From: Lachnospiraceae bacterium AC2012
GTDB taxonomy: Bacteria > Bacillota > Clostridia > Lachnospirales > Lachnospiraceae
Direction: 5' to 3'
DNA length: 64,000 nt
NCBI GenBank assembly: GCA_000702525.1
Contig: JNIN01000001.1
Coordinates: 1,870,501-1,934,500, forward strand
Position numbers and translations under genes: made by a program. Below, in pieces: positions 1 to 64,000 of this stretch. Under the pieces are notes generated by a model that was given only the letters and a program-made list of their open reading frames with translations, made no database searches and had not been told where the DNA came from. Numbering within the stretch: position 1 is the stretch's first letter; each line of letters begins with the position of its first letter.

Positions 1-1
1 G

Positions 2-106
2 ATGATCATCCCTGATGCAGTTCATACGGATCTCTATGATGGTGGAGATAAGGATTATATTCCGTTTGATAAACTTGAGAGCTTCTTTAATGAATATTTG
101 AAATAA
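2..106 (+). CDS. alpha/beta hydrolase, C-terminal end (partial)
   Basis: This reading frame is open from the left edge and ends at a TAA at 104-106, leaving 34 residues. The fragment has a His in PDAVHTDLYD, followed by an IPFDKLESFF-type helix. That pattern resembles the catalytic-His end of dienelactone-hydrolase-like alpha/beta hydrolases. The next gene starts 12 bases downstream, so the two are probably co-transcribed. Most of the protein lies outside the window, so substrate cannot be inferred. Confidence 0.6.
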   Translation: MIIPDAVHTDLYDGGDKDYIPFDKLESFFNEYLK

Positions 107-118
107 GGAAAGATGACA

Positions 119-661
119 ATGAGTAAGGTTTTGATAATAAAGACAAGTCTTAGAGCAAAGAGCAATTCTGATATTCTGGCAGATAAAGTATCTGATGGAG
201 CAAAAGCTGCGGGACATGATGTGGAAGTCATCAGTCTCAAGGACAAAACAGTAGGATTCTGCAAAGGATGTCTTGTATGCCAAAAGACGCAGAAGTGCGT
301 GATCAATGATGATGCTGTAGAGATTGCGAAAAAAGTAAAGAATGCAGATACGCTTGTATTTGCGACCCCTATCTACTATTACGAGATGAGCGGACAGATG
401 AAGACTCTCCTTGACAGACTGAATCCGCTTTATCCATCTGATTATAGATTTCGTAATGTCTATATGCTTTCGACTGCTGCTGAAGATGAGACATTTGTTC
501 CTGAGAAAGCTGTCAGTGGTCTGAATGGTTGGGTAGAGTGTTTTGAGAAAGCTTCATTTCAAGGTTCACTGTTCTGTGGCGGAATAAATGACATGGGTGA
601 AGCAGAAGGCAAAGAAGAGGAAAAGCGGGAGGCTTATGAGTTTGGAAAATCTCTTTTGTAA
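119..661 (+). CDS. flavodoxin-family NAD(P)H-dependent FMN reductase
   Basis: About 180 residues with a flavodoxin-like fold: an N-terminal beta strand (VLIIKTSLR) leading to the Ser/Asn-rich FMN phosphate loop (RAKSNSDILAD), a FCKGCLVCQ cysteine segment, and the FATPIYYYEMSGQMKTLLDR motif of iron-sulfur-flavoprotein-like and multimeric flavodoxin reductases. It probably moves electrons from NAD(P)H to quinones or similar acceptors in the cytoplasm. ATG 119 is preferred to ATG 113 because the AAGGAA element lies at a workable distance only from the former. Its 3' end overlaps the next gene by 26 bases. Confidence 0.8.
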   Translation: MSKVLIIKTSLRAKSNSDILADKVSDGAKAAGHDVEVISLKDKTVGFCKGCLVCQKTQKCVINDDAVEIAKKVKNADTLVFATPIYYYEMSGQMKTLLDRLNPLYPSDYRFRNVYMLSTAAEDETFVPEKAVSGLNGWVECFEKASFQGSLFCGGINDMGEAEGKEEEKREAYEFGKSLL

Positions 662-1196
662 AAATACAGGTAAAACGCTTATAGTATTATGTGTGATGGC
701 TGTAAACCTCTTTACTGGATGTGGATATAATGAGAATGCACAGGTTCACTCGAAGGTTGATTTGAACAGTAATACGGCAACGGAAGATCACTTAAAGGAT
801 GAAGAAGATGTAATTACTGATGATGAAAGGTCGACGGAAAATATGCTTAAGTTTTATATAAATGATGAAGAGATACAGGTAATTTGGGAAGAAAATGAAT
901 CAGTAGAAGCTCTGAAGAATCTGGCTGAAGATCAACCTATCAGTATTGATATGTCTATGTATGGTGACTTTGAGCAGGTTGGCTCTATTGGTCAGTCTAT
1001 TCCAAGGAATGATAAGCAGATGACTACAAGTGCAGGGGACATTGTTTTGTATTCAGGTAATCAGCTGGTAGTGTTTTACGGTTCAAATAGCTGGGCTTAT
1101 ACAAAGCTCGGGCATATTGAAAATACATCTGCGGAAGAAATGAAAAAAATGCTTGGTTCCGGGGACGTTAACGTAACAATAAGTATTACGGAATAA
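636..1196 (+). CDS. lipoprotein with cyclophilin-like domain
   Basis: About 186 residues. The N terminus has a hydrophobic signal followed by a lipobox (LFTGC), so the mature protein should be lipid-anchored outside the membrane. An acidic linker follows. The C-terminal ~115 residues contain MYGDFEQVGSIGQ, AGDIVLYSGNQ and VVFYGSNSWAYT, the hallmarks of the cyclophilin-like fold family (Cyclophil_like2), which is not proven to be an isomerase. A GGGAGG element lies 3 bases before ATG 636, inside the end of the reductase gene, so translation is probably coupled. The genes may form a redox-linked pair; that link is inference. Confidence 0.75.
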   Translation: MSLENLFCKNTGKTLIVLCVMAVNLFTGCGYNENAQVHSKVDLNSNTATEDHLKDEEDVITDDERSTENMLKFYINDEEIQVIWEENESVEALKNLAEDQPISIDMSMYGDFEQVGSIGQSIPRNDKQMTTSAGDIVLYSGNQLVVFYGSNSWAYTKLGHIENTSAEEMKKMLGSGDVNVTISITE

Positions 1197-1222
1197 GCTT
1201 ATGAGAAGAAATACGACTTATT

Positions 1223-1256
1223 ACACCTCAGGACAACTGTCTTGGGGTGTTTTTTT
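1223..1256 (+). terminator. intrinsic terminator
   Basis: A 12-bp stem with G-U pairs and a four-base loop is followed by seven T residues. It sits 26 bases after the lipoprotein stop codon and closes that operon. Confidence 0.85.
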
Positions 1257-1383
1257 GTATTGAAATAAAGATGTATTTCATGGGTCAAGATGTGATTTCG
1301 CGCATTTACGTGCTGTCGTATTTCTGCTACTATTCTTATTATGTGAAAAAGATTACTTGGAGAAGAGGGAGACTGGAAACGAC

Positions 1384-2469
1384 ATGAAAAACCTGCTAGT
1401 TAAGATTTTGAAAATTTTGAGAAATGTGATAGCTGCCCTGTTGGTGCTGGCGATTCTTGCGACGGTGGTGCTTCGCGGCAGCAATTATTTACATCATAAG
1501 CTTCAGTTGAAAAATGGAGTGAACGAGACAACCTATCTGGATTTAAACGGGCAGGAGCAGTATGTCATGATGCTGGGCGAGGACATTTCCAATCCCGTAA
1601 TCATCTATCTACATGGCGGGCCGGCTTCGCCGGATACGTATATCAGCTATAGTTTTGCAGACTATCTTACGGCGGATTATACGTTTATTGGCTGGGATCA
1701 GCGCGGCTGTGGCCGGACGTATTTTAGGAACGAGGAGAGGGATCCTGGAAATGATACGGCGACCTTTGCGCAAGCTTTGGACGACATCGATCAGCTGGTA
1801 TCCTATGCGTGTGAGCGATTTGATCAGGAGCAGGTGATTATTATGGGGCATTCCTATGGCTCTATGCTTGGAAGTGTCTATGCATGCGAGCATCCGGACC
1901 GTGTTTCGGCATATATTGGAGTCGGACAGTTTGTATCGATTGAAGATGCAGATCTTTATAGTTATCAGGATGCTCTGAAGCAGGCGGATGCAGAGGGCAA
2001 AAAAGCGCTAGAAGATGCTTATACAGCGTATTGCGAGGATCCCGGAATCCAGACACTGATTCAACTTCGGAATCAGACGAGTTTGTATCATCCGGTGACG
2101 AAGGAAGCGGACCAGTTTGGATTGTCACTGTTTTCGCCGTATGCGGGGATAGATGATATTCGTTGGTTTACAAAGCAGTTTGGTGATTTGGATTCGTATG
2201 TAGCATTAAACCAGAAGTTGTACGATGAGGTTTTGAAATACAATGCGTATGATGCAACGATGGAATTTGGATGCCCGGTATGTTTTATATCCGGCGCACA
2301 AGACTGGGTTTGTCCGACGGATCGATCAGAGGCATATCTGGATGCATTGGATTCTCCGGCGAAGAAGATGTATCGAGTGGATGGGTGCGGGCATGATGTG
2401 CATTGTGCAAGTCCGGAAGAATTTAGTGGGGATGTAATTTCCTTTTTACGTGATCAGGATATTCGTTGA
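1384..2469 (+). CDS. membrane-anchored alpha/beta hydrolase, proline iminopeptidase-like (S33)
   Basis: About 361 residues. One N-terminal membrane segment (roughly residues 5-30) anchors an extracytoplasmic alpha/beta-hydrolase domain. Visible motifs are the oxyanion HGGP, the WDQRGCG loop, the GHSYGS nucleophile elbow, an acidic residue in SGAQDWVCP and the catalytic His in GCGHDVH. HGGP and WDQRGxG are typical of the prolyl aminopeptidase / S33 subfamily. A TTG at 1357 in the same frame would add nine residues. I prefer ATG 1384 because the hydrophobic segment then starts at once. The substrate is unknown. Confidence 0.8.
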   Translation: MKNLLVKILKILRNVIAALLVLAILATVVLRGSNYLHHKLQLKNGVNETTYLDLNGQEQYVMMLGEDISNPVIIYLHGGPASPDTYISYSFADYLTADYTFIGWDQRGCGRTYFRNEERDPGNDTATFAQALDDIDQLVSYACERFDQEQVIIMGHSYGSMLGSVYACEHPDRVSAYIGVGQFVSIEDADLYSYQDALKQADAEGKKALEDAYTAYCEDPGIQTLIQLRNQTSLYHPVTKEADQFGLSLFSPYAGIDDIRWFTKQFGDLDSYVALNQKLYDEVLKYNAYDATMEFGCPVCFISGAQDWVCPTDRSEAYLDALDSPAKKMYRVDGCGHDVHCASPEEFSGDVISFLRDQDIR

Positions 2470-2470
2470 G

Positions 2471-2506
2471 AAATGGACCACGAACCCCGTCCCCAAGGGA
2501 CCATTT
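2471..2506. repeat. imperfect inverted repeat between hydrolase and MATE genes
   Basis: AAATGG at the left and CCATTT at the right flank a GC-rich centre with GTCC/GGGAC complementarity. It ends just before the ribosome binding site of the MATE gene. It may be a small palindromic repeat or a processing or attenuation hairpin. There is no U tract, so it is not a classical terminator. Confidence 0.45.
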
Positions 2507-2519
2507 AGGAGGAAAAGAG

Positions 2520-3920
2520 ATGTCAACAAAGGCGTTAAGTCATAAACAATTAATACAGAAAACACTTTGGATTGCCGTTCCGATTATGATACAGAACGCG
2601 ATTACCAACTTTGTAGGTATGCTGGATAATATCATGGTTGGGCAGATTGGTACGAATCAGATGACAGGCGTATCCATTGTGAATCAGCTCATCTTTGTGT
2701 TTAATCTGATGATATTCGGTGGAACCGCAGGGATTGGTATCTTTACAGCGCAGTTCGCCGGAAAGAATGACCAGAAGGGTCTGATGTATACGGTGCGATT
2801 AAAAGTTGCGATGGCGGTTGTACTGACGCTGCTTGGAATCGGAATCTTTTTAGGATGCGGGGATGCGATGGTACAGCTCTGGATGAGTAATGCATCTTCG
2901 GCATCGGATATCACGGAAACGATGAAGGCGGCACATGGCTATTTACTGGTTATGTTAGTTGGAATCTTTCCCTTCGCTATGTCGCAGGTGTATGCGAGTA
3001 CTCTTCGTGAAAATGGCGAGACACGTGTTCCTATGATTGCCGGTGTTATCGCAATTTTTGTGAATCTTATGGGAAATTATATCCTGATCTATGGCAAGTT
3101 TGGTGCACCGAAGATGGGTGTTCTCGGTGCGGCTACCGCAACGGTATTATCCAGATTTGTGGAAGTGGCACTGGTGATGTTCTGGTCGCATAGACATACG
3201 CAGAGATTCCCATTTATGAAGATGGTGTATCGTGGATTTGGTGTACCAAAAGAACTGACGATTTCGATTCTTTTGAAGGCCTTTCCACTCCTTTTAAATG
3301 AGACCCTTTGGAGTCTCGGACAGACGGCACTCAGCCAGCAGTATTCTACACTGGGACTGTCTGTGGTTGCAGCGTTTAATATCAGTAATACGATTGCCAA
3401 TGTATTCAATGTTGCCTTTATTTCCATGGGTGATGCAACCGCGATTATTCTCGGGCAGGAACTCGGTAGGATGGATAGTGAAGAGGATCGAAAAGTTATT
3501 AAATATGATGCTTTTCGTCTGGCAATCATTGCCGTTGTCTTGTGTGTGATTTCCGGTTCCCTTTTGGCCATGACTGCGGGTACATTTCCAAAAGTCTATA
3601 ATACAACCGACGAAATCAAGCGAATGGCGACATACTTGATTCTTGTAAGTGCCGCTTTTATGCCGGTTTATGCTTATGAGAATGCGTCTTATTTTACCCT
3701 GCGTTCCGGTGGCAAGACTTGGATTACGTTTTTATTTGATTCGGTATTTGTATGGGTGATTTCTGTACCGGCGGCGTTTGTTTTCACCAGATTTACAGAC
3801 TGGGGTGTTGTGCACGTATTTATCGCAGTGCAGTGTTTTGATTTTATCAAAATGGCAATCGGATTCTTTATGGTACGACATGGTGCGTGGATGCATAATT
3901 TAACCGCTTACCAGGAGTAG
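2520..3920 (+). CDS. MATE family multidrug/Na+ antiporter
   Basis: About 466 residues with twelve hydrophobic segments in two homologous halves. The N terminus shows the MATE signature region (AVPIMIQNAITNFVGMLDNIMVGQIG). The family exports cationic compounds or small metabolites in exchange for Na+ or H+. A perfect AGGAGG at 2508-2513 is six bases before ATG 2520, which decides the start over an in-frame upstream ATG at 2466. Substrate specificity cannot be read from the sequence. Confidence 0.9.
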   Translation: MSTKALSHKQLIQKTLWIAVPIMIQNAITNFVGMLDNIMVGQIGTNQMTGVSIVNQLIFVFNLMIFGGTAGIGIFTAQFAGKNDQKGLMYTVRLKVAMAVVLTLLGIGIFLGCGDAMVQLWMSNASSASDITETMKAAHGYLLVMLVGIFPFAMSQVYASTLRENGETRVPMIAGVIAIFVNLMGNYILIYGKFGAPKMGVLGAATATVLSRFVEVALVMFWSHRHTQRFPFMKMVYRGFGVPKELTISILLKAFPLLLNETLWSLGQTALSQQYSTLGLSVVAAFNISNTIANVFNVAFISMGDATAIILGQELGRMDSEEDRKVIKYDAFRLAIIAVVLCVISGSLLAMTAGTFPKVYNTTDEIKRMATYLILVSAAFMPVYAYENASYFTLRSGGKTWITFLFDSVFVWVISVPAAFVFTRFTDWGVVHVFIAVQCFDFIKMAIGFFMVRHGAWMHNLTAYQE

Positions 3921-4051
3921 AGTATTATTAATAAAAACGTCTTAAAATTAGTATTTAAGTATGAAATTACCTAAAGAAATCTTAATTTAGAAGAATATCA
4001 GAGCGGTTTATGGTAGGATAATATAGGTGTTTTTATAATGATTATTATGAG

Positions 4052-4744
4052 ATGGATATCATGAGGGTTCAGATGGGGAAAATGATAGACAGTGTAAAAG
4101 AGAGAATGTTAAAACTGCTTCCGGATTATGCTTGGAAGTACGCTGCAGTAGCATTTCTATGGAATGTATTTACATATTGTGGAACTAGACCATTTACAGA
4201 TCATTTGCAACATCATAGTTTAAAGACCGCTTTAGATAACGTTATTCCGTTCCGACCGGAATGGATTGTGATCTATTTACTAGCATTTGTTTTTTGGTTT
4301 TTTGGATATTATTTGATTCTTCGCGAGGACAAGGAAATGATGAAGCGTATTGTCATCGCAGAGATTTTAGCCAAAAGTGTATGCCTTGTGTTTTTTATTG
4401 TTTATCCAACAACGATTGCGCGTCCAGAGATTCTGGATTCGAATAATATATTCATGGAAATGACTGCGCTGATCTACAAAATCGATGCGCCTACCAATCT
4501 GTTTCCGTCGATTCATTGCCTGGAAAGCTGGGTATGTTTTCGCGGAGCACAGCATCTTCGTCATGTGCCGAAATGGTACAAGCCATTTTCTTTTGTTTGT
4601 TGTATGGCAATCTGTATCTCAACGGTTATGGTGAAGCAACATGTGGTTGCTGATTTTGTAGGTGCAGTTGTAGTATTTGAAAGCTGTCTTCTTTTATCCA
4701 CTTATTATTTAGGACGACGAAAGGAGATATTTGTGCATGAATAG
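4052..4744 (+). CDS. PAP2-superfamily membrane phosphatase/phosphotransferase
   Basis: Up to 230 residues with about six membrane segments. The C-terminal half has the PAP2 second and third catalytic motifs as FPSIHC (near residue 150) and KQHVVADF (near 195). This looks like the PAP2_3 / inositol-phosphotransferase-like subfamily. The N-terminal start is uncertain: ATGs at 4052, 4061, 4073 and 4082 are in frame and none has a strong ribosome binding site. As first gene of the phosphatidylethanolamine operon it probably acts on a lipid phosphate or head group. Upstream DNA (3969-3988) carries TCTTAA-like direct repeats. Confidence 0.75.
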   Translation: MDIMRVQMGKMIDSVKERMLKLLPDYAWKYAAVAFLWNVFTYCGTRPFTDHLQHHSLKTALDNVIPFRPEWIVIYLLAFVFWFFGYYLILREDKEMMKRIVIAEILAKSVCLVFFIVYPTTIARPEILDSNNIFMEMTALIYKIDAPTNLFPSIHCLESWVCFRGAQHLRHVPKWYKPFSFVCCMAICISTVMVKQHVVADFVGAVVVFESCLLLSTYYLGRRKEIFVHE

Positions 4745-5768
4745 AAAAGCAGTATGGGGAATCATCTCTGTAGTACTTGCTGCGATTACCATTACGATGG
4801 TGGCGTATATGAGCAAAGATTTCTCCTTTGCAAGTATGGTAGATGATTTTAGAAATGCAAACGTGCGCTGGCTACTGGCAGCAGCAGCTTGCATGTTTGG
4901 TTTTATCTGGTTTGAAGGTGCTGCGATTTATGTGACGGGCAAGGCGCTTGGTTATCGTAGACTACAGCATCATGGAACGGTGTATGGTGCGGCTGATGTA
5001 TTCTTCTCGGCGATTACACCATCGGCTTCCGGTGGACAGCCTGCGAGCGCATACTTCATGATTAAGGATGGCATGTCGATTCCGGCGGCAACAACAGCAC
5101 TTTTGATTAATCTGATTATGTATACACTGGCGCTTCTTACAGTCGGTGGTGTGAATCTGATTCTTCGCTTTGAATTATTTATGGATTTGGCAATGGGCGC
5201 CAAAGTGCTGGTTTGTATTGGAATTTTTATTCTGATTTTACTTTGTATCGGATTTTATCTCGCCCTTCGTAAGGCGATGATTCTGGAGAGAATCTGCAAT
5301 GCGCTGATTCATTTCCTGGCGAAGCTTCATTTGATGCGTCATCCAGAGAAGTATGAAGAGAAGTTGCGTCGAAAAATGAAGGAATATCAGGAGTGTTCGG
5401 ATATCATTGCCGGGCATGGCAAGATGCTGCGACAGATTTATGTTTTGAATCTTTGTCAGAGACTGTCCCAGCTTGGTGTGACATTTATGATGTTTATGGC
5501 GCTTGGCAAGGGACTGGCGATGTCTTATGACAGCTTTGCCATCCAGAGTTTTGTCGCAATGGGATCGAATAGTATTCCGATTCCCGGTGGCATGGGCGGA
5601 GCGGATTATCTGATGCTCAAGGGTTTTAAATTGTTAGTTGGAACAGAAGCGGCAAATATGGAGATGCTTTGTCGCGGCTTTACATTTTATATATGCGTTA
5701 TAACGAGTGCATGTATCGTGTTGGTTGGTTATTTCTTACGTAAGATGAATAGAGGATTGGTGAAATAA
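4737..5768 (+). CDS. LPG synthase transmembrane / flippase-like protein (UPF0104)
   Basis: About 343 residues with eight or so membrane segments and the family motifs SAITPSASGGQPASAY (near residues 95-110) and the late IPIPGGMGGADY loop. This is the membrane domain of the lysylphosphatidylglycerol synthase family (PF03706) without the aminoacyl-transfer domain. It is therefore more likely a lipid flippase or lipid-processing protein. It overlaps the upstream gene by eight bases. AAGGAG at 4721 supports ATG 4737 over TTG 4731. It is directly abutted by pssA, indicating a shared lipid role. Confidence 0.8.
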   Translation: MNRKAVWGIISVVLAAITITMVAYMSKDFSFASMVDDFRNANVRWLLAAAACMFGFIWFEGAAIYVTGKALGYRRLQHHGTVYGAADVFFSAITPSASGGQPASAYFMIKDGMSIPAATTALLINLIMYTLALLTVGGVNLILRFELFMDLAMGAKVLVCIGIFILILLCIGFYLALRKAMILERICNALIHFLAKLHLMRHPEKYEEKLRRKMKEYQECSDIIAGHGKMLRQIYVLNLCQRLSQLGVTFMMFMALGKGLAMSYDSFAIQSFVAMGSNSIPIPGGMGGADYLMLKGFKLLVGTEAANMEMLCRGFTFYICVITSACIVLVGYFLRKMNRGLVK

Positions 5769-6470
5769 ATGCTTGGATTTTATGATTATACAGTTTGGTT
5801 AACTTATATTTCATTGGCATCGGCTGGTGCCGGTATAATGATTTCTTTATACAATCAGGCGCATCCCTTTATCGGTGCGTTCTTCCTGTTGATTTGCGGT
5901 CTTTGTGATGCGTTTGATGGACGTGTTGCGAGAACGAAGAAGAATCGTACAGAAGCACAGAAGAAATATGGAATTCAGATTGATTCCCTTGCAGATATTG
6001 TCTGCTTTGGTGTGCTTCCAGCTTGTATTGGAAATGCTATGATGCGTGTGATTCCTTCGGATTGCCACAATGTATTATTTCGTCCGGAGATTCTTCTGAC
6101 AAAGCCACTGTTTTACGTTTGCTATGCAGTGATGATTTTCTATATACTGGCAGCGTTGATTCGACTGGCTTATTTCAATGTGATGGAAGAGGAACGTCAG
6201 GCAACAGAAGAGGGATGTAGAAAGACTTACGTAGGGCTTCCGGTGACAGCTTCTGCATTGATTTTCCCAACCGTACTGATGCTGCAGTATATTCTCCCGG
6301 ATGATGTGACGATGCTTTACTTCGTGATGATGGCCATTACGGGTATTGCGTTTATTAGTCCATTTGAGGTAGTAAAACCGGGACTTCGCGGTATTCTGAT
6401 TATGATTGGAATCGGTGCAGCAGAGTTCGTATTGTTGGCAATCTTTTGGTGGTTACGTACACCTCATTAG
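5769..6470 (+). CDS. pssA: CDP-diacylglycerol--serine O-phosphatidyltransferase
   Basis: About 233 residues, polytopic. It has the complete CDP-alcohol phosphotransferase signature: DAFDGRVAR, then KYG and DSLAD near residues 46-80, with the metal-binding aspartates present. The enzyme joins serine to CDP-diacylglycerol to make phosphatidylserine in the cytoplasmic membrane. The ATG follows the preceding TAA immediately. Being upstream of psd makes PssA rather than a PgsA/cardiolipin enzyme the better call. Confidence 0.88.
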   Translation: MLGFYDYTVWLTYISLASAGAGIMISLYNQAHPFIGAFFLLICGLCDAFDGRVARTKKNRTEAQKKYGIQIDSLADIVCFGVLPACIGNAMMRVIPSDCHNVLFRPEILLTKPLFYVCYAVMIFYILAALIRLAYFNVMEEERQATEEGCRKTYVGLPVTASALIFPTVLMLQYILPDDVTMLYFVMMAITGIAFISPFEVVKPGLRGILIMIGIGAAEFVLLAIFWWLRTPH

Positions 6471-6520
6471 GACATGATATCGCATAAAGATTCGTTATAA
6501 TTTGGATGGAGAATGAGCAT

Positions 6521-7336
6521 ATGCTTCAATTTTTATATGAGACAGTTTTGGGTCGTATGATTTTGAAACTGCTGACGAGACCAGCGCTTTCCGAGGCGGC
6601 TGGTCGTTTCATGGATTCGAAACTTTCTAGAATTTTGATTCCGTCTTTTATTAAGAAGAATGGGATTGATATGTCGGAATACAGACGTGAGCACTATGGT
6701 TGCTTTAATGATTTCTTTTGTAGACAAATCAAGCCAAGTAAGCGTCCGATGAATCGCGATGAGAATGTTTTGATGGCGCCATGTGATGGTCTGCTTAGCG
6801 CTTATCCGATTACAGATGGACTTGTGATTCCGGTAAAGGGCAGTCGCTATAGCATTTCCGATTTGCTGAGAGATCGGGAATTGGCAAAGCGTTATGATGG
6901 TGGTACCTGTCTGGTATTTCGTCTTTGTGTCAATCATTATCATAGATATCATTATCCGGCGAATGGACATAAGGGAAAGAATCATTTCATCCCGGGTGTG
7001 CTTCATACCGTTCGTCCGATTGCGCTTAGAAATGTTCCTGTGTTTAAGGAGAACAGTAGAGAGTACACGGTTCTTTCTACGGAGCATTTTGGCGATATTG
7101 TGCAGATGGAAGTTGGTGCGATGCTTGTTGGTAAGATTGAGAATTACCACGAAGAAGCGGATGTCGTGAAGGGACAGGAGAAGGGACGTTTCCTCTATGG
7201 AGGTTCTACGATTATCCTGTTACTGGAACCGGAGAAGGTGAAGCTTCCAAAGAAGATTTTCGAGGAGACACGACTTGGAAACGAAGTGAATATAAAGATG
7301 GGTCAGAAAATCGGCGTTGGGAACATATGTTCCTAA
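6521..7336 (+). CDS. psd: phosphatidylserine decarboxylase proenzyme
   Basis: About 271 residues. The C-terminal GGST (YGGSTIILLLE) is the self-cleavage site that makes the pyruvoyl cofactor, and an HYHRYHYP histidine cluster sits mid-protein. It converts phosphatidylserine to phosphatidylethanolamine. GGAG at 6508 favours ATG 6521; an in-frame ATG at 6506 would add five residues but lacks a ribosome binding site. The stop codon lies inside the downstream terminator hairpin. Confidence 0.9.
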   Translation: MLQFLYETVLGRMILKLLTRPALSEAAGRFMDSKLSRILIPSFIKKNGIDMSEYRREHYGCFNDFFCRQIKPSKRPMNRDENVLMAPCDGLLSAYPITDGLVIPVKGSRYSISDLLRDRELAKRYDGGTCLVFRLCVNHYHRYHYPANGHKGKNHFIPGVLHTVRPIALRNVPVFKENSREYTVLSTEHFGDIVQMEVGAMLVGKIENYHEEADVVKGQEKGRFLYGGSTIILLLEPEKVKLPKKIFEETRLGNEVNIKMGQKIGVGNICS

Positions 7337-7348
7337 CACCGGTTTTTT
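7312..7348 (+). terminator. terminator overlapping the psd stop codon
   Basis: Arms at 7316-7324 and 7329-7337 pair over nine positions around an ATAT loop, extended by CGG/CCG, and are followed by six T residues. The psd TAA (7334-7336) is in the 3' arm, so translating ribosomes would disturb the hairpin until release. Confidence 0.85.
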
Positions 7349-7352
7349 ATGT

Positions 7353-7358
7353 TATAAT
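7353..7358 (+). promoter_or_regulatory. TATAAT -10 element placed for a leaderless dinB transcript
   Basis: A perfect TATAAT ends six bases before the dinB ATG at 7365. Initiation 6-8 bases downstream of a -10 box would start the RNA at or next to the A of the start codon. No clear -35 hexamer is seen. Confidence 0.6.
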
Positions 7359-7364
7359 AAGGCT

Positions 7365-8615
7365 ATGAATAGGACGATTTTTCATGTAGATGTGAATTCA
7401 GCATTTCTGTCTTGGACAGCAGTGAAGCGCTTAAAAGAAGATCCGGAGGCATTGGATCTTCGTCAGGTGCCATCGATTATCGGTGGGCGTGAGGGTAGTA
7501 CGAAGGGAATCGTGTCAGCGAAATCCATCCCCGCAAAGAAGTACGGTATCGTCACGGGAGAGCCTGTTATAAGCGCTATGAAAAAATGCCCAAATTTAAT
7601 CATTGCAGAGATTGATTTCCAGACGTATCGGGAATATTCGCATGCGATGATGGAGATCTTTCATGAATATACGCCATTGGTGCAGCAGGCGTCGATTGAT
7701 GAAGCGTATCTGGATTTTACCGGTATGGAACAGATTTATCAGGACTTAGAAACGGAGGAATGGAAATTCCCGCTTAGTATTGCCTATGCATTGAAGGATC
7801 GCATCTATCGGGAACTTGGATTTACTGTGAATATCGGTGTTTCGGAGAATAAACTTCTGGCGAAGATGGCATCCGATTTCCAGAAGCCGAATAAAGTTCA
7901 TACACTCTATCTGGACGAAGTACCAACAAAGATGTGGAAACTTCCCATTGGGGATTTGTTTGGCTGTGGAAATCGTTCTGCGGAGAGGCTTCGGAGTGTG
8001 GGTATCCTTACGATTGGCGATGCGGCAAATACGGATCTTTCGGTGCTACAATCCTTTCTGGGAGAGAAGGCGGGTGCTTATATCCACCGAAGTGCGAATG
8101 GGATCAGTGACTCGCCGGTGAAGGCTGAACGGGATGCAGCAAAGAGTTATTCGAATGAGACCACCTTTAGTCCGGATATTACAGCGGATGATTTTGAACG
8201 GCGTGCGCCGGAGATTGTGCGGTGGTTGTCGGAGTCCGTTGGCAGGCGGATACGAAGGGATCAGATTTATGTCAATACGATTGATGTGAGTGTGAAGACG
8301 AATGAATTTAAGCGGCGCAGCAGGCAGAAGAAATTAAGTGATGCTACAGATTGTACGGCGGTGATTGAAGAAGAGGCGATGAAGATGTTACGGGAACTCT
8401 GTATGGGACAACATGGAGTCCTATCGGATGGTACCGGGATTCGGTTGATTGGAGTCGGTGGTTCTGGAATTGAGGACGGTTCCTATCGACAGATGAACCT
8501 GTTTGATCTAATGGAGAGTTCGGAATCGAAGTCCTCATCGAAACTCGATCAGATGGTGGATGAGCTGGAACATAAATTTGGCCGGGGAATTGTGCAAAAG
8601 GGTGGCGATTTTTAG
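7365..8615 (+). CDS. dinB: Y-family DNA polymerase IV
   Basis: About 416 residues. The N terminus has the metal Asp9 and steric-gate Phe in FHVDVNSAFLSW, and the catalytic pair is in SIDEAYLDF (Asp112-Glu113). A VNIGVSENKLLAKMASDFQKP palm/finger motif and a helix-hairpin-helix thumb follow, with a little-finger domain at the C terminus. It performs error-prone bypass synthesis. The start lies just after a -10 box and without a proper ribosome binding site. Earlier in-frame starts would fall within the terminator hairpin. Confidence 0.92.
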   Translation: MNRTIFHVDVNSAFLSWTAVKRLKEDPEALDLRQVPSIIGGREGSTKGIVSAKSIPAKKYGIVTGEPVISAMKKCPNLIIAEIDFQTYREYSHAMMEIFHEYTPLVQQASIDEAYLDFTGMEQIYQDLETEEWKFPLSIAYALKDRIYRELGFTVNIGVSENKLLAKMASDFQKPNKVHTLYLDEVPTKMWKLPIGDLFGCGNRSAERLRSVGILTIGDAANTDLSVLQSFLGEKAGAYIHRSANGISDSPVKAERDAAKSYSNETTFSPDITADDFERRAPEIVRWLSESVGRRIRRDQIYVNTIDVSVKTNEFKRRSRQKKLSDATDCTAVIEEEAMKMLRELCMGQHGVLSDGTGIRLIGVGGSGIEDGSYRQMNLFDLMESSESKSSSKLDQMVDELEHKFGRGIVQKGGDF

Positions 8616-8695
8616 GTGTTAGCATGCTTTTTTGCAGGCAGATAGAATGAAATTATATACAATTTTTACACATGATATTTGGATGATTTGATTAT

Positions 8696-8722
8696 TAATT
8701 TATACATAGGCATGGTCGATAT
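8696..8722 (+). promoter_or_regulatory. sigma-28 (FliA/SigD) promoter
   Basis: TAATTTAT, 11 bases, then GTCGATAT closely matches the flagellar sigma consensus (TAAA-N15-GCCGATAT). It lies 68 bases upstream of the 8791 start. It is the first of four such promoters in the window. Confidence 0.75.
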
Positions 8723-8790
8723 GCAGAATAGACAAGAATGTTCATACAGAAAAGGGATTTTATTGTAAAGCAAACCAAGGAGGGATTGCG

Positions 8791-9594
8791 ATGAGCATAA
8801 ATCATATTCTAGGCACATCGATTGCCAGTGCCATATCGAAGCCAACGACGGATGGGAAAGAAGAAAAATCCGAGGTGGCGAAGTCTGCAAATCTGGAACG
8901 CGCCGTTGTCACGAAATCTGCAGGACTTGGTCAGACGATTGGTACTCCAAAATTATCCGAAAAAGCAACGGAATATTACAATAAGCTAAAAGAGAAATTC
9001 CATAATATGGATTTTATTTTGGTTTCTGCAGATAAAAAACAGGCGGCCCAGGCGAATGCTGCTTCCTATGGCAATGCCAGCAAGATGGTCGTTTTAATTG
9101 ACGAAGAGAAGTTAGAGCGCATGGCGGAGGATTCTGCATATCGTGCGAAGTACGAGGGCATCATTGGAAATGCATCGGCGAATCTTTCACAGCTTTCCAG
9201 CAAAATCGGTTCTACTGGAGCGGGTGTTTCTGGATTTGGTGTGCAAGTCCATGAGGATGGTACGACTTCCTACTTCGCTGTTTTAAAGAATTCATCGGAT
9301 GCCCAGAAGCAGCGAATTGAGAAGGGCCGTGAAAAGAAAGCTGCAGAGAAGAAAGTAGAAGCGAAGAAGGCAGAGAAGAAGGCAGAAGCAAAACGGGCAG
9401 AGAAGAAGCGTACCGAGTCAGAGCGATTCGAAGAGAAGAAAGTAGATGCGGGCAAGGATCAGGTGAAAATTACGGCGAATTCCATGGAGGAATTGGTGCA
9501 GAAGATACAGGATCAATATCAAATCTGGCAGACGGATGTTGTTAAGACGAAAGAGGAGTGGGCAATCGGCCAGCATATTGATTTTGTAGGATAG
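8791..9594 (+). CDS. DUF6033-like protein of the motility regulon
   Basis: About 267 residues, without signal peptide or membrane segments. The middle part (roughly 50-170: LSEKATEYYNKLKEKF, NMDFILVSADKK, MVVLIDEEKLERMAED) resembles the DUF6033 family. Residues ~185-225 are a Lys/Glu/Ala-rich repeat helix, probably coiled coil. A strong AGGAGGGATTGCG leader precedes the ATG. A sigma-28 promoter upstream and the flagellin nearby place it in the flagellar regulon. Export through the flagellar apparatus is possible but unproven. Function is unknown. Confidence 0.7.
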   Translation: MSINHILGTSIASAISKPTTDGKEEKSEVAKSANLERAVVTKSAGLGQTIGTPKLSEKATEYYNKLKEKFHNMDFILVSADKKQAAQANAASYGNASKMVVLIDEEKLERMAEDSAYRAKYEGIIGNASANLSQLSSKIGSTGAGVSGFGVQVHEDGTTSYFAVLKNSSDAQKQRIEKGREKKAAEKKVEAKKAEKKAEAKRAEKKRTESERFEEKKVDAGKDQVKITANSMEELVQKIQDQYQIWQTDVVKTKEEWAIGQHIDFVG

Positions 9595-9606
9595 CGAGGT
9601 GATCGT

Positions 9607-10494
9607 ATGGGTGTCATGAAGCTATCCAATCAGATGTCGATGTCGAATTATACGAAACGACTGCAGAATCCGAGCTTGCAAACAGAGCGCATCCAGAGTC
9701 TGATGAAGGAATTGGAGAAAGCTAATCAGACGACGAAAGATGGTCGTTATCGTATTGTAGATGGTAAATTGGTTCCGGTAGAGGGAAGTCGGACACTGGT
9801 GCCTGCAAACATGCGAGGGATGCAGAGCAATCAGGCGTCGATGGAGAAAACCAAGAAGACGCGACTGGAAAAGAAGAAACTTCGCTATAGTTACAAGAAG
9901 TTATCTGCTGCGATTCGATCCAGCAAGACCAGTGCGAATGCGCATATGGTCGTTTCCAAGGCGAGAATCCAGGTGAGTGATTTAAAGAAGAAGAGGGGGT
10001 CAGAAGAGTATGATGATGTGGAACTGGAAATGGCGATCAGTCATGCAATGTCCATCGAGCGGGTTGCCAGAAAGCATGAGAAGAATCTTAGAATGGAAGA
10101 GTTGGCAAAAAGAGGAGAAAATCCCGTTTTGCAAGCGTTTGACCCGGAAGCATTAGAAGAGATGGAAGAAGGCGTTGAGCATACGCTTTCCGAACAAGAG
10201 TTGGAAGATTTCTCAGAGGATATGGAGAAACTGCTTTTGGATGAGATGAGTTCCTATACGGAGCAGATGAAGCTTGACCTCTTTGATATGATGGAAGACC
10301 TTATGGCATATACAGGTGAGATGGATGAGGAGGACATCAAGAAGATGGAGCGACGTCATCGGAGCGCGGAAGATCGTGATATCGCCAAGGCAGATATGGA
10401 TTATCTCAAGAATTATTTTGAATATTTGAATAGCCAGACCGGTGCCGGAATGATGGCAGAATCCGGTGGGGCGGTTACAGATTTTTTGGCCTGA
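9607..10494 (+). CDS. uncharacterised charged protein, operon partner of the DUF6033-like gene
   Basis: About 295 residues. I do not recognise a family. It starts 12 bases after the previous stop with a GAGGTGATC leader, so it shares the sigma-28 promoter. Composition is strongly charged: a basic stretch (KKTRLEKKKLRYSYKK, near 75-100), then acidic helices (EALEEMEEGVEH, EDFSEDMEKLLLDEM, near 175-210). No signal peptide or membrane segment is seen. A cytoplasmic chaperone or partner of the preceding protein is one guess. Confidence 0.6.
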   Translation: MGVMKLSNQMSMSNYTKRLQNPSLQTERIQSLMKELEKANQTTKDGRYRIVDGKLVPVEGSRTLVPANMRGMQSNQASMEKTKKTRLEKKKLRYSYKKLSAAIRSSKTSANAHMVVSKARIQVSDLKKKRGSEEYDDVELEMAISHAMSIERVARKHEKNLRMEELAKRGENPVLQAFDPEALEEMEEGVEHTLSEQELEDFSEDMEKLLLDEMSSYTEQMKLDLFDMMEDLMAYTGEMDEEDIKKMERRHRSAEDRDIAKADMDYLKNYFEYLNSQTGAGMMAESGGAVTDFLA

Positions 10495-10537
10495 AGTAGG
10501 TATTGCATGTTATGTAATGCGTTACTACTTTTCCAAT

Positions 10538-10580
10538 AAAAAAAGCAAGGACTGTGCTTGTCACAGCTCCTTGCTTTTTG
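10538..10580. terminator. bidirectional terminator between convergent genes
   Basis: AGCAAGGA...TCCTTGCT stem with inner CTGTG/CACAG, with an A tract on the left and a T tract on the right. It can serve the plus-strand 9607 gene and the minus-strand flagellin gene. Confidence 0.85.
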
Positions 10581-10633
10581 TTTTCTCGTCGCGTTGAGAT
10601 TTTATTGTAGTCGGATGCCATATTCGCCAGAAG

Positions 10634-13600
10634 TTATTGCAGTAATTGCAGAACACCCTGTGGCGTTTCATTTGCCTGTGCAATCATCGACTGGCCTGCC
10701 TGCTGTAATACAGAGAGCAGAGAGTTCGCCATAGATTCATCTGCCATGTTGGCATCACGAATTCTCGATTCCGCTGCCTGCGTATTCTCAGAGGTATTGG
10801 TATCAATGGCGTAAGCATGTTCCAGACGGTTCTGCTGTGCACCGAAGTTACTTCGTTCTGTCGAGATGATATCAATCGCATTGTCGACAAGCATCATGGA
10901 CGCCTGTGCGGAACCATAGTTTTTGACCGATACGGAGGACAGTCCGATGACGGTGTTGGTTAAACCGGTCCACTGTAAGGTGATGCCTTGTAGTCCTTGT
11001 GCGCCGGCCTGGATATTGAGTTCCTTCTTAATCGGTGATACATCATATCCCATGATATGGTCGGTGCTATGCCCGCCGGTTTGTGCGGATTTATAGAAGG
11101 AACGTTTCGCTGTTCCATCCGGAGTGAAATCAACTTCGACCGTTTTATTCTTGGTGCCATTCGTATCATTTCTATCATCGTATGTCAGCTGGATGTAGTT
11201 GTTCGAGCCATCGTTTGCAACCATCGTAATGGATTTTACGGAGAGGTTGGTGAGATAGCTACGCGTTTTTCCATTGCTCTGCGTCAGCTGAATGGTATTC
11301 TTTACGTTCTCTGCAGGCAAAGCGCCACCGCCTTCGGCAGGTCCATCTTTGATTCCATCTGTGGTATCTAGAAATGTTCCGGAACCGCCGGTCATAATAA
11401 CATCTCCAGCGCTGTTCTTTACCTTGTAATCATAACGTGCAAGATCATAGGTCTTTGTTACAATATATTTATTTTCATTTGCAGTTGATACATAGAGAGA
11501 GTCGCCACTTGCATAGCTGGTTTCCTTGTATAACTGACCGGACGTATCATAGTTTGAACCACTTTCCTCCGTGCCGCCATAGGAATAGAAGGTTACTTTG
11601 TCTGCGGAACCAAGGTTCTGGTAGTTACCGGAATTATTCTGCATATAGACGTTCGGTGTACTGCCGTTTTTGGTATCATAGTAGTTCTCTGTCTTTTGGT
11701 ATGTTTCTGTTATATGTTCGGTATACGTGTAGGTGTATCCGCGTAATACCTGTTCTTCTTCCCCTTCGTCGTTGGTTACCGTTTCCCAGATTTCCTCGAT
11801 TTGAGGGCCGTCCTCAGGCGTAACATTTCTAGAACTTGCGGTAGTATTCTCGTTCGTAGAAGTGGCAGAATAATCGGTGGTCGCGTTCAACTTGCTGTAA
11901 GTGGAAGAGGAATTGACCTTGCTCCAATCAGAGGTTGCATCAACGGTTGTCGTATCGTTATCCGTCGTGAGGAGATTGCCATTCGCATCATAATGTTCCT
12001 GATAAGTACGGGTTGAGGTTACCGTTTTTGTATAGGTATCCGTGATATTTCTCGCCTGTGCTTCATGCAGGGTTTTGCGTTTTTCGTAATCATTGACCTT
12101 GCCGGTAACAACCTTCGTTCGCTCCACCGTTGTCTGCATCGCATCCGTACCATTGTTGCTGTCGAAATCACGAAGTAGGGCATCTCGCTGATAATGGAAA
12201 TCGATATTGGATGCGCCGCCGATGCTTACGGTATTGGTTCCGACGGTATCTACGGATTTCATTTTGGCAACAACCTGGCCGCCACTTAAGGTCTGGGTCA
12301 GACCCTTGGCTACCTGATCGCGTCCGGCTTCATCAACTGTGATATTGAAATTAAAATCAATGCCGTTCCAGTCCTTGTATACACCTTGTCCGGCTGCGGT
12401 ATCGTTATATCGATAAGTGGCATCGGAGTCGAGGGTCTCGGTCTCTGTGCTACTTCCTCCAGAGGATACGGTCTTTGTCGCATCGTTGGAAGTACCCCAG
12501 TCTGTAATCGCATAAGCATTCTCGCCGGAATCCTGGTTTGTGAAGTCTGTGCGCTCCTGTCCCCAGTAATATTTCTTGTGCGTTACGCCATCGACTGCAT
12601 CGGAGAGTGGATTGGCTCCGGTAGAACCCTGTACCAGCTGAACACCATCGGCATCGGCCTTGATCTTGTAGTACCAGTTTTCGACATCCTTCGCATTCGC
12701 GTTAGTGACATTGATCATCATGCTGTCAGCGGTCGAATGTACGGCAGAGTAGTCAGCGGTCGAAACACCTTTTGCAAACCACTCAATTGGTGAGATGTTA
12801 TCGGTGTTTAGATGTGCGATAAAGTCTCGTTTCGTATCTGTTTCATCGTCTTCCATGGTGAAGTCGATCGTCATGCCGTGGAAGTCGAAGGATAATTGAT
12901 TTCCATTCTCTCGAATCTTATTTGGGACAATCGTGCTATTGGAATCCTGCCAGGTTGCGGCATAGATGCCATTTACCTTGATTCCGGTATTGTCCGTGGA
13001 AACGCGGTAGCGTCGCTGGATACTGGTGACTGCGTCGCCTGCCTTGCCGTAGAGTGTGATTTCCTCATTGTTTTGTCCATCTACGGATTTGTCGTAGAAG
13101 GTCAGTTCAAAGTCAGAAGTTAGTACACCGTTTGCCTGCTGAACACCGAGTTCATCCCAGGTATAACGATTATTATTGATTTCGATACCACCTTGTGTCT
13201 TGCCGTCACCCACATTGAAGAAGGTGTAATCATTTGTCTGTCCGTCGATATCCGGACCATAAGGGGTACGGAAAATATATTTTGTATTAAATTGTGTGTC
13301 GCGGAAAATGTCTTTTGTTGCCTGCTTTAATTGTGATATTTCCAAATCAAGTGCTTCTCTGTCCGTCTGTGTGTTGGAATCATTGGAAGCCTGCGTTGCA
13401 AGTTCCTTCATACGCTGCAAAATGGAGTGCACTTCCTGAAGCGCACCTTCTCCCGTCTGTACAAAGCTGATTCCATGGCTGATGTTTTGCGCAGCTTTAT
13501 CCAAACCGCGAATCTGCCAACGCATCTTCTCGGAAATGGCCAGTCCGGCTGCATCATCAGCAGAGCGATTGATACGGTATCCGCTGGATAGACGTTCCAT

Positions 13601-13678
13601 TCGCTTTGTCTTTTGATTGGTCACTGTATGAAATTGTCGCTGGGCATTCATTGCCGCCATATTATGCTGTATGACCAT
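10634..13678 (-). CDS. fliC: giant flagellin
   Basis: 1014 residues, about two to three times usual flagellin length. Residues 1-140 are a standard D0/D1 N terminus (RLSSGYRINRSADDAAGLAI, NISHGISFVQTGEGAL, LQRMKELATQASND). The last ~85 residues are the C-terminal D1/D0 (ESRIRDANMADES, MIAQANETPQGVLQLL). Between them is a ~780-residue Thr/Ser/Tyr/Asn-rich surface domain. Gln88-Arg89 and Leu93 occupy the region known in enteric flagellin as the TLR5 contact. It is transcribed alone from a sigma-28 promoter, with no fliD, fliS, fliW or csrA nearby. Confidence 0.93.
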   Translation of the reverse strand: MVIQHNMAAMNAQRQFHTVTNQKTKRMERLSSGYRINRSADDAAGLAISEKMRWQIRGLDKAAQNISHGISFVQTGEGALQEVHSILQRMKELATQASNDSNTQTDREALDLEISQLKQATKDIFRDTQFNTKYIFRTPYGPDIDGQTNDYTFFNVGDGKTQGGIEINNNRYTWDELGVQQANGVLTSDFELTFYDKSVDGQNNEEITLYGKAGDAVTSIQRRYRVSTDNTGIKVNGIYAATWQDSNSTIVPNKIRENGNQLSFDFHGMTIDFTMEDDETDTKRDFIAHLNTDNISPIEWFAKGVSTADYSAVHSTADSMMINVTNANAKDVENWYYKIKADADGVQLVQGSTGANPLSDAVDGVTHKKYYWGQERTDFTNQDSGENAYAITDWGTSNDATKTVSSGGSSTETETLDSDATYRYNDTAAGQGVYKDWNGIDFNFNITVDEAGRDQVAKGLTQTLSGGQVVAKMKSVDTVGTNTVSIGGASNIDFHYQRDALLRDFDSNNGTDAMQTTVERTKVVTGKVNDYEKRKTLHEAQARNITDTYTKTVTSTRTYQEHYDANGNLLTTDNDTTTVDATSDWSKVNSSSTYSKLNATTDYSATSTNENTTASSRNVTPEDGPQIEEIWETVTNDEGEEEQVLRGYTYTYTEHITETYQKTENYYDTKNGSTPNVYMQNNSGNYQNLGSADKVTFYSYGGTEESGSNYDTSGQLYKETSYASGDSLYVSTANENKYIVTKTYDLARYDYKVKNSAGDVIMTGGSGTFLDTTDGIKDGPAEGGGALPAENVKNTIQLTQSNGKTRSYLTNLSVKSITMVANDGSNNYIQLTYDDRNDTNGTKNKTVEVDFTPDGTAKRSFYKSAQTGGHSTDHIMGYDVSPIKKELNIQAGAQGLQGITLQWTGLTNTVIGLSSVSVKNYGSAQASMMLVDNAIDIISTERSNFGAQQNRLEHAYAIDTNTSENTQAAESRIRDANMADESMANSLLSVLQQAGQSMIAQANETPQGVLQLLQ

Positions 13679-13729
13679 AAAAATCTCCCAAAATAAACCG
13701 AAAAAATTACATAGTAATCCTTATATCTT

Positions 13730-13756
13730 TTATCGGTACAAAAGCCGGAAAAATAA
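13730..13756 (-). promoter_or_regulatory. sigma-28 promoter of flagellin gene
   Basis: On the minus strand the -10-like box is ACCGATAA (13737-13730), preceded after 11 bases by an AT-rich TTATTTTT box. It lies about 50 bases upstream of the flagellin ATG. The -10 is near-perfect and the -35 is weaker. Confidence 0.7.
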
Positions 13757-13829
13757 AGGGGAAAATCTAAAAATCATATAAAAAGTGTATATTTTCATCG
13801 GATGCAAGATTTGGCTACTTTTATAGTTG

Positions 13830-14036
13830 GATTTGGCAAGAAGATAGGGTGGGGAATTGGTATAGTAATAGCAGTTCGAAAGAACTAGTGATTTCAAATT
13901 AATTATCAGTATGCAATGACAGATCCCCGATAAATCTGTATGTTGCAATGTTTGATAAATTGTTTTCTCTCCTATATTTAGAAAACGCCTTTTGAGAAGC
14001 AGATCATTCCCCGATGATCTGCTATTTTTCTTTTTG
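13830..14036 (+). other. gene-less stretch with possible small structured RNA
   Basis: The 430 bases between flagellin and the GH2 gene contain no convincing reading frame. On the plus strand they hold a compact AGTTC-GAAA-GAACT hairpin (13875-13888), then a longer imperfect stem with ACAGAT/ATCTGT and GCAA/TTGC arms (about 13914-13950), then a strong terminator. No coding gene lies upstream for that terminator to serve, so a short RNA is plausible. No promoter was identified with confidence. Confidence 0.3.
13998..14036 (+). terminator. intrinsic terminator without an upstream plus-strand gene
   Basis: Ten-bp perfect stem AGCAGATCAT/ATGATCTGCT with a short C-rich loop, followed by ATTTTTCTTTTT. 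Confidence 0.8.
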
Positions 14037-14108
14037 TCAGAAAATGACTATTTTACATTAAATCAAAAAAGGGTATGATGATAGTAACTTGTATGGGGGG
14101 CATCTGTT

Positions 14109-15824
14109 ATGAACAGAGAAACATTAGAACAGTTACGAAAAAAACATCCCACCCCGCAATGGGTGCGGGAAAGATTCCAGTCATTAGATGGGAAATGGGA
14201 ACTGAACGGGCATGATATTCGAGTTCCTTATCCGCCGCAGGCAGAGATGTCCGGCTACCATCATCATGTAGGATTTCATCTACATTATCACAAGAAATTT
14301 CAGATACCAAAGAATTTTATACAGGATAGGATTTTACTCCATTTTGGCGCTGTGGATCAGGTTTGCGATGTCTATCTGAATGAGCGTTATCTGGGACATC
14401 ATGAGGGCGGTTACCTCGGATTTTCCTTCGATATTACAGATTTTGTAAATCGCGAGGGAGAGAATCGCCTGACGGTATCTGCTGTGGACCGTTTGTCCCA
14501 TACGTATCCTTACGGAAAACAGCGTTTTGCAAGAGGCGGTATGTGGTATACGCCGGTTTCCGGAATTTGGAAGAGCGTCTGGTTGGAAAATGTGCCGGCG
14601 GTCTATCTGGATTCTGCAAAATTCACACCGGATGGAGAAGGTTTTGAAATCTCCGTGAAGCCTTCGAAATCCTGGAATCAGGAAGATATCTATGCGGAGT
14701 TTTATTTCGCGGGACATAAAGCCGCTGTGAAACTTGAGAATCTTACAACTTATATTTCTTTACGTGAATTTTATGAGACATTGCATCTTGCATGGAATCC
14801 GGAGGAAGTGCTTTGGTCTGTGGACCACCCGAACCTGTTTGATGTATCGCTTCGCTGCGGGGAAGATGTGGTGGAAAGCTATGTGGCACTTCGAGAAATC
14901 ACGATAGAGAAAATCCGAGGCGTGAATCGGGTATGCCTGAACCATGAACCGATATTTTTGCAGGGTGTGTTGGACCAGGGATATTTCCCGGAGGGCATCT
15001 ATGTACCGTCGAATCGGGAGAAATACGATGCGGATATCAAGCGTATGAAGGCACTTGGATTTAATTTCCTCAGAAAGCATATCAAGGTCGAGCCGGAATA
15101 TTTCTATTATGCAGCAGATCGGCTCGGCATCTTGGTGATGCAGGATATGGTGAATTCGGGGCCGTATCATTTCTTTGTCGATACACTTGCGCCTAATATT
15201 ACGTTCAAGAAGCGTGGAGATGAGCGTTTCCGAAAACTGGATTTAAAGCGCAAGAATTTCTTTATCTATCATTGTGAGGAAACGGTACGTGCCTTGTATA
15301 ACCACCCTTGCATCATCAGTTGGTGCATCTTTAATGAGGGCTGGGGACAGTTTGAGAGTGATCGGATTTACCGCCTGATGAAGGGCTGGGATGGCACGAG
15401 ATTGGTGGATTCTACGTCTGGATGGTTTGCGGAGAAGCTTAGTGACTTCGATTCGGAGCATATATATTTTCACAATGAGAGGCTAATCCCGAAGGAACGC
15501 CCGATGCTACTTTCCGAGTGTGGTGGATTTGGCTATCAGATTCAGGATCATCTGTTTAATATCAAGAAGATTATGGGATATGGCATGTGTGAAAGCACTG
15601 AGGAACTGATGCAGATGATTCGAACGATGTATGTGGAGATGATTTATCCGGCTATATCGAAAGGAATGTGCGGAGTTGTCTATACGCAGCTGAGTGATGT
15701 GGAAGACGAGGTAAATGGAATCTATACGTATGACCGGCATGTATGCAAAGTGGATCCGGAGGAAATGCGACGGATTGCGAAGCATTGCTTTGATATACTC
15801 GATGCAAGTTGTAAGGAACGATAA
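14109..15824 (+). CDS. glycoside hydrolase family 2 (beta-galactosidase/beta-glucuronidase type)
   Basis: About 571 residues without signal peptide, so cytoplasmic. A jelly-roll sugar-binding domain (residues ~20-170) is followed by an Ig-like domain and a TIM barrel. The acid/base Glu410 lies in CIFNEGWGQ and the nucleophile Glu470 in LLSECGG, the GH2 pattern. It is shorter than LacZ and close in length to compact GH2 enzymes. The substrate is not fixed by motifs: beta-galactoside, beta-glucuronide or beta-mannoside are all possible. A GGGGGG tract precedes the ATG. No transporter lies next to it. Confidence 0.87.
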   Translation: MNRETLEQLRKKHPTPQWVRERFQSLDGKWELNGHDIRVPYPPQAEMSGYHHHVGFHLHYHKKFQIPKNFIQDRILLHFGAVDQVCDVYLNERYLGHHEGGYLGFSFDITDFVNREGENRLTVSAVDRLSHTYPYGKQRFARGGMWYTPVSGIWKSVWLENVPAVYLDSAKFTPDGEGFEISVKPSKSWNQEDIYAEFYFAGHKAAVKLENLTTYISLREFYETLHLAWNPEEVLWSVDHPNLFDVSLRCGEDVVESYVALREITIEKIRGVNRVCLNHEPIFLQGVLDQGYFPEGIYVPSNREKYDADIKRMKALGFNFLRKHIKVEPEYFYYAADRLGILVMQDMVNSGPYHFFVDTLAPNITFKKRGDERFRKLDLKRKNFFIYHCEETVRALYNHPCIISWCIFNEGWGQFESDRIYRLMKGWDGTRLVDSTSGWFAEKLSDFDSEHIYFHNERLIPKERPMLLSECGGFGYQIQDHLFNIKKIMGYGMCESTEELMQMIRTMYVEMIYPAISKGMCGVVYTQLSDVEDEVNGIYTYDRHVCKVDPEEMRRIAKHCFDILDASCKER

Positions 15825-15915
15825 ATGGTCATAGTGTTTTCATAGTTTTATCACAACTAATCGCTAGAATAATTCTAGATATATCTCAGATTTTGAAAAA
15901 GTAAGGAGAGAAAAG

Positions 15916-16458
15916 GTGAGTACAAAAGAGAATAAAGCGCTTGCAAAAGAGAGAAAAGCGAAGGACAGACAGAAGAAGGAAATGATTCGTAAGATTCGAA
16001 TTGCGGTATTGGTTTTGATTGCGGCAGCAATTATCGGCGTTTTGACTTATATATCCGTGGTCGAATATAAGGAATCCAAAGAAGCGGCAGAGTCAACAAC
16101 TTCAACAGAGACGACAGACACAACCGATACCGAGGATTCTACAGAATCGGAGGATACAGAGGATAGCACCTTGAATACAACAGCTGGAACGGTTGTAGAA
16201 GAAGGCGATACGGTAAATATTGACTACACAGGATATCTCGATGGAGAAGCGTTTAGCGGTGGTAGCACAGATGGCGCCGGCGCTGACTTAGAGCTTGGTT
16301 CCGGAACGTATATCGATGGATTTGAAGAGCAGGTGGAAGGCCATTCGGTAGGAGAGACATTCGATATCAACGTCACATTTCCAGACGACTATTCTGCAAC
16401 AGATTTAGCAGGCAAGGAAGTGACATTTAACATCACAATCAATGGTGTTTATGAATAA
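15916..16458 (+). CDS. membrane-anchored FKBP-type peptidyl-prolyl isomerase
   Basis: About 180 residues. A basic cytoplasmic N terminus is followed by one membrane segment (~26-48), a Thr/Ser/Asp/Glu-rich linker (~57-95), and an FKBP/trigger-factor-PPIase domain (GDTVNIDYTGYLDGEAFSGG, then GFEEQVEGHSVGE and a final VTFNITINGVYE). It probably catalyses prolyl isomerisation of exported proteins at the outer membrane surface. The GTG start is chosen because AAGGAGAG lies directly upstream. Confidence 0.85.
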   Translation: MSTKENKALAKERKAKDRQKKEMIRKIRIAVLVLIAAAIIGVLTYISVVEYKESKEAAESTTSTETTDTTDTEDSTESEDTEDSTLNTTAGTVVEEGDTVNIDYTGYLDGEAFSGGSTDGAGADLELGSGTYIDGFEEQVEGHSVGETFDINVTFPDDYSATDLAGKEVTFNITINGVYE

Positions 16459-16492
16459 ATCTAAAATATTTAAAAGAAGTTAATAAAAAAGA

Positions 16493-16521
16493 TTGTTAGT
16501 TGGAAATGTATCGTTTACAAT
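16493..16521 (+). promoter_or_regulatory. sigma-A promoter of the 16560 hydrolase
   Basis: TTGTTA, 17-base spacer, TACAAT, 38 bases before the start codon. Confidence 0.6.
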
Positions 16522-16559
16522 GAGGTTGTATATAGCGTAGCTAGGCAAAGGGGAATGAG

Positions 16560-17114
16560 ATGGATAAGATAGCAGTAGTATTTCCGGGGGTAGGATACAA
16601 TACCGACAGACCACTTCTCTATTATTCATGGAAGCTGTTTCAGCAGGCCGGATATGAGATTGTGAAAGTCGATTATGCAGGCTTACCGGAAGATATGACA
16701 GAGAATCAATGGAAGATGAGCATGGGAATCAATCAGGTTATTGATCAGACGCATGCACAGCTTAAGAATATTGATTTTAAAAAGTACAAGAAGGTCGCTT
16801 TTATATCAAAGAGCGTTGGTACCGTTGCAGCAGCCGAGTATGCGAAGACGATGGAGATGGAAGATGTTTTACAGGTGTATTTCACACCGTTACTTCAGAC
16901 ATTTCTCTATACACAGCCGAACCAGGGAATTGTATTTCATGGTGACAAGGACCAGTTTGTGCCTACGCTGAATGTACAATCCGAGTGTGACAAGCAGCAT
17001 TTGGAGCTCTTTGTGACAAAGAACGCGAATCACTCATTGGAAGTCGGCGATGCCATTAAGGATTTGCATACGATGCAGATGGTGCTTATGGATATCAAGC
17101 TGCAGGCGATTTAG
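16560..17114 (+). CDS. small alpha/beta hydrolase
   Basis: About 184 residues. The nucleophile elbow is SKSVGT, with downstream acid and base in FHGDKDQFVP and NANHSLEVGD. It is a compact cytoplasmic alpha/beta hydrolase of the dienelactone-hydrolase-like or YcjY-like type with no lid domain. Substrate is unknown. AGGGG lies seven bases before the ATG. Confidence 0.75.
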   Translation: MDKIAVVFPGVGYNTDRPLLYYSWKLFQQAGYEIVKVDYAGLPEDMTENQWKMSMGINQVIDQTHAQLKNIDFKKYKKVAFISKSVGTVAAAEYAKTMEMEDVLQVYFTPLLQTFLYTQPNQGIVFHGDKDQFVPTLNVQSECDKQHLELFVTKNANHSLEVGDAIKDLHTMQMVLMDIKLQAI

Positions 17115-17182
17115 CGTTTAGGGCGTTTTCGGACGTCAAGCAATTTCGCGCATTTTTTGTTTTCAATTAACGCATTTTATTG

Positions 17183-17227
17183 TATAATCAGTTTGGTTTT
17201 GCCAGGGGTAAATGCCCCTGGCTTTTA
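17183..17227 (+). promoter_or_regulatory. promoter -10 with GC-rich hairpin at the 5' end of the transcript
   Basis: TATAAT at 17183-17188 is followed by an eight-bp perfect stem (GCCAGGGG/CCCCTGGC, 17201-17222) and TTTTAT. The hairpin would begin about six bases into an RNA started from this box. It could be a 5'-protecting or attenuating hairpin of the downstream gene, or the terminator of the preceding hydrolase. Confidence 0.55.
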
Positions 17228-17256
17228 TAAAGTAAGCAAGAAAAAGGAGATTAGAG

Positions 17257-17517
17257 ATGATTGAATTTCGTTATGATACACAGTTATTGTTAGAACCAGT
17301 AGATGGAGAAGAGTTAGACGTGGATGAAATCCATGATTACATCGCTGATACTTTCAAGGGAGATGAACTTCTTTGCGTAGGAGATGAAGATCTTGTGAAG
17401 CTTCATTTCCATACAAATGAACCTTGGTTAGTACTCGAATACTGTGCAACAAAGGGTGAGATCTATGACATCGTTGTAGAGGATATGGATCGTCAGACAA
17501 GAGGACTTCAGGGTTAA
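17257..17517 (+). CDS. orphan FakA-like (DhaK-related) domain protein
   Basis: 86 residues. The sequence GDEDLVKLHFHTNEP, VLEYCATKGEIYDI and VEDMDRQ matches the middle/C-terminal region of the fatty acid kinase FakA (YloV). It stands alone here, without the kinase domain and without an adjacent degV/fakB. AAGGAG lies before the ATG. A hydrolase follows 24 bases later in the same operon. It may bind a lipid-phosphate carrier or regulate a kinase encoded elsewhere; this is inference from homology only. Confidence 0.7.
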   Translation: MIEFRYDTQLLLEPVDGEELDVDEIHDYIADTFKGDELLCVGDEDLVKLHFHTNEPWLVLEYCATKGEIYDIVVEDMDRQTRGLQG

Positions 17518-17541
17518 TACGGTAGAAAAGAGTTTTTTGGA

Positions 17542-18366
17542 ATGAGAAAGAAGAAGAAAAGCCCATATGTAACTATTAAGAGACGTGACAATGAGAGGGC
17601 AAAGAGACATCAGAGGGAATCTCGACGTGGTTTCCACGGTTGGAAGAAATTCCTTGCAATACTTTTGATTGTTCTAGTCGTTTTAGGATTGGGCGGATTT
17701 GCTGCTTTGAATATCTATGCGGCAGATTATTATCGAGCGGATGATACGGCGACAGCCATTATGGATGCGCAGTACAACATGGACGTGCAGGATGACTATA
17801 TTGTCCTGTGGGGAAATGAAAAGGCACAGGATTATGATGCTTCCCAGGCTACGATTTTTTATCCTGGCGGCAAGGTGGAATATACAGCATATTTGCCATT
17901 GCTGCAGAGACTTCAGGAATCTGGTATGACAGTGGTTCTGGTTAAGATGCCATACAACCTTGCATTTTTCGGCGTGAATACAGCCGATGAAATCATGGCT
18001 GCATATCCGGAAATTACAACCTGGAATCTGGCGGGACATTCCTTAGGTGGTGTGGCTGCCTGTATGTACTATAGTTCCAATCCGGATAAGATTAACCGCG
18101 TGGCATTGCTTGGTTCTTATATCTATGGTGATGTGAATCGCGATAATGTAGAGGTAATCTACGGTACAGAGGATGGCTTGCTTGATACAAGTAAGATTTT
18201 AGATACGGACAATGTCGTGAAGATTCTTGGTGGTAACCATGCACAGTTCGGTAGCTATGGCGAGCAGGACGGAGATGGTGATGCAACACTTTCTTCTGAA
18301 TATCAGCAGAGAGTAGCTGCTACAGCGATGATGCTTTGGTTTATCGATGGTGAGGTCTATAACTAG
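17542..18366 (+). CDS. membrane-anchored alpha/beta hydrolase
   Basis: About 274 residues. A very basic N terminus (MRKKKKSPYVTIKRR) precedes one membrane segment (~37-60), then an extracytoplasmic hydrolase domain. The nucleophile elbow is GHSLGG, with a late GTEDGLL acid region and a GGNHAQFGSYG His. It resembles the PF12695 family. Co-transcription with the FakA-like domain suggests a lipid or ester substrate; the link is not proven. Confidence 0.8.
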   Translation: MRKKKKSPYVTIKRRDNERAKRHQRESRRGFHGWKKFLAILLIVLVVLGLGGFAALNIYAADYYRADDTATAIMDAQYNMDVQDDYIVLWGNEKAQDYDASQATIFYPGGKVEYTAYLPLLQRLQESGMTVVLVKMPYNLAFFGVNTADEIMAAYPEITTWNLAGHSLGGVAACMYYSSNPDKINRVALLGSYIYGDVNRDNVEVIYGTEDGLLDTSKILDTDNVVKILGGNHAQFGSYGEQDGDGDATLSSEYQQRVAATAMMLWFIDGEVYN

Positions 18367-18417
18367 TTTGACCTTGTTAAATGTCTTTCGTTCAGGAATG
18401 TTTACGAAGCAGAATAG

Positions 18418-18469
18418 AAAATCCCAGTGTGAATTCGGGGCATGTACCCGACTTCATGCTGGGATTTTT
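18418..18469 (+). terminator. long two-part terminator hairpin
   Basis: AAATCCCAG...CTGGGATTT outer stem with an inner TCGGG/CCCGA stem around GCATGTA, followed by TTTTT. Confidence 0.85.
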
Positions 18470-18529
18470 GTTGCCACCACCACGTTTATGCCATATGCAG
18501 GGATTTGTTGTGTGCGAAGCACAGAATCT

Positions 18530-18653
18530 CATTTCTGGCTTGATTGATTGTAAATCATGGAGCGAGCTTAGCTGTCAAGGGCGAGCCGCAAGCGGTGCGA
18601 AGCACCCTGGACAGCAAGCTCGCCCATGATAGTGTGGTGATCAAGCAGAAATG
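18530..18653. repeat. long palindromic element, copy 1
   Basis: Inverted arms CATTTCTGGCTTGAT / ATCAAGCAGAAATG and ATCATGG / CCATGAT enclose a GCTGTC/GACAGC stem and two small hairpins (CCGC-AA-GCGG and GGTGC-GAA-GCACC). A second copy at 63293-63430 differs at many paired positions yet keeps the pairing. It is non-coding. Confidence 0.75.
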
Positions 18654-18752
18654 GAAAAGAGAAGTGAGGCGTAGTCACTTGTTTTTGATGATTCGTTGTA
18701 ATTTTGCGTTGCAAGTTTTAAGCGCGGGTATATTAGGTGTTTTTTTGAGAAT

Positions 18753-19207
18753 CTTCCACCATGTCAGATTTGGATTTGGGCATATTTTGTGAACATTTGC
18801 TTCGCTCCACCATGCTCGGAGCTTTGTTTGGGCATATAACAGATTTTTCATCTCCCCTCCACCATGCCCTTTTTGGGATTTGGGCATATAGACTTGTTTT
18901 TGATTTGGCTCCACCATGTGCCCTCTTTTATTTTGGAAATATATTCACTTTTTGAACGTGCCTCCACCATCGGCGGGCATATAGCGACTTTTATTTCAGG
19001 TCTCCACCATCTGATTGGGTATATAGGAAGATTTTGATTTTCCTCCACCATAGCCAATGGTGGAGGGGTGAAGAGATATGTGCTATATGCCAAAATTCGA
19101 GAAATTAAGAAGAATTGTCATGGTGGAGGCGATGCAAAAATATGGCTCCATGCCCAAACTTGCTTTTACTTGGGTGTATAGGAGATTTTTAGATTTACCT
19201 CCACCAT
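18753..19207. repeat. array of degenerate 40/52-bp repeats
   Basis: TCCACCAT occurs at 18753, 18806, 18858, 18910, 18963, 19003, 19044 and 19200, and inverted (ATGGTGGA) at 19057 and 19120. Most copies are followed about 12-20 bases later by a GGGCATAT-like box. Spacing is 52-53 bases over the first four steps, then 40-41. The sequence between boxes is variable and AT-rich. The array fills most of the 1.19-kb space between 18367 and 19556, which contains no supported gene. Confidence 0.75.
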
Positions 19208-19424
19208 GCCTGTTTTTGGATTTGGGCATATAGAGGTTTTTTTAAGTCGTCTACACCACTTTTTCATTCGCCTTATGCATGGATAAAAGCTATATCATAA
19301 AAGTTACATCATAACAGAGCCCTAGGACAAAATTAATTCATGTAAAATTACACAAAAAGCAGAGCATGAATTTTGGCAGGATTAACAACCTTCCTTTGAT
19401 AATGGACAAATGTGGCATAAAACG

Positions 19425-19454
19425 TTGACAAAGCCCGAAAAATCAACGTATAAT
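19425..19454 (+). promoter_or_regulatory. sigma-A promoter of the iron-sulfur flavoprotein
   Basis: TTGACA, 18-base spacer, TATAAT; both hexamers are perfect. Confidence 0.8.
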
Positions 19455-19467
19455 AGATGTGAAGATT

Positions 19468-19485
19468 ATGTTATAAATTTAACAA
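19468..19485. promoter_or_regulatory. Rex-like operator
   Basis: ATGTTATAAATTTAACAA matches the clostridial Rex pattern TTGTTAA-N4-TTAACAA at 12 of 14 defined positions. It lies just after the promoter -10, where a repressor would block the polymerase. Redox (NADH/NAD+) control of the downstream flavoprotein would fit. Confidence 0.5.
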
Positions 19486-19556
19486 TTGACCGTTTCAAGG
19501 GTGGACGAAACGACAAAAATGTTAAGTATCATAAAGAGGGAAAGAGGTAAATAAAT

Positions 19557-22337
19557 ATGGCAAAGAATGATCCTAACTATCCATTACGCCCAGAGTGCGC
19601 TAATGTAGATGGTCCTATTCGCGAACCTATCGTTAAGTTAGGTAAGATGATTACGGATCGTGCAAAGATCAAATTAGGACTTGAGAAGATTACAAAGGAT
19701 GACCCGGAATACTGGGCTGTTGCTAGACTTTGTACGGATGAAGAGGCAGAATTTGTTATTAAGAACTTTGGGGGTATTCGTAAACCAAAGACTTTTGCAC
19801 AGCTGAAAGCTTCATCTGGACTACCAGATGACAAGTTGAATGCAATCTTAGAGCATATCTCTTATACAGGTCTCGTTGAGTGGAATTATGAAAATGAAGC
19901 TCACGAAAAACAGTGGGTTCTCCCAATGTTTGTACCTGGTTCAGGCGAATTCTCTAACATGAATAAAGACTTAATTGAAGAACATCCAGAACTTGGTATG
20001 TTCTTTGAACATATGACGAGACTTCCATTGGAAGGTTTAACACATATGGTACCACCAGGAGGCGCTGGTATCGGTATGCACGTTATTCCGGTCGAGAAGG
20101 AAGTAGAGATGTGTAACGAATCTATTTCCATCGAACATATCTCACACTGGCTTGAGAAATATGAAGGCAAGTATGCGGCATCCCCATGTTCTTGCCGTCG
20201 TTCCCGCAAGACATACGGTGAAGGATGCGCGGATGTAGAAGATGATTGGTGTATCGCTGTTGGTGATATGGCAGACTACGTTGTTGAGACGAATAAGGGT
20301 GGTCGTTATATTACAAAAGAAGAAGCGCTCGAGATTTTCAAGAAGGGTGAAGAGAATGGTTTCGTTCATCAGATTACGAATATCGATGGCGAGAACAAGA
20401 TTTTCGCAATCTGTAACTGTAATGTCAATGTATGTTATGCACTTCGTACATCACAGTTATTCAATACACCAAACCTCTCACGTTCCGCTTATGTAGCACA
20501 TGTAGATAAGCAGAACTGCGTGGCTTGTGGACGATGCGTAGAAGTATGTCCAGCCGGTGCAGCAACACTGGGACAGAAGTTATGCAAGAGAGATGGTTCA
20601 GAAGTAGAGTATCCAAAGCAGGTTCTTCCAACAGAGAAGAAGTGGACAGAGGATGACTGGAACTGGAATTATCGTGATGACAACCGTATTGAAACACATG
20701 AATCCGGTACGGCACCATGTAAGACAGCATGCCCTGCACATATCGCAATCCAGGGTTACTTAAAGCTTGCTGCACAGGGTAGATATCGCGATGCATTAGA
20801 ATTGATTAAGAAGAACAATCCACTTCCTGCAATTTGCGGACATATCTGTAACAGACGTTGTGAAGATGCATGTACACGTGGAACCATCGATCGCGCTGTT
20901 GCCATTGATGAAGTTAAGAAGTTTATTGCGATGCAGGATCTGAATGCAGATACAAGATTCATCCCTAAGAAGGTAATTCCTAAGGTACAGGGTGAATTTG
21001 ACGAGAAGATTGCCATCATCGGTGGTGGTCCAGCAGGCCTTTCTTGTGCCTTCTATCTTGCAGAAAAGGGTTATAGACCTACAATCTTCGAAAAGAATGA
21101 ACGCGCGGGTGGTATGCTCGTATATGGTATCCCAAGCTTCAAGCTTGAGAAGGATGTTGTTCAGGCAGAAATCGACATCATCAAGGAGATGGGTGTTGAG
21201 ATTAAGACTGGCGTAGAAGTTGGTAAAGACATTACGTTAGATGAACTTCGTGCACAGGGTTACAAGGCATTCTATATCGCCATCGGTTGCCAGGGCGGCC
21301 GTAAGGTTGGCGTGGCTGGAGAAGACGCCGTAGGTGTTACAACAGCGGTAGATTTCCTTCGTGAAATCAATGGAACAGAGAAGTATGACATCCAGGGTGA
21401 TGTAGTCGTTGTCGGTGGTGGAAATGTTGCGATCGACTGTTCTAGAGATGCCGTACGTGTCGGAGCTCCTAAGGTTACACAGCTTTGCTTAGAGTCACGT
21501 GATATCATGCCAGCATCTGATGAAGAAGTAGCAGAAGCTACCGAAGATGGTGTTGAAATCAAGTGCGGTTGGGGCCCTAAGGAAATTCTCGTAGATGAGA
21601 ATAACCATGTGAAGGGAATTGTCTTCAAGAAGTGCTTATCTGTGAAAGATGAGACGGGACGTTTCAATCCTATGTATGATGAAAATGATACAATTACCAT
21701 CGAATGTAAGCATGTTGTACTTGCTGTTGGACAGAGCATTGTCTGGGGCGACTTACTTGCAAATGAGAAGGTAGAACTTGGTCGTGGAAATGGTGCGGTT
21801 GCGGATGCCGTTACATACCAGACAGCACAGCCGGATATCTTCGTTGGCGGTGATGTTTATACGGGACCTAAGTTTGCAATCGATGCTATTGCAGCAGGTA
21901 AAGAGGGTGCGATCTCTATTCACCGTTTTGTACAGCCAAATAGTAGTCTTACCATTGGACGTAATCCAAATCATTATATCGAGTTGGATAAGAATGATAT
22001 CTATGTGGAATCTTATGATAATTCTTCTAGACAGATTCCAGGTCACAATGACAAGATTGAGAAGAAGTCCTTCCGTGATGCGAAGCTCGTATTTACAGAG
22101 GAACAGGTAAAGAAGGAAACGGCACGTTGCCTTGGTTGTGGAGCATCTATTATCGATGCAAATCGTTGTATCGGTTGCGGACTCTGTACAACACGTTGTG
22201 AATTTGATGCGATTCATCTTCATCGCGATCGTCCAGAATGTTCTAGAATGGATCGTTCAGAAGATAAGTTTAAGAGAATTCTTCCATATGCTGCAAAGCA
22301 GGCAATCCATATTAAATTACATGGAAAGAAGAATTAA
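19557..22337 (+). CDS. multidomain iron-sulfur / GltD-like FAD-NAD(P)-dependent oxidoreductase
   Basis: 926 residues, cytoplasmic. The N-terminal ~310 residues form a Cys-rich module (PCSCRRSRKTYGEGC near 210-224, ICNCNVNVC near 286-293). A [4Fe-4S] ferredoxin motif follows (CVACGRCVEVCP, 321-332). The GltD-like part has APCKTACPAHIAIQ, the CNRRCEDAC cluster, a first dinucleotide fold GGGPAGLSCAF (~489) and a second GGGNVAIDCSRDA. A C-terminal pair of clusters ends the protein (CLGCG...CIGCGLCTTRC). It likely moves electrons between NAD(P)H and ferredoxin or another partner. The partner is unknown. hypA follows 37 bases later. Confidence 0.8.
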   Translation: MAKNDPNYPLRPECANVDGPIREPIVKLGKMITDRAKIKLGLEKITKDDPEYWAVARLCTDEEAEFVIKNFGGIRKPKTFAQLKASSGLPDDKLNAILEHISYTGLVEWNYENEAHEKQWVLPMFVPGSGEFSNMNKDLIEEHPELGMFFEHMTRLPLEGLTHMVPPGGAGIGMHVIPVEKEVEMCNESISIEHISHWLEKYEGKYAASPCSCRRSRKTYGEGCADVEDDWCIAVGDMADYVVETNKGGRYITKEEALEIFKKGEENGFVHQITNIDGENKIFAICNCNVNVCYALRTSQLFNTPNLSRSAYVAHVDKQNCVACGRCVEVCPAGAATLGQKLCKRDGSEVEYPKQVLPTEKKWTEDDWNWNYRDDNRIETHESGTAPCKTACPAHIAIQGYLKLAAQGRYRDALELIKKNNPLPAICGHICNRRCEDACTRGTIDRAVAIDEVKKFIAMQDLNADTRFIPKKVIPKVQGEFDEKIAIIGGGPAGLSCAFYLAEKGYRPTIFEKNERAGGMLVYGIPSFKLEKDVVQAEIDIIKEMGVEIKTGVEVGKDITLDELRAQGYKAFYIAIGCQGGRKVGVAGEDAVGVTTAVDFLREINGTEKYDIQGDVVVVGGGNVAIDCSRDAVRVGAPKVTQLCLESRDIMPASDEEVAEATEDGVEIKCGWGPKEILVDENNHVKGIVFKKCLSVKDETGRFNPMYDENDTITIECKHVVLAVGQSIVWGDLLANEKVELGRGNGAVADAVTYQTAQPDIFVGGDVYTGPKFAIDAIAAGKEGAISIHRFVQPNSSLTIGRNPNHYIELDKNDIYVESYDNSSRQIPGHNDKIEKKSFRDAKLVFTEEQVKKETARCLGCGASIIDANRCIGCGLCTTRCEFDAIHLHRDRPECSRMDRSEDKFKRILPYAAKQAIHIKLHGKKN

Positions 22338-22374
22338 TGCTTACGAGAAATAGAGATTAGGTTAGGTTATATAG

Positions 22375-22719
22375 ATGCATGAATTAGGAGTTGTGTTTCA
22401 TGTCATAGATCAGATCGAGGAATTGGCGGAGGAAAACAAGCTGACCGAGGTGTCTACCGTGACACTTCAGCTCGGCGAGGTTTCTGCAGTCATTCCGGAA
22501 TATCTGGTGGATTGTTGGAATTGGGCAGTGAAGAAACACGAGATTATGAAAGAGTGTAAGTTGAATATCGAGAAGATTCACGCGGTTACCTACTGCGAGG
22601 ATTGTAAGGAGACTTACGCAACAGTAGAACACGGTAAGACCTGTCCGCATTGTGGATCGGAACATACTTACCTGGTGACAGGAAATGAGTTTTTGATTAA
22701 AGAGATAGAAGCTTGTTAG
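22375..22719 (+). CDS. hypA: hydrogenase/urease nickel incorporation protein HypA
   Basis: 114 residues. It starts with the invariant MHEL nickel-binding motif. It has the HypA zinc site as two CxxC pairs (YCEDCKET and TCPHCGSE). HypA delivers nickel to [NiFe] hydrogenase precursors. No hypB-F or hydrogenase gene is in the window. It follows the iron-sulfur flavoprotein closely, which suggests either a nickel-enzyme link or a separate role. Confidence 0.85.
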   Translation: MHELGVVFHVIDQIEELAEENKLTEVSTVTLQLGEVSAVIPEYLVDCWNWAVKKHEIMKECKLNIEKIHAVTYCEDCKETYATVEHGKTCPHCGSEHTYLVTGNEFLIKEIEAC

Positions 22720-22734
22720 AGGGGATGTATTTCT

Positions 22735-23778
22735 ATGCATTTACAAGGATTTCTTTCCTCCGATTCGATTGGTCAATTACTCTTTAGCATACTGAAAGTA
22801 TATTTGCTTTTGTCCTTTGTATGGACATGGGTTTTACTGATTCACATGTATGCCGTGGAGCGACGCGTGAACGATCGGAAAAAAGGGAAAAAACGAATCA
22901 TAGAACTGTCAAAACAGGGGCGCTGGAAACAGACGCCCCTTTATTCGATGCAGGAGATTCGTTCGAAGAAAGCGCTTGCGGAAGTACGACTTTCCGTATT
23001 TCCAAATGATACCGGGGAGAAACGAAAGTATGCGATTGTCTGCCCCGGCGGTGGCTATGCACATCTGACTACGATACAGGAGGCCTATCCGGTAGCTGCC
23101 AGATTGAATGAATTAGGCTATACAGCCTTTGTTTTGGAATACAGGACGGGAGTGCATTGCTCCGATTACGCACCGATGCATGATTTGGCGCGAGCTGTAA
23201 GGTATATTACGGAACATGCAGAGGAATATCATGTCCTTCCGGATGATTATGCGATTATTGGTTTTTCCGCCGGTGGAAATCTGGCGGGAATCTATGGAAC
23301 GCATGAATATGGATATGAAAAGTATGGTACGAAGAAACCGGGAGCACTGATTCTTGGTTATCCATGGACGAATGTAAACCATTGGTTGAGACATCCCTAC
23401 TGGAATATCTGGCAGGGCCTGATGGGCATCTGGTTTAGCGAGCGTGGGAATGTCTTTATGTTCGGTTTCCGTAATACGAAGGAAAATCGTGAATCACTCT
23501 GTGTACAGAACTGGATTACGGAGGATTATCCTCCGGTCTATATGTTTGCGGGAGGACAGGATATTATCGTTCCGGCGAATGCGCATACGGATGTGTTACA
23601 TCGGGCGTTGCAGATTTATGGTGTCAAACATATCTATCAGAAATATTTTCGCATCCCGCATGGAATCGGACTTGGCGTTGGTTCGGAAGCCGATGGATGG
23701 CTTGAGGAAGCGATTCATTTCTGGGAGACAGAGACAGAATTACGAGAAAAAGAAACGGAATCACGGGAGAAAGAATAG
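22735..23778 (+). CDS. membrane-anchored alpha/beta hydrolase (acetyl-esterase/BD-FAE-like)
   Basis: 347 residues. One N-terminal membrane segment (~12-40) precedes the hydrolase domain: CPGGGYAHL oxyanion region (~104), GFSAGGNLAG nucleophile elbow (~178), an acidic residue in FAGGQDIIVP and His in RIPHGIGLG. This resembles esterase/acetylxylan-esterase-like proteins. The C terminus is an unusual Glu/Lys-rich repeat (TELREKETESREKE). The spacing of 15 bases from hypA suggests one transcript. Confidence 0.8.
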   Translation: MHLQGFLSSDSIGQLLFSILKVYLLLSFVWTWVLLIHMYAVERRVNDRKKGKKRIIELSKQGRWKQTPLYSMQEIRSKKALAEVRLSVFPNDTGEKRKYAIVCPGGGYAHLTTIQEAYPVAARLNELGYTAFVLEYRTGVHCSDYAPMHDLARAVRYITEHAEEYHVLPDDYAIIGFSAGGNLAGIYGTHEYGYEKYGTKKPGALILGYPWTNVNHWLRHPYWNIWQGLMGIWFSERGNVFMFGFRNTKENRESLCVQNWITEDYPPVYMFAGGQDIIVPANAHTDVLHRALQIYGVKHIYQKYFRIPHGIGLGVGSEADGWLEEAIHFWETETELREKETESREKE

Positions 23779-23787
23779 ACAGAGAAG

Positions 23788-23836
23788 AAAAGACTATGAA
23801 TCCACTCGGAAGGGAGCGGTTCATAGTCTTTTTAAA
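23788..23836 (+). terminator. intrinsic terminator
   Basis: Twelve-bp perfect stem AAGACTATGAA/TTCATAGTCTT with a 19-base loop, then TTTTT; it could act in both directions between convergent genes. Confidence 0.85.
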
Positions 23837-23848
23837 TGAGACGCAACT

Positions 23849-24460
23849 TTAAGATTCTTCTGGAATGAATCTCTTTGCTAATTCACAGATCAATTCAACA
23901 CATGTGTCATCACCGAGTGAGCCACTATCCAGAGCTAAATCATAGTTCTGATAATCGCCCCAATGCTGATCTGTGTAATATTTGTAATACGTGCGACGCT
24001 GTTTGTCTTTCTTTACAATACGCTTCTTTGTATCGACATTCTTAATGATTCCATAACGCTCATTGACGCGGGCGATACGGTGAATCATATCTGCGTGAAT
24101 CAATACGTTCATACATGGTATTTCTGCGTTCTTCAGGATGTAATCAGAACAGCGACCAACGATGACGCATGGTCCCTTCTTCGCAGCGTCGAGAATAACC
24201 TTTCGCTGTGCTAAGAAGATTTCGTCCTGAGGACTCTGGAAATACATTGCACTTGCCGCAGAGATATCGAACCACTTGTTTGCGGAAGAAGTATCTTCAC
24301 CCTGTTCTTCGATTAACTCCTTGGCATAGCCACATTCAACAGCTGCCTGAGTTACAATCTCTCCATCATAAAATGGAATATCTAACTTCTTTGCAACAGC
24401 TTCCCCGATACTATGGCCGCCACTACCGAATTCTCTACTGATAGTAATTACTGGATACAT
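23849..24460 (-). CDS. cytidylate kinase-like family protein
   Basis: 203 residues with an N-terminal P-loop-like region (ITISREFGSGGHSIGEAVAKKL), then FYDGEIV and VIVGRCSDYIL, then basic LID residues (KDKQRRTYYKYYTD). This is the cytidylate-kinase-like AAA_26 (PF13189) family widespread in Firmicutes, which is distinct from Cmk and whose substrate is not established. It is convergent with the esterase and divergent from the alarmone synthetase. Confidence 0.8.
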   Translation of the reverse strand: MYPVITISREFGSGGHSIGEAVAKKLDIPFYDGEIVTQAAVECGYAKELIEEQGEDTSSANKWFDISAASAMYFQSPQDEIFLAQRKVILDAAKKGPCVIVGRCSDYILKNAEIPCMNVLIHADMIHRIARVNERYGIIKNVDTKKRIVKKDKQRRTYYKYYTDQHWGDYQNYDLALDSGSLGDDTCVELICELAKRFIPEES

Positions 24461-24647
24461 AAGGCAAGCCCCCTTTCTCTGTGTAATTTCATCTTATGGA
24501 ATTTTTGCATAAAAGTCAAATTAAAAAAGCTGGAAATTTATAGAAAATTTACAATTCCGTAACGGTATGTTCAGAGTCTTCGGTTATAATAGAACATGGT
24601 TGTGAGAAATCATAACGAACGAGAAATGTGAAATGAGAGGCAGAATT

Positions 24648-25355
24648 ATGGCACAGACAGCAGTAGCGAAGGAAATTATCGTTCATGAACTTGTCCCGGT
24701 GAAGGGAATTAATGACGATATGCGCCATATGGCAGATATCGGTGAAGAGTTCAATCGAACGATGGAACCCATCCTCCGTATGTATAATGCGGCAATGAAT
24801 ATGACAGAAACCAGGATGGATATCATAAAAGATGAATTTAAATATCGAAATATGAGAGTACCGATTCATCATATTGATACTCGTTTAAAATCATTAAAGA
24901 GTATATTGGGGAAATTACAGAAGAAGCATCTGGATCTGACGATTACAGCGGCCTGCAATAATTTATTTGATATTGCGGGCGTCCGCGTGGTTTGTCCTTA
25001 TGTGAAGGATGTATATCTGATTCGTGATCGTATTATGGATCAGGATGATATTCAGGTGATGGAAATAAAGGATTATATCCAGAATCCAAAGCCAAATGGA
25101 TATCGCAGTCTCCATATGATTATCCGGGTTCCGGTATATTTCATGAACAGAAAGCAACTGGTACCGGTGGAGGTACAGATTCGTACGGAATCGATGGATC
25201 TCTGGGCAAGTTTGGAACATGATATTAAATATAAGTCACTCTATACAGACGAGGACTGTGATATCGATTTTTCTGAGGAGTTACTTGAGGCAAGTAGATT
25301 GATTTATCAGGCGGAAGCCAAGATGGAGAAGATGAATAATTACCTTGAAGGATAA
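24648..25355 (+). CDS. small alarmone synthetase (GTP pyrophosphokinase, RelQ-like)
   Basis: About 235 residues: a synthetase domain only, no hydrolase or regulatory domains. Visible RelA/SpoT motifs are DIAGVRVVCPY, KPNGYRSLHMII and VEVQIRTESMDLWASLEHDIKYK, including the catalytic Glu of EVQIRT. It makes (p)ppGpp-type alarmones. GAGAGG lies seven bases before ATG 24648, preferred over the in-frame ATG 24633. A TATAAT-like box (24584-24589) precedes the gene. Confidence 0.88.
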   Translation: MAQTAVAKEIIVHELVPVKGINDDMRHMADIGEEFNRTMEPILRMYNAAMNMTETRMDIIKDEFKYRNMRVPIHHIDTRLKSLKSILGKLQKKHLDLTITAACNNLFDIAGVRVVCPYVKDVYLIRDRIMDQDDIQVMEIKDYIQNPKPNGYRSLHMIIRVPVYFMNRKQLVPVEVQIRTESMDLWASLEHDIKYKSLYTDEDCDIDFSEELLEASRLIYQAEAKMEKMNNYLEG

Positions 25356-25396
25356 CGAAAACAGAATAGAAAATAGAATAACGAATTAGAATAACG

Positions 25397-25430
25397 AAAA
25401 GGGGCGATCACTACTGATCGTCCCTTTTGT
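25397..25430. terminator. hairpin between convergent genes
   Basis: AAAAGGG-CGATCA / TGATCG-CCCTTTT stem with a four-base loop. The minus-strand transporter stop codon lies in the loop. It can serve both directions. Confidence 0.8.
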
Positions 25431-26301
25431 TGTAGAAAAACATAGCAATTCCAGCCCCGCAGATAATGAGGTATCCGAGGATACTCAAGTAGTCTGGTAG
25501 TTCTCCAAGGAGAATCATACCAAAGAGTGCTGCGAATATGATTTGTGTGTAGTCGTAGACGGAAATCTCGCTTGCCGGTGCATAGGTGTAGGCAGCCGTG
25601 ATGGAGAACTGACCTCCTGCGGCAGCAAGTCCTGCAAGGAATAAAAATCCAATCTGTGTTGCCGTTGGCATGACGAAGACCGGCAGCATAAATGGTACCG
25701 ACATAAGGCAGGAGAAAACGGAGAAGAACAGGACAATCTGTGGTCCCTTTACACCGTTTTGTGTAGCCTTTCGTACATACGTGTAAGCAAGTCCGGCTCC
25801 CATTCCTCCGAGCATTCCGATAAATGCTGGAAATGCTGCGATTCCGCCGGTTGGCTTCAGGATACATAGAGCCCCGACAAAGGCGGTAATAACAAATCCA
25901 AGCTGTATTGGTTGAATCCGCTCCTTCAGCGCAAAGTATGAGAAAAGGATGGCAAAGAAGGGGGATAATTTATTCAGCATATTTGCATCCGCAATGACCA
26001 GATGATCAATGGCATAGTAATTGCAGAAGATACCGACCGTTCCAGCGGTTGCACGAATCAGAAGATATTTGAGATTTTTCTTCTCCTCGATGCGATAGGG
26101 AATCTGCTTTTTTTGCATGGCATAGACAGCGAATACAATGGCAACGAGATTCCGCCAGAAACTCTTTTCAAAAGATGGTAAATCGCCAGATAATCTGACA
26201 AATAAACTCATAAGCGAGAAAAAGAAAGCTGCGCTTATGACACATAGAATACCTTTTGTTTTCTTATTCAAAATTTGCTCCAATCTAGTGATCTTTGTCA
26301 C
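25411..26301 (-). CDS. EamA/DMT family transporter
   Basis: 296 residues with ten membrane segments in two EamA repeats (first repeat from about residue 18, second from about 155). The late GMILLGELPDYLSILGYLIICG segment is typical of the family. It probably exports amino acids or related metabolites. It is divergent from the arginase-family gene, with only 46 bases between the starts, so regulatory sites may be shared. Confidence 0.85.
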   Translation of the reverse strand: MTKITRLEQILNKKTKGILCVISAAFFFSLMSLFVRLSGDLPSFEKSFWRNLVAIVFAVYAMQKKQIPYRIEEKKNLKYLLIRATAGTVGIFCNYYAIDHLVIADANMLNKLSPFFAILFSYFALKERIQPIQLGFVITAFVGALCILKPTGGIAAFPAFIGMLGGMGAGLAYTYVRKATQNGVKGPQIVLFFSVFSCLMSVPFMLPVFVMPTATQIGFLFLAGLAAAGGQFSITAAYTYAPASEISVYDYTQIIFAALFGMILLGELPDYLSILGYLIICGAGIAMFFYNKRDDQ

Positions 26302-26347
26302 AGTGATGATTATAACACAAGAAGTGATAGAATGAAGGGGAGAGTGA

Positions 26348-27139
26348 ATGATGGTTGGTTTGGAGGAGAAGATGGAACCTATTATTTGGATGAATATGTC
26401 GGGAGTATATGAATTGGAAGATTTCTATCGGCATAATCATTTTCAGTGGAAAGAAATTGATTTAAGAAGTGTAAAAAATACGAATTGCTATGTGGATGAA
26501 GAGACAAAGCAGGAAATAAGAGATATTATCGCTCCGTTGACAGAGAGAATTCACTTTATTGATTCGGGAAATTATCACTATCTGTCGCTTCTTTGGATGG
26601 AGAAGATAGAAGAGGATTTTGAATTGATTGTACTTGATGAACATCCGGATATGCAGATGCCTGCGTTTGGTAGAATTACAAGTTGTGGCGCGTGGGTGAG
26701 AGAAGCTGTTGAGACATTGCCTCATCTGAAGAAGATATATCATTTGGGAGCTGAGGAAGCACTGATGGAGGAAGTCTGGAAGGAGTGGCCAGAGGGTAGG
26801 AAGAAAATCCATGTGGTTTCTCAGGAGAATAATACGCCTGAATACTGGCAAGGAATCTGGGAAGAGACGAAGTGGAATCGTTTACCGGTATATATATCTA
26901 TTGATAAGGATGTTATGGGGAGGTCGGAATGCCCCTGTGATTGGAGTCAGGGGGTGATGAAATTTAAGGAATTGGAACATTTTCTTGCAACATTGCCAGA
27001 AGATGCTTATATATTGGGGCTGGATGTTTGTGGCGAGGAATCGGCGGATGACTTTTTTGATGCGAAGAGAAACGAAAAAATAAATTTGAAATTAGCTGGA
27101 GATATAGAGCGCGTATTTAAGCGAAAGAGGAGTAGTTAA
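26348..27139 (+). CDS. arginase/agmatinase/formiminoglutamase-like protein
   Basis: About 263 residues. It has the binuclear-metal motif residues of the ureohydrolase fold: IDSGNYHYL (~72), LDEHPDMQ (~97) and SIDKDVM (~189), and a late LGLDVCGEES. The spacing and reduced similarity suggest a divergent member, not a classical arginase. AGGGGAG precedes ATG 26348. Another start at 26372 also has a good GGAGGAG site, so the N terminus may be eight residues shorter. Confidence 0.7.
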   Translation: MMVGLEEKMEPIIWMNMSGVYELEDFYRHNHFQWKEIDLRSVKNTNCYVDEETKQEIRDIIAPLTERIHFIDSGNYHYLSLLWMEKIEEDFELIVLDEHPDMQMPAFGRITSCGAWVREAVETLPHLKKIYHLGAEEALMEEVWKEWPEGRKKIHVVSQENNTPEYWQGIWEETKWNRLPVYISIDKDVMGRSECPCDWSQGVMKFKELEHFLATLPEDAYILGLDVCGEESADDFFDAKRNEKINLKLAGDIERVFKRKRSS

Positions 27140-27169
27140 CAGGAAACTGTGACTACTTTCTTTTTTTTA
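27130..27169 (+). terminator. intrinsic terminator
   Basis: Stem GTAGT..ACAG / CTGT..ACTAC around GAAA, followed by TTTCTTTTTTTT; overlaps the end of the arginase-family gene. Confidence 0.8.
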
Positions 27170-27172
27170 GTC

Positions 27173-27220
27173 TTGTTTTAGAAAAGTAGAATGGTATAAT
27201 TAATTAAAAGGTTTAATTAA
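27173..27220 (+). promoter_or_regulatory. promoter and palindromic operator of the sulfoquinovose cluster
   Basis: TTGTTT, 16-base spacer and TATAAT (27195-27200) form the promoter. A perfect inverted repeat TTAATTAAA-AGG-TTTAATTAA (27200-27220) begins at the last base of the -10. An AT-rich palindrome with a short centre fits ROK-family operators, and a ROK regulator closes the cluster. Induction by an SQ-pathway sugar is inferred. Confidence 0.6.
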
Positions 27221-27269
27221 TTAAAAATCAGATGGGGGTCTGATTTTTAGAAAAAGGGGGTTTTTACAT

Positions 27270-29228
27270 TTGCGTGAGCGACTGGAGAAGATGGAGCTGA
27301 CGCTTGGGGTTGGAGAGAACCATTTCTCTATGACCAGAGGAAGCTTCAAGTACAAATCTAAGCAATCGAAGACGGTTCCGCTAAAGCGCATTGGTCGGGA
27401 ATCTATGGAACGAGGGTATCGCCTCAATTATGAGGATCCCAGGACCGAGGAGCAATTTAGCCTGGAGGTAACAGAGGAACAGGGCAGAACGAAAGTTGCC
27501 TTTGTATCCACACCGGATGGTTGGAATCGATTCGACATATCTTTTCCTGCAGATGTAGATGAGAGAATCTACGGCTGCGGGGAGACGTATTCCAAATTTA
27601 ATTTAAAAGGTGAGCGCGTTCGAATCTGGGTCGCAGAGCATCAGAACAGCAATCGGATTGGAAAGAAATTAATCAAAGAGAAGATTTTGGGAAAACATCC
27701 GAAGAAGACACTTCCCTTTGAGAAGTATGAGTCCTATTATGCGCAGCCGACCTTTGTTTCATCGAAGAAATATTACCTGCATGCGGAAGTAAAGACGTTT
27801 ACGGTGTTTGATTTTCGTGAAAAAGACCGGACGACGTTACATTTCCAGGAGCCGCCTGTTTTTTATGTGGAGGAGGCAGAGAGTTTTACGGAGCTTTCGA
27901 AGAAGTTGACGAGCCACCTTGGCAGGCAGCCGGAGTTGCCGGACTGGATTTATGATGGAGCGATTCTCGCGGTGCAGCAGGGTACGGATGTGATTGAGGA
28001 GAAGATTCGTCGGGCAGAGGATTCCGGCGTGAAAATCTGCGGAATCTGGTCACAGGACTGGTGCGGTTGCAGGAAGACCGGATTTGGCTATCAGGTGATG
28101 TGGAACTGGCAATGGGACCAGGCGCTTTATCCGAATCTTGACCAGAAGATTTTGGAGTGGAAAGCGAAGGGGATACATTTTCTGGGATATATCAATCCGT
28201 TTATTGCGATTGAGCGCGAACTCTATAAAGTGGCATCGAAGAAGGGATATTGCGTGAAGAATCGAGAGGGAAAGGATTATCTCGTGACGATTACGACGTT
28301 CCCGGCGGCGATGGTGGATTTCACGAATCCCGAGGCCTATGCCTGGTACAAGAATCTGATTAAGGAGAATATGATCGGACTGGGGATGAGTGGCTGGATG
28401 GCTGATTTTGGGGAATATCTGCCGGTGGATAGCGTGCTTTACAGTGGCGAAGATCCTTGGGAGAAGCACAACGAATGGCCAGCCATCTGGGCGAAGATGA
28501 ATCGTGAAGCGATCGAGGAGTCCGGAAAGTTGGGCGAAGTATTCTTCTTTACGAGAGCGGGATTTACCGGGACGATTCGGGATAGCTTGATGATGTGGAC
28601 GGGTGATCAGCATGTGGACTGGTCCGTGGATGATGGACTGCCGTCCGTAATCCCGGCAACACTATCTCTTGCGATGTCTGGCTATGGTATTACGCATTCG
28701 GATGTTGGGGGTTATACAACCGTAATGCACATGAGACGAAGCAAGGAATTGTTGATGCGTTGGGAAGAGATGAATGTATTCTCGCCGCTGTTTCGAAGCC
28801 ACGAGGGTAACCAGCCGGTGAATGACGTGCAATTCGATGATGACGAAGAATTGCTGGAGCAATTGGCCTTTACATCTACGATGCATGCAAATCTCAAGTG
28901 GTATCTGAAGAGTCTCGTCAAGGAAGAAGTGGAGCAGGGAACGCCGGTGATGCGGCCATTGTTTTATCACTATGATGAGCAGAGGGCTTATGAGGAGATG
29001 ACGGAATATCTCTTGGGACGAGATATCCTGGTCGCTCCGATTCTGGAGGAAGGGAAAACAGAGAGAAATGTTTACCTTCCGAAGGATCATTGGGTGCACT
29101 TGTTTAGCGGATTAGAGTATCCGGGCGGTGAAATCAGTATGGATGCGCCAATCGGGCAGCCACCGGTATTTATCCGAAAGCATAGTGCATCGTTCGAACG
29201 ACTAATGGATATTACGAAAAGTAGTTAG
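27270..29228 (+). CDS. sftG: GH31 sulfoquinovosidase (YihQ-like)
   Basis: 652 residues, no signal peptide. It aligns along its length with E. coli YihQ: YGCGETYSKF, GRQPELPDWIYDG, WMADFGEYLP (nucleophile Asp379), MMWTGDQHVDW (acid/base Asp446), THSDVGGYTT (Tyr482). Of the YihQ sulfonate site, Gln262, Gln288, Trp304 and Tyr508 are kept (Gln236, Gln262, Trp278, Tyr482 here). Arg301 is Gln275 and the preceding Lys is Tyr274. It should release SQ from sulfoquinovosyl glycerol. The start is TTG 27270 after AAAAAGGGGG; ATG 27291 is an alternative. Confidence 0.85.
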   Translation: MRERLEKMELTLGVGENHFSMTRGSFKYKSKQSKTVPLKRIGRESMERGYRLNYEDPRTEEQFSLEVTEEQGRTKVAFVSTPDGWNRFDISFPADVDERIYGCGETYSKFNLKGERVRIWVAEHQNSNRIGKKLIKEKILGKHPKKTLPFEKYESYYAQPTFVSSKKYYLHAEVKTFTVFDFREKDRTTLHFQEPPVFYVEEAESFTELSKKLTSHLGRQPELPDWIYDGAILAVQQGTDVIEEKIRRAEDSGVKICGIWSQDWCGCRKTGFGYQVMWNWQWDQALYPNLDQKILEWKAKGIHFLGYINPFIAIERELYKVASKKGYCVKNREGKDYLVTITTFPAAMVDFTNPEAYAWYKNLIKENMIGLGMSGWMADFGEYLPVDSVLYSGEDPWEKHNEWPAIWAKMNREAIEESGKLGEVFFFTRAGFTGTIRDSLMMWTGDQHVDWSVDDGLPSVIPATLSLAMSGYGITHSDVGGYTTVMHMRRSKELLMRWEEMNVFSPLFRSHEGNQPVNDVQFDDDEELLEQLAFTSTMHANLKWYLKSLVKEEVEQGTPVMRPLFYHYDEQRAYEEMTEYLLGRDILVAPILEEGKTERNVYLPKDHWVHLFSGLEYPGGEISMDAPIGQPPVFIRKHSASFERLMDITKSS

Positions 29229-29258
29229 AGGAGATGGTTTATATAAGGGGGTTTTTAC

Positions 29259-30740
29259 ATGACAGATCAGGAGATGAAAGAACGTACCAAGAAGATGAGT
29301 TCCAAGATTTTCTACGGATTTGCTGATATTTATGGGGGTGGCGCATTCGTAGTTATCAGTACGTTTTTTACTGTATTTTTAACCAAGGCACTGGGTATGC
29401 CACCGGCACTTGCAGGTACGATACCACTGATTGGTAAGGTTTGGGATGCTGTTACCGATCCGATGATGGGCAATATCGCAGATCGTACGAGATCGCGATT
29501 TGGTGCGAAGCGATTCTATATGATGCTTGGCTCCATTATTTCCGCAGTGACATTTATCCTGCTTTGGATTCCTTATACAGGAGCCGCGCAGTACGGTTTT
29601 TATGTGCTGATGTACATCCTGTTTTCTACGGGCTTTACCATCGTTATGGTTCCATACAATGGCCTGCTTCCAGAGATGGTAGATGAATACACAGAGCGCG
29701 CGAAGTTCTCCGGCGTTCGAATGGTATTTTCATCCTTTGGTGCAATTCTTGCGGGATTGCTTCCGACGTTGATGATCAAGGACAATACCGATGCAACGCA
29801 GTATTTCCGTGTGGCGATGATCTTCGGAGCCATCTTTATTGTGGTAATTCTGATTACTTTTGCAGGCACCTGGGAGAAGCAGCACGAAGCTAAGAAGATG
29901 ACGATGGGCGAGACATTCACGCAGTCCTTTACCGTTTATAAGAATCGCTCGTTCAAGTTGTTTTTATGCATTTTCGTCTTTGGACAGTGTGCAGCGGATT
30001 TTGTAACAGGTATGGCGGTTTACTATGTCGATGATGTGTTAAATGCATACGGCGGCGGCAATTTTACCATCCTGATGGGTGTGATTCTGATTGCGCAGCT
30101 GATGGGTATGATTCTCTTTGGTGTGATTATGTCAAAGACATCGAAGAAGTTCCCGATTCTTTTGGCAACACCGATTCGTGCCATTGCAACACTTGCCATG
30201 CTTGCCTTCTCTTATGAGGGCGCGAACTTCCAGATTATCCTGGGACTTTCCTTTGTGATTGGCCTTGGTATGGCAGCAACATCGACATCCATCTATGCCA
30301 TCCTTTCCGATATGGCAGATGTGGATGAATTGATTACGGGAATCAGTCGTGCAGGTACGGTATCCGGCATGGCAACGTTTATCCGTAAGATTGCAACGGG
30401 CCTCAGTTCTTTTGTAATCGGTGTGTTACTGGCCATCGTTCAGTACGATGAGACGATTGCAGAAATGGGACTGCGCCAGGCGGCTGATGTACAAGCCGGC
30501 ATTGCGCATATCTATGTCTTTTCTCAGATTGTGCTATTGATCATTACGTATATCGTGACGATTGCATTTCCAATGGGCAAGGAGGAATTCCATGTGGTGA
30601 TCAAGGAAATCGCACGTCGAAAAGGCGAGGATACATCCGTTGCAACCGAGGAAGAGAAGCGTATTTGTGAACGGGTAACAGGTTTTGCTTATGACAGACT
30701 TTGGGACAGAAAGAATGCTCTGAAGTTTAGTAATAAATAG
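29259..30740 (+). CDS. GPH-family sugar:cation symporter, probable SQ/SQ-glycoside importer
   Basis: 493 residues with twelve membrane segments. The N-terminal YGFADIYGGGAF and GKVWDAVTDPMMGNIADRTRSRFGAKR are the family hallmark (glycoside-pentoside-hexuronide symporters, including MelB and YihO). The leader AAGGGGGTTTTTAC is nearly identical to that of the GH31 gene. Its position between sulfoquinovosidase and transaldolase suggests import of SQ or sulfoquinovosyl glycerol. Confidence 0.85.
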   Translation: MTDQEMKERTKKMSSKIFYGFADIYGGGAFVVISTFFTVFLTKALGMPPALAGTIPLIGKVWDAVTDPMMGNIADRTRSRFGAKRFYMMLGSIISAVTFILLWIPYTGAAQYGFYVLMYILFSTGFTIVMVPYNGLLPEMVDEYTERAKFSGVRMVFSSFGAILAGLLPTLMIKDNTDATQYFRVAMIFGAIFIVVILITFAGTWEKQHEAKKMTMGETFTQSFTVYKNRSFKLFLCIFVFGQCAADFVTGMAVYYVDDVLNAYGGGNFTILMGVILIAQLMGMILFGVIMSKTSKKFPILLATPIRAIATLAMLAFSYEGANFQIILGLSFVIGLGMAATSTSIYAILSDMADVDELITGISRAGTVSGMATFIRKIATGLSSFVIGVLLAIVQYDETIAEMGLRQAADVQAGIAHIYVFSQIVLLIITYIVTIAFPMGKEEFHVVIKEIARRKGEDTSVATEEEKRICERVTGFAYDRLWDRKNALKFSNK

Positions 30741-30773
30741 ATTTTAAGAGATATATATTGGGAGGATTAAGAA

Positions 30774-31460
30774 ATGAAATACTTTTTAGACAGTGCAAAA
30801 TTAGACGAGATCAAGGAAGCTTATGAGACCTTTGGAATCGATGGTGTAACAACGAATCCAAAGCATATTATGTTGTCCGGAAAACCATTCTTAACAGCAA
30901 TTACAGACATTGCGAACTGGATCAAGGAAGAGGGCTTGGAAGGCTACGAAACATTTCCCGTTTCGGTAGAAATCAATCCACATCTTTTGACAGCAGAGGA
31001 AATGATTACGGAGGCGCGTAAAATCGCTGCCATCTCCTCTAATTTCGTCATCAAGATTCCAGCAACGGAAGATGGAATTGCAGCAGCAAGAAAGCTTGAG
31101 AAAGAGGGAATCCGTACGAATGTAACACTGGTATTCTCTGCAGCACAGGCGATTCTTCCAGGCAAGATTGGAGCGAAATTTGTATCTCCATTCATTGGAT
31201 GGAAGGAGCAGAATGGCGAAGATTGCAGACAGTATATCGAAGATATTGTAGATATTTATTCGAATTACGGATTCTATGGGGAGACCGAGATTATCTGCGC
31301 TGCTGTTCGTACACCGAAGCAGTTTGTGGATTGTGCATTGGCAGGCGCTGATATTGTGACTGCAGGACTGGCTGTCTATAAGGACAGCATGCATCATGCC
31401 TTTACAACGCAGGGAATCAAGACATTCCAGGATGCATGGGATCACACAGCGACAGAGTAG
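30774..31460 (+). CDS. sftT: transaldolase family, probable 6-deoxy-6-sulfofructose transaldolase
   Basis: 228 residues, the short FSA/TalC type. The N terminus MKYFLDSAKLDEIKEA and DGVTTNPK are typical. The Schiff-base Lys is Lys94 in FVIKIPATEDG, and VTLVFSAAQA follows. In the sulfo-TAL pathway this enzyme splits 6-deoxy-6-sulfofructose into 3-sulfolactaldehyde and a C3 unit passed to glyceraldehyde 3-phosphate. Assignment over fructose-6-phosphate aldolase rests on the cluster. Confidence 0.83.
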   Translation: MKYFLDSAKLDEIKEAYETFGIDGVTTNPKHIMLSGKPFLTAITDIANWIKEEGLEGYETFPVSVEINPHLLTAEEMITEARKIAAISSNFVIKIPATEDGIAAARKLEKEGIRTNVTLVFSAAQAILPGKIGAKFVSPFIGWKEQNGEDCRQYIEDIVDIYSNYGFYGETEIICAAVRTPKQFVDCALAGADIVTAGLAVYKDSMHHAFTTQGIKTFQDAWDHTATE

Positions 31461-31533
31461 GAATTTGTTTTTTGAAATAAAGAAATGATTCGGATAGAGA
31501 GAACGATAGTAGGAGAAAGAGAAGGAAAGAGAA

Positions 31534-32394
31534 ATGAAAATCGGGTTTGTAGGACTTGGTATCATGGGCGAGTCCATGTGTGAAAATATCGTAAAGAAGA
31601 ATGATGAGAAGGTCTATGTATTTGACTTTGTAGAAGAGAAGGTTGAGAAACTGGCAAGTGTAGGTGCCATTGCCTGTAAGAGTAGCCTCGAAGTGGCGAA
31701 GCAGGTAGATGTATTTATTACGATGGTTCCAAAGTCAGAGCATAGCCGTTCTGTCTATGAGGAAATCCTGTCGGCACTCGATGCGACGAAGATTTGCATC
31801 GATATGTCGACGATTGATCCGAGTGTGTCCGTTGAGATTGCAAAGAAAGTGAAGAAGACCGGCGCAGAATTTGTCGATGCACCGGTTGTGAAGAGCAAGC
31901 CGGCAGCCATTGCCGGTAAGCTTGGAATCTATGTTGGTGGTTCCGAGGAAGCCTATCAGAAGGTGAAACCTATTCTGGAGATGATGGGCGAGCATGTGAT
32001 TCGAATGGGGGATAATGGCAAGGGACTGGTTATGAAGATTTGTCATAATGCACTGGTTTCCCAGATACAGAATGGTGTCAATGAGACAGCAACACTGGCA
32101 GCAGCCAATGGCATTGATATCCTGACATTTGCAGAGGCAATCTCCTATGGTGGCGGCCAGAACTTCTATCTGGATTCCAAGAAGGAAGTCATCGACCGCT
32201 CAGATTTTACAACGGCATTCTCCGTGGAGAACATGCATAAGGATGTGCATATCTGTGCGAATTTAGCAGAGGATTGTGGATTACGTATGCCGGGTGAGCA
32301 AAATGTCATCCGTGTTTATGACGAAGCAATGAATAAAGGTTATGGAAAGGAAGATTTTAGTGCAACCATCAAGGTTGTTCGTGGGGAGTCATGA
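31534..32394 (+). CDS. beta-hydroxyacid dehydrogenase family, probable 3-sulfolactaldehyde reductase
   Basis: 286 residues. The N-terminal GFVGLGIMGESM is the NAD(P) fold. The catalytic Lys168 is in GKGLVMKICHN. In the substrate loop, ordinary family members have SGG; here it is VVKSKPAA (residues 118-125), bearing extra Lys and Ser residues that could hold a sulfonate. By context it reduces sulfolactaldehyde to 2,3-dihydroxypropane-1-sulfonate, like YihU. It ends overlapping the next start (ATGA), so translation is coupled. Confidence 0.82.
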   Translation: MKIGFVGLGIMGESMCENIVKKNDEKVYVFDFVEEKVEKLASVGAIACKSSLEVAKQVDVFITMVPKSEHSRSVYEEILSALDATKICIDMSTIDPSVSVEIAKKVKKTGAEFVDAPVVKSKPAAIAGKLGIYVGGSEEAYQKVKPILEMMGEHVIRMGDNGKGLVMKICHNALVSQIQNGVNETATLAAANGIDILTFAEAISYGGGQNFYLDSKKEVIDRSDFTTAFSVENMHKDVHICANLAEDCGLRMPGEQNVIRVYDEAMNKGYGKEDFSATIKVVRGES

Positions 32395-33065
32395 CAAAGA
32401 TACAGGAATTAAATCAAAAGAATGATGTGAATATTCATGATGTGCATTCGGATGCCTTTCGTAGTTATGGACGCGTAATCGAAGGATATGACATCGCGCC
32501 CTTGCTTTCCTATATGAGAGAGCATACGGAGATTCCAGAAACTGGAAATGTTTACGTGCCATCGGTTCCGGAGATGGAGGAATACCCGATATTTGAAGAA
32601 CTGCAGTCCGTCGTTTATGGCGGAATGCCGATACAGATGGGGTATTGCAATGGCAGGAACACAACCTATAACGGATTTGAATATCATAAGGGCAGTGAAA
32701 TCAATATAGCCGTGACGGATTTTATGTTGGTACTGGGGCATAGCTATGATATTGAAGACAATACGTATCATGCCAAGGACGCCGTTGTTTTCTATGTCCC
32801 GGAGGGTACGGTAATCGAGATGTATCAGACGACACTGCATCTGTCTCCGCTTCGTGTCTCCGATTGTGGATTCCGGGATATTGTGGTATTGCCACGGGGT
32901 ACGAATACGCCGTTAAAAGAGCGGATGGAAAATCCAGTAGATGAGGAATCCGTCCTGCTTTTGCAGACGAATAAGTGGGTGATCTGTCATCCGGACCGGG
33001 AGCCACTTGTGAAGCAAGGGGCACATACAGGAATGCTAGGAGAGAATAAGGAGCTGTATTACTAA
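32391..33065 (+). CDS. DUF4867 family protein of the SQ cluster
   Basis: 224 residues, no signal or membrane segment. I assign it to DUF4867 from IQMGYCNGRNTTYNGFEYHKGSE-like sequence and later ILLLQTNKWV. The central EYHKGSEIN and VFYVPEGTVIE suggest a cupin-like barrel with a His-containing site. It overlaps the dehydrogenase by four bases and the exporter starts one base after its stop. Tight coupling implies a role in SQ breakdown, perhaps a sugar epimerase or mutarotase-like step, but no activity is shown by the sequence. Confidence 0.7.
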   Translation: MTKIQELNQKNDVNIHDVHSDAFRSYGRVIEGYDIAPLLSYMREHTEIPETGNVYVPSVPEMEEYPIFEELQSVVYGGMPIQMGYCNGRNTTYNGFEYHKGSEINIAVTDFMLVLGHSYDIEDNTYHAKDAVVFYVPEGTVIEMYQTTLHLSPLRVSDCGFRDIVVLPRGTNTPLKERMENPVDEESVLLLQTNKWVICHPDREPLVKQGAHTGMLGENKELYY

Positions 33066-33066
33066 G

Positions 33067-33792
33067 ATGCTGGAAGAGATACTGTTCTATATTGTGATTT
33101 TGTTTTCCAATATTATGCAGGGAATCACGGGATTTGCGGGTACGATCCTGGCGATGCCGCTGTCTCTTAGGCTGGTGGGGTATCAAACCGCGGTACCGGT
33201 GCTGAATGTGCTCGGTATCCTTTCTGGAATCTATGTGTTTATGGGAAATTACAAGCAGGTAGACTGGAAGGAACTAAGAAAGATTGTCCTGATTATGGGC
33301 GCTATGATTGTGCTTGGCATTGGCCTTCGAAGGATGTTTGAAGGCGAGGGGAGACTCTTATATCTGCTTCTGGGCGTCATTGTGATTTTGATTGCATGTA
33401 ATGGCTTCTATCAGATGTTTCGTGGAAAGGATACGAGACCGCGAAAGGGACTGGAGATCCTACTGGTGGCAGCAGGTATCGTCCATGGGATGTTTGTCTG
33501 TGGCGGTCCGTTATTGATTGGCTATCTGTCGCAAAAGATCGAAGACAAGGTGAGATTTCGTGCGACCATCAGCACTATCTGGATTTTTCTGAACAGTTTT
33601 CTATTGGGAAGCCAGATTTATGAAGGAATGTGGAACGAGAAGCTCCTATGGGTGCAGATGGGTGCCGTACCATTTCTACTGTTGGGGATGTTTCTTGGGG
33701 GATGTCTCTATCGTAGAATGTCACAAAAAGTATTTATGATGATTACATATATCCTGCTGTTTCTATCCGGCATATCGCTGTTTATTAAGTGA
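33067..33792 (+). CDS. TauE/SafE family sulfonate exporter
   Basis: 241 residues with about eight membrane segments in two repeats (GITGFAGTILAMPL near residue 20; VHGMFVCGGPLL near 140). TauE/SafE proteins move sulfite or organosulfonates. Here export of dihydroxypropanesulfonate or sulfolactate is the most economical role, as fermenters excrete the C3 sulfonate. It starts one base after the DUF4867 stop. Confidence 0.83.
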   Translation: MLEEILFYIVILFSNIMQGITGFAGTILAMPLSLRLVGYQTAVPVLNVLGILSGIYVFMGNYKQVDWKELRKIVLIMGAMIVLGIGLRRMFEGEGRLLYLLLGVIVILIACNGFYQMFRGKDTRPRKGLEILLVAAGIVHGMFVCGGPLLIGYLSQKIEDKVRFRATISTIWIFLNSFLLGSQIYEGMWNEKLLWVQMGAVPFLLLGMFLGGCLYRRMSQKVFMMITYILLFLSGISLFIK

Positions 33793-33853
33793 TGCACTGC
33801 ATTGCCTGGGGAATCAATGGAAATCGTTTCAGCAGGGATTTAGGGGGAAAGAA

Positions 33854-35242
33854 ATGAAGAGGTTTCAAGTCGCATATGTGCCGGTGGGAGCGCCGACATT
33901 TCATTTAGAGAGTGCGAAGAAAGAATTTGAGCATTCGATTGCGCTGTTACAGGCAGCGTGTCAGGAGGTTATGCCGGCACAAGAGGTGGAAAGTTCGAAA
34001 ATAGAAGTGGAACTTCGTGTGCCGCAGGAAATGTTACTGTCCATCGATTTATTACAGTCGTTTTTGGAGAGTATACAGCCGGATTTGATCGTATTGCAGA
34101 ATATTACCTTTGCCAATGCAGCATTTGCGAGTGAAGTATTGCATAGATTTCGCGAAACACCGATTCTGCTTTGGACGTTGAGAGAGCCGGCGATTGATGG
34201 GGGACGCTTGCGTCTGAATTCCTTGACGGGAGCTTATTCTGCGGCAAATACGATAAAGCAGTTTCGTAGAGAACCGATCAATTATATCTTTGGAGCACCG
34301 GAGGAAGAGAAGGTGCGTGCACATGTAGAGGCGACCGTGCGTGCGGCACATCTTAGATTTCTTATGCAGGATCTCAGGATGGCTTCGATCGGACATACGC
34401 CGCAGGGATTTGGTTTTGGTCGCGCGTTAGATCAGGATTTGCTGGAGAAATTCGGTGTACGTTTGGAGTCCATCGAGGCGCGAGAGTTGATACAGTTGGC
34501 AAAATCCTATACAGATGAGGAATGCGAAGCATATCTTATCGATGCGAAAAATCGTATGACGGGATGGGAGAAGATGCCCGAGAAGAATGTGCGGGATTTT
34601 GCAAGGCTGTATAAAGCTTATGAAACATATGTGAAGGAGCACCAGATTGGCGCGTTATCCTCTCGTTGTTGGCCGGATTTCTTTACGGATTTTGGTACAC
34701 CGGTATGTGCAGTGCTTGCAATGTTGAATGATCTCGGCGTAGCAGCCAGTTGTGAGGCGGATGCCTATGGAGCACTTTCCATGTATGCCGGTATGAAATT
34801 ATCCGGATCAGCGGTATTTTTTGGCGATCCGGTATCTATGGATGAAGCGGAAAATACGATCACATTCTGGCATTGCGGAACCGCTGCTTGCTCTCTTGCG
34901 AGAGAAGATACGGGAGCTCTTGTGGGAGAGCATTGTAACCGTCATATCGGGCCGACTTGTGAATTCGGTTGCAAGCCTTCAGGCGAAGCGACAATTTTTA
35001 GAATTGGTAGAAATGCCGATGGAACGTATCGTTTCTTCCTAGCTAATGGGGAAATCCTGGATAAGCCAAAGCAGTTTTTGGGGACATCGCTTGTGGTGAA
35101 GACGCATGCGAATGCAGAAAAGATGGTTTATGAGACTGTTGAAGCAGGCTGGGAGCCGCATTTTGTGGTAATCTATAAGAACGTTCAGAAAGAGTTGGAA
35201 ATTCTGGGGAAGATGCTGAATGTGGAAATTGTAAAGTACTAG
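33854..35242 (+). CDS. sftI: L-fucose/L-arabinose isomerase-fold protein, probable SQ isomerase
   Basis: 462 residues. The middle and C-terminal parts have the isomerase-family features: SSRCWPDFFTDFGTPVCAVLAMLNDLG region (~270-295), CEADAYGALSMY with the metal-binding acids (~298-303), and a Cys/His-rich EHCNRHIGPTCEFG loop. It would convert sulfoquinovose to 6-deoxy-6-sulfofructose, the transaldolase substrate. Fold assignment is firm; the substrate follows from the cluster. Confidence 0.8.
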   Translation: MKRFQVAYVPVGAPTFHLESAKKEFEHSIALLQAACQEVMPAQEVESSKIEVELRVPQEMLLSIDLLQSFLESIQPDLIVLQNITFANAAFASEVLHRFRETPILLWTLREPAIDGGRLRLNSLTGAYSAANTIKQFRREPINYIFGAPEEEKVRAHVEATVRAAHLRFLMQDLRMASIGHTPQGFGFGRALDQDLLEKFGVRLESIEARELIQLAKSYTDEECEAYLIDAKNRMTGWEKMPEKNVRDFARLYKAYETYVKEHQIGALSSRCWPDFFTDFGTPVCAVLAMLNDLGVAASCEADAYGALSMYAGMKLSGSAVFFGDPVSMDEAENTITFWHCGTAACSLAREDTGALVGEHCNRHIGPTCEFGCKPSGEATIFRIGRNADGTYRFFLANGEILDKPKQFLGTSLVVKTHANAEKMVYETVEAGWEPHFVVIYKNVQKELEILGKMLNVEIVKY

Positions 35243-35254
35243 ATGGGAGCAAAT

Positions 35255-36394
35255 ATGAGACAGGCAGGCATGAATATGGGACGGGTGAAACAGCAGAACC
35301 GTTCCGCCATTTTGAATTATATATGTGAAGTGGGACCGGTTTCCCGCAAGGATATCGCAAGTGATATGGGGCTTACTCCAGCGGCTGTAACGCAGATTAC
35401 AACACAGCTTCTGGAGGAGGGAATCCTGGTGGAGCAGGGAACCGATCAAACGCATGATGGCGCCGGAAGACGAAAAGTCTTTTTGGATATCGATGATACC
35501 TATCAATATGTGTACGCTGTGAATATTGAAGCGGAGATAACGACGGTGGCCCTGTGTGATTTGCGTGGGAACCTGGTAGAGAAGCAGACGATGTACACAG
35601 ATCATGCGAAGGCGCCGGAACATTTCCTCGAGGATATTGCGAATAGTCTCTTAGAAATGGGACGTCGCGCGCCAGCGAAAATAGAGCGAAGAATTGCTGC
35701 GGTAACGGTTGGCATCCCGGGTCTGGTAGATGTTGAGACGGGCGTATCCATTCATGCGTATGGCGTTTGGGAAGAGGTCGTAGAGGTTTCTGATCTATTG
35801 CATAAGCAACTTGGACTGCCGGTCTTTATAGAAAATAATGTGGATGCCTTTGCGAGAGCGGAAGTGTTGTATGGCATTGGTCGTAAGCATGATAATTTCC
35901 TGTTGATTAAGTGGGGGCCGGGGGTCGGTTCTACGATTGTCATTGATAAGCAGATTTACATTGGACGCCATGGTAAGACCGCGGAGCTTGGACATCTGAT
36001 TATGGAGCGTCATGGCGAGTTTTGTAATTGTGGGCGACGAGGCTGTTTAGAGACGATGGTGTCCTATGGCGCGCTGCAGAAGATTCAGAAATTTGCGCCA
36101 GAGAAATTTGGAGAGGTTTATACAAAGTCGAAGGGCGCTGATCGGGAGAAATTCGATGATGTAATCGATATGTTTGCGAGAGCGATTGTCAATGCGACAA
36201 CGATTTTAGCACCGGATCGCATTGTATTATCCGGAAATCTGTTTCGAAGTGAGGAGATTCGAAAGCAGATGATCGAGGATTGCTTCGAATATGATCCGAA
36301 TCTTCATGCGGGCAGAATTTTATATACAGAGCTCTCTTCCTGTGAAGATTATATTGGTCCGGTGGCAGCCTATGTGCAGCAGGTGTTGTTTTAA
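35255..36394 (+). CDS. ROK family transcriptional regulator of the SQ cluster
   Basis: About 379 residues. An N-terminal winged helix (QQNRSAILNYICEVGPVSRKD, then LTPAAVTQITTQLLEEGIL) binds DNA. The ROK domain has GIPGLVDVETG, FIENNVDAFARAE, and the zinc motif CNCGRRGCLE (~254-263). GGGAG lies five bases before ATG 35255, chosen over ATG 35243, which abuts the isomerase stop. It probably represses through the palindrome at 27200-27220 and is relieved by an SQ-pathway sugar. Confidence 0.85.
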   Translation: MRQAGMNMGRVKQQNRSAILNYICEVGPVSRKDIASDMGLTPAAVTQITTQLLEEGILVEQGTDQTHDGAGRRKVFLDIDDTYQYVYAVNIEAEITTVALCDLRGNLVEKQTMYTDHAKAPEHFLEDIANSLLEMGRRAPAKIERRIAAVTVGIPGLVDVETGVSIHAYGVWEEVVEVSDLLHKQLGLPVFIENNVDAFARAEVLYGIGRKHDNFLLIKWGPGVGSTIVIDKQIYIGRHGKTAELGHLIMERHGEFCNCGRRGCLETMVSYGALQKIQKFAPEKFGEVYTKSKGADREKFDDVIDMFARAIVNATTILAPDRIVLSGNLFRSEEIRKQMIEDCFEYDPNLHAGRILYTELSSCEDYIGPVAAYVQQVLF

Positions 36395-36423
36395 GAGGCA
36401 TCTATTTGTAAGCGTATGAAAAA

Positions 36424-36467
36424 AAGTGGCTCCACGACGGCACCATGCGTCGTGAAACCACCTTTTT
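36424..36467. terminator. terminator of the SQ cluster
   Basis: GTGG..CACGACG / CGTCGTG..CCAC stem with an eight-base loop, A tract before and CTTTTT after; it can also serve the convergent 36533 gene. Confidence 0.8.
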
Positions 36468-36532
36468 ATATTACAGGAAATCTCAAGTTTCCGAATCTTT
36501 GATTTTATAGTGTTATCGGCAAGGCTTCGGGA

Positions 36533-37054
36533 TTAAATATAAGTGTCGACATGTCTTGCGATATTGCCGGCGTATTTTCGGGCTTCCTTTAGGAAGGAGG
36601 AAGAGCTGCTGAACATATCACCGAAGGCGCTGAGCTTCATATTGGAGGTAGCTGTACTGGATAAATCCAGATAGCCATTATCCTTAATTTTGATACCAAT
36701 ATCTTCTAATTCGTCTTTGTATTTCTGGGCCAGTTTTTCGAGATTCTTGCCGGCGTTTTTGATATCACGGTTGGAACTCTTGGAACTGGATTCCATAGAG
36801 TAATTGTAGGTGTCAATAAATGCACGGAGCTCTTTGTCGAAACGCGTTTTCTCAGCGGAAGAGACTTCGCTCTCATCCTTCTTGTAGTCGTAGTCCTCGA
36901 GTGCACGGATGGCTTTCTTGAGGGCATTGGAATCGGCCTGAGATAATTTGGCATTGGTCTCCTTCTTTCGACTGGCTTCTGTGATCAGCGTGCGATTGTT
37001 CGGAGCGTATGCATTTCTAAGATAATATGTTGCATTTACAGAAAAATTACTCAT
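36533..37054 (-). CDS. uncharacterised sigma-28-controlled small protein
   Basis: 173 residues, no signal peptide or membrane segment, largely helical. It is rich in Ser, Lys and Asp, with an N-terminal SNFSVNATYYLRNAY and a C-terminal FLKEARKYAGNIARHVDTYI. I do not recognise a family. A near-perfect sigma-28 promoter lies upstream (37082-37109 on this strand), placing it with flagellin in the motility regulon. The lack of Cys and the short polar N terminus would suit export through the flagellar system, but this is inference. Confidence 0.7.
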   Translation of the reverse strand: MSNFSVNATYYLRNAYAPNNRTLITEASRKKETNAKLSQADSNALKKAIRALEDYDYKKDESEVSSAEKTRFDKELRAFIDTYNYSMESSSKSSNRDIKNAGKNLEKLAQKYKDELEDIGIKIKDNGYLDLSSTATSNMKLSAFGDMFSSSSSFLKEARKYAGNIARHVDTYI

Positions 37055-37081
37055 ATAAAAACTCCTCTCGTTTCACTTATT

Positions 37082-37109
37082 TTATCGGTAAATCTAACAA
37101 AAAACTTTA
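37082..37109 (-). promoter_or_regulatory. sigma-28 promoter, best match in the window
   Basis: On the minus strand: TAAAGTTT, 12 bases, ACCGATAA. Both boxes match the flagellar sigma consensus almost perfectly. It lies 27 bases upstream of the gene ending at 36533 (start 37054). Confidence 0.85.
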
Positions 37110-37115
37110 GTCTAC

Positions 37116-37144
37116 TTGTTATTTCTATTTTTGTAACATATAAT
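37116..37144 (+). promoter_or_regulatory. sigma-A promoter of guaA
   Basis: TTGTTA, 17-base spacer, TATAAT. No purine riboswitch was seen in the 52-base leader. Confidence 0.75.
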
Positions 37145-37196
37145 GGTGGGTAAATTTAAAGGAATTTTGAACTTCAGAAAGGTTAAGGAGTAATAC

Positions 37197-38741
37197 ATGA
37201 ATCAGGAAAAGGTCATTGTTATCGACTTTGGTGGACAGTACAATCAGCTCGTTGCAAGACGTGTGCGTGAATGTAATGTTTACTGTGAAATTTATTCCTA
37301 TAGGACTGATCTTGAGAAAATCAAGGCGATGAATCCTAAGGGAATTATCCTTACTGGAGGCCCAGACAGTTGTTATGTTCCAAATGCTGCGACATGCGGT
37401 AAGGAATTATTTGAATTGGGTATCCCAGTACTTGGATTGTGCTATGGTGCACAGCTTATGAATCACGTATTAGGTGGCAAGGTGGAAAAGGCGCCAGTTC
37501 GTGAATATGGTAAGACGGAATGTTTCACAAGACAGGATTCGCCATTATTTAAGGGCGTATCAGCGTCTACACAGGTATGGATGAGTCATTTCGATTACAT
37601 TTCCAAGGAAGCACCTGGATTTGAAATTGTGGCGCATACAGCAGATTGTCCGGTAGCTGCATGTGAAAATCAGGAGAAGAATCTGTATGCCATCCAGTTC
37701 CATCCTGAAGTTCTTCATACTACAGAAGGAAAGGTTATCCTCTCGAACTTCGTTCGAAACATCTGCGGATGTAGCGGAACATGGAAGATGGATAGCTTCG
37801 TAGAAACAACAATTAAGGATATTCGTGAGAAAGTCGGCGATGGTAAGGTACTTCTCGCACTTTCTGGTGGTGTTGACTCATCCGTTGCAGCAGGTTTACT
37901 TGCACGTGCTATCGGAAAGCAGCTGACATGTGTATTCGTAGATCATGGTCTTCTTCGTAAAGATGAAGGAGATGAAGTAGAGGCTGTATTCGGACCAGAG
38001 GGCGATTTCGATTTGAATTTCATCCGTGTCAATGCGCAGGAACGTTACTATAGCAAGCTTGCTGGTGTAACAGAACCAGAGCAGAAGCGTAAGATTATCG
38101 GAGAAGAATTCATCCGCGTATTCGAAGAAGAAGCAAAGAAGATTGGTGCGGTTGATTTCCTTGCACAGGGAACCATCTACCCAGACGTTGTAGAATCCGG
38201 TCTTGGTGGAGAATCTGCAGTCATCAAGTCTCACCACAATGTAGGAGGACTTCCTGATTTCGTTGATTTCAAGGAAATTATTGAACCACTTCGTGACTTA
38301 TTCAAGGACGAAGTACGTCAGGCTGGTTTAGAGCTTGGACTTCCAGAGAAGTTAGTATTTAGACAGCCATTCCCAGGTCCTGGGCTTGGTATCCGAATTA
38401 TCGGTGAAGTAACAGCTGAGAAGGTTAAGATCGTTCAGGAAGCAGATGCAATCTATCGTGAAGAGGTTGCAAATTCCGGAATGACAAAACTTCCAGATCA
38501 GTATTTCGCAGCACTTACTAACATGCGTTCCGTAGGTGTTATGGGCGATGAAAGAACATATGATTACGCAGTTGCACTTCGTGCCGTTGAGACAGTCGAC
38601 TTCATGACAGCAGAAGCATCGCAGATTCCATTTGATGTATTGCAGAAGGTTATGAGCCGAATCATCAACGAAGTAAAAGGTGTAAATCGAGTATTCTATG
38701 ATTTAACAAGTAAGCCACCTGGAACAGTGGAGATGGAATAG
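37197..38741 (+). CDS. guaA: GMP synthase (glutamine-hydrolysing)
   Basis: 514 residues, the standard length. The N-terminal glutamine amidotransferase has GLCYGAQL with the nucleophile Cys and [10 protein letters not shown] with the catalytic His. The ATP-pyrophosphatase P-loop is [18 protein letters not shown] (~221). The C-terminal dimerisation domain ends in [10 protein letters not shown]. It converts XMP to GMP in the cytoplasm. AAGGAG precedes the ATG and a strong terminator follows. Confidence 0.97.
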
Positions 38742-38775
38742 TTCCAAGTGTCTTAAGGCAAACCAACTTTTACAA

Positions 38776-38824
38776 AAAGGCAAAGAATTTTTGACAAAGT
38801 AAGTCAAGGTTCTTTGCCTTTTTT
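38776..38824 (+). terminator. guaA terminator
   Basis: AAGGCAAAGAA / TTCTTTGCCTT perfect stem, inner TTGAC/GTCAA, then TTTTT. Confidence 0.88.
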
Positions 38825-38858
38825 GATGACCGAAAAGGGGAAAGGGAAGGAGGAAGCT

Positions 38859-38945
38859 ATGAATACACTTGAAGTACTTACGCTATTATTAGTGGTATTT
38901 GCTGCTTTGACATACATAGATAACCACCATCACAATAAAAAGTAA
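38859..38945 (+). CDS. holin-like type I toxin, 28 residues
   Basis: The gene reads MNTLEVLTLLLVVFAALTYI followed by DNHHHNKK. It has a perfect AAGGAGG leader, one hydrophobic helix and a polar His/Lys tail. This is the layout of the putative holin-like toxin family (Hol_Tox, related to TxpA-type peptides), whose members are silenced by an antisense RNA. A conserved-looking hairpin follows directly. Toxicity is inferred. Confidence 0.65.
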   Translation: MNTLEVLTLLLVVFAALTYIDNHHHNKK

Positions 38946-38982
38946 AATGGCTATCCCCTACTGCAATAGGGAATAGCCGTTA
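38946..38982. terminator. hairpin after the holin-like toxin
   Basis: GGCTATCCCCTA / ATAGGGAATAGCC stem with a five-base loop directly after the toxin stop. It lacks a strong T tract on the plus strand. It may end the toxin mRNA or overlap an antisense antitoxin RNA. Confidence 0.55.
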
Positions 38983-39057
38983 GTAACTAGATTCTTAAAT
39001 TTAGTTTCCGATAAACCATCGGACGCGCAATGTCCTTTGATTTCCTAACTTGATTAT

Positions 39058-39089
39058 AAAGCGGTTGAAAGTTTTTTCAACCGCTTTTT
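39058..39089 (+). terminator. intrinsic terminator
   Basis: AAAGCGGTTGAA / TTCAACCGCTTT perfect stem with TTTTT tail. It lies directly against the truncated PDDEXK gene, so that frame has no leader of its own. Confidence 0.85.
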
Positions 39090-39091
39090 AA

Positions 39092-39862
39092 GTGTTCAAT
39101 AGTCGTCCAAAAAGTTCGACAGTGTCGCACCAATTCATCACTGACCCGGAGAAGCTGATAAAACAGCTTTCGTTTTCTCATATTAGAGAAATTATGATAC
39201 TGGATGATGAGTTTGAAAGATTCTTCTATGAGACGGAATGCATAAAATGTGGATGGAGTGTAAGAGAACTAAGGAGACAGATAAAGACTAACTTGTATTT
39301 TAGGTCAGGTGTAAGCAAAAATCCAAGGGAACTGTTAAAGTCGTCTGAAGATAATCCGGAAGGATATGCGCTTTCAATCAAGAATCCTTTTACATTTGAA
39401 TTTCTGGGTCTTGACGCAAGAGGATCTTTGAATGAATCAGAATTAGAGCAGGCGTTAATAGATCATTTACAGGAATTTATGCTGGAGCTGGGAGAGGGAT
39501 TCTGTTTTGAAGCAAGGCAAAAGAGAATTGTTATTGACGATAATTACTACTTTATTGATCTTGTTTTTTATAATCGTCTGCTTCACTGTAATGTGATAGT
39601 AGAACTCAAAAATGATGAGTTCAAACATGAAGATCTTGGACAGCTAAATGCTTATGTGGGATACTACAAAGCCAATGAAATGGTTGAGGGCGATAATCCT
39701 CCGGTTGGCATATTGTTATGCACAGATAAAGGGGCTCAGATGGTAGAATATGCTTTGTCAGGGATGGATAATCAACTGTTTGTGTCTACATATATGCTTC
39801 ATTTACCGGATAAACAGAAATTGGAAGATTTTCTAAGAAGAGAACTTGAAGAAATAAAATAA
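39092..39862 (+). pseudogene. PDDEXK nuclease / DUF1016 (YhcG-like) protein, 5'-truncated
   Basis: The frame from 39092 opens with GTG straight after a terminator and has no ribosome binding site. From residue ~25 it matches the DUF1016 family: LSFSHIREIMILDDEFERFFYETECIKCGWSVREL-type sequence, then the nuclease fold with FIDLVFYNRLLHCNVIVELKNDEF (Asp and Glu-x-Lys of PDDEXK). The N-terminal ~90 residues of the family are missing. It is likely a relic, though an alternative internal start is possible. Confidence 0.65.
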
Positions 39863-39936
39863 CAAGATGGTATTTGGTGTAATGAATATGCTTACTTGAG
39901 GGAGGCGAAAAGAATTATCAGGTATCAGGTGTTTAG

Positions 39937-40071
39937 GATTTTGATACATTTTCTCTTGAAACTCACGAAAATGAAATAGAAAGACATGGGGGAATTCCCG
40001 TAAGAACTCTTCAGCAATGGGAGCAGGGAATAAGCGCCCCTCCGGAATATTTGGTCAGAATGATGGAATAA
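39937..40071 (+). pseudogene. helix-turn-helix protein remnant
   Basis: A 44-residue frame after an in-frame TAG, without a start codon, ends ...GGIPVRTLQQWEQG, ISAPPEYLVRMME. The segment resembles the C-terminal part of small HTH regulators (PVRTLQxWExG). It is a decayed fragment. Confidence 0.5.
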
Positions 40072-40637
40072 ACTAAAACAGAGACTTAAAGAAGAGGAGA
40101 GTCAGTTGGTTACAAATTGTCACCAACTGAAAATGAGTTCTCCGAAGGATGGAAAACGATATAATACTGATGTGGCAAACACAGAGCAACTGCTTCGAAT
40201 TATCCAGTCGATTCCATCAAAGAAAGCCGAACCCTTTAAAATGTGGCTGGCTCAGGTTGGGTGCGAGCGGATTGAAGAAGTAATAGATCCGGAATTGACT
40301 ATTGAGAGGACTCTTGAAACCTGTGCAAAAAAAGATTATTCGCGAGAATGGATAAATCAGCGCCTGCAGGCAATTCAAGTAAGAAAAGAATTTACAGATG
40401 AGATTACGAAAGCCTGGTCCGGGATGACGACGCGGCAGTATAAAACCGGAGTCCTTTGAGGAAAACCGAATGGTTGCAATTGAAGGTGGTGAAGCCGCGG
40501 GAGAAGCAAGATTGGCGGTGGAAAAGAGAACCGGAAAACCTGTAATTACGAATAAAAATGCAGCCCAATTGCAAGATTTGGTTACAGGTCTCATTGAAAC
40601 TATAAATGACAAAAGCGATGATCAAGAAGGAAAATGA
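40067..40637 (+). pseudogene. BRO-type antirepressor remnant, frameshifted
   Basis: The first frame reads KLKQRLKEEESQLVTNCHQLK, then TEQLLRIIQSIPS, KAEPFKMWLAQVG, SREWINQRLQ, which match the BRO-N prophage antirepressor family. The N terminus is missing. A central segment is lost between two TDE occurrences (EFTDEITKAW). The frame then shifts near 40440 into PESFEENRMVAIEGGEAAGE, the usual C-terminal region, ending at TGA 40635-40637. Confidence 0.65.
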
Positions 40638-40831
40638 ATAAGCTAAGAAGGTGCCATTATTGCATAGAGAAGGATTGTATTTGATTTTGTCTTATGTGGT
40701 CATTATGACATTTGCGTTTGTGCGCTGATAAAAATACTTTACTTTAACACGTCAAAAGGATATAGTGTGTATATGTTTTTGTTAGAGAACATAAAGCGTT
40801 AACATGTATTACTAATGAGAATTATTGGAAG

Positions 40832-42067
40832 ATGAAGTTATTTACACAATATAAGGGACTGAAAAGAGAAAATTATATATTATTCTTTGGAAGAATCGTT
40901 ACAAATCTTGGCGCAATGATCTGGCCATTGATGACGATGATACTAAATAAAAAGTTGGGGCTGAATGCTACAGATACAGCCATGTTTAGTATAATAAGTG
41001 GAATATTCTTTCTGCCGGCTAATTTGTTAGGTGGAAGAATTGCCGACAAGTTCAATAAGAAAAAGGTGATAATATGTTGCGACATCATATCTATAATTCT
41101 GTTTGTGACAAGTGGGTTTATTCCGCTTTCACTATTCTCTATGTGCGTCCTTCTTGCTGGAGCATTTTTTCAGACATTAGAAGGGCCTGCATATCAGGCA
41201 ATGGTTGCAGACATCACTCCGCAGGATAAGAGGGAGAAAGCTTTTTCTCTTTTGTATTTGGGTGGAAACATAGGATTGATTATATCACCAATAGTGGCGG
41301 GACTATTGTTCAATAATTATCTCTGGCTCTGCTTCGTAATAAGCGGAATTTCTATTTCTATATCTACAATTTTGATTGGAATATTTGTAAAAGATATTGG
41401 AGTTTCGGATACAAATGAGCAAGATGTTGAACAGGATGGTTCAGAAGGCATAAATATCTGGAAAATAATAAGAAACAGTACAACTTTGATACTGTTCATA
41501 ATTGCATTAAGTTTTTACCAGGGAGCATATTCTCAGTTCAGTTATCTTATGCCGCTTGATATTACCAAGGCGTATCCTGAGAATGGTTCAATTATTTATG
41601 GAACCATAACCAGTGTTAACTGTATTATTGTTGTGCTGTTTACACCTATTATAACAATGGCAATGGAAAAGGTTACTATGACCAAGAAGTATACACTGGG
41701 AATAATTTTTCAGGCTCTGAGTTTTTTAGCTTTTTTGCTTTCTTTTGGGGTTATAGCCGGTTATTATGCTTCTATAACTCTTTTTACTGTGGGCGAGATA
41801 TTAACAACAATAGTTATTGGGGCATATCTTTCAGAAAGAGTTCCTGCAAACTTCCGTGGAAGAATCTATGGGGTGACAAACTTTGCAGCTGCTTTTATGA
41901 GCGGAGTAGTAGAGTGGGGGAGCGGAAGACTTTTTGATGATTATGGTCTTAAATATGCATGGGCATTTTCTATTGGAATGACAATGGTGGCAGTTATTGC
42001 TTCTTGTGTACTTATATATACTGACCGGAAAGAGTTCAGTAATCTATATGCTGAAGTAAAGGAATAA
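40832..42067 (+). CDS. MFS efflux transporter
   Basis: 411 residues with twelve membrane segments. The loop between segments 2 and 3 has GGRIADKFNKKKVI, the major-facilitator motif, and the second half begins about residue 210. It resembles proton-driven drug exporters (MdtG / TetA-like). Codon use is AT-richer than core genes of the window and neighbours are relics, so it was probably acquired. The start is ATG 40832 after TTGGAAG; the ribosome binding site is modest. Confidence 0.82.
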   Translation: MKLFTQYKGLKRENYILFFGRIVTNLGAMIWPLMTMILNKKLGLNATDTAMFSIISGIFFLPANLLGGRIADKFNKKKVIICCDIISIILFVTSGFIPLSLFSMCVLLAGAFFQTLEGPAYQAMVADITPQDKREKAFSLLYLGGNIGLIISPIVAGLLFNNYLWLCFVISGISISISTILIGIFVKDIGVSDTNEQDVEQDGSEGINIWKIIRNSTTLILFIIALSFYQGAYSQFSYLMPLDITKAYPENGSIIYGTITSVNCIIVVLFTPIITMAMEKVTMTKKYTLGIIFQALSFLAFLLSFGVIAGYYASITLFTVGEILTTIVIGAYLSERVPANFRGRIYGVTNFAAAFMSGVVEWGSGRLFDDYGLKYAWAFSIGMTMVAVIASCVLIYTDRKEFSNLYAEVKE

Positions 42068-42090
42068 AAGATAATTGACTTATATTTAAT

Positions 42091-42266
42091 AACACATTCG
42101 GGTAAGGATGATTTGGTTGTTGGCGAGCAGGTAATAACTGCAAGAGCAAATATGTACGTTGATATGGCGATTGCTATTGGAAAGAAGATGGAGCTTTTCG
42201 CAGATGAGGCAGATTTGCAGGAGACCATTGATTTTTGGAAATTGCATAAGAGTTTTAATTAAAAAT
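42091..42266 (+). repeat. 176-bp direct repeat, copy 1 (copied tail of DJ-1/PfpI gene)
   Basis: This segment matches 45739-45914 with two mismatches (G/C at 42158 against 45806, T/C near the stop codon). It encodes only the last ~57 residues of the DJ-1/PfpI protein and has no start. It begins 23 bases after the MFS gene. Confidence 0.92.
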
Positions 42267-42324
42267 TAAAATTATGGAACCTTTTGTTTCATGGAAACGT
42301 CTATATATATGTGGGGGTGATGAA

Positions 42325-42633
42325 ATGCAAGAGTTGATATTTCATATTGTTTATGCGGTAGTTATGTTGTTGTTTGGTATCTATCTAAGAAAGGCTAAGA
42401 ACAAGGGCATGGCTTTACTATTTGTAACAGGAGATTATTCAGATCTAGATGCTAGTAAAGTATGTACGATTGTTGGAAGACGTTTTATTCTTTTTGGCGT
42501 TTTATTGGGACTATTGATACCAGTAACTTTATGGAAGAGTGATATTTCCTTTTTTTGTATTCTGTTCTTAACAGTAGTATTAGTGATACTAGAATGTTGG
42601 GATTTTACAAAGAATAGAAGTAAATATATTTAG
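42325..42633 (+). CDS. small membrane protein, DUF3784-like
   Basis: About 102 residues with three membrane segments: ELIFHIVYAVVMLLFGIYL, a middle GRRFILFGVLLGLLIP and a last FFCILFLTVVLVILE. The soluble loop TGDYSDLDASKVCTIVGR between segments 1 and 2 resembles DUF3784. GGGGGTG lies six bases before ATG 42325, which is preferred over ATG 42274. Function unknown. Confidence 0.6.
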   Translation: MQELIFHIVYAVVMLLFGIYLRKAKNKGMALLFVTGDYSDLDASKVCTIVGRRFILFGVLLGLLIPVTLWKSDISFFCILFLTVVLVILECWDFTKNRSKYI

Positions 42634-42669
42634 AGAAAATGTATTTCTAAAAAGAGAAGTGTGAATATA

Positions 42670-42697
42670 TAAATTTTCTTGCAGTTTTTGACGATAA
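42670..42697 (+). promoter_or_regulatory. sigma-28 promoter in the accessory region
   Basis: TAAATTTT, 12 bases, GACGATAA, 46 bases before the 42744 start. The spacing equals that of the 36533-gene promoter. Confidence 0.72.
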
Positions 42698-42743
42698 AAT
42701 GAAATGTAATAAGTGATGTAATTATTCCAAAGGGGAATGATAT

Positions 42744-43337
42744 ATGGATATAGCTATGAATTGCTCAACTGATCATATGTTGGGAAGAGCGCAGTATGAA
42801 AAATCTGGAAATGATAAGATTGATGCATTTTATGAAAACATGTCTACAGCCGCTGAGAAGTCAACATCGCATGCAGTAGGAGATGCATTAGCATTAACAT
42901 CTATATCGTATAATGATTCATTAAGTTATGGGATGCTGGCATTTCATTCTGACAAATCAACGGCAGAAGATCCAATCATAAAGATCTCATGTAATTATGG
43001 AGGACAACAGCGTTATTATGATGTTCATGTAAATGAAGTTGATCCAAGAAATGCGTCAGCGGTAGAGATGTTTGCTTTATGTTCCTATATGGATGAAGAA
43101 GGAATAACGGATGGAGGCACATTCGGAAGTTATGCAAAGTTACATGCTATGGGATCAAATGCATCTATGATTAATGGTTTCATTGATTTAGATGACTCAT
43201 CTAATTACAATGTGAAAGTAGATTGGATTAAGATGTTAAAAGAGATGGCGAGTGAGTATTTAAAGACTCCGGAAACATACGCGCAGTCGTTAGCAGCAAA
43301 TAAATTGGCAGATGAACTTATGGATTATATTAAATAA
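42744..43337 (+). CDS. uncharacterised sigma-28-controlled protein
   Basis: 197 residues, no signal peptide or membrane segment. A central block (ISCNYGGQQRYYDVHVNEVDP, AVEMFALCSYMDEEG, GGTFGSYAKLHA) looks like a pattern found in uncharacterised Lachnospiraceae proteins; I cannot name the family with certainty. A strong AAAGGGGAATG leader, a sigma-28 promoter and its own terminator mark it as an intact, expressed gene among relics. Flagellar-regulon membership is the only functional clue. Confidence 0.68.
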   Translation: MDIAMNCSTDHMLGRAQYEKSGNDKIDAFYENMSTAAEKSTSHAVGDALALTSISYNDSLSYGMLAFHSDKSTAEDPIIKISCNYGGQQRYYDVHVNEVDPRNASAVEMFALCSYMDEEGITDGGTFGSYAKLHAMGSNASMINGFIDLDDSSNYNVKVDWIKMLKEMASEYLKTPETYAQSLAANKLADELMDYIK

Positions 43338-43346
43338 TATAAGATG

Positions 43347-43381
43347 GCAAGAGGACTTGAGACAGTCTTCTTGCTTTTTTT
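43347..43381 (+). terminator. intrinsic terminator
   Basis: GCAAGAGGAC / GTCTTCTTGC stem with an eight-base loop and seven T residues, ten bases after the 42744-gene stop. Confidence 0.85.
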
Positions 43382-43382
43382 A

Positions 43383-43842
43383 ACTAACGGGACCGAGTAT
43401 TGGAGCGCCAGAGAACTTGCACCGGTATTGGAGTATGCTCAATGGGAGAATCTTCATAAAGTAATAAAAAGAGCAATGATTTCTTGTGAAAACTCAGGAC
43501 GCACTATTCTTGACCAATTTCCTGAGGTTAGGAATTTGGTTGAAGGTGGCGGACCATTTTAATCAACTTGATGAGGATAGACGACGATTAGTTGTACGAG
43601 GAGACATAAAGCAGTGGAATCAGCTACTTGTAGAGATGGCGCATGATGCAGGAGTTATATCAAATGAAGAGTTTGCGATTTTTCAAAATGTGGGATATAT
43701 GGGCAGTACCGAATTGATTGCCAATTTATTTAGAATATCGCAAACAGAAGAAAAGCTACGCAAGGATAGAGTTGAGGGAGCTGAGAATGCTACAAGCATT
43801 CATTATAATGTAAATGTGCCGGTGAGCACGTGGCCAATTTAA
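43383..43842 (+). pseudogene. DinD-like protein remnant
   Basis: The frame after the terminator reads NGTEYWSARELAPVLEY and WENLHKVIKRAM, the DinD start. It breaks near 43545 (LVEGGGPF, stop) and continues in another frame as KVADHFNQLDEDRRRLVVRG, IKQWNQLLVEMAHDAG, NVGYMG-STELIANLFRISQ. A central block and a second segment before STEL are missing compared with intact DinD. It is dead by frameshift and deletions. Confidence 0.7.
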
Positions 43843-43991
43843 AACACAATAAAAGTGCATCCGTTAAAGACGGGAAACCGGTTTTTGGAATGTGGAAAGG
43901 TGTTCGTGTGGGCGTGATACGAACTAATGGCATCATTGCTACTATCTTTCCCGACTCAAACCAACCTACAAAGAAACGAGGTAAAAAGTAA
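43819..43991 (+). pseudogene. polymorphic toxin C-terminal tip remnant
   Basis: In a frame other than the DinD remnant, 56 residues lead to TAA at 43989-43991: HNKSASVKDGKPVFGMWKG, VRVGVIRTNGIIATIFPDS. The short strand-rich end, immediately followed (TAATG overlap) by a small acidic protein, is the layout of a contact-toxin tip and immunity gene. The toxin family is not identified and the body of the toxin is absent. Confidence 0.45.
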
Positions 43992-44338
43992 TGGATATTA
44001 TAAAGTTTAGAGAAGTTATAAAACAGCGCGAAGAAACCAATGATGAATGGACGTATGGAGTTGAGCAGTGCTGGAAAAAAGAGATTGAAATTCTCACTGA
44101 GGATATTCCTTCTACAATTAGTTTTCTAAAAAATGACTGTACAGCGGAAGAGTATTCGTGGATTAGCGAAGTAATTGATGATGTAGTAGAGAAGGTTCCC
44201 AGCAGAGATCTTATTCAGTGTTATAAAGATCTCATGATAAAGTTCCCAGAGGAATGCGCCAAGTATAATATTGCAGGAAGCATTGAAAGTGCAGAGGAAA
44301 TACTTACATGGGAGGACGAAAATGGGGAGAAAGATTGA
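43991..44338 (+). CDS. probable immunity protein
   Basis: 115 residues, acidic, all-helical in appearance, no signal. Sequence such as EEYSWISEVIDDVVEKVPSR and CYKDLMIKFPEECAKYNIAG is typical of small immunity proteins found as arrays in Firmicutes polymorphic toxin loci. The ATG overlaps the toxin-tip stop, so it was once translationally coupled. It may persist as an orphan defence against kin toxins; this is inference. Confidence 0.55.
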   Translation: MDIIKFREVIKQREETNDEWTYGVEQCWKKEIEILTEDIPSTISFLKNDCTAEEYSWISEVIDDVVEKVPSRDLIQCYKDLMIKFPEECAKYNIAGSIESAEEILTWEDENGEKD

Positions 44339-44513
44339 GAATTTAGTAGATGAGGGATTTAGGGTTGGCCTCGTTGAAACAGCCTTTTTTGATGGCAAAT
44401 TTGAAATCCCTCATATAGACGCTCCAAATGAAATAATTATTCCCAAAGGAATGGTTCCTTTTTCAATCAGAGAACGCAGTATTGATAAATGTTTAAGACA
44501 CAGGTTTGGTTAG
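44322..44513 (+). pseudogene. DUF4417-like protein, N-terminal fragment
   Basis: 63 residues from ATG 44322, overlapping the immunity gene by 17 bases. GRKIENLVDEGFRVGLVETA and IIPKGMVPFSIRERS resemble the start of DUF4417 proteins of phages and integrative elements, which are about 200 residues or longer. The rest is missing, so this is a truncated relic. Confidence 0.5.
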
Positions 44514-44606
44514 GGAGATTGAATAAGCGAGCTGTCCAAGGGCAAAGCAGATTATCCTCCAAGTGGTAAACTGTCTTATCCTGAAAGAATATAATAGAAC
44601 ATAAGT

Positions 44607-44657
44607 AACAGACCATGAAAAGGACTCACATATCCCTTTCCAAGGTCTGTTCTTTTG
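44607..44657 (+). terminator. intrinsic terminator
   Basis: AACAGACC..AAAAGG / CCTTT..GGTCTGTT stem followed by CTTTTG; closes the immunity/DUF4417 segment. Confidence 0.7.
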
Positions 44658-44682
44658 TTTATTAATCCTTGTAGTATAAGGA

Positions 44683-44913
44683 GTGGATGGGATTGATGAC
44701 TCTTCTGGGAGCTTTTTTGGGAAATTAGATCTCTTTGGAATAAATCCTGTGACTATATCGAAGAAAGGATTCGATAATATTCTTGTCATAGGAAATGAGA
44801 GATTGTTGCCGCTATTGTCGAAAATAGTACAGTTATACAGTAAAGTTGTCTCAGCTGCCAAGACAGATGAGACAACGGCTTATGATATTGGAGATGGATT
44901 TTATAGCAATTGA
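44683..44913 (+). CDS. short uncharacterised frame, probably a gene remnant
   Basis: 76 residues with FFGKLDLFGINPVTISKKG, FDNILVIGNERLLPLLSKIV, AAKTDETTAYDIGDG. I do not recognise it. The amphipathic helices look like real protein, but the start lacks a ribosome binding site and the 3' end runs into the palindrome at 44909, so it may be the tail of a lost gene. Confidence 0.35.
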   Translation: MDGIDDSSGSFFGKLDLFGINPVTISKKGFDNILVIGNERLLPLLSKIVQLYSKVVSAAKTDETTAYDIGDGFYSN

Positions 44914-44942
44914 TTATATGGCATATATGCCATATAATCAAT
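44909..44942. promoter_or_regulatory. 34-bp perfect palindrome, probable autoregulatory operator
   Basis: The sequence ATTGATTATATGGCATA is followed by its exact reverse complement. It is centred 97 bases upstream of the HigA-like start, and a further half-like ATTGATTATAT occurs at 44995. XRE-family antitoxins commonly bind such sites. Confidence 0.65.
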
Positions 44943-45022
44943 AACCAGAGTGTTATATTTCTTCTATTATGGAGGCTGGCAAAGGAGCGAAGAATTGATT
45001 ATATAGAAAGGATGGGATGATC

Positions 45023-45310
45023 ATGAAAACATTAAACAATATGCTTTCAGAGCAGCTGAAAGATGAAGAGTTTCGTAAAGAATACGAAGCAATCCAGCCG
45101 GAGATGACTATAATAAGAGCTATTGTTGATGCTCGTACATCTCAGAATCTTACGCAGAAGGAGCTGGCAGAACGTACCGGAATCAATCAGGCTGATATCA
45201 GTAAATTAGAGAATGGTACGAGAAATCCTTCTGTAAATTTACTTAAGCGACTGGCTGATGGAATGGGGATGGATCTTAGGATAGAGTTTGTTCCGAAGCA
45301 GCAGATCTAA
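45023..45310 (+). CDS. XRE-family HTH protein, HigA-antitoxin-like
   Basis: 95 residues. The helix-turn-helix is SQNLTQKELAERTGINQADI, then SKLENGTRNPSVNLLKRLAD. A short N-terminal arm (MLSEQLKDEEFRKEYEAI) and basic C-terminal strand (DLRIEFVPKQQ) match HigA-type antitoxins of RelE/HigB systems. No toxin gene lies directly before or after it, so it is orphaned or a lone repressor. ATG 45023 is preferred over ATG 45017. Confidence 0.75.
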   Translation: MKTLNNMLSEQLKDEEFRKEYEAIQPEMTIIRAIVDARTSQNLTQKELAERTGINQADISKLENGTRNPSVNLLKRLADGMGMDLRIEFVPKQQI

Positions 45311-45394
45311 CAGAAAAATCTGTTGTACCAAGGCGAGGCACGGAAATAATGGAAATTATAATGTAAGTAAGAGATGGAGAGGTAGAATTTTGCT

Positions 45395-45910
45395 ATGAAA
45401 ACAGTTGTATTACTTTATGAGACATGTTGTATATATGAAATCGTAATTACGAATTATTTCCTGCAGTGTACTGGGCATGAAATAGTTTTTGCTACACTAG
45501 ATGGTAATGCGGTTACAGCCCAGGAAAAGTTTTCGCTTAATGCTACATGTGCATTGAACGAAATTGATCCAAAAGAGGTAGAACTCCTTTTGATTCCAGG
45601 AGGAGAGATCTCATCCATTGATAATGAAGAAGTATATTCGTATATACGTGCAGTTGTGGATAACAAGGGCTTGGTCGCAGGGATATGTAATGGTGTAGAT
45701 GAATTGGACAACGCTGGCGTTCTAGATGGAATAGAATCAACACATTCGGGTAAGGATGATTTGGTTGTTGGCGAGCACGTAATAACTGCAAGAGCAAATA
45801 TGTACGTTGATATGGCGATTGCTATTGGAAAGAAGATGGAGCTTTTCGCAGATGAGGCAGATTTGCAGGAGACCATTGATTTTTGGAAATTGCATAAGAG
45901 TTTTAACTAA
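45395..45910 (+). CDS. DJ-1/PfpI family protein
   Basis: 171 residues. The fold signature is LLLIPGGEISS (~62-72) and the nucleophile-elbow Cys in AGICNGVDEL (~95-104). A conserved Glu near the N terminus (ETCCIYE) can pair with that Cys. Members act as deglycase, protease-like or stress proteins; the exact role is open. Its last 172 coding bases are duplicated at 42091-42262. Confidence 0.8.
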   Translation: MKTVVLLYETCCIYEIVITNYFLQCTGHEIVFATLDGNAVTAQEKFSLNATCALNEIDPKEVELLLIPGGEISSIDNEEVYSYIRAVVDNKGLVAGICNGVDELDNAGVLDGIESTHSGKDDLVVGEHVITARANMYVDMAIAIGKKMELFADEADLQETIDFWKLHKSFN

Positions 45911-45914
45911 AAAT
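45739..45914 (+). repeat. 176-bp direct repeat, copy 2
   Basis: 3' part of the DJ-1/PfpI gene plus four bases past its stop. The same sequence, with two mismatches, is at 42091-42266, 3648 bp away in the same orientation. Confidence 0.92.
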
Positions 45915-45930
45915 AATCAGGAGGATCTAA

Positions 45931-46770
45931 ATGATTTATATTGGTTGTCACTTGTCGGTTACAAATGGATACGAGGCCATGGGTCGACAGATGATGGATT
46001 TTGGTGGAAATACTTTCGCATGGTTTACAAGAAATCCAAGAGGTGGAAAAGCAAAAGATCTGGACCCTGCAGATGTTGAAAAGTTGCGTGCAATCTTGGA
46101 GAAAGAAACATTTGGAACATTGGTAGCGCATGCAAGCTATACGATGAATCTCTGCTCGGCAAAGCCGGAGACAAGAGCGAATGCGTTAGATATGCTCAAG
46201 CAGGATTTACAGAGAATGGAACAGATTCCAAATCAATACTATAATTTTCATCCTGGTTCGCATACGGGTCAGGGAACGGAAATAGGTATTCAGCAGATTG
46301 CAGATGGTTTAAATCAGTCTATTTGGCCGGAAATGAAGACGACAATTTTACTGGAAACGATGGCCGGCAAAGGTTCCGAGGTGGGTAAAACATTCGAGAA
46401 ATTAAGAGAGATTATCGATCGCACGACACTTCAGGAAAAGCTCGGCGTCTGTTTGGACACTTGCCATATTTGGGATGGTGGCTATGATATTGTAAATGAT
46501 TTGGATGGCGTTTTAACACAGTTTGATAATATCATTGGACTGCATCGGTTGAAAGCCATTCATTTTAACGATAGTAAAAATGAATGTGGTGCTGCTAAAG
46601 ACCGCCATGAAAAATTGGGGCAGGGATGCATTGGAATGGAGGCGATGAAGCGAATCGCACTTCATCCTGCATTACAAAATCTTCCATTTATTTTGGAAAC
46701 ACCAAATGATGATGCAGGATACAAAGCAGAAATAGCGCTGGTAAACCGTTGGATGAACGAATATAAATAG
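45931..46770 (+). CDS. nfo: deoxyribonuclease IV (AP endonuclease)
   Basis: 279 residues, standard length. Metal-ligand motifs visible are IGCHLSV (~4), VAHASYTMNL (~64), NFHPGSHTG (~105), LLETMAGKGSE (~140), GVCLDTCHIWDGGYD (~173), HFNDSKN (~210) and the late ILETPND. It cleaves abasic sites in base-excision repair. AGGAGG precedes the ATG. Confidence 0.93.
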   Translation: MIYIGCHLSVTNGYEAMGRQMMDFGGNTFAWFTRNPRGGKAKDLDPADVEKLRAILEKETFGTLVAHASYTMNLCSAKPETRANALDMLKQDLQRMEQIPNQYYNFHPGSHTGQGTEIGIQQIADGLNQSIWPEMKTTILLETMAGKGSEVGKTFEKLREIIDRTTLQEKLGVCLDTCHIWDGGYDIVNDLDGVLTQFDNIIGLHRLKAIHFNDSKNECGAAKDRHEKLGQGCIGMEAMKRIALHPALQNLPFILETPNDDAGYKAEIALVNRWMNEYK

Positions 46771-46790
46771 GAAATAAGCATAAAATACGC

Positions 46791-46819
46791 GGCGGCGAGG
46801 TTCCCTCGTCGCTTTTTTT
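46791..46819 (+). terminator. nfo terminator
   Basis: GCGGCGAGG / CCTCGTCGC stem with TTTTTTT tail. It is directly followed by TATAAT (46823-46828), a probable -10 for the sensor kinase. Confidence 0.85.
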
Positions 46820-46886
46820 ATTGTATAATTTAGGTACATTTTTTGTGTTGTGTGTAAATGATTTGGGTTTTTACAGGGGATGCAAA

Positions 46887-49340
46887 TTGAAGAGAAGATA
46901 TATTATTATCATTAATATTTTGATGGTAGGGTTGATTCTTTTTATAATCGCAAAATACGCGAATGATAGAGCAATAGAATCAAACCGTGCTTCGATTGCG
47001 TCTTTTGAGAAAATGACAATTACAACAGAGCAAATCATCGATAACTATTTAGAGGATGAACAGCATCTGTGTGATATCTGGTCAAATTACATCAATCGCT
47101 CTGCGGAAGCAGGTTCGCCGATGACGATTGATGAGGCAATTTCTTATATCAGAAAAGCAAAAATATCTCCGGAAATATCCGGACATCTTATTTATATTGA
47201 TGATGGTTCCATGGCAGGCATTTCGACGTCTGCGCATATGACCGATCCAACGGATTATTCGGTAGATTATTCTCATATTTCCCTATTTGAAAATTTTGAA
47301 ATACATGATTTGGATGGAAAAGTGAACCTTACGAGAGCGTACACAGATCCATTGAACGGCGTGCAGTCGATTGCCTTTTTGAATAATGTGAAGGTATTGG
47401 ATTCTGAGACGAATGAAATGCGAGAGGGACTCCTGATTCGCGTGGTTCCAGTGAGTCGTCTGGAACAAAAACTCGTGTTTTTGAAAGGAGAATATGAAAA
47501 TGTAGAAATCTCCTTAATCGACTGGGATGGAGACTACATGATTCATGGAAAATCCCTGAAGAACAGAAATTTTTTTGAATATTTTAAATCTTATAATCCG
47601 ATGACAACAAAGGAATATAACGAAGTTGTGGAAACGATTCGTACACAGATCGGCTCGATGCATATTCGCAATTCCAAGAGTGAGGATAGTGTCATTGCGT
47701 ATACACCGTTAAGTGGTATGAATTCCTGGTATTTGATTGCCTATATTCCAGCATCGGAATTGACAGATAGCAAATCTGTGGATTGGGTTCTTCTAGGGAT
47801 CGCTTCGGTTGGCCTAATGCTTTTACTCCATTTTAATTTGTTTGTATTACGTGGCCTGAATCGAAAACTTGCAGATGCAGCAGAGGCAGCAAATCAGGCG
47901 AATGAAGCGAAGTCCCATTTCCTGTCGACGATGTCGCATGATATTAGAACACCGATGAATGCTATTATTGGTATGGATGAGATGATTTTGCGTAGTAGTC
48001 AGGATGAGGAAATATTAACGTACGCGGAAAATATCAAAACAGCAGGCAATACGCTTCTGGGAATCATTAAGGATATCCTTGATTTTTCCAAGATTGAAGC
48101 GGGCAAGATGGAATTGGTTCCTGTGGATTATAATTTCGTTTCGCTATTAAATGATCTGGTGAATATGGTGCAGTGCAAGGCGGAAGAGAAGGGACTTACG
48201 TTTGAACTGGAGGTAGACAAGAATATTCCAAGGATTATGAATGGCGATGAGATCCGAATCAAGCAGGTGATTACAAATATTCTATCGAATGCAGTGAAAT
48301 ATACGAAGCAGGGCGGTATTACCTTTTCTATTTCCAGTGAGAAAATAGAGGAGCATCCGGAGGAAGTGGTGCTCCATGTTTCCATCAAGGATACGGGCAT
48401 TGGAATAAAGAAAGAGGATTTGGATAAACTCTTTGTAGCGTTTGAACGAATTGAGGAGAAGAAGAATCGAAATGTTGAGGGAACCGGACTTGGAATGGCG
48501 ATTGCGCAGAGTTTTCTTAACATGATGGGCAGTAAGATGCAGGTAGAGAGCGAATATGGTGTAGGATCGGAATTCTCCTTTGACTTGAACCAACGCGTGG
48601 TAAATTGGGAGCCGATGGGTGAATTTGATACGGCATTCAAACGTTTCCGAAGTGAGAGAAAGCAGTATCGGGTGAAGTTTACGGCGCCGAAGGCGAGAAT
48701 TCTGGTGGTGGATGATACGGAGATTAACCTCAAGGTATTTACAAGCCTACTGAGCAAGACGAAGATGCAGATCGAAACGGCAGACAGTGGAGATGCCTGT
48801 ATCCATCTTTTCAAGAAAAATCATTATGACCTGATTTTCCTGGATCATATGATGCCGAATAAGGATGGTATAGAGACGATGAAGGAAATGAAGACGCTGC
48901 AGGATACACCAAATACAGACACACCGGTGATTTGTCTTACTGCTAATGCGATATCCGGAATGCGTGAGATGTATATCGAAGCGGGATTTCACGATTATCT
49001 GACAAAACCGATTGATACAAGTAGATTGGAAAATATGATACTTCGGTATTTACCATCGAATTTGATAGAACGTCGTATTTTAGTCGTCCATGAGGATGTC
49101 GCATTTCTAAAAAAGATCAAGGAATGGCTGCCGGATTGTTATAACGTTATTGTCGTAAAGTCCGAGGAGCAGGCAGTAACATTTCTACAGAAGCAGGAAG
49201 TGGATTTGATATTGATGGATGATGGAATCCAATTACAAAAAGAATGGGAGGAGGCAAAGGTCATCCGAAAGCATTTCAGTGAAATCAGTCAGGACGAGAT
49301 TCTTACGCTGGTAAGGGACTTTTTTAACGAAGATTCTTGA
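46887..49340 (+). CDS. hybrid sensor histidine kinase with receiver domains
   Basis: About 817 residues from TTG 46887, which follows AGGGGAT; an upstream in-frame TTG (46821) overlaps the promoter -10. One membrane segment (~4-23), a ~275-residue extracytoplasmic sensor (Cache-like), a second membrane segment (~300-322), the DHp domain with His351 (STMSHDIRTPMN), an ATPase domain (NILSNAVKYT; GTGLGMAI), a receiver with Asp653 (FLDHMMPNKDG), and a degenerate second receiver (ILVVHEDVAF). It is the sensor of a phosphorelay with the next three genes. Confidence 0.9.
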   Translation: MKRRYIIIINILMVGLILFIIAKYANDRAIESNRASIASFEKMTITTEQIIDNYLEDEQHLCDIWSNYINRSAEAGSPMTIDEAISYIRKAKISPEISGHLIYIDDGSMAGISTSAHMTDPTDYSVDYSHISLFENFEIHDLDGKVNLTRAYTDPLNGVQSIAFLNNVKVLDSETNEMREGLLIRVVPVSRLEQKLVFLKGEYENVEISLIDWDGDYMIHGKSLKNRNFFEYFKSYNPMTTKEYNEVVETIRTQIGSMHIRNSKSEDSVIAYTPLSGMNSWYLIAYIPASELTDSKSVDWVLLGIASVGLMLLLHFNLFVLRGLNRKLADAAEAANQANEAKSHFLSTMSHDIRTPMNAIIGMDEMILRSSQDEEILTYAENIKTAGNTLLGIIKDILDFSKIEAGKMELVPVDYNFVSLLNDLVNMVQCKAEEKGLTFELEVDKNIPRIMNGDEIRIKQVITNILSNAVKYTKQGGITFSISSEKIEEHPEEVVLHVSIKDTGIGIKKEDLDKLFVAFERIEEKKNRNVEGTGLGMAIAQSFLNMMGSKMQVESEYGVGSEFSFDLNQRVVNWEPMGEFDTAFKRFRSERKQYRVKFTAPKARILVVDDTEINLKVFTSLLSKTKMQIETADSGDACIHLFKKNHYDLIFLDHMMPNKDGIETMKEMKTLQDTPNTDTPVICLTANAISGMREMYIEAGFHDYLTKPIDTSRLENMILRYLPSNLIERRILVVHEDVAFLKKIKEWLPDCYNVIVVKSEEQAVTFLQKQEVDLILMDDGIQLQKEWEEAKVIRKHFSEISQDEILTLVRDFFNEDS

Positions 49341-49357
49341 GGTAGAAAGGAGCGCAT

Positions 49358-50662
49358 ATGAGTAAAAGTGTGAAGAGAATGATTTCTATGACTCTTGTGG
49401 CAATGCTATTACTTGGTGCAACGGGATGTGGAGAGAGTCAGACAGAAAGTGAGGAATTTAGCCCGAAGATCGATGCGGATACGGAATATAAGATATCCGT
49501 TGTGGGCACGTATTCCAATTTTGAGTCGTTGGAAAGTGAGTTTGAGCGATTTTACGCAAAGTATCCAAATGGTGAGATTACGTATACGTACCTGGATGAT
49601 TATGGTAATACGATTGGCCAGGCCTTGGCTGGTCAGGAGCCACCAGATATCTATGTGGTTCAGCCATGGATGTATGGAAATGATCAGTATGCGGATTTAT
49701 TTGACAGTGCGGAAGTTCTTTCCGATCCGGATTTGGAAATCGATTTGGATTGCATTCGTTCCGGTGTCAGATGGGAGATGGAGAATGGAGAAATCCTGAC
49801 ATTGCCGATATTTGCGACATCCTATGGAATGCTTGTGAACAAGGACATTTTTGAAAAAGAGAATCTTGAGGTTCCTGAGACTTATGAGGAATTGGTAGAT
49901 GTATGTGAAAAACTGAAGGCAGCAGGTTATGAATCACCGGTGATGGGAGCGAATACGTCGACGACACCTGGTATTGGTTATACCTTTGCTTATCCGATGT
50001 TTGCACATACGGTAAAGGAAGATCGAAGTGTGGAGGAAGGTTTAAATAATCTGGATCCATCGGCGGGTGAGGCTATGAGGGAATCTCTTACCAGACTGCA
50101 GGAATTTGTCGATGCGGGTTGTATTGATGTTGCGAAGTGTAGCGCTGAGATGGAAGACGATTATGATGCTGTGATTATGCGTTTCTTCGAGGGAGATGTT
50201 CCGATGATGCTTTGCTCCGGTGATGTGGTTTCCGGAACGAAAAAGCGTGAGAGCAAGTCAGAGGCATTTGAAGAGAATCCATTCGCCTATGATTTCTATG
50301 TGGCACCGTCTGGTGATGAGGGTGGATATTATATGGATTCGATTTCCCTATTATTCTGCGTGAATAAGAATAGTGAAAATCTGGATATGACAAATGAGTT
50401 TATGCGATTCCTGGCAAGTGAAGAAGAGCTCGGACTGATGGCGCAGGAAAAGAGACTGATTACACCGACTAAGGATTATTCTCTCGATGAAGTCTATGCG
50501 TCCTTATCCGATTTCCCGGAGGAACGTACGATTAATTTCAGAGATACGGAACTTCTGGATACAACGGTTAAGCAGTTCCGTGCGGCAGCATATGCTGTTG
50601 TGAATGGCGAGATGACGGTGGATGAAGCGGTCGCAAGTTATGGAACGATACCGACGGATTAA
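49358..50662 (+). CDS. ABC-type extracellular solute-binding lipoprotein, orphan
   Basis: 434 residues. The signal peptide ends in a lipobox (LLLGATGC), so it is membrane-tethered. The mature part is a family 1 sugar-binding protein (YKISVVGTYSNFESL, IYVVQPWMYGNDQY, LPIFATSYGMLVNKDIFEK). No ABC permease or ATPase is near. It starts 17 bases after the kinase stop, so it probably presents a ligand to the kinase sensor domain in place of transport. Confidence 0.85.
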   Translation: MSKSVKRMISMTLVAMLLLGATGCGESQTESEEFSPKIDADTEYKISVVGTYSNFESLESEFERFYAKYPNGEITYTYLDDYGNTIGQALAGQEPPDIYVVQPWMYGNDQYADLFDSAEVLSDPDLEIDLDCIRSGVRWEMENGEILTLPIFATSYGMLVNKDIFEKENLEVPETYEELVDVCEKLKAAGYESPVMGANTSTTPGIGYTFAYPMFAHTVKEDRSVEEGLNNLDPSAGEAMRESLTRLQEFVDAGCIDVAKCSAEMEDDYDAVIMRFFEGDVPMMLCSGDVVSGTKKRESKSEAFEENPFAYDFYVAPSGDEGGYYMDSISLLFCVNKNSENLDMTNEFMRFLASEEELGLMAQEKRLITPTKDYSLDEVYASLSDFPEERTINFRDTELLDTTVKQFRAAAYAVVNGEMTVDEAVASYGTIPTD

Positions 50663-50668
50663 CTGGAA

Positions 50669-51250
50669 TTACAGAGAATCTAGAATGTCTCTGGCATGTT
50701 CCTTGGCTTCTTCGTAATCAAGGTTGGAAACCAGCTTCGCTAATGATGATAGTTTCGAAGAAAGCTCTTCGTCACATTGGTAGGTTAACAGCTGGTTTGC
50801 AGTTTCTTCGGAAGTGCCGAGATCGAAGTCGTCAATCGCATGAATGAGTTTATTTAAAAGTGTAGAGATGGTGCTCTTGTCGAAATCTCGGGTTGGTTCA
50901 TTCGCTTGAGAAGCGTAAGGTTCCAAAGCGGATTTTAAAGAGCGAAAGGAAGATAAAACCTCTGGAGTAAGTGCTTCTACTTGCTCCAGATGGTTTTCTT
51001 TTCCTAATTTTTCAAGTGTAAAGAATTCCTCGCCGAGGTCCATGGCGCCAATCATACGGCAGGTTGTCTTTAGAGAATGAACCAAAATCGTATAGTTCGT
51101 AAGGTCCTTCTCTTTGACATAGGTTTCTACCAAATCGCTTTTTTCCTCTATGATTTTATAAACATCATTTAAAAGCTCTAGGAAGAGTTCCATAGAGCCA
51201 GAGTTCTGTACGGCTTTATCGATATCGATACCAGGAATGTGTAGATTCAT
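50669..51250 (-). CDS. histidine phosphotransfer (Hpt) protein
   Basis: 193 residues. The phosphoryl site is His58 in YTILVHSLKTTCRMIGA, typical of Hpt domains. A second helical half (~115-190) is of unknown role. GGAGG lies eight bases before the ATG at 51250, fixing the start over longer frames. It is convergent with the binding-protein gene (six bases apart) and divergent from the HD-GYP regulator, linking kinase and output. Confidence 0.85.
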   Translation of the reverse strand: MNLHIPGIDIDKAVQNSGSMELFLELLNDVYKIIEEKSDLVETYVKEKDLTNYTILVHSLKTTCRMIGAMDLGEEFFTLEKLGKENHLEQVEALTPEVLSSFRSLKSALEPYASQANEPTRDFDKSTISTLLNKLIHAIDDFDLGTSEETANQLLTYQCDEELSSKLSSLAKLVSNLDYEEAKEHARDILDSL

Positions 51251-51374
51251 AGATGGTTCCTCCATGGCATATGCGTGGTTTATACTTTTTTTCAGTATAG
51301 CACGGAAAAATTGATAGATAAACGATTTTCGGATATCATAAGGAAAAGGAGATTTCCGATTGGGGAGGTTATGT

Positions 51375-52391
51375 ATGATTCCGCAGATTATAGTCGTTGA
51401 TGACGATCCAATTATTTTAAAAAGATCCTGGAATACTCTGACAGATGCAGGGTTCAAGGTGATCGCATTGAAGTCTGGAAAGGCGCTCTTGGAGTACACC
51501 GTAGAGCATCCGGCACCAGACCTTATTTTGATGGATATCAATATGCCCGAGATGAGTGGGTTTGATGTGATTCAGGAGTTGAAGAGGAGTAACATTTCCT
51601 GGCGGGAAACGCCGGTGATTTTCTTAACAGCGAATGAAGATGAGGGAATTGAGACGCAGGGACTCTCTCTTGGTGCGATGGATTTTATAAGAAAGCCTTT
51701 TGTTCCGAGCGTTCTTGTGCTGAGAGTTAAGCATGCGGTCGAACTGACACGATTGCAGCACAATCTCGAGAGCATGGTAGATGAAAAGACAAAAGAAAAT
51801 GAGAATCTATTTCTTCATGTTGTGGAATGCCTTGCAGATGCGATCGATGCGAAGGATAATTATACCAATGGTCATTCGGGAAGAGTGGCGGCGTATTCCA
51901 AAGAGATTGCAAGACGCTATGGATATGATGAGAAGCAGCAGGAGAAGATTTTCATGATGGGGCTTCTGCATGATGTCGGCAAGATTGGGGTACCGGATGA
52001 AGTGATTAATAAACCGGGGCGCCTGACGGACGAGGAGTTCGCATGCATTAAGAAGCATCCGGCGATTGGATATAAGATTTTAAGCAATATCAAGGAGATG
52101 CCGGAATTGTCAGCCGGAGCGAGATTCCATCATGAGAGATATGGTGGAAATGGTTACCCGGAGGGGATTTCCGGTTTGGACATCCCGGAAGTGGCTCGGA
52201 TTATCGCCGTGGCGGATGCCTATGATGCGATGACGAGTAATCGTAGTTATCGAGGGGTTCTGCCACAGGAAAAGGTGAGAGACGAGATTGAAAAGGGCAA
52301 GGGAACGCAGTTCGATCCCCAGTTTGCGGATATTATGCTGGAAATGATAGACGAAGATCAGGAATATCGTATGCGAGATATTCGTGAGTAA
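51375..52391 (+). CDS. response regulator with HD-GYP phosphodiesterase domain
   Basis: About 338 residues. The receiver has Asp54 (LILMDINMPEMSG). The HD-GYP output has LLHDVGKIG (HD at 199-200), HHERYGGNGYP (252-262) and VADAYDAMTSNRSY. The usual Asp of HHERxDGxGYP is Gly here, though the GYP and metal residues are kept. It probably degrades cyclic di-GMP when phosphorylated. GGGGAGG precedes ATG 51375. Confidence 0.88.
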   Translation: MIPQIIVVDDDPIILKRSWNTLTDAGFKVIALKSGKALLEYTVEHPAPDLILMDINMPEMSGFDVIQELKRSNISWRETPVIFLTANEDEGIETQGLSLGAMDFIRKPFVPSVLVLRVKHAVELTRLQHNLESMVDEKTKENENLFLHVVECLADAIDAKDNYTNGHSGRVAAYSKEIARRYGYDEKQQEKIFMMGLLHDVGKIGVPDEVINKPGRLTDEEFACIKKHPAIGYKILSNIKEMPELSAGARFHHERYGGNGYPEGISGLDIPEVARIIAVADAYDAMTSNRSYRGVLPQEKVRDEIEKGKGTQFDPQFADIMLEMIDEDQEYRMRDIRE

Positions 52392-52426
52392 ATAAAGAGA
52401 AAGAGATTGAGAGTTGTAGTTTTGAC

Positions 52427-53182
52427 ATGAAGAAGTTGATGAAAATACTGTTAGACATTGGGGAGGCGATGATTGATAGCGGCGCAGAAGTGATCCGCGT
52501 CGAGGATACGGTTAGTAGAATCGGATATGCATACAATATCAAACGAATGGATGTATTTGTCATTACATCCTGTATTAATATTACGATGGAACTTCCAGAT
52601 GGAACGACGCTCACGCAGGTTCGCCGGTTCCGTAAGATGACGAGTATTGATCTAAGCAAATTAGAGCGAATCAACGCGCTTAGCCGTGCGGTCTGTGTGA
52701 ATCCTATTTCACTGGATGATTTGGAAGGTGCAGTGGAAATGATTACGCGGCGCAAAGTTCGTGAGATCAAGTTGCTTTGTGGCTATGTGCTTGGTGGCGC
52801 AGCATTTGCCATGTTTTTTGGCGGGAATCTTTGGGATGCTGTTTTTGCCGGAATGGTTGGTGTCCTGGTATGGGCCTTTAATGTATATTTGAGCCCGATT
52901 TTCATGAATCCGGTGGTATCGCAATTTATCATTACCTTTTTGGCTGGATTCTCGGTTGCGGTAGCGACAAGTTTTATACCATTGTTGCATCAGGATGATG
53001 TGACGATTGGTGTGATTATGTTGCTTGTTCCGGGAGTGGCTGTGACGAATGCGATTCGTGATATTTTGCTGGGAGATACGTTGTCCGGCATACTTCGCAT
53101 GATCGAGGCGTTGCTTCTTGCAGCAACACTAGCAATTGGTATGATTTTTTCATTTTGGCTTTGTACGGGATTCATGAGGTAA
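52427..53182 (+). CDS. threonine/serine exporter, ThrE N-terminal-type subunit
   Basis: 251 residues. The N-terminal cytoplasmic domain (MLIDSGAEVIRVEDTVSRI-like GEAMIDSGAEVIRVED, YAYNIKRMDVFV) and about five membrane segments are typical of PF06738 (YjjP half). The partner half follows five bases later. Together they form a split ThrE exporter. Confidence 0.87.
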   Translation: MKKLMKILLDIGEAMIDSGAEVIRVEDTVSRIGYAYNIKRMDVFVITSCINITMELPDGTTLTQVRRFRKMTSIDLSKLERINALSRAVCVNPISLDDLEGAVEMITRRKVREIKLLCGYVLGGAAFAMFFGGNLWDAVFAGMVGVLVWAFNVYLSPIFMNPVVSQFIITFLAGFSVAVATSFIPLLHQDDVTIGVIMLLVPGVAVTNAIRDILLGDTLSGILRMIEALLLAATLAIGMIFSFWLCTGFMR

Positions 53183-53187
53183 AGTAG

Positions 53188-53640
53188 ATGTTTTCGTTTG
53201 AGATGATAAAGGAATTGATGATGGCAGGCCTGGGCTCCGTAGCCTTTGGGCTTGTTTTTAATGTGAATAAGAGATATCTGGCTGTGATTTTTGGGCTGGG
53301 AGTACTGTGCTGGGGAACCTGGTTATATGTAGATACCTGGATGGAGGATAACTGGTTTGTGATTGCATTGATTACCGGTTTGGTAGTGGCGGTCGCGTCC
53401 GAAATCATTTCCAGAATTCTAAGAGCACCGTCAACGATTTTCTTTTTGACGGCCACCATCCCGATTATTCCGGGAGGACAGTTGTATCACTGCATGCAGG
53501 GAATTGTGCAGGGGCAGAGAGCGTATGCCTCGGATTTTGGCACAAGAACGCTCTATATTGCGCTTGGCATATCGATTGGAATGAGTATTGCATGGGCGAT
53601 TTGCGATTTGAGTAGAAAGGTCAGAAGGCGTTTTTCATAG
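53188..53640 (+). CDS. threonine/serine exporter, ThrE C-terminal-type subunit
   Basis: 150 residues, about four to five membrane segments, with IIPGGQLYHCMQGIVQG, the characteristic PF12821 (YjjB half) motif. It completes the exporter with the upstream gene. Confidence 0.87.
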   Translation: MFSFEMIKELMMAGLGSVAFGLVFNVNKRYLAVIFGLGVLCWGTWLYVDTWMEDNWFVIALITGLVVAVASEIISRILRAPSTIFFLTATIPIIPGGQLYHCMQGIVQGQRAYASDFGTRTLYIALGISIGMSIAWAICDLSRKVRRRFS

Positions 53641-53678
53641 TTCTTTTTTATAGCTGGTTATAAATCAGATAAATCCTA

Positions 53679-53740
53679 TTGACTTAGTATGGAATAAGAA
53701 ATAATATGACATCAAGATTTAACGAAAAGCCGTTAAATAC
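53679..53740 (+). promoter_or_regulatory. metY promoter and leader hairpin
   Basis: TTGACT, 17-base spacer, TAATAT (53679-53707) is a strong sigma-A promoter. Just after the expected start is an eight-bp hairpin ATTTAACG/CGTTAAAT (about 53718-53739). No SAM riboswitch or T-box is visible. Confidence 0.7.
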
Positions 53741-53797
53741 AAGGAAAAAATACTAGACAACAGGGGGCAATGATTTTTGCCAGGAGGAGGAAAAAAG

Positions 53798-55078
53798 ATG
53801 AGTGATTACGCATTTGAAACATTACAGTTACATGTAGGACAGGAGGAACCAGATTCCGCAACAGACGCAAGAGCGGTTCCAATTTATCAGACAACATCCT
53901 ATGTATTTCGAAACAGCCAGCATGCGGCAGATCGATTCGGACTAGCAGACGCAGGAAATATTTACGGAAGACTTACCAATACAACACAGGATGTCTTAGA
54001 GAAAAGAATTGCAGCGCTTGAGGGCGGTAGTGCAGCACTTGCAGTAGCATCCGGTGCAGCAGCCATTTCTTATACGATTCAGGCACTTGCAGCAAATGGC
54101 GGACATATCGTAGCACAGAAGACAATCTACGGAGGAAGCTATAACTTACTGGCTCATACATTGCCACAGTATGGAATTACAACAACATTCGTAGATGCAC
54201 ATAACTTAGAAGAGGTGGAAGCAGCGATTCAGGATGACACAAGAGCTGTTTATCTGGAAACACTTGGAAATCCAAACAGTGATATTCCAGATATCGATGC
54301 AATTGCAGAGATTGCACATAAGCATGGACTTCCATTAGTGATTGACAATACATTTGGAACACCATATCTGATCAGACCATTCGAACATGGTGCAGACATC
54401 GTTGTACATTCTGCAACAAAATTCATCGGCGGACATGGTACAACGCTTGGTGGCATTATCGTAGAATCCGGCAAGTTCGACTGGAAGGCAAGTGGTAAAT
54501 TCCCAAATATCGCGGAGGCAAACCCAAGTTACCATGGAATTTCTTTCGCGGATGCCGTTGGACCAGCAGCATTTGTAACGTATATTCGCGCGATCCTTCT
54601 GAGAGATACCGGTGCAACCATTTCGCCATTCAATGCCTTCCTTTTACTGCAGGGTGTTGAGACATTATCTCTAAGATTAGAGAGACATGCGGAAAATACA
54701 AAGAAGGTGGTTGAATTCTTGAAGAATCATCCAAAGGTTTCCAAGGTAAATCATCCATCACTTGAAGACCATCCGGATCATGAATTATACAAGAAGTATT
54801 TCCCTAAGGGAGGTGCATCTATCTTTACATTCGAGATTAAGGGCGGCAAGGAAGAAGCATGGAAGTTCATTGACAACCTCAAGATCTTCTCTCTGCTTGC
54901 TAATGTTGCCGATGTGAAGAGTCTTGTGATTCATCCGGCAACGACAACACATTCCCAGCTTTCCGAAGAGGAATTATTAGATCAGGGAATCACACAGAGT
55001 ACAATCCGTCTTTCCATCGGAACAGAGCATATCGACGATATCATCGCTGATTTGGAAAATGGATTTGCAGCAATCTAG
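53798..55078 (+). CDS. metY: O-acetylhomoserine aminocarboxypropyltransferase / cysteine synthase
   Basis: About 426 residues. A PLP-dependent Cys/Met metabolism enzyme: PIYQTTSYVF, the VVHSATKFIGGHGTTLGG motif with the PLP Lys, and the C-terminal SIGTEHIDDI. It makes homocysteine from O-acetylhomoserine and sulfide. AGGAGGAGG precedes ATG 53798. The long monomer and its GHGTTLGG are typical of MetY rather than MetB/MetC. Confidence 0.92.
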   Translation: MSDYAFETLQLHVGQEEPDSATDARAVPIYQTTSYVFRNSQHAADRFGLADAGNIYGRLTNTTQDVLEKRIAALEGGSAALAVASGAAAISYTIQALAANGGHIVAQKTIYGGSYNLLAHTLPQYGITTTFVDAHNLEEVEAAIQDDTRAVYLETLGNPNSDIPDIDAIAEIAHKHGLPLVIDNTFGTPYLIRPFEHGADIVVHSATKFIGGHGTTLGGIIVESGKFDWKASGKFPNIAEANPSYHGISFADAVGPAAFVTYIRAILLRDTGATISPFNAFLLLQGVETLSLRLERHAENTKKVVEFLKNHPKVSKVNHPSLEDHPDHELYKKYFPKGGASIFTFEIKGGKEEAWKFIDNLKIFSLLANVADVKSLVIHPATTTHSQLSEEELLDQGITQSTIRLSIGTEHIDDIIADLENGFAAI

Positions 55079-55143
55079 AAATACCACATTGTTAGAACCA
55101 TATAAAATTCTTCCTTTACAAAGATACTTGATATAAGATTATG

Positions 55144-55206
55144 AAGACGCGCTTGGGCATCTCTTGTCAAAAAGACAAGAAATGGACCCGGGCGCGTTCT
55201 TTTTCT
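55144..55206 (+). terminator. metY terminator
   Basis: GCGCTTGGG / CCCGGGCGC outer stem and CTTGTC/GACAAG inner stem, followed by TTCTTTTTC. Confidence 0.82.
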
Positions 55207-55235
55207 GTGCAAAAAATAGAACATTTCCGTTAGCC

Positions 55236-55290
55236 TTGACAAACAAATCTAGTTAGTGTAATCTAACAATAGAAAGTTAGGCATTACTAA
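55236..55290 (+). promoter_or_regulatory. feoAB promoter with two DtxR-family operators
   Basis: TTGACA, 17 bases, TAATCT (55236-55264) is the promoter. Two inverted repeats of the form TTAG-N6-CTAA, at 55253-55266 (over the -10) and 55277-55290 (after it), are 24 bases apart. They fit metal-dependent DtxR/IdeR/MntR-like repressors, consistent with iron control of feoAB. Confidence 0.65.
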
Positions 55291-55342
55291 TAAAATATTT
55301 ATAAAATTCGAGGGGTCGAGTATCTTGAAAGGTGGTGTTTCT

Positions 55343-55558
55343 ATGAGTTTATCAGAAGCCAAATTAGAACAGGAATATATCGTTACAGATATCAAAACAA
55401 ATGATGATGAGATGGAAGCGTTCTTATTCACATTAGGATGTTACAGTGGAGAACCAATCACAGTGATTTCTCATCTGAAGGGTGGTTGTGTCGTATCCAT
55501 CAAGGATGCCAGATACAATTTTGACAGACAATTAGCAGAAGCGATTCATATCGCCTAG
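55343..55558 (+). CDS. feoA: ferrous iron transport protein A
   Basis: About 71 residues, an SH3-like FeoA domain: MSLSEAKLEQEYIVTDIK, LFTLGCYSGEPITVISHL, GGCVVSIKDARYNFD. It supports FeoB function. AAAGGTGGTG lies before ATG 55343; the in-frame TTG at 55325 is less likely. Confidence 0.9.
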   Translation: MSLSEAKLEQEYIVTDIKTNDDEMEAFLFTLGCYSGEPITVISHLKGGCVVSIKDARYNFDRQLAEAIHIA

Positions 55559-55607
55559 CCTAATTGATAAAACTATGATGAATAAAGTATTTTAAGGAGG
55601 ACTCAAC

Positions 55608-57611
55608 ATGAGAATCGCATTAGCGGGTAATCCGAATAGTGGAAAAACAACCGTGTATAATGCATTGACGGGTAGAAATGAAAAGGTTGGAAACTGGGCA
55701 GGTGTTACAGTTGACAAGCGAGAAAGCATGATTAAGAAGGAGCTGAGCGGTGGAGCAGTCGATTTGCTTGCAGTCGATTTGCCAGGTGCCTATTCTATGT
55801 CACCATTCACATCGGAGGAAAGCATCACAAGTGGTTATGTTAAGAATGAAAATCCAGATGCGATTATCAATATTGTAGATGCTACAAATCTTAGCCGAAG
55901 CTTATTCTTTACAACACAGTTATTGGAACTCAATATTCCAGTGGTAGTTGCGTTAAATAAGCGTGATATCAATGAGAAGAAGGGCACGAAGATTGATGTT
56001 GAGAAGTTATCTCAGAAGTTAGGATGTCCGGTTGTTGAGACTTCTGCAGCAGCTAGTGAACATCAGGATCTTGCCAAGGTTGTTGCAGCAGCAGTTGCAG
56101 CAAAGGGCAAAGGACAGGTTCCTCCTTATACATCAGGTGATGTAAATCTTCATGACAAGGCAGAAGTTGAGAAGGCCGATCGTGCTAGATTTGAATTTGT
56201 TAAGAAGATCGTTGCCAGTGTAGAAACAAGAAAGATCTTAACAAAGGAAAAGACAGCATGGGATAAGGTAGATGCTGTAATCACAACACCTTGGGCTGGT
56301 ATTCCAATCTTTGCTGTGATTATGTTCCTTGTATTTTACATTTCACAGACAACGCTTGGTACATGGATTGCTGACTGGTTAGTTGGTTATATCGAAGCAT
56401 TCCAGGGTTGGGTTGCAGATCTTGTAGTAGACGCAAATCCATTCCTTCAGTCTGTATTAGTAGATGGTATTGTTGGTGGTGTAGGTGCCGTAGTTGGTTT
56501 CCTTCCACTGGTAATGGTTATGTACTTCCTGATTGCACTTTTGGAAGACTGTGGTTACATGGCAAGAGCAACGGTTGTGCTTGATCCAATCTTCAAGCGT
56601 GTTGGTCTTTCTGGTAAGTCTGTTATTCCAATGGTTATCGGAACTGGTTGTGGTATCCCTGCCATCATGGCATGTAGAACCATTAAGAATGAACGTGAAC
56701 GTAGAACAACAGCAATGCTTGCAACCTTTATGCCATGTGGTGCAAAGCTTCCTGTAATCGCATTATTCGCAGGTGCATTCTTCCCAGATATGCCTTGGAT
56801 TGGTGTTATTATGTACTTCGTTGGAATTATTCTGATTCTCCTTGGCGCACTTTTGGTTCGTGCCGTGACAGGATCAAAATTCAGAAAGTCATTCTTCGTA
56901 ATGGAATTACCGGAATACAAGCTTCCAAGTTTAAAGAGAGCTTGCCTCTCTATGTTAGAACGTGGTAAGGCCTATATCGTAAAGGCTGGTACCATCATCC
57001 TTGTATGTAATACCGTCGTTCAGGTAATGCAGTCCTTCAACTGGAAGTTACAGCTCGTAGAAGAAGGTATGGAACATTCTTCTATCCTTGCTTCCATTGC
57101 AACTCCAATCGCATACATCCTCGTACCAATCGTTGGTGTAGCAGCTTGGCAGTTAGCAGCAGCTGCTGTAACTGGATTCATTGCAAAGGAAAACGTTGTA
57201 GGTACACTTGCAGTATGTTATGGACTTAGCGCATTCATCGATACTGATGAACTTGCACTGGTAGGTAGTGGTAATGCAGTAGCATCTGCTATGGCAATTA
57301 CAAGAGTAGCAGCACTTGCTTATCTTATGTTTAACCTTTTCACACCTCCTTGTTTCGCAGCACTTGGTGCTATGAACTCTGAGATGCAGAGCAAGAAATG
57401 GTTATTCGGTGCTATTTGCTTACAGCTCGCAACAGGTTATACGATTGCATTCCTCGTATACCAGATTGGTACACTTGTAACAACAGGTGCACTTGGTGCA
57501 GGATTCCTTCCAGGACTCTTAATCGTAGCATTTAACGTAGCTGTCGTAAGCTTCTTAATCTATCGTGCAAATAAGAATCTGGATGAAGAATATGCCCTTG
57601 GTACAAACTAG
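55608..57611 (+). CDS. feoB: ferrous iron transporter B
   Basis: 667 residues. The N-terminal G domain has G1 GNPNSGKTT (residues 7-15), G2 AGVTVDKRE, G3 DLPGAYSM and G4 NKRD. The GDP-dissociation-inhibitor-like region follows, then the membrane gate domain (ALLEDCGYMARA, MVIGTGCGIPAIM, MPCGAKLPVIALFAGAFF). It imports Fe(II). AAGGAGG precedes the ATG, 49 bases after feoA. Confidence 0.96.
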   Translation: MRIALAGNPNSGKTTVYNALTGRNEKVGNWAGVTVDKRESMIKKELSGGAVDLLAVDLPGAYSMSPFTSEESITSGYVKNENPDAIINIVDATNLSRSLFFTTQLLELNIPVVVALNKRDINEKKGTKIDVEKLSQKLGCPVVETSAAASEHQDLAKVVAAAVAAKGKGQVPPYTSGDVNLHDKAEVEKADRARFEFVKKIVASVETRKILTKEKTAWDKVDAVITTPWAGIPIFAVIMFLVFYISQTTLGTWIADWLVGYIEAFQGWVADLVVDANPFLQSVLVDGIVGGVGAVVGFLPLVMVMYFLIALLEDCGYMARATVVLDPIFKRVGLSGKSVIPMVIGTGCGIPAIMACRTIKNERERRTTAMLATFMPCGAKLPVIALFAGAFFPDMPWIGVIMYFVGIILILLGALLVRAVTGSKFRKSFFVMELPEYKLPSLKRACLSMLERGKAYIVKAGTIILVCNTVVQVMQSFNWKLQLVEEGMEHSSILASIATPIAYILVPIVGVAAWQLAAAAVTGFIAKENVVGTLAVCYGLSAFIDTDELALVGSGNAVASAMAITRVAALAYLMFNLFTPPCFAALGAMNSEMQSKKWLFGAICLQLATGYTIAFLVYQIGTLVTTGALGAGFLPGLLIVAFNVAVVSFLIYRANKNLDEEYALGTN

Positions 57612-57669
57612 TATCAAAAGTAAGAAGTAATAAGCGGTATATTACCGTTATAGAAATGAGGTGACTGAT

Positions 57670-57825
57670 ATGAGTGGAACTTTGATTTCTATTTTGATTG
57701 CAGTAATCATTGCAGTCGTTTTAGTTCTGGATATCAGATTTATTGTAAAGAAGAAAAAACAAGGCACCTGTATCGGTTGCCCGGAATCTAAATGCGCGAA
57801 ATGTTCGTGTCATGCAGAGAAATAA
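57670..57825 (+). CDS. FeoB-associated Cys-rich membrane protein
   Basis: 51 residues: one membrane helix (SGTLISILIAVIIAVVLVLD), a basic stretch, then CIGCPESKCAKCSC. The Cys pattern and place after feoB match the FeoB-associated Cys-rich family (PF12669) of Firmicutes. GAGGTGACTGAT precedes the ATG. It probably aids iron handling at the membrane. Confidence 0.85.
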   Translation: MSGTLISILIAVIIAVVLVLDIRFIVKKKKQGTCIGCPESKCAKCSCHAEK

Positions 57826-57833
57826 AAGTTTGA

Positions 57834-57889
57834 AAAGAGGTTGTGGAAGACAGATAATCGAATCTGTTCCACAGCCTCTTTTTTTATTT
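57834..57889 (+). terminator. feo operon terminator
   Basis: AAGAGG-TGTGGAA / TTCCACA-CCTCTT stem with inner ACAGAT/ATCTGT, then TTTTTTT. Confidence 0.87.
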
Positions 57890-57961
57890 GTTATAATAGG
57901 CAGTGCATAAAATATAACAGCTTGAGAAAGTAGCTGTTTAGACTAGGAGTTATTGATTTTT

Positions 57962-59242
57962 ATGAGTTCATTTGTATTAAAAGGTGATATTGCATTTAAC
58001 GAGACAAGAGAGAAGATTCATACCATAGAAGATGGTTTTCTTGTCTGTGAAGATGGCATTTGTAAGGGAGCTTTTGAAGTCCTTCCAGACGAGTATCAGA
58101 ATCTTCCGGTGAAAGATTTTACGGGTAAATTGATTGTACCAGGTATGACAGATCTTCATGTGCATGCGCCACAGTATACATTCCGTGGAATAGGCATGGA
58201 TTTAGAACTTCTCGATTGGTTGAATCAGCATACATTTCCAGAAGAAGCACATTACAAAGATTTGGAATATGCGAAGAAGGCATATTCGTATTTTACATAT
58301 GATTTGAAACGTTCCTTCTCGACAAGAGCCGTCATTTTCGCAACGATGCATACCGATGCGACAGTGGAACTGATGGATCAGTTAGAGGAGACCGGCGTGA
58401 TCAGTTACGTTGGTCGCGTTAATATGGATCGAAATGGTGGCGTGGATTTGCAGGAAGCGTCGGCAGAAGTCTCTTTGCAGGAGACAAGAGAATGGTTGGC
58501 GCGCGTGAACGGTCGATATGCAAAAACATTTCCAATTTTGACACCACGCTTTATCCCATCCTGCTCGGATGAGCTGATGAAGGGCCTCGGAGCTTTGTCG
58601 GAGGAAATGGATCTTCGCATCCAGTCGCACCTCTCTGAAAATCCTTCGGAGGTAGCATGGGTGAAGGAATTGGTACCGGAGTCTACCTGCTATGCGAATG
58701 CCTATGAGATCTTCGATACGATGGGAAATGAAGCGCGTCCTACGATTATGGCGCACTGCGTATATTCGGATGAGAAAGAGATGGAAATCTTAAAGAAGCA
58801 TGGAGCCTATATTGCACACTGCTCGGATTCGAACATGAATCTGACAAGTGGAATCGCGCCAATCCGTAAATTTATGGATGCAGGAATCCGAATCGGTATC
58901 GGAACCGATGTGGCAGCAGGTTCTTCTATGAATATGTTAAAGGCGATTTTGAATGCCATCCAGGCTTCCAAGATGTATTATCGTCTAGTGGATCAGAGCG
59001 TGAAGCCACTGACCTTTGAAGAGACCTTCTATCTGGCAACAGAGGGTGGCGGAAGCTATTTCGGCAAGGTTGGAAGCTTTAAGGAAGGATATGAATTCGA
59101 TGCCTTAGTGCTCGATGATAGCAAGATGTATTCTATGCGTAATCTGTCTGTTCGTGAGCGTTTAGAGCGTACTTGCTATAACGATGCCGACGTCATCATT
59201 TCCCATAAATATGTGAAGGGTGAAAATACATTTCAGCGATAG
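57962..59242 (+). CDS. guaD: guanine deaminase
   Basis: About 426 residues, amidohydrolase superfamily. Metal and catalytic motifs: DLHVHAPQY (~63), MDLELLDWLNQHTFPEE (typical of guanine deaminase), QSHLSEN (~222), MAHCVYSDE (~261), IAHCSDSNMNL (~285), GTDVAAGSS (~321). It converts guanine to xanthine. ATG 57962 is preferred over TTG 57953, though AGGAG spacing is long. Confidence 0.9.
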   Translation: MSSFVLKGDIAFNETREKIHTIEDGFLVCEDGICKGAFEVLPDEYQNLPVKDFTGKLIVPGMTDLHVHAPQYTFRGIGMDLELLDWLNQHTFPEEAHYKDLEYAKKAYSYFTYDLKRSFSTRAVIFATMHTDATVELMDQLEETGVISYVGRVNMDRNGGVDLQEASAEVSLQETREWLARVNGRYAKTFPILTPRFIPSCSDELMKGLGALSEEMDLRIQSHLSENPSEVAWVKELVPESTCYANAYEIFDTMGNEARPTIMAHCVYSDEKEMEILKKHGAYIAHCSDSNMNLTSGIAPIRKFMDAGIRIGIGTDVAAGSSMNMLKAILNAIQASKMYYRLVDQSVKPLTFEETFYLATEGGGSYFGKVGSFKEGYEFDALVLDDSKMYSMRNLSVRERLERTCYNDADVIISHKYVKGENTFQR

Positions 59243-59254
59243 GGATTCACAGTA

Positions 59255-59302
59255 GAAAGCGCAGGTACAAAGTGTTAAAATTTGTATCGTAAGACGCTTT
59301 TT
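59255..59302 (+). terminator. guaD terminator
   Basis: AAAGCG / CGCTTT outer stem with inner GGTACAAA/TTTGTATC, then TTTTT. Confidence 0.75.
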
Positions 59303-59346
59303 GCGTGGAATGATCATTTGTTTTTAAAACAAAAAGGAGGAACGTT

Positions 59347-60021
59347 ATGAGGTACAGAATTGAGGGAGGAAATCTTCCAGTATTATTAGTGCAGTTAGAT
59401 CAGGGAGAGGCAATCCAGTGTGAAGCCGGCGGCATGAGCTGGATGGACGAAGGACTCGTGATGGAGACACACACCGGTGGCCTGGGCAAGATGCTTGGTC
59501 GTGCCGTGACAGGAGAAAGTTTATTTACAAATACTTACATCGCACAGAGACCTGGTGAAATTGCGATGGCGAGCTCATTTCCTGGAGATATCAGAGTGTA
59601 TGAAGTGCATCCTGGCCAGGCGTTGATTTGCCAGAAGAATGCATTTATGGCTATGGTAGGAAATGTTGAGATGTCCGTTGCATTCCAGAAGCGACTCGGT
59701 GGAGCACTCTTTGGTGGTGAAGGTATTATCATGCAGCAGTTTACTGGTGAGGGCCTCGTATTCCTTGAAATCGACGGTTCTTCTTATGAATATAATCTGG
59801 CTCCAGGAGAGCGTAAGATTGTCGATACCGGTAATCTGGTTATGATGGATGGAACTTGTACGATGGATGTGCAGACCGTAAGCGGTATTGGAAATGCACT
59901 CTTCGGTGGAGAGGGACTTTTCAATACGGTTGTAACGGGTCCAGGACGTGTTGTGGTACAGTCTATGCCAATTCAGGCAACTGCCATGAAGCTCTATGGT
60001 TACATGCCTCATGGTAAATAA
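59347..60021 (+). CDS. AIM24 / TIGR00266 family protein
   Basis: 224 residues, a beta-rich repeat protein of the AIM24 (TIGR00266) family: VQLDQGEAIQCEAGGMSWMD, SSFPGDIRVYEV, GEGLVFLEIDGS, FGGEGLFNTVVTGPG. No catalytic function is known for the family. AAGGAGGAACG precedes the ATG. It is monocistronic, between a guaD terminator and a two-component system. Confidence 0.85.
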   Translation: MRYRIEGGNLPVLLVQLDQGEAIQCEAGGMSWMDEGLVMETHTGGLGKMLGRAVTGESLFTNTYIAQRPGEIAMASSFPGDIRVYEVHPGQALICQKNAFMAMVGNVEMSVAFQKRLGGALFGGEGIIMQQFTGEGLVFLEIDGSSYEYNLAPGERKIVDTGNLVMMDGTCTMDVQTVSGIGNALFGGEGLFNTVVTGPGRVVVQSMPIQATAMKLYGYMPHGK

Positions 60022-60036
60022 AAAATATCATTGAAA

Positions 60037-60077
60037 ATCTTAAGGAAATCTTAATGTTTTTCCATCTATTTTCTTAA
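60037..60077 (+). promoter_or_regulatory. direct repeats upstream of response regulator
   Basis: ATCTTAA at 60037 and 60048 (11-base period) and TTCTTAA at 60071. Two direct repeats one turn apart are typical for OmpR/PhoP-family regulators, suggesting autoregulation. A related ACCTAAA/ATCTTAA pair is at 3969-3985, before the lipid operon. Confidence 0.5.
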
Positions 60078-60133
60078 TGTGGAAATCCATAGAATGAGAG
60101 ACGTAAACAAAAACAATTCCCGGGAGAGAAAAG

Positions 60134-60817
60134 ATGCCAAATATACTCATATGTGATGATGAAAAGGATATCGTATCTGCGTTAGAAATCTACTTAAGCT
60201 CAGATGGTTATCAGATTTATAAAGCCTACAATGGCGAGGAAGCGCTGGAAATGATGAAGCGCTATTCCATTGATCTTGTGCTTTTAGATGTGATGATGCC
60301 AAAGATGGACGGAATACAGACGATTACAGAGATACGAAAGACATCGAATGTACCGGTGATATTTCTCACGGCAAAATCCGAAGATACGGACATGATTTTA
60401 GGACTGAATATCGGAGCGGATGATTATATCACGAAGCCTTTTAATCCCGTAGAAGTGTTGGCACGAGTGAAATCCAACCTGAGAAGATATCTCACACTCG
60501 GAAGCCAGTCCAAGAAAGACGTCTATTCTATGGGTGGAATCGAACTGAATCCAAAGGCAAAGGAAGTGACATTGGATGGCGATGCGCTGAGTCTGACACC
60601 AACGGAGTTCAAGATTTTGGAGCTCTTGATGGAGCATCCGGGCGAAGTGATCTCTCCGAAAGAAATCTATACCATTGTATGGCAGGACGATTCCTTTGGA
60701 ACGGATAATATTGTCGCAGTACATGTTCGGCATCTTAGGGAAAAGATTGAAATTGACCCTGCAAACCCTAGACATCTGAAAGTTGTCTGGGGGCAGGGTT
60801 ATAAGATGGAGGCTTAA
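60134..60817 (+). CDS. OmpR-family response regulator (VanR-like)
   Basis: 227 residues. Receiver domain with Asp52 in LVLLDVMMPKMDG, Thr and Lys of the switch (IFLTAKSE; ITKPFNPVE). The C-terminal winged helix has LTPTEFKILELLMEHPGEVIS and HVRHLREKIE. It regulates transcription with the kinase that starts one base after its stop. Confidence 0.9.
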   Translation: MPNILICDDEKDIVSALEIYLSSDGYQIYKAYNGEEALEMMKRYSIDLVLLDVMMPKMDGIQTITEIRKTSNVPVIFLTAKSEDTDMILGLNIGADDYITKPFNPVEVLARVKSNLRRYLTLGSQSKKDVYSMGGIELNPKAKEVTLDGDALSLTPTEFKILELLMEHPGEVISPKEIYTIVWQDDSFGTDNIVAVHVRHLREKIEIDPANPRHLKVVWGQGYKMEA

Positions 60818-60818
60818 G

Positions 60819-62522
60819 ATGAGTAAATTAAAGAGTTTCACGTACCGATGGTACGTGAAGGCATGCGGGATATTTCTTTGTGGCATTTCTATTCCTATAT
60901 TTCTGCTTGGATTCTTCGGGTTTTGTATATCTCAAGAGGAGTTTGGTGCAGGTCTTTCATATTATGATATGGCTTACGCAATTTTTGAGTGGGGTTGGTT
61001 TTCAACTCCAGCAGATGCTCATGAATTTGTAGAATTTCTTTTGCAAGGTCGAATCCCATTTAGCATATTAGGTGTTGCAGTTTTTGTGCTATCTGCTATT
61101 TATCTGTGCTTTGTATGTGGTCATAGACCGGACAGCGAGGAAGTGAAGCTTCGCTTGCTGGATCGAATCCCTTATGGAGTCGTAGGTTTTGTCTGGCTCA
61201 TGATTGCAGGCAGTTGTTTTGCAGCATTGGTTGATTTTGTAGGCTATGACTTGGGAATTGCGGAACCGACAGTATTCTTTGCTTTATCCATCAGTTTGTT
61301 CTATACCTGTTTCTATCTTACCATGGCCTTTGTGCTTACGACGATTGTAAGAATCAAGGCACGTATGCTTTGGAAGACAACCTTCGTATATTATTGCTAT
61401 CGATTTATTAAGGATCATTGCAGTAACTGGCCACTTCATAGACTGTTTCGTTATATCAAGGAAAATTGGGAAGTTGGTGGAAAGACGGTACAGCATGCAG
61501 CATGGTTGATCGGAATCCTTACAGCGCTTGAATTTATCGGCTTATTATTGTTTGATCAGACGGGTGTCATTCTCTTTATTTGGATTTTCTATCGTCTGCT
61601 GACGATTCCATTTATGCTGGTTCTCGTTTTGCAGTGGAAGAAAATCAGCCAGGGCATCCATCGTCTGGTATCCGGTGATATCGAGCATGCAATTGATACA
61701 ACCGGCATGTATTTTGATTTTAAACAGGATGCAGAGAATCTAAATCAGGTGGGAGATACGGTTCGACGCGCAGTCAATCAGCAGATGAAAAGTGAGCGCC
61801 TAAAGACAGAATTAATCACGAATGTCTCCCATGACATCAAGACGCCACTCACTTCCATTATTAATTATGTAGATTTATTACAGAAGGAAATGAATCATCT
61901 CGAGGATCCGGATGAAATGAATCATCTCGAGAATCCGGAGAGCAGAGAGCGGCAGCAGGAATATCTGGAAGTTCTCTCGCGTCAGAGCAATCGCTTAAAG
62001 AAACTGATTCAGGATTTGATCGATGCATCCAAAGCGACGACGGGCAATATCGAAGTGGATATAAAGCCGATGGTCATCGATGTTATATTGAATCAGGCAA
62101 TCGGTGAATTCGAAGATCGACTCCATGCATGTAATCTTGAGTTATGCGTGGATGAGAAGGTGAAGGAGAAAACCATTCTGGCAGATGGAAGACATCTCTG
62201 GCGTGTGTTTGATAACCTTCTCGGAAACATTGTGAAGTATTCCCTTCCGGGAACCAGAGTCTATGTCGATGTAGATGCCGTACATTTTGCATCCGGAAAT
62301 CGAATCGGTATCACGTTTCGAAACATTTCCAAAGAGAAATTAAATATCGCGCCGGAAGAATTGATGGAGCGATTTAAACGTGGAGATAGTTCCAGAAATA
62401 CCGAGGGCAGCGGCTTAGGTTTATCGATTGCAAATTCGCTTGTGCAGTTGATGGATGGAGAGATGCAGATCCACATAGATGGGGATCTCTTTAAAGTGCA
62501 GCTGTTGCTCAAAGAAGCTTAG
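60819..62522 (+). CDS. sensor histidine kinase (VanS-like)
   Basis: About 568 residues. Five to six membrane segments in the first ~275 residues, then the DHp domain with His338 (TNVSHDIKTPLTSIINYVD) and an ATPase domain (DNLLGNIVKYS; GSGLGLSIANSLV). GGAGG seven bases before ATG 60819 decides the start. A 27-bp in-frame tandem duplication (61890-61943) lengthens the loop after the first DHp helix by nine residues (MNHLEDPDE / MNHLENPES). Ligand unknown. Confidence 0.88.
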   Translation: MSKLKSFTYRWYVKACGIFLCGISIPIFLLGFFGFCISQEEFGAGLSYYDMAYAIFEWGWFSTPADAHEFVEFLLQGRIPFSILGVAVFVLSAIYLCFVCGHRPDSEEVKLRLLDRIPYGVVGFVWLMIAGSCFAALVDFVGYDLGIAEPTVFFALSISLFYTCFYLTMAFVLTTIVRIKARMLWKTTFVYYCYRFIKDHCSNWPLHRLFRYIKENWEVGGKTVQHAAWLIGILTALEFIGLLLFDQTGVILFIWIFYRLLTIPFMLVLVLQWKKISQGIHRLVSGDIEHAIDTTGMYFDFKQDAENLNQVGDTVRRAVNQQMKSERLKTELITNVSHDIKTPLTSIINYVDLLQKEMNHLEDPDEMNHLENPESRERQQEYLEVLSRQSNRLKKLIQDLIDASKATTGNIEVDIKPMVIDVILNQAIGEFEDRLHACNLELCVDEKVKEKTILADGRHLWRVFDNLLGNIVKYSLPGTRVYVDVDAVHFASGNRIGITFRNISKEKLNIAPEELMERFKRGDSSRNTEGSGLGLSIANSLVQLMDGEMQIHIDGDLFKVQLLLKEA

Positions 62523-62528
62523 GAATCC

Positions 62529-62723
62529 GGAGCGTCGTCTGTGTATCCATTCACTAAGAAAATAAAAGAGGCATGTTTCTTGTTGCTGGCAACGTACGAA
62601 AACTCAATCCATTTCGTGTTCGTACTCTCGGTGCCATCCGTGGCACCTCGTGCCAGCAGCATAGAAGCATGCCTCTAAATTTTCTAAGCTCATTCGACAC
62701 AGTCCGCCGCCCCCAACAATCCA
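62529..62723. repeat. 195-bp structured repeat element, copy A1
   Basis: The core (62555-62690) is a long palindrome: TAAGAAAA/TTTTCTA, AGAGGCATG/CATGCCTCT and TGCTGGCA/TGCCAGCA arms enclose two inner hairpins, CGTACGAA/TTCGTAC and GGTGCCA-TCCG-TGGCACC. A 195-bp copy lies at 63635-63829 with few differences, mostly in loops. Confidence 0.85.
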
Positions 62724-62804
62724 ATGTCATTTAGATAGTAAATAAAGAATAGTGTATCATTAAAAGCATTATAATCACAGACAAAATACAGCCAGTTCTC
62801 GGGT

Positions 62805-63409
62805 TTACGGTCAAAAATTGTATTTTTGAAAAAGGCAAACAGACACAACTTTGATTGTTTTAGCGTGATTATCAGTTAATTTTGCACACTTTACAGAATA
62901 TATCCTCGTTTTTGAATTTCTTCCGTAAGCCGATTTTGTAATTTTCATCAAATTACGGTAGAAATCCTGATTCAGTTGCCATATACCGTAATGCTCTTAT
63001 TATTGAAAACAAGTTATGTTGTCCTTTACAGAAGAGCGCTACTTTATATCTACTTTTTCTGTAATCTGATAAACAGTTAAGAAAATTGATTACAGAAAAC
63101 TTGCCTTTTCAACTTGAGATTCTGTAATCTGAAAAAATCCAGGATTTTTACTACGGTAAAAATAGAGTAACGAGCAAATCGTTCCGTAAAACAGCATATT
63201 GTTAAAAAATTTTAGTAATGCATTTACGGAACAGGATTTGAAAACAAGTATGTATTCTGTAATTAGCAATATGAAGACAAGACGTAAGTATACTTATTTA
63301 TTTCGGCTTGGCTACTTTTAATCATGGAGCGAACGCAGCTGTCAAGGGCGAGCCGCTTGCGGTGCTTTGCACCCTTGACAGCTGCGTTCGCCCATGATTG
63401 CTTCTGTAA
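62805..63409. other. gene-less AT-rich segment with clustered TTACRG/CYGTAA motifs
   Basis: About thirteen copies of TTACAG, TTACGG or their complements occur in both orientations over 600 bases, for example near 62805, 62891, 62953, 63059, 63090, 63123, 63223, 63255 and 63403. No coding frame is supported here. Confidence 0.5.
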
Positions 63410-63430
63410 TCAAGCCGAAATGAATAAATA
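63293..63430. repeat. long palindromic element, copy 2
   Basis: ATTTATTTCGGCTTG / CAAGCCGAAATGAATAAAT outer arms, ATCATGG/CCATGAT, GCAGCTGTCAAGGG/CCCTTGACAGCTGC, and hairpins CCGC-TT-GCGG and GGTGC-TTT-GCACC. It is homologous to 18530-18653. Confidence 0.78.
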
Positions 63431-63634
63431 TAGCCAGAGTGGCTCTGATTGGTTGACATGAACTTCTTTTTTACTAACTTTTGATACATACAGAATAGCA
63501 ATTACTATGGTCTTTTGGGACGGCTTATCTAAATGACATTGCCCACCAATCCACCGTCACCCTGAAATAAACGCGGGTACATCCGGAGCACCGTTGTAGT
63601 TTGCTGGTGTATCTCGGGCTCCGGCGGATAGTTA

Positions 63635-63829
63635 GGAGCGTCGTCTGTGTATCCATTCGCTAAGAAAATTAAAGAGGCATGTTTCTTGATGCTGGCAACG
63701 TACGAAATCTCAATCCGTTTCGTGTTCGTACTCTCGGTGCCATCCATGGCACCTCGTGCCAGCAGCATAGAAGCATGCCTCTAAATTTTCTAAGCTCATT
63801 CGACACAACCCGCCGCCCCCACCAATCCA
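63635..63829. repeat. 195-bp structured repeat element, copy A2
   Basis: Second copy of the A element (first at 62529-62723). It is flanked on both sides by a related ~90-bp unit: 63544-63634 and 63819-63912 share ACCAATCCACCGTCACC, TCCGGAG and CCGTTGTAG blocks. Confidence 0.85.
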
Positions 63830-63832
63830 CCG

Positions 63833-64000
63833 TCACCCCGAAATAAGCGCGAGGATCCGGAGCTCCGTTGTAGCTTGCGGGTGTGTTTCGGGGCCCGGTG
63901 TCTTATTGGGAGCGCTGTCCGAGGCATTCATTTTAGTGGTTAATTTTTCGAGCTTTTCGGAGACAAAGGGGGTGTGCCGAGTTGATTTGAACAAGCTTAG
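63833..64000 (-). CDS. possible C-terminal end of a minus-strand gene (partial)
   Basis: A frame open from the right edge runs 55 residues to TGA at 63835-63833, ending VSEKLEKLTTKM, NASDSAPNKTPGPETHP, ATTELRILALISG. The last part is encoded by the repeat unit at 63819-63912. It may be a real protein tail altered by the repeat, or chance. Confidence 0.3.
   Translation of the reverse strand, partial: LSLFKSTRHTPFVSEKLEKLTTKMNASDSAPNKTPGPETHPQATTELRILALISG

Follow-up and report, generated by a model that had tools for sequence, protein, structure and literature searches.

Background

The published sulfo-SFT route of sulfoquinovose (SQ) degradation involves SftI, SftT, SftR and SftE, next to the sulfoquinovosidase (SQase) SftG and the DUF4867 protein SftX (PMC11968277, PMC8397734). 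Clusters of this type are described for Agathobacter rectalis/Eubacterium rectale, Clostridium symbiosum, Enterococcus gilvus, Bacillus megaterium and B. aryabhattai (PMC11968277, PMC8397734, PMC12890257). Sulfofructose (SF) transaldolases carry a W-A-R sulfonate set, as named in section 3.4 of PMC11659671, and DUF4867/SftX proteins a 2His-2Glu metal site formed by E97, H99, E103 and H150 (PMC11968277). Ring opening has been proposed as the role of SftX (PMC9594981); mutarotation by SftX was not detected in PMC11968277. Of the rumen yihQ variants, 64 % and 47.5 %, depending on the assay, are placed on one long branch, that of Mariniplasma BK011_07555 (PMC13219744).

The 64,000-nt stretch of Lachnospiraceae bacterium AC2012 analyzed here (the window) contains a locus that is very probably an SQ-inducible sulfo-SFT (sulfo-TAL) operon. 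The pathway as such is already published, and the locus is a further member whose glycosidase is a variant and whose start-codon pattern is unusual.

General features of the locus

Eight ORFs, all on the same strand (27270–36394, +), are separated by intergenic gaps of 30, 33, 73, -4, 1, 61 and 0 nt and follow each other in the order listed in Table 1. Pfam and NCBIfam searches with all eight proteins bore out the gene list of the original prediction, the "nine units" of which are obtained if the promoter is counted as one, and they likewise support its assignment to the sulfofructose-transaldolase type. As also predicted, no kinase or aldolase of the sulfo-EMP route was found among the eight genes by these searches. 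The identical eight-gene order recurs in a Lachnospiraceae MAG (L002), where it is likewise followed by guaA, so the arrangement is not due to chance.

Table 1 Features of the predicted sft operon (positions within the window)
Feature	Position	Strand	Evidence
Putative promoter, -35 TTGTTT, 16 nt spacer, -10 TATAAT	27173–27178 (-35), 27195–27200 (-10)	+	read from sequence
Palindromic operator TTAATTAAAAGGTTTAATTAATTAA, presumed ROK site	27200..27224	+	recurrence upstream of sftG
Shine-Dalgarno GGGGG and UUG start of sftG	27256–27260, 27270–27272	+	9 nt apart
sftG, GH31 sulfoquinovosidase, Q275 type	27270..29228	+	NF007746 791 bits, cut-off 553; phylogeny; model; Foldseek
GPH/MFS_2 symporter, presumed SQ or SQ-glycerol importer	29259..30740	+	PF13347 227 bits; NCBIfam gph subfamily 192 bits, cut-off 231
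sftT, sulfofructose transaldolase	30774..31460	+	TAL_FSA; best PDB match BmSF-TAL, E 3e-87; diagnostic residues
sftR, sulfolactaldehyde reductase (HIBADH family), predicted substrate	31534..32394	+	NAD_binding_2/11; NF012005 159 bits, cut-off 348
sftX, DUF4867 cupin	32391..33065	+	PF16161 256.7 bits; sole PDB match 9gyy
TauE/SafE-type permease, presumed DHPS exporter	33067..33792	+	PF01925 83 bits
sftI, predicted sulfoquinovose isomerase	33854..35242	+	NF048012 386.8 bits, cut-off 700; tree
ROK-family regulator	35243..36394	+	PF00480 137 bits; N-terminal winged-helix stretch

Enzymes of the predicted pathway

The best PDB match of SftT is the SF transaldolase of B. megaterium (BmSF-TAL), and the residues W143, A177 and R179 of the sulfonate set as well as the catalytic residues D6, E66 and K94 are all present. 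Positions 143/177 are occupied by W/A in all SftT relatives of at least 60 % identity (59/59) and by R/S in all ordinary transaldolases of at most 46 % identity (18/18), which places the protein with the SF transaldolases and not with the ordinary ones.

The sole NCBIfam match of SftI is the SftI model, below its cut-off; the match to Pfam Fucose_iso_C (28.3 bits) is slightly below the cut-off of 29.3. Five other isomerases from SftT-bearing loci reach 389.8–412.8 bits on the SftI model, all below 700, and five more distant isomerases 79–267 bits, two of which (L045 and L085) adjoin SF-type transaldolases. In the isomerase tree, SftI joins the isomerases of Lactobacillaceae loci which carry SftT and SftX, with support values of 94/89 (star threshold, 95), and the more distant FucI-like proteins fall apart from this group. 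The sulfo-sugar affiliation that the original prediction had assumed was recovered for the transaldolase and is probable for the isomerase.

SftR shares 29 % identity with YihU; K168 aligns with YihU K171 and K120 with YihU R123. Its top PDB match is a 2-hydroxymethylglutarate dehydrogenase, which counts against the sulfo-SFT reading of the operon, as do the scores of SftI, SftR and the GPH symporter below their own NCBIfam cut-offs, the 94/89 support of the SftI node and the lack in SftG of the Arg equivalent to YihQ R301; the position of sftR in the operon fits an SLA reductase. The roles of reductase, importer and exporter are proposed from operon context rather than from curated cut-offs. 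For SftX, the only PDB match is the B. megaterium DUF4867 structure; E97, H99 and H150 are invariant in 43 of 43 rows, and E103 is present in the EYHKGSE stretch of the window's protein.

In the proposed scheme, in which all substrates, the inducer, the direction of transport and the role of SftX are predictions, SQ or SQ-glycerol would be imported via the GPH symporter and SQ would be set free by SftG, which is probably intracellular since its sequence has no hydrophobic N-terminal stretch. SftI would convert SQ, possibly after ring opening or mutarotation driven by SftX, to 6-deoxy-6-sulfofructose, the dihydroxyacetone part of which would be transferred by SftT to glyceraldehyde-3-phosphate, yielding fructose-6-phosphate for glycolysis and 3-sulfolactaldehyde. 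The latter would be reduced by SftR to DHPS and exported by the TauE-type permease. The ROK protein would sit on the palindrome at the -10 box until released by a sugar of the pathway.

The glycosidase SftG

SftG scores above the cut-off of the YihQ equivalog model (Table 1) and possesses the catalytic residues D379 and D446 as well as W278 and Y482, which correspond to YihQ W304 and Y508; in the alignment, W304, Y508 and both catalytic Asp are conserved in 46 of 46 rows. The AlphaFold model has a mean pLDDT of 90.8, and a Foldseek search with it returned SQases on ranks 1–23 (TM about 0.9), followed by YicI (0.75). Position R301 of YihQ, which we take to be the sulfonate-binding Arg of the YihQ literature, aligns with Q275 in the window's enzyme, and YihQ K300 aligns with Tyr. 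Arg is found at this position in YihQ, BmSQase (8r56), E. rectale SftG (6pnr) and the Agrobacterium tumefaciens SQase (5ohy).

In a GH31 tree of 82 rows, 22 of 104 rows (two partial SQases and other GH31s) having been left out beforehand, SftG belongs to a 41-row clade (SH-aLRT 100, stem 0.64) with Gln in every row. Within this clade, L140 forms a long branch and has F in place of Y508. A 30-row clade with YihQ carries Arg throughout (30/30), and an additional clade of four rows comprises three Arg and one Gln (L148), so that Gln arose at least twice on this tree.

A sample of the family comprising 397 genomes yielded 28 matches above the YihQ cut-off, spread over 25 genomes. Of these matches, 12 are of the Arg type, 15 (including the window) of the Gln type, and the remaining one is divergent with Gln and F508. 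SftT is encoded nearby, within the stretch fetched, in 11 of the 14 Gln loci (window excluded) and also in 8 of the 12 Arg loci (one on a contig with both types). Since most Gln loci carry SftT nearby, the Q type belongs to the sulfo-SFT pathway. The two types alternate as the sole SQase in similar clusters, and they occur together in three of the 25 SQase-bearing genomes as well as in L010.

Q and R rows were compared in groups set by residue 301, after removal of seven rows that were partial or divergent and of all rows lacking W304 or Y508; the two groups differ in one loop and by the fixed changes G154 to Q125 and G260 to A234. K133 is the sole Lys/Arg that is fixed in Q rows and absent from R rows. 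YihQ K159, one column away, is invariant among R rows and almost missing from Q rows; because of this adjacency and reciprocal fixation, K133 may be the same Lys shifted in the alignment, and its candidacy as compensating charge in the Q-type enzyme was dismissed. A literature search, which left most subscription papers outside its reach, retrieved no paper on a Gln variant at R301.

The start codon of sftG

Non-canonical start codons are documented for E. coli infC and pcnB (PMC9410913), and in S. aureus AUU and AUA starts with extended Shine-Dalgarno sequences lower initiation (infC, cvfC1, ccpN, citZ; PMC13009471). In the window, the predicted start codon of sftG is UUG. Among 32 loci including the window, sftG has an AUG start in 16, UUG in two and solely AUU, AUA or AUC at Shine-Dalgarno distance in 14, under a rule which preferred ATG, GTG or TTG whenever present at this distance and after exclusion of four near-duplicate loci. 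Two pairs among the 14 loci share 97 % identity, and no other pair exceeds 88 %.

The same rule yielded no AUU/AUA/AUC-only start in 176 control genes (0/69 SftT, 0/48 SftR, 0/39 SftI and 0/20 GPH), 27 of which have ATG, GTG or TTG in range but no Shine-Dalgarno sequence at the required spacing. One of 38 sftX genes (that of the window) and two of 30 R-type SQase genes were flagged, and in all three an ATG is present at the expected start. Initiation at AUU, AUA or AUC is supported by the coincidence of the rare codon with the AUG of other relatives, and four loci (L019, L025, L051, L185) have no in-frame ATG, GTG or TTG between -24 and +30 of the sftG start. Six of the 14 loci (L006, L008, L022, L023, L175, L176) possess an in-frame ATG 15–30 nt downstream, far from the Shine-Dalgarno sequence, and L003, L004 and L057 an ATG upstream of it; in these loci, the respective ATG may serve as start instead. 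A rare start codon would be expected to lower expression of sftG.

Putative promoter, presumed operator and ROK regulator

The promoter was not listed by a scan for consensus promoters, its -35 element matching three of six bases; it is proposed on account of its position and the conserved palindrome, which shares its first base with the end of the -10 box. With up to two mismatches allowed, the genome contains a single site for the palindrome; since the reversed pattern used as control gave two matches per strand, rarity alone lends weak support. Of 34 other loci (window excluded), 16 carry the strict core of the palindrome upstream of their Q-type sftG, compared with a mean of 0.2 and a maximum of 2 in shuffles. 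The core was detected in 14 of the 19 loci whose cluster has a visible ROK gene and in 2 of the other 15, based on a manually compiled ROK list and on contigs several of which stop before the ROK position. Fisher p-values calculated for such counts take no account of common descent. The strict pattern misses looser sites, visible by eye in L005, L025, L029 and L051. A leader hairpin showed no conservation by eye. On account of the palindrome, the ROK protein can be regarded as a candidate sulfosugar sensor; a literature search on sulfoquinovose, ROK and operator brought up no title naming such a regulator among the matches listed.

Distribution and genomic site

A search for SftT in 61 genomes, the own one included, revealed three with a match of at least 60 % identity, namely the own genome, one other member of the family and a further genome from the order. 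In a genome of the same genus (G003; 78 % complete; GuaA 97 % identical over 365 residues), 37 nt lie between the matches to both sides of a 10,239-nt stretch of the window, which comprises the operon and an arginase-like gene. No match to SftI or to an SQase was obtained elsewhere in this 78 % complete genome, and its sole SftT match has 40 % identity. Judged from this comparison, the operon is an accessory segment, either gained in the present genome or lost in G003. The GC content of the operon (0.465) barely exceeds the maximum among 9-kb tiles of the window (0.463; median, 0.429), which was taken as weak evidence, and a foreign origin was not accepted on the basis of base composition.

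Proposed function of the operon and alternative interpretations

That the eight genes form an ordinary operon for a non-sulfonated sugar might be suspected from the distant relationship of several members to common sugar enzymes; the residues of the SF transaldolase, the trees with the SftI clade, the SQase match and the presence of SftX led to rejection of this reading, which is barely credible. Only little more probable, and still most improbable, is that DHPS is converted further in the cell, to 3-hydroxypropanesulfonate or by desulfonation, or that SLA is oxidized to sulfolactate. Extensions of this kind are published for other anaerobes and aerobic Bacillus (PMC11489063, PMC12890257), but an aldehyde dehydrogenase is not among the eight operon genes, and in the genome (2.55 Mb, 99.94 % complete) the glycyl radical enzymes HpfG and HpsG were not found, the one PFL-like enzyme being a pyruvate formate-lyase scoring above cut-off. 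Conversion by HpfG or HpsG was therefore rejected and DHPS is the expected exported end product, which, by analogy with published co-cultures, neighbouring bacteria may use.

A more serious, if still unlikely, alternative leaves the downstream sulfo-SFT steps in place and concerns the Q-type GH31 enzyme, which would not be a classical SQase but have another or wider glycoside specificity, e.g., for another SQ aglycone or an acidic sugar. The exchange of Arg for Gln over a long-stemmed clade of 41 rows, the different loop with its two fixed changes and the genomes harbouring both types would agree with such a divergence in function. On the other hand, W304, Y508 and both catalytic Asp are retained, SftG scores above the YihQ cut-off, SftT accompanies most Q loci, and Q and R types replace each other as the only SQase of similar clusters. 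It can be put forward tentatively, at somewhat less than even confidence, that gut and rumen Lachnospiraceae possess a second class of GH31 SQases which would recognize the sulfonate without the usual Arg, and that the gene of this class, which opens a ROK-controlled sft operon, is restrained by rare start codons. These codons (AUU, AUA or AUC in numerous relatives, UUG in the window) follow an extended Shine-Dalgarno sequence, and the level of the glycosidase would be low compared with that of the other pathway proteins.

Should the Q-type enzyme prove to be an active SQase, the definition of sulfonate recognition in GH31 SQases by Arg is too narrow, 15 of the 28 matches in the family being of the Q type; should it prove otherwise, some of the predicted SQ capacity of these bacteria is wrongly assigned. 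For start-codon throttling in a metabolic operon, the pattern described above represents a cheap test case.

Comparison with known systems

With the published sulfo-SFT clusters the locus has in common the SQase, SftT and SftX as well as the predicted SftI, SftR and exporter, and DHPS is the predicted product in the anaerobes; in addition, the window has a ROK regulator and a presumed palindromic operator. Its SQase is of the Q type, whereas that of the E. rectale cluster is of the R type. Gene order differs from the Oribacterium and Faecalibacterium loci, where SftG comes after SftX. The window's SftG shares the fold, the catalytic Asp pair and the equivalents of W304 and Y508 with YihQ, E. 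rectale SftG, BmSQase and the A. tumefaciens SQase, and differs from YihQ by Gln for R301 and Tyr for K300. Compared with the rare-start genes described for S. aureus and E. coli, the sft loci are alike in placing AUU or AUA behind a strong Shine-Dalgarno sequence, as well as, in one of the known cases, in the position as first gene of an operon; sftG differs, as far as can be deduced from sequence, in encoding a sugar-catabolic enzyme and in a start codon that varies between AUU, AUA, AUC, UUG and AUG among relatives, with UUG in the window.

5′ flank of the sft operon

All six homologues of the arginase-fold gene (38–45 % identity) found among the 84 loci with hits are located upstream of SftG and on the same strand. 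Site comparison with the same-genus genome G003 (78 % complete) revealed the gene to be missing at the corresponding position. For the sftG leader, folding of 27200–27310 yielded a z of −4.3; no conservation of its inverted repeat was apparent by eye among relatives.

Features preceding sftG
Feature	Position	Strand	Remarks
Arginase-fold gene	26348–27139	+	PF00491, weak match; directly upstream of sft operon
Perfect ten-base inverted repeat around UGGGGG	27223–27248		sftG leader, between operator and Shine-Dalgarno sequence

Sulfoquinovosidases and isomerases

Sulfoquinovosidases of both types, i.e. with Gln (Q type) or Arg (R type) at the position of YihQ R301, share one contig in locus L010 (566–2539 and 8567–10570, about 6 kb apart) and in L177 (at 2234 and 18833, about 15 kb apart). 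The enzyme of L148 (genome G508) likewise carries Gln, yet was placed outside the Q clade in the tree.

SftI (33854–35242) harbours 15 residues near its N-terminus (about 41–55) that are missing from the six relatives compared. In six loci of rumen Bacilli/Erysipelotrichaceae (L037, L040, L043–L046), a Q-type sulfoquinovosidase occurs alongside an SF-type transaldolase; the isomerase found with them, perhaps another SQ isomerase, shares only about 25 % identity with SftI.
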